From the NCBI GenBank assembly GCA_002686955.1, contig NYZA01000209.1:1-7208 (forward strand): a stretch of DNA of 7,208 nt. The letters run 5' to 3'. Below, one piece after another: positions 1-7,208 of this stretch. The notes under the pieces were generated by a model. It was given only the letters and a program-made list of their open reading frames with translations. It was not told the DNA's origin and did no database searches. A program made the translations under genes and the position numbers. Each line of letters starts with the position of its first letter. Within the stretch, counting starts at the first letter, position 1. This DNA comes from Gemmatimonadota bacterium (GTDB lineage: Bacteria > GCA-2686955).

Positions 1-84
1 GCAACCAGCCTTCCCGCGGACTCGGCTCCTTGATCTCGAAACGAGCTCGAATACCGGGCTCGAAAGTCTATGCGCAACAGGCTC

Positions 85-2166
85 CTAGTCACCGACCGCC
101 ATCTGCACCGCCGCATCGCGGAAGAGCCAGTCCGGTGCGCTCCCGTCGAATTGGGCGGTTTCCGGGGGCACGACGCCGAACAGGCGGAGCATCACCGGCG
201 TCAGATCGATCAGGCTCATCGGGCGCTGATTCTCGCTGGGCGCGAAGCTCGACCCCGATGCGATGAAGATCCCGTTCTTCTGATGCCACCCCTGCATCTC
301 GTGATGAACAGTCTCGCCCTTGTCGGACAACACCCTTTGGAACTCCTCGGTGCCGGGCTCTTCCTTCCCTCTCATGCCGTGGTCGCTCATGATGATCACG
401 TTGTCGGCCTCGACGGAGTTCATGATGCGTCCCACGAGACTATCGAGCAGGCCGTAGGAATCGTGCAGCGCACTAGGATCGTCCCAGAACCAATGACCGA
501 CATTGTCGGATGTGTAGAGCACAATCGTCGCCAGATCGGTGGGGTGCTCGCGGACCAGCTTCTCCCAATAATGTACGCACTGCCGATCGGTTTCCCACTG
601 CTCTCGCAGAAACTCCGGAGTGCTCTGGGGTGCGATGCGGGGATGGGCCCGGTATCCCTGCAAAGTGCCGCGGACTTCGGGGGTCATGCGTTGTAGAGGT
701 GCGAAGCGGCCCGGCACGATGTAGCCCCGCATGGCACTCATCTGATAGGCCAGCGGCATATTGTGGAATCCGGTAGAGATGCCGGCTCGATTGAGATAAT
801 CCCACAGCTTCGGCACGCGAACATCAGCATAGCTCATGTCCTCGAAACGTCGCTGGTTTTCGTCGAATCCATGGCGATTCGGCTCGAGTCCCGTGAAGAA
901 GGAAGGCCAGGCACAGCCGCTCATTGGCGGCGATACGCTCGCCAGCTCACCGTGTACTCCTCCCTCGATCAGAGTCTTGAAATTCTCGAGGCGCGCGAGC
1001 TCCTCGAAGAGCAGGTTGGGGGTCATCCCGTCCAGTCCGATGACCAGGAGCCTTGTTCGCGGGTGGCTGCGCTCGGAGGCGCGGCTTCGATTCGTCGATG
1101 GCGAGGGGCTACAGAGAGCCTCGGGAGGTGGGGGCAAGGGGGTAGGTGGAGCGCCGCGCTCTTCGCCGGCAACCTCGCAAAGCTCATCAGAGGGAGGCGG
1201 GGGCACGGGAAGGGGCTGCGGCGGCTTCGCCGGCGCCGGCTCGTGCTTCGGCTCCTGTTCCTCCCCGGAGACAACAAAGCCCCCTTCCGTATCGAGTCGG
1301 TAGTCGAGCTCGAGACACATCTCCTCGAAGCGATCGGTGCGGGGACAGCCCGCAACAAGGCGGGCGTTCGGCATCGAACGCCATTTCCCGATCTGGGCCG
1401 AGTCGATGCCGGAGATCAAGCGCCGCAGTTCGGGAGACTCGAGAAGAGGAACATCGAGGAACTCGGAAACCCTCTCCAGGGTCCTTTCCGCAACCCCGAC
1501 AAGAGCTTCGAAGGGTACCTCGATCCTCCGCTCTGGATCGATCCCCTCCTTGGCCTGATTCCAAATCTCGTTCCAGCCGATCCACTGATCTCTACAATCC
1601 GCCATATTGAAACGCAAGCTCCCGGCAAATCCGCGCCGAGTGTTGCGATGGCGGAATAGAGATTCCATTACGTCGTATGGATGGCGATGGAGGAAGATGT
1701 AGCGTGCGGAAGGGAATACCGCCTCGATCTCATCTAGGGCGAAAATGTATTCGGGGTACTTGTCACCCCAGAGGAGGGGGCGGGGAAGATTGAGGGTGTG
1801 CGCATCGAAGCAGAGAGAGCGGATGAGTGCGTCGACATCTCCGGAGTCGGCCCACCGCTCCAATGAACCATCTCGCAGGTATCGGGAGAGCACCTGTTCC
1901 ACATTCGCGAAGATCGCCCGATGGGGTTCCGGCCCCTGCTCGCCTCCGACCCGCCTGAAGGCGTGAAGGAACTCCACCATGCGCAGATTCCGGAAAGCGG
2001 CTTTCGATCGACACTGACCGCGGAACCAGATCAACGCGAATCGAATCACACCGAGCTCCGAGCCGAAACCGGCATTCGGATGGGCGCCCAAGATACGCGC
2101 CATCAGGGTGGTTCCGGATCGCTGGCAGCCCAGCATGATCACGGGGGCTTCTGCGGTGCATTTCAT
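85..2166 (-). CDS. Sulfotransferase / type I phosphodiesterase (alkaline-phosphatase-like) fusion
   Basis: A 693-residue two-domain protein. Residues about 8-290 are a Sulfotransfer_3-type domain that should move a sulfo group from PAPS to a hydroxyl. The 5'-phosphosulfate loop is GCQRSGTTL (13-21), WGDKYPEYI (133-141) is the usual Lys-x-Pro element, and the 3'-phosphate site is FLHRHPYDVMESL with Arg161 and Ser169. Residues about 301-370 form a linker with about 20 prolines. Residues 371-693 are an alkaline-phosphatase-superfamily phosphodiesterase with an apparently complete site: Asp379 (GLDGMTP), nucleophile Ser416 (PPMSGCAWPSFFTG), Asp554 and His558 (SDNVGH), Asp595-His596 (SDHGM) and His628 (GWHQKNG). 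No signal peptide or membrane segment is seen, so it is probably cytoplasmic. It follows the degenerate paralogue by 26 bases, in what looks like one operon. Substrates are unknown; flagellin or flagellin glycan is suggested only by context. TAG ends it at 85, leaving 84 bases without a recognisable gene. Confidence 0.9.
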   Translation of the reverse strand: MKCTAEAPVIMLGCQRSGTTLMARILGAHPNAGFGSELGVIRFALIWFRGQCRSKAAFRNLRMVEFLHAFRRVGGEQGPEPHRAIFANVEQVLSRYLRDGSLERWADSGDVDALIRSLCFDAHTLNLPRPLLWGDKYPEYIFALDEIEAVFPSARYIFLHRHPYDVMESLFRHRNTRRGFAGSLRFNMADCRDQWIGWNEIWNQAKEGIDPERRIEVPFEALVGVAERTLERVSEFLDVPLLESPELRRLISGIDSAQIGKWRSMPNARLVAGCPRTDRFEEMCLELDYRLDTEGGFVVSGEEQEPKHEPAPAKPPQPLPVPPPPSDELCEVAGEERGAPPTPLPPPPEALCSPSPSTNRSRASERSHPRTRLLVIGLDGMTPNLLFEELARLENFKTLIEGGVHGELASVSPPMSGCAWPSFFTGLEPNRHGFDENQRRFEDMSYADVRVPKLWDYLNRAGISTGFHNMPLAYQMSAMRGYIVPGRFAPLQRMTPEVRGTLQGYRAHPRIAPQSTPEFLREQWETDRQCVHYWEKLVREHPTDLATIVLYTSDNVGHWFWDDPSALHDSYGLLDSLVGRIMNSVEADNVIIMSDHGMRGKEEPGTEEFQRVLSDKGETVHHEMQGWHQKNGIFIASGSSFAPSENQRPMSLIDLTPVMLRLFGVVPPETAQFDGSAPDWLFRDAAVQMAVGD

Positions 2167-2174
2167 CGCCGGCT

Positions 2175-2178
2175 CTCC
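2175..2178 (-). promoter_or_regulatory. Ribosome binding site of the sulfotransferase fusion gene
   Basis: GGAG on the minus strand, 8 bases before the ATG at 2166, within the 26-base gap after the preceding gene. It supports the start that places the sulfotransferase P-loop-like motif at residues 13-21. Confidence 0.65.
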
Positions 2179-2192
2179 GTCTTCGACATCGA

Positions 2193-2834
2193 CTACTCGA
2201 CGTAGCCGACCGCTCTCAAGTGTTCGATCACTTCGGCTTGCTCGTCGTCGTTCAGATAGGTGTCGCTACAGATCTCGTGCAGTGCGCGCCCTTCGGTCAT
2301 CGGGCCTGGTGGAGGCACGATCCGCAGCAGAGAGAGCACGGTCGGATGAAGGTCCACCAGTGTGGCGTCGACTCGTGCGCCGGAGTAGATGTCGGGACCG
2401 GCGGCAAGGAAGGCCGATGCTTCGCCTCCCCCTCCGTATCCGACTACGACCAGATTTGCCTCCGGGAGAGCTGCCGCGATCTCTCCCCACTCCGCGTCGT
2501 GGGGCTCTTCCCAGTCGACCACGATGAGCCTCGCATCGGTCGAGATCTGTGCGCTCAGCTCTTCAACGATGTCGCCCGCGGTGTGGACGCAAAGGCACGC
2601 CGCGTCGCCCCCCTCGGTCTCTTCGACGATCGAGAAAAGGTCCGGCGCGATCGCTCGCTCCCCCTCTCGGGTGACCCCTTTCAACAGAACCGCGCGAGCG
2701 GCCGCCTGCGAGAGATGGGGCTCTGGCGCGACCGTTCCTTGGGCCATGGCGTCCGTGGTGCCGGAAGCCGCCAATTGGGATACATGATTCGAGCTCAGTC
2801 CCGGAACCAAAACGAGGACGGTCGTCGTCGGCAT
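2193..2834 (-). CDS. Degenerate alkaline-phosphatase-superfamily protein (probable pseudoenzyme)
   Basis: A 213-residue protein that aligns by eye with the phosphodiesterase domain of the next gene but is about a third shorter. Collinear landmarks: TVLVLVPGLSS (5-15) against LLVIGLDGMTP; LSQAAARAVLLKG (41-53) against the nucleophile segment MSGCAWPSFFTG; LVVVGYGGGG (128-137) against VIIMSDHGMRG; VDLHPTVLSLLRIVPPP against IDLTPVMLRLFGVVPPE. The metal ligands are lost: the first Asp is Pro11, the Asp-His pair is Gly132-Tyr133, and the His of GWH is missing. Only the nucleophile-position Ser42 remains. A region of about 65 residues, where cap elements lie in active relatives, is absent. The end, HLRAVGYVE, is a tail typical of active family members. 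No signal peptide or membrane segment is apparent, so it is probably cytoplasmic. The ATG at 2834 is chosen for its AGGAG site. A binding, scaffolding or regulatory role beside the downstream fusion enzyme is inference. Confidence 0.75.
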   Translation of the reverse strand: MPTTTVLVLVPGLSSNHVSQLAASGTTDAMAQGTVAPEPHLSQAAARAVLLKGVTREGERAIAPDLFSIVEETEGGDAACLCVHTAGDIVEELSAQISTDARLIVVDWEEPHDAEWGEIAAALPEANLVVVGYGGGGEASAFLAAGPDIYSGARVDATLVDLHPTVLSLLRIVPPPGPMTEGRALHEICSDTYLNDDEQAEVIEHLRAVGYVE

Positions 2835-2841
2835 CGGATCT

Positions 2842-2846
2842 CTCCT
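2842..2846 (-). promoter_or_regulatory. Ribosome binding site deciding the start of the 213-aa gene
   Basis: AGGAG on the minus strand, 7 bases before the ATG at 2834. It favours this start over an in-frame ATG at 2885, whose extension MHPTPRPDPGRPARRDP looks non-coding and would cover the leader hairpin. Confidence 0.75.
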
Positions 2847-2853
2847 GGCGGGG

Positions 2854-2870
2854 CGGCCCGGATCGGGCCG
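2854..2870 (-). promoter_or_regulatory. Hairpin in leader, just upstream of a ribosome site
   Basis: A perfect 7-bp inverted repeat, CGGCCCG (2854-2860) and CGGGCCG (2864-2870), with a 3-base loop. On the transcribed strand it ends 7 bases before the AGGAG ribosome site of the 213-aa gene, so it would lie in the leader if transcription begins at the sigma-28-like promoter. It could stabilise the message or limit ribosome access. There is no U-run, so it is not a classical terminator. Confidence 0.4.
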
Positions 2871-2895
2871 AGGGGTTGGGTGCACCTGCTACGAA

Positions 2896-2922
2896 AGATC
2901 GGACCGGGGTCCCAAGACTTTA
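2896..2922 (-). promoter_or_regulatory. Sigma-28 (FliA)-type flagellar promoter
   Basis: On the minus strand, TAAAGTCT (2915-2922) is followed by exactly 11 bases and then TCCGATCT (2896-2903). The enteric FliA consensus is TAAAGTTT-N11-GCCGATAA. The match is 7 of 8 in the -35 element and 5 of 8 in the -10 element, including the CCGAT core, with ideal spacing. It lies between the chaperone gene and the 213-aa gene, about 62 bases before the latter's ATG, and points at it. The spacer contains the palindrome GGACCCCGGTCC. Transcription would start near 2889. Seen by eye, without a scored matrix. Confidence 0.6.
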
Positions 2923-2943
2923 GGGGCGGGTCCGCCGTCGACT

Positions 2944-3354
2944 TCAACCCTTGCGATCGATCACCGCGAAGCCGTCGCTCGTTCGCCCCGGGCGGTAGCT
3001 TTGGAGGATTCGGCGCCCCTTCTGAACCTTGGCCTCCTCGTTCCTGAGCTCGCGGCGCACATTCTCGAAACTGGAGAGGATCAGCCGATCCTGCTCCTGA
3101 ATCTCGTGGACGAGAACGACGCTGGCGGCGATCTCGCCACTCTCGTGGGTCAGGTCCTCGCTAGATGCGCTCGCCATCCAACCACTCGCCTCGGCCAGAA
3201 GCTCTTCGAGGATCGTGATCAGGCGACCACGATCGTCGATGAGAGATTGAAGTGTTCCGGTGTCGGTTCCGTCTTCGGCGGCCGCGTTCAGCTCCACAGT
3301 CACTCCCTTGAGCTGATCGTAGCCTTCACGCAAGAGTGAGAAAGGGGGTTTCAT
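2944..3354 (-). CDS. FliT/FlgN-like flagellar chaperone
   Basis: A 136-residue, mostly helical, charged protein without signal peptide or membrane segment. Its position immediately after fliD (2 bases between the fliD TAG and this ATG) is where fliT sits in many operons. The helical pattern fits small type III export chaperones of the FliT/FlgN group: a middle helix SLIDDRGRLITILEELLAE (residues 37-55), a long helix around 84-116, and the KVQKGRRILQSYRP segment (109-122), which resembles the Lys-Gly...Ala/Ser-Tyr ending seen in FlgN-like proteins. It would then keep FliD, or less likely the hook-associated proteins FlgK/FlgL, soluble before export. No strong ribosome site is seen, consistent with coupling to fliD. 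Sequence conservation in this group is poor, so the call rests largely on context and helical pattern. It could instead be an unrelated small flagellar protein. Confidence 0.6.
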   Translation of the reverse strand: MKPPFSLLREGYDQLKGVTVELNAAAEDGTDTGTLQSLIDDRGRLITILEELLAEASGWMASASSEDLTHESGEIAASVVLVHEIQEQDRLILSSFENVRRELRNEEAKVQKGRRILQSYRPGRTSDGFAVIDRKG

Positions 3355-3356
3355 GG

Positions 3357-5999
3357 CTAGCCGGTGTTCTTGGTGATCGCCGCGTTCAGGTTCTGCAGGC
3401 CCGCGAGCTGAGCGGTGAGAAACTCACCTTGGGTCTGAAAGCCGCTGATGGCCGTCTCCATGGCGACGAATTGTGCGATGAGTGACTCTTCGCGATCGAC
3501 CAGGCGTTCTTCCATCGACTCGATCTGATCTGCGAGCACATCGATCTGTGACTGAAGCGACGAGATCCGCCCTCCCACCAGACCGGTGGAGGAGGTGTAC
3601 CCCTCGATCAGCTCGTTCAAACGGAATCCCATGCCACGAGTAAACGACACATGCCCCTGGTTGGTGCCCTGAGTCGCAAGCTCGTCTTCCGTGAGAAGCA
3701 CCTCGACCGCGAGTCCTTTTGAGGCTCCGTTCTCGGATGTGAGCAGCCGGCCCGTGCCGATCGCCAGTTGACCATTGATGCGCCCTTGCACGTTCCGGCC
3801 GCTCGAAACGCCGGTCGATCCAAGGCCGAGGCGATCGTTGGCGGTCGAGGGAGGAGATTCGAGCTGAACGGTCGCGTCGGAACCCCAGGCAAGAGAGCGG
3901 ATGACCAGTCGGCCCTCATCGGGGTTCAGGCTGTCTTCTTCCCATACGACCTCGGCATCTTCCGCGCCGAAGCTGGTTTCAGCGTATAGAGAACGCTCCA
4001 CCATTTCGGCGAGGTCTTCGCCGCTGTTGTAGGTGCCTTCCTCGAGATTGAAGATACCGGTATCCTTGCCATCGATCGTCATTCGCAACTTCAGGTGGGC
4101 AACGTCGATCGTGACCGGATTGGCGACGGAGACTTCGATCTGATCGCCCGCCTGCTCACCGTGTGTCGCCGCCTGCGTCACTTCGATTCTGTAGCCCGAC
4201 GCTTCCGATACCGTATCGGTCGTGGAGCTGATGAAGCGGATGTCATCGTCGGTCGAGTCGCCGAGCTCCGAGAAAAGAGCGACGACTTCGTCAAAGTCCT
4301 CATCCAGCTTGCTTCGAAAAATCGACGTATCGAAACTGAGCGTTCCGTCGTTGCCTGAGCGGATGCCGACCTGAGCGAGTGTGCGAATGTCTCCCGCGAT
4401 CTCCGGCTGCACGCCGGTCACCATCGACCGCACTTGACTCTGAAGCGCGATCAGACTCGAGTCACCCAGGAGAACGCCCGCCTGATCGAGCTCCTGATCG
4501 TATTTGAATTGATCGTTGATGAGCTGAATCAGGTCGTTGTATCGATCGATGAAGGACTGAATATCGTCTTCGATTCCGGTGTTGTCGCGATCGATCTCGA
4601 GCGAGATCGTTGTGTCTTCATCGGCCGTGTGCAGATCGACGGTGACCCCTTCGATCAAAGTCGTGATCTGATTGGTGGCGGAGTACACCTCGATCGGGCT
4701 TCCGCCGGAGCCAAACTGAACGATCGCATCTTGCGCATCCTGAATCGTGTTGACTCCGGAGCCTGGAGTCACATCGAGAGTGAACTGATCCCCCTCTTCG
4801 ACCGAGGCTGCATCGAAGGCGACCTGGAGCCCGTCGCCCAGATCGATCGGATCGCCGGCGGTGTAGCTTGCATTCAGATTGAACTGACCGGAGTTTCCGT
4901 AGAGGTCGGTCCAGTCGACGAGTACGTTCTGAGAATCCGAGCCGACGAGCCCGTGGCCGGTCTCGAGATCGACGGTGAACGACTCGCCCTGCACGATCGA
5001 GCCGGTGGTTGGAAGTGTGAGCGTGACGCCCTCGGTGCCGACGGAGATCGGACTGCCATCGTAGGTCGGTCCGATCGTGACGGTTTCGGCGGTTTCGCCG
5101 TCGGAGAGAGTAAGCTCGATCGTATCGGTACCGAGTGTGCCACCTTGCGCCACGTAGAAATCGTAGGTCTTGTCTTTCGATCCGGTGTAGGTACCACCCA
5201 TCGTCGGCGTTGCGCCGGTCCAATCATCGAGATCGGGGCTTCCTATCACTGAATCGGCGAGAGTACCCACGGTGAATGTGAAGCTGTTTGCCCTGGTGCC
5301 GTAGTAGGCACCCGGAGTGCTGATCGTCGACGTGGAGTTGCCCGTCCAGGCCGATGCAACACTCGATCCCGGTGCTGTGAAGCTCAGCGATTCTTGTCCG
5401 CCCGTAAGACTGGATGTGACGGAAATCGTATTGTCCGCGCCGGTCTCGGACGAAGTGAGGATGAGTTGTTTGTTGTACGATGTCTCACCGGTGTCGATGA
5501 TCGATGCACTGACATCGATGCCGGCCGCGTTGATGGCGTCGCGAATCCCCTCGAGTGTGTCCTGGCCCGATTCGATCGTGACCGATTCCGTCGACTCCCC
5601 GACCGAAATCTGGATTGTGCCGGAGCCGAACGATGTGGTGTCGGAATCGTCGTAGCCAACCGAAGCGATCTGGTGATTCTGCGCGAGCTGGTTGACCGTC
5701 AAATTGTAGGTGCCGAATGCGGCGTTGCTCTCGGCCGTCGCCGTCAGAATCGTGTCGTCGGACGACAATGCGATGATCGCCGACTCGAAGGTAGTGGACC
5801 TCTGGATGATCGAGGCTTGCGATTGCACGCCGAGAATCATCGCCTCAATGCTCTTCCAAGCTGTGAGTTGGTTGGTCTTGGTGATCTGGCGGCTCTGAAG
5901 GACCGCGATCGGCCGCCGCTCGACATCCATGATCGCGGTGATGATCGCGGCGGTGTCGAGTCCCGACGCCAGACCGGAAACCGAGGTGGTGGGAGACAT
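3357..5999 (-). CDS. fliD: FliD, flagellar filament cap protein (oversized)
   Basis: FliD forms the cap at the filament tip and folds flagellin subunits as they emerge. The protein is 880 residues, about twice the 450-500 typical of enteric FliD. The N-terminal domain (about 1-110) has the usual start MSPTTSVSGLASGLD and the GTYNLTVNQLAQNHQIAS segment. The C-terminal family core begins near 419 with IQDAQDAIVQFG, then NQITTLIEGVTVDL (443-456), DDIQSFIDRYNDLIQLIND (478-496) and LLGDSSLIALQSQVRS (510-525). It resumes at about 785-875 with the terminal coiled coil. Two extra regions explain the size: beta-rich repeats at about 226-412, and an insert at about 590-780 that includes SGYRIEVTQAATHGEQAG, resembling a second copy of the N-terminal segment. 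No clear ribosome site precedes the ATG, which lies 4 bases after the flgM stop, so translational coupling is likely. Confidence 0.97.
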   Translation of the reverse strand: MSPTTSVSGLASGLDTAAIITAIMDVERRPIAVLQSRQITKTNQLTAWKSIEAMILGVQSQASIIQRSTTFESAIIALSSDDTILTATAESNAAFGTYNLTVNQLAQNHQIASVGYDDSDTTSFGSGTIQISVGESTESVTIESGQDTLEGIRDAINAAGIDVSASIIDTGETSYNKQLILTSSETGADNTISVTSSLTGGQESLSFTAPGSSVASAWTGNSTSTISTPGAYYGTRANSFTFTVGTLADSVIGSPDLDDWTGATPTMGGTYTGSKDKTYDFYVAQGGTLGTDTIELTLSDGETAETVTIGPTYDGSPISVGTEGVTLTLPTTGSIVQGESFTVDLETGHGLVGSDSQNVLVDWTDLYGNSGQFNLNASYTAGDPIDLGDGLQVAFDAASVEEGDQFTLDVTPGSGVNTIQDAQDAIVQFGSGGSPIEVYSATNQITTLIEGVTVDLHTADEDTTISLEIDRDNTGIEDDIQSFIDRYNDLIQLINDQFKYDQELDQAGVLLGDSSLIALQSQVRSMVTGVQPEIAGDIRTLAQVGIRSGNDGTLSFDTSIFRSKLDEDFDEVVALFSELGDSTDDDIRFISSTTDTVSEASGYRIEVTQAATHGEQAGDQIEVSVANPVTIDVAHLKLRMTIDGKDTGIFNLEEGTYNSGEDLAEMVERSLYAETSFGAEDAEVVWEEDSLNPDEGRLVIRSLAWGSDATVQLESPPSTANDRLGLGSTGVSSGRNVQGRINGQLAIGTGRLLTSENGASKGLAVEVLLTEDELATQGTNQGHVSFTRGMGFRLNELIEGYTSSTGLVGGRISSLQSQIDVLADQIESMEERLVDREESLIAQFVAMETAISGFQTQGEFLTAQLAGLQNLNAAITKNTG

Positions 6000-6003
6000 C
6001 GGA

Positions 6004-6327
6004 CTAGCTCGGCTGTTGGGGGCCGAAGATCGAGAGCAGCAGGTCCGAGATCTCTCGGCTGATTGCTGGAGAGTCGTAGTGGCCCGACTCGATGCGCTGC
6101 TCTATCTCGCGGATCCTCTCGCCTCGGGGAAAGGAGAGGTCGGGCATGCGAGCCTGGAAGGTGCGTGCGGTTTCGAGGTCGTCCAGTTTCTTGCGGGCCT
6201 CGGATGAGATCTTGACCGAGTCGGCTCTGCTGGGCCCAGCGCGGTCCCGATCCTTTCGTTCGCCCTCGGCGGCCTTGAGCGATGCCTGGTACGCGGCATG
6301 TGGTGTGCTGCCTGGACCGATCTTCAT
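6004..6327 (-). CDS. flgM: FlgM-like anti-sigma-28 factor
   Basis: A 107-residue protein resembling FlgM, the exported inhibitor of the flagellar sigma factor FliA (sigma-28). FlgM holds FliA inactive until the hook is complete and is then secreted, which releases late gene expression. The family pattern is present: a short polar, disordered N-terminus, then the SVKISSEARKKLDDLE segment (residues 37-52), then the sigma-binding helices with GERIREIEQRIESGHYDSPA (69-88) and a final EISDLLLSI helix. The ATG at 6327 is chosen because GGAG lies 7 bases upstream (6335-6338) and the protein then starts with MKIGPGS, as FlgM proteins often do. The frame stays open to 6855, but that part is out-of-frame fliS. 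The stop is 4 bases before the fliD start, suggesting coupling. The family call rests on motif recognition of a divergent small protein. Confidence 0.85.
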   Translation of the reverse strand: MKIGPGSTPHAAYQASLKAAEGERKDRDRAGPSRADSVKISSEARKKLDDLETARTFQARMPDLSFPRGERIREIEQRIESGHYDSPAISREISDLLLSIFGPQQPS

Positions 6328-6334
6328 GGTGAGT

Positions 6335-6338
6335 CTCC
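6335..6338 (-). promoter_or_regulatory. Ribosome binding site deciding the flgM start
   Basis: GGAG on the minus strand, 7 bases before the ATG at 6327. It supports this short start over the in-frame upstream ATGs and over the long open frame that overlaps fliS. Confidence 0.7.
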
Positions 6339-6377
6339 GGTGGCGGGCCGTTGATAAGGAGTGCCCGAGCTCCATAT

Positions 6378-6785
6378 TCATGTACCGGTCGGCTGTGCGA
6401 CCTCTTCCTTGAGTGCCGCGTCCGCGGGAACGCCTTCCCATCCTTCCTTGAGTGTGGTCAAGATGTCGATCGCCTCCCGGATCGGCGCGTCGGCCTGGCG
6501 CGTATTGGCGTCGATCAGGAGCCTGAAGACGTAGCCGTAGAGCTCGAAGAGGTTGCTCGCGATCTCGCCCCCTTCGTGGTTGAGCGACGACATCAGCTCG
6601 GCGACGATGCGGCGGGCGCGAATGATGCTGTTGTGAGCTTCTTCTCGGTTCTCTTTCTCGATGGCGTCCAGCCCCTGGCGCAGAAAACCGGTAGCGCCGG
6701 AGTAGAGCATGAGGATCAGATCCTTCTGGCCGGCGGTCATGACCCTCGCCTTCAGATAGCTTTGGTGCGCTGCGGGAGCTGCCAT
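6378..6785 (-). CDS. fliS: FliS, flagellin-specific export chaperone
   Basis: A 135-residue protein of the FliS family, close to the usual length. FliS binds the disordered C-terminal D0 helix of flagellin in the cytoplasm, prevents premature polymerisation and hands it to the export gate. Family hallmarks are visible: the N-terminal Tyr in HQSYLKARVMTAGQKDLILM (residues 7-26), LYSGATGFLRQGLDAIE, a central IVAELMSSLNHEGGEIASNL and LYGYVFRLLIDAN, and a Trp near the end of the last helix (KEGWEG). The ATG at 6785 has a purine-rich ribosome site, GAGGAAGAG at 6793-6801, with 7 bases before the start. It sits directly downstream of its client flagellin and 50 bases before flgM, in the same orientation. 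The last 17 or so residues (after KEGWEG) are a less conserved tail. Confidence 0.95.
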   Translation of the reverse strand: MAAPAAHQSYLKARVMTAGQKDLILMLYSGATGFLRQGLDAIEKENREEAHNSIIRARRIVAELMSSLNHEGGEIASNLFELYGYVFRLLIDANTRQADAPIREAIDILTTLKEGWEGVPADAALKEEVAQPTGT

Positions 6786-6815
6786 CGATCCGCTCTTCCT
6801 CGTTCGTTTCGGGCA

Positions 6816-6865
6816 GCCCCGGCGGAGGAAGGGGTGGCTCAGGTGAGCCTCTCATCCGCCGGGGC
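6816..6865 (-). terminator. Compound hairpin between fliC and fliS (possible terminator or attenuator)
   Basis: An 11-bp perfect inverted repeat, GCCCCGGCGGA at 6816-6826 against TCCGCCGGGGC at 6855-6865, encloses 28 bases. Nested inside is a second repeat, GGCTCA (6836-6841) and TGAGCC (6844-6849). On the transcribed strand the structure starts 61 bases after the fliC stop and ends 30 bases before the fliS start. No U-run follows it (TGCCCGAAACG), so it is not a classical intrinsic terminator. Likely roles are a partial transcription stop or a 3' stabiliser that lets flagellin mRNA exceed that of the downstream genes. The structure is seen directly; the function is inferred. Confidence 0.45.
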
Positions 6866-6926
6866 GATGGTTGGATGGCGCCCGCGAGACATCGAAGCCC
6901 CGCGGCGCGCCGGTATCACCCGCCGT

Positions 6927-7208
6927 CTAACCGAGCAGTGCGAGAATCGCCTGCGGTTGCTGGTTCGCTTGCGCCAGCATCGAGATCGAGGCGGACTGCA
7001 GGATCTGATGCTTGGTGAAGCTCGCCATCTCCGCCGCCATGTCGGTGTCACGCAACGTGGATTCGGCCGCGGAGAGGTTCTCGTGGGCTATCCGCAAGTT
7101 CGACAGAGTCGACTCGAGCACATTGCTCTGGAACGCCCCCAGCTCGGCTCGTTCGGCCGACACCTGCTCGATCGCAGCGTCGATGACCTGGAGCGCATCC
7201 TGCGCACC
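6927..7208 (-). CDS. fliC: Flagellin, C-terminal part (5' end beyond window)
   Basis: This is the carboxy-terminal 93 codons of a flagellin, the filament subunit exported by the flagellar type III system. The reading frame is open to the right edge, so the start and the central variable region lie outside the window. The visible part is the conserved D1/D0 helix of the Flagellin_C family. It runs from ALQVIDAAIEQVSAERAELG through the NLSAAESTLRDTDMAAEMA signature to the terminal MLAQANQQPQAILALLG, and ends in TAG. The family's RDTDMA and LAQAN motifs are intact. The GTG at 7161-7163 looks like a possible start but lies inside the conserved helix, so it is an internal valine. fliS follows 141 bases downstream, as is common because FliS is the flagellin chaperone. 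Promoter and copy number cannot be judged from here. Confidence 0.97.
   Translation of the reverse strand, partial: GAQDALQVIDAAIEQVSAERAELGAFQSNVLESTLSNLRIAHENLSAAESTLRDTDMAAEMASFTKHQILQSASISMLAQANQQPQAILALLG

Follow-up and report, generated by a model that had tools for sequence, protein, structure and literature searches.

The stretch of DNA analysed here (the window, 7,208 nucleotides) is an entire contig of a draft genome that is 84.5% complete and consists of 270 contigs. Its genes lie on one strand, the minus strand, and in order of transcription encode the C-terminal part of a flagellin, cut by the contig end (6927-7208; Flagellin_C), the flagellin chaperone FliS (6378-6785; Pfam E 3e-34), a FlgM-like protein (6004-6327; Pfam FlgM E 3e-4, 21.3 bits against a cut-off of 25), the filament cap FliD (3357-5999; Pfam FliD_N and FliD_C), a FliT-like protein (2944-3354), a small protein of 213 residues (2193-2834) and a fusion protein (85-2166) whose gene starts 26 bases past the preceding one. 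The FliT-like protein falls below the Pfam cut-off (E 0.023) and was named for its position after fliD and for a 35% identical orthologue. At 880 aa, this FliD is unusually long. The fusion gene comprises a predicted sulfotransferase, a proline-rich linker and a predicted phosphodiesterase of the alkaline phosphatase (AP) superfamily.

The fusion protein and its two halves

An earlier note on this DNA had described the fusion as a single uninterrupted polypeptide, and this is borne out: the gene is one ATG-to-TAG frame of 693 aa with no internal stops. The N-terminus and Sulfotransfer_3 domain occupy residues 1-290 (1297-2166), and a compact PF01663 domain occupies residues 371-693 (88-1056), both delimited with Pfam, alignments and AlphaFold models. 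Between them lies a proline-rich linker of roughly residues 291-370 (1057-1296), delimited by comparison with an orthologue; the earlier note was correct as to its nature, but at about 80 residues it is longer than the 70 or so given there. The orthologue comes from a second genus of the same family, represented by a metagenome-assembled genome labelled Gemmatimonadetes bacterium (contig JALXCG010000553.1), which was the sole other genome of this phylum compared. It carries the identical two-domain fusion in one frame of 760 aa and is 65% identical overall. The fusion frame is thus real, and a sequencing or assembly artefact is ruled out as its source because the in-frame fusion recurs in another genus. 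By part, identity is 63% for the sulfotransferase, 74% for the phosphodiesterase and 42% for the linker, the last figure referring only to its alignable part since the linkers differ in length (about 80 residues, 78 as aligned, versus about 130, or 133, in the orthologue). Between the same two genera, FliD is 64%, FliS 59%, the FliT-like protein 35% and the small AP-like protein 38% identical. Both catalytic halves are kept at an identity like that of FliD or better while the linker drifts, as expected of a fusion that works.

The assignment of the N-terminal half to the PAPS sulfotransferases, made in the earlier note from the letters of the sequence, is supported by a Sulfotransfer_3 (PF13469) match at residues 8-241 that lies far above the cut-off (E 1.3e-30, 107.7 bits versus 27) and covers profile positions 1-214 of 216. 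Sulfotransfer_1 falls below its Pfam cut-off, and the sole NCBIfam hit is a weak, local one to NoeE that spans 36 residues. The signature residues named in the earlier note are all present where it placed them: the PAPS-binding P-loop GCQRSGTTL spans residues 13-21, and Gly13, Ser17, Gly18 and the 3'-phosphate-binding Arg161 and Ser169 are invariant in an alignment of 12 sulfotransferases. Glu37 falls in a column occupied by Glu in most relatives; a phmmer alignment sets the stretch GSELGVI of the fusion against GEETRVI of the tyrosylprotein sulfotransferase TPST1, pairing Glu37 with a Glu that both share. An AlphaFold model of residues 1-298 (mean pLDDT 85 from a shallow alignment) matches the CurM sulfotransferase (4gbm, Z 20.4) and the olefin-synthase sulfotransferase (Z 19.6), with an rmsd of about 3.5 over some 240 residues, and TPST1/2 at Z about 18. 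This half is accordingly a predicted PAPS-dependent sulfotransferase with intact active-site residues. An adenylyl-sulfate kinase (290 bits) in the window genome indicates that PAPS supply is present. As read from the sequence, the N-terminus of the fusion (MKCTAEAPVIMLGCQ) has no hydrophobic export signal, which fits a cytosolic PAPS enzyme.

The C-terminal half matches Phosphodiest (PF01663) at residues 373-617 (E 1.9e-28, 100.5 bits versus a cut-off of 23), reaching only profile positions 1-240 of 342. In an alignment of 20 rows (2 fused and 18 unfused), Asp379, Ser416, Asp554, His558, Asp595, His596 and His628 align with the D, S/T, D, H, D, H and H columns of the unfused relatives, among which one departs at two of the seven positions and one has a truncated start. 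All six metal ligands and the serine at the nucleophile position (Ser416) are kept. A mean pLDDT of 85 was likewise obtained for this half, modelled separately and again from a shallow alignment; the model matches ENPP1, ENPP3, ENPP7 and the Xac nucleotide pyrophosphatase/phosphodiesterase (NPP) at Z 26-28, with an rmsd of about 3 over some 280 residues (27.7 for mouse Enpp1, 4gtw; 26.5 for Xac NPP, 2gsn). The half is a predicted PF01663 phosphodiesterase with intact active-site residues. Thus the domain searches and structural models that the earlier note had suggested place each half in its own family, with folds of PAPS sulfotransferases and NPPs respectively.

The fused phosphodiesterase is a compact variant and not the typical full-length unfused type. 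His596 and His628 are separated by 31 residues, whereas all 18 unfused relatives have about 142-210 residues in this gap, a long segment that is a trait of the relatives compared rather than a defining feature of PF01663. With this presumed cap missing, the active site is probably more open to large substrates. The sequence at the nucleophile, SPPMSGCAWPSFFTG, departs from the formylglycine sulfatase motif C/S-x-P-x-R, and the Pfam Sulfatase model (PF00884) scores just under its cut-off (24.5 bits versus 25); editing of the sulfated product, a role put forward in the earlier note, is disfavoured on both counts.

Unfused relatives of the phosphodiesterase half are common and often occur in glycan gene neighbourhoods. 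Some of those in the window genome adjoin glycosyltransferase, carbamoyltransferase or MurJ-like genes, and relatives on haloarchaeal plasmids adjoin genes for a glycosyltransferase, a sugar aminotransferase, polysaccharide export or an asparagine synthase-like protein. About 14 stretches of the window genome are related to this half, several as tandem pairs (L037, L038, L039, L040, L041 and L042), an unusual expansion. Behind the haloarchaeal plasmid relatives (L151, L153 and L154) a GNAT acetyltransferase gene recurs, as though the two formed a fixed pair.

The flagellin operon in two genera

The earlier note made no use of the flanking flagellar genes, which point to filament modification. 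The survey of neighbours that it had recommended places the fusion in a flagellin operon that includes a glycosyltransferase gene. In both genera the order is GT2/TPR glycosyltransferase, flagellin, fliS, flgM-like, fliD, fliT-like, small AP-like gene and fusion, spread over two contigs in the window genome, with the fusion as the last gene of the flagellar run. In the second genome, the gene 5' of flagellin (L036 9741-11729) encodes a protein of 1023 residues in which two GT2 glycosyltransferase domains are combined with numerous TPR repeats (L036 11806-14877). Its orthologue in the window genome (49% identical; L059 9149-12187) lies on contig C43 directly upstream of a flagellin N-terminal part that runs off the contig end (L059 12249-13895). 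Only about 17 residues of flagellin are missing between the two pieces, as judged by the flagellin of the second genome, which makes it very probable that contig C43 adjoins the window. Since only two genomes have the fusion, conservation of this operon rests on one comparison between two genera of one family.

The GT2/TPR proteins are candidate flagellin glycosyltransferases of a type without a match to Maf, although their action on flagellin is itself something that we infer. No flagellin glycosyltransferase of the Maf type was found in the two genomes, which are 83-85% complete. The small protein encoded between the fliT-like gene and the fusion appears to be a shrunken relative of the C-terminal region of AP-superfamily enzymes, matching this part of the phosphodiesterase profile over 77 columns (hhalign probability 96.7%, E 3e-10), and by eye it has no recognisable metal ligands. 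Its orthologue occupies the same place in the second genus (L028 6102-6719, plus strand) and is 38% identical, with lengths of 205-213 aa. It may be a remnant or a pseudoenzyme, and perhaps a partner of the fusion. A PIG-L deacetylase gene 3' of the fusion in the second genome was not counted in the system; its window-genome homologue lies elsewhere, beside a pyruvate kinase-like gene.

Distribution and closest known systems

Outside the family, a profile search with a strict E limit yielded no second fusion in some 385 further genomes, a pattern scan of 84,980 species genomes found none beyond the same second genus, and none was present in the plasmids and viral contigs searched; such scans can miss distant members. 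The fusion was not found in the papers searched either. Like the earlier note, which recognised no family of this kind, we found none described in Pfam, NCBIfam, the PDB or the literature searched, and the architecture is apparently undescribed. On these sequence comparisons, the fusion of PF13469 and PF01663 is a real and conserved domain pairing that is narrow in distribution.

The pairing does not reflect a general linkage of the two functions. Of some 75 gene neighbourhoods around other sulfotransferases, only three had an AP-type phosphodiesterase within about 6 kb, roughly the chance level by our own uncomputed estimate, and none had flagellin; a general linkage of sulfotransferase and phosphodiesterase genes was rejected on this basis. 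In one unrelated genome (G050), the genes for a sulfotransferase and an AP-type phosphodiesterase overlap (L089 2247-5398, plus strand), an unfused version of the pairing to which flagellar genes are not adjacent.

Four known systems come closest. With PF13469 sulfotransferases such as CurM (4gbm) and human TPST1/2, the fusion shares the P-loop, the 3'-phosphate-binding Arg and Ser, the Glu after the P-loop and the fold, but it differs in its attached phosphodiesterase and in its place within a flagellin operon, and identity is only about 20-25%. With the NPP family of PF01663 (Xac NPP, ENPP1, ENPP6 and ENPP7) it shares the residues of the two-metal site and the fold; unlike these enzymes, it has a Ser nucleophile where Thr is usual, lacks the cap segment, shows no export signal and is tethered to a sulfotransferase. 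In Maf-type or FlmG-type flagellin glycosylation loci, a glycosyltransferase gene sits beside flagellin. The same arrangement is seen here, but with no Maf member found and with a sulfotransferase-phosphodiesterase fusion as the proposed tailoring enzyme. Finally, VNG1056C and VNG1057C of Halobacterium salinarum are AP-superfamily proteins that are encoded in a glycosylation cluster and affect sulfation of the N-glycan on archaellins and the S-layer; compared by description only, they differ in being sulfatase-like, in being encoded by separate single-domain genes and in acting on an archaeal N-glycan (PMC11980604).

A proposed role in filament modification

A flagellin operon with a glycosyltransferase points to modification of the filament. 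We consider it somewhat better than an even chance that the fusion works in the cytoplasm as a bifunctional enzyme that tailors the flagellar filament, sulfating flagellin or its glycan and processing a phosphodiester on it. From the domains, intact residues, folds, conserved fusion and conserved operon we infer its substrate, the order of steps and the choice between hydrolysis and transfer. The GT2/TPR glycosyltransferase encoded upstream would glycosylate flagellin, or FliD, before export, and the N-terminal domain would pass sulfate from PAPS to the resulting glycan. Using Ser416 as its nucleophile, the two-metal domain at the C-terminus would act on a phosphodiester of that substrate by cleavage or transfer, and might in this way add or trim a phospho-substituent, to give one example. 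Because the proline-rich linker is flexible, both sites might reach a single subunit, and without the cap segment the second site would be open to a macromolecule. Of the three roles suggested in the earlier note, action on a phospho-linked acceptor appears to fit best.

Other readings draw on parts of the same evidence. The position in the flagellar operon could be coincidental or regulatory, with the enzyme modifying an extracellular polysaccharide, a lipid or another metabolite, a reading that draws some support from the many AP-superfamily paralogues of this genome (14 match stretches), some by glycosyltransferase, carbamoyltransferase or MurJ-like genes, and from the unrelated G050 pair that lies away from flagellar genes. 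We think this unlikely, because the fusion holds the same end position of the same flagellar run in two genera. The most specific rival makes the sulfotransferase half a tyrosine sulfotransferase that acts on flagellin directly, like TPST or RaxST, while the phosphodiesterase has a different target on the filament. TPST1/2 rank among the nearest folds and have the Glu of the GSELGVI stretch in common; moreover, the known part of the window-genome flagellin contains just three tyrosines, each of them also present in the other genus, and two of them lie in NYIYDVDER beside acidic residues. However, the closest fold is that of the CurM and olefin-synthase enzymes (Z 20.4 versus about 18 for TPST), Sulfotransfer_3 enzymes have acceptors of many kinds, the acidic surroundings are not pronounced and might have a structural role, and the neighbouring glycosyltransferase favours a glycan acceptor, so that direct tyrosine sulfation is distinctly unlikely.

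Two further readings concern the phosphodiesterase half. NPPs hydrolyse nucleotide phosphodiesters and pyrophosphates, and the NPP fold of this half lends some weight to the suggestion, also made in the earlier note, that it removes PAP or hydrolyses PAPS and so pulls or regulates the sulfotransferase reaction. This is the least probable of the readings considered. PAP is a phosphomonoester at the 3' position that is cleared by CysQ/HAL2 enzymes, and the window genome encodes a strong HAL2-type 3'(2'),5'-bisphosphate nucleotidase (389 bits versus a cut-off of 267), so that PAP disposal has no need of a fused domain; destruction of PAPS would be futile; and the neighbours of the unfused relatives are glycan genes rather than genes of sulfate assimilation. 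Alternatively, the AP-fold half may be a sulfuryl or phosphoryl transferase, so that a single glycan would receive from the protein either two sulfates or one sulfate plus one phosphate. A large acceptor would fit an open active site, and VNG1056C and VNG1057C are both required for glycan sulfation and able to confer it (PMC11980604). As described there, these two proteins group with sulfatases and arylsulfatases and not with PF01663 (PMC11980604); we regard this reading as very improbable.

Modification of the filament glycan by both halves of the fusion may have a counterpart in archaea. In H. salinarum, two AP-superfamily proteins sulfate the N-glycan of motility and surface proteins, and deletion of VNG1056C slightly reduces motility (PMC11980604), which indicates that AP-fold proteins can belong to sulfation pathways. 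The papers searched contained no report of a sulfated bacterial flagellar filament. The fusion could offer a bacterial counterpart to the archaellin glycans that haloarchaea sulfate. A bolder version of the proposal, which we hold to be doubtful, is that this is the first bifunctional sulfo/phospho tailoring enzyme of the bacterial flagellum, combining glycan sulfation with an uncapped NPP-type site that is adapted to macromolecules and installs or exchanges a phospho-substituent, assisted by the neighbouring AP-like protein as a catalytically dead partner. Little is known of what the widespread unfused PF01663 relatives do in glycan clusters, and the location of the fusion in a flagellin operon supplies a testable substrate, flagellin, and with it a route to the function of the wider family.

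The stretch NYIYDVDER occurs in the variable domain of the flagellins of both genera, where most other tyrosines differ, and is a candidate sulfation site.
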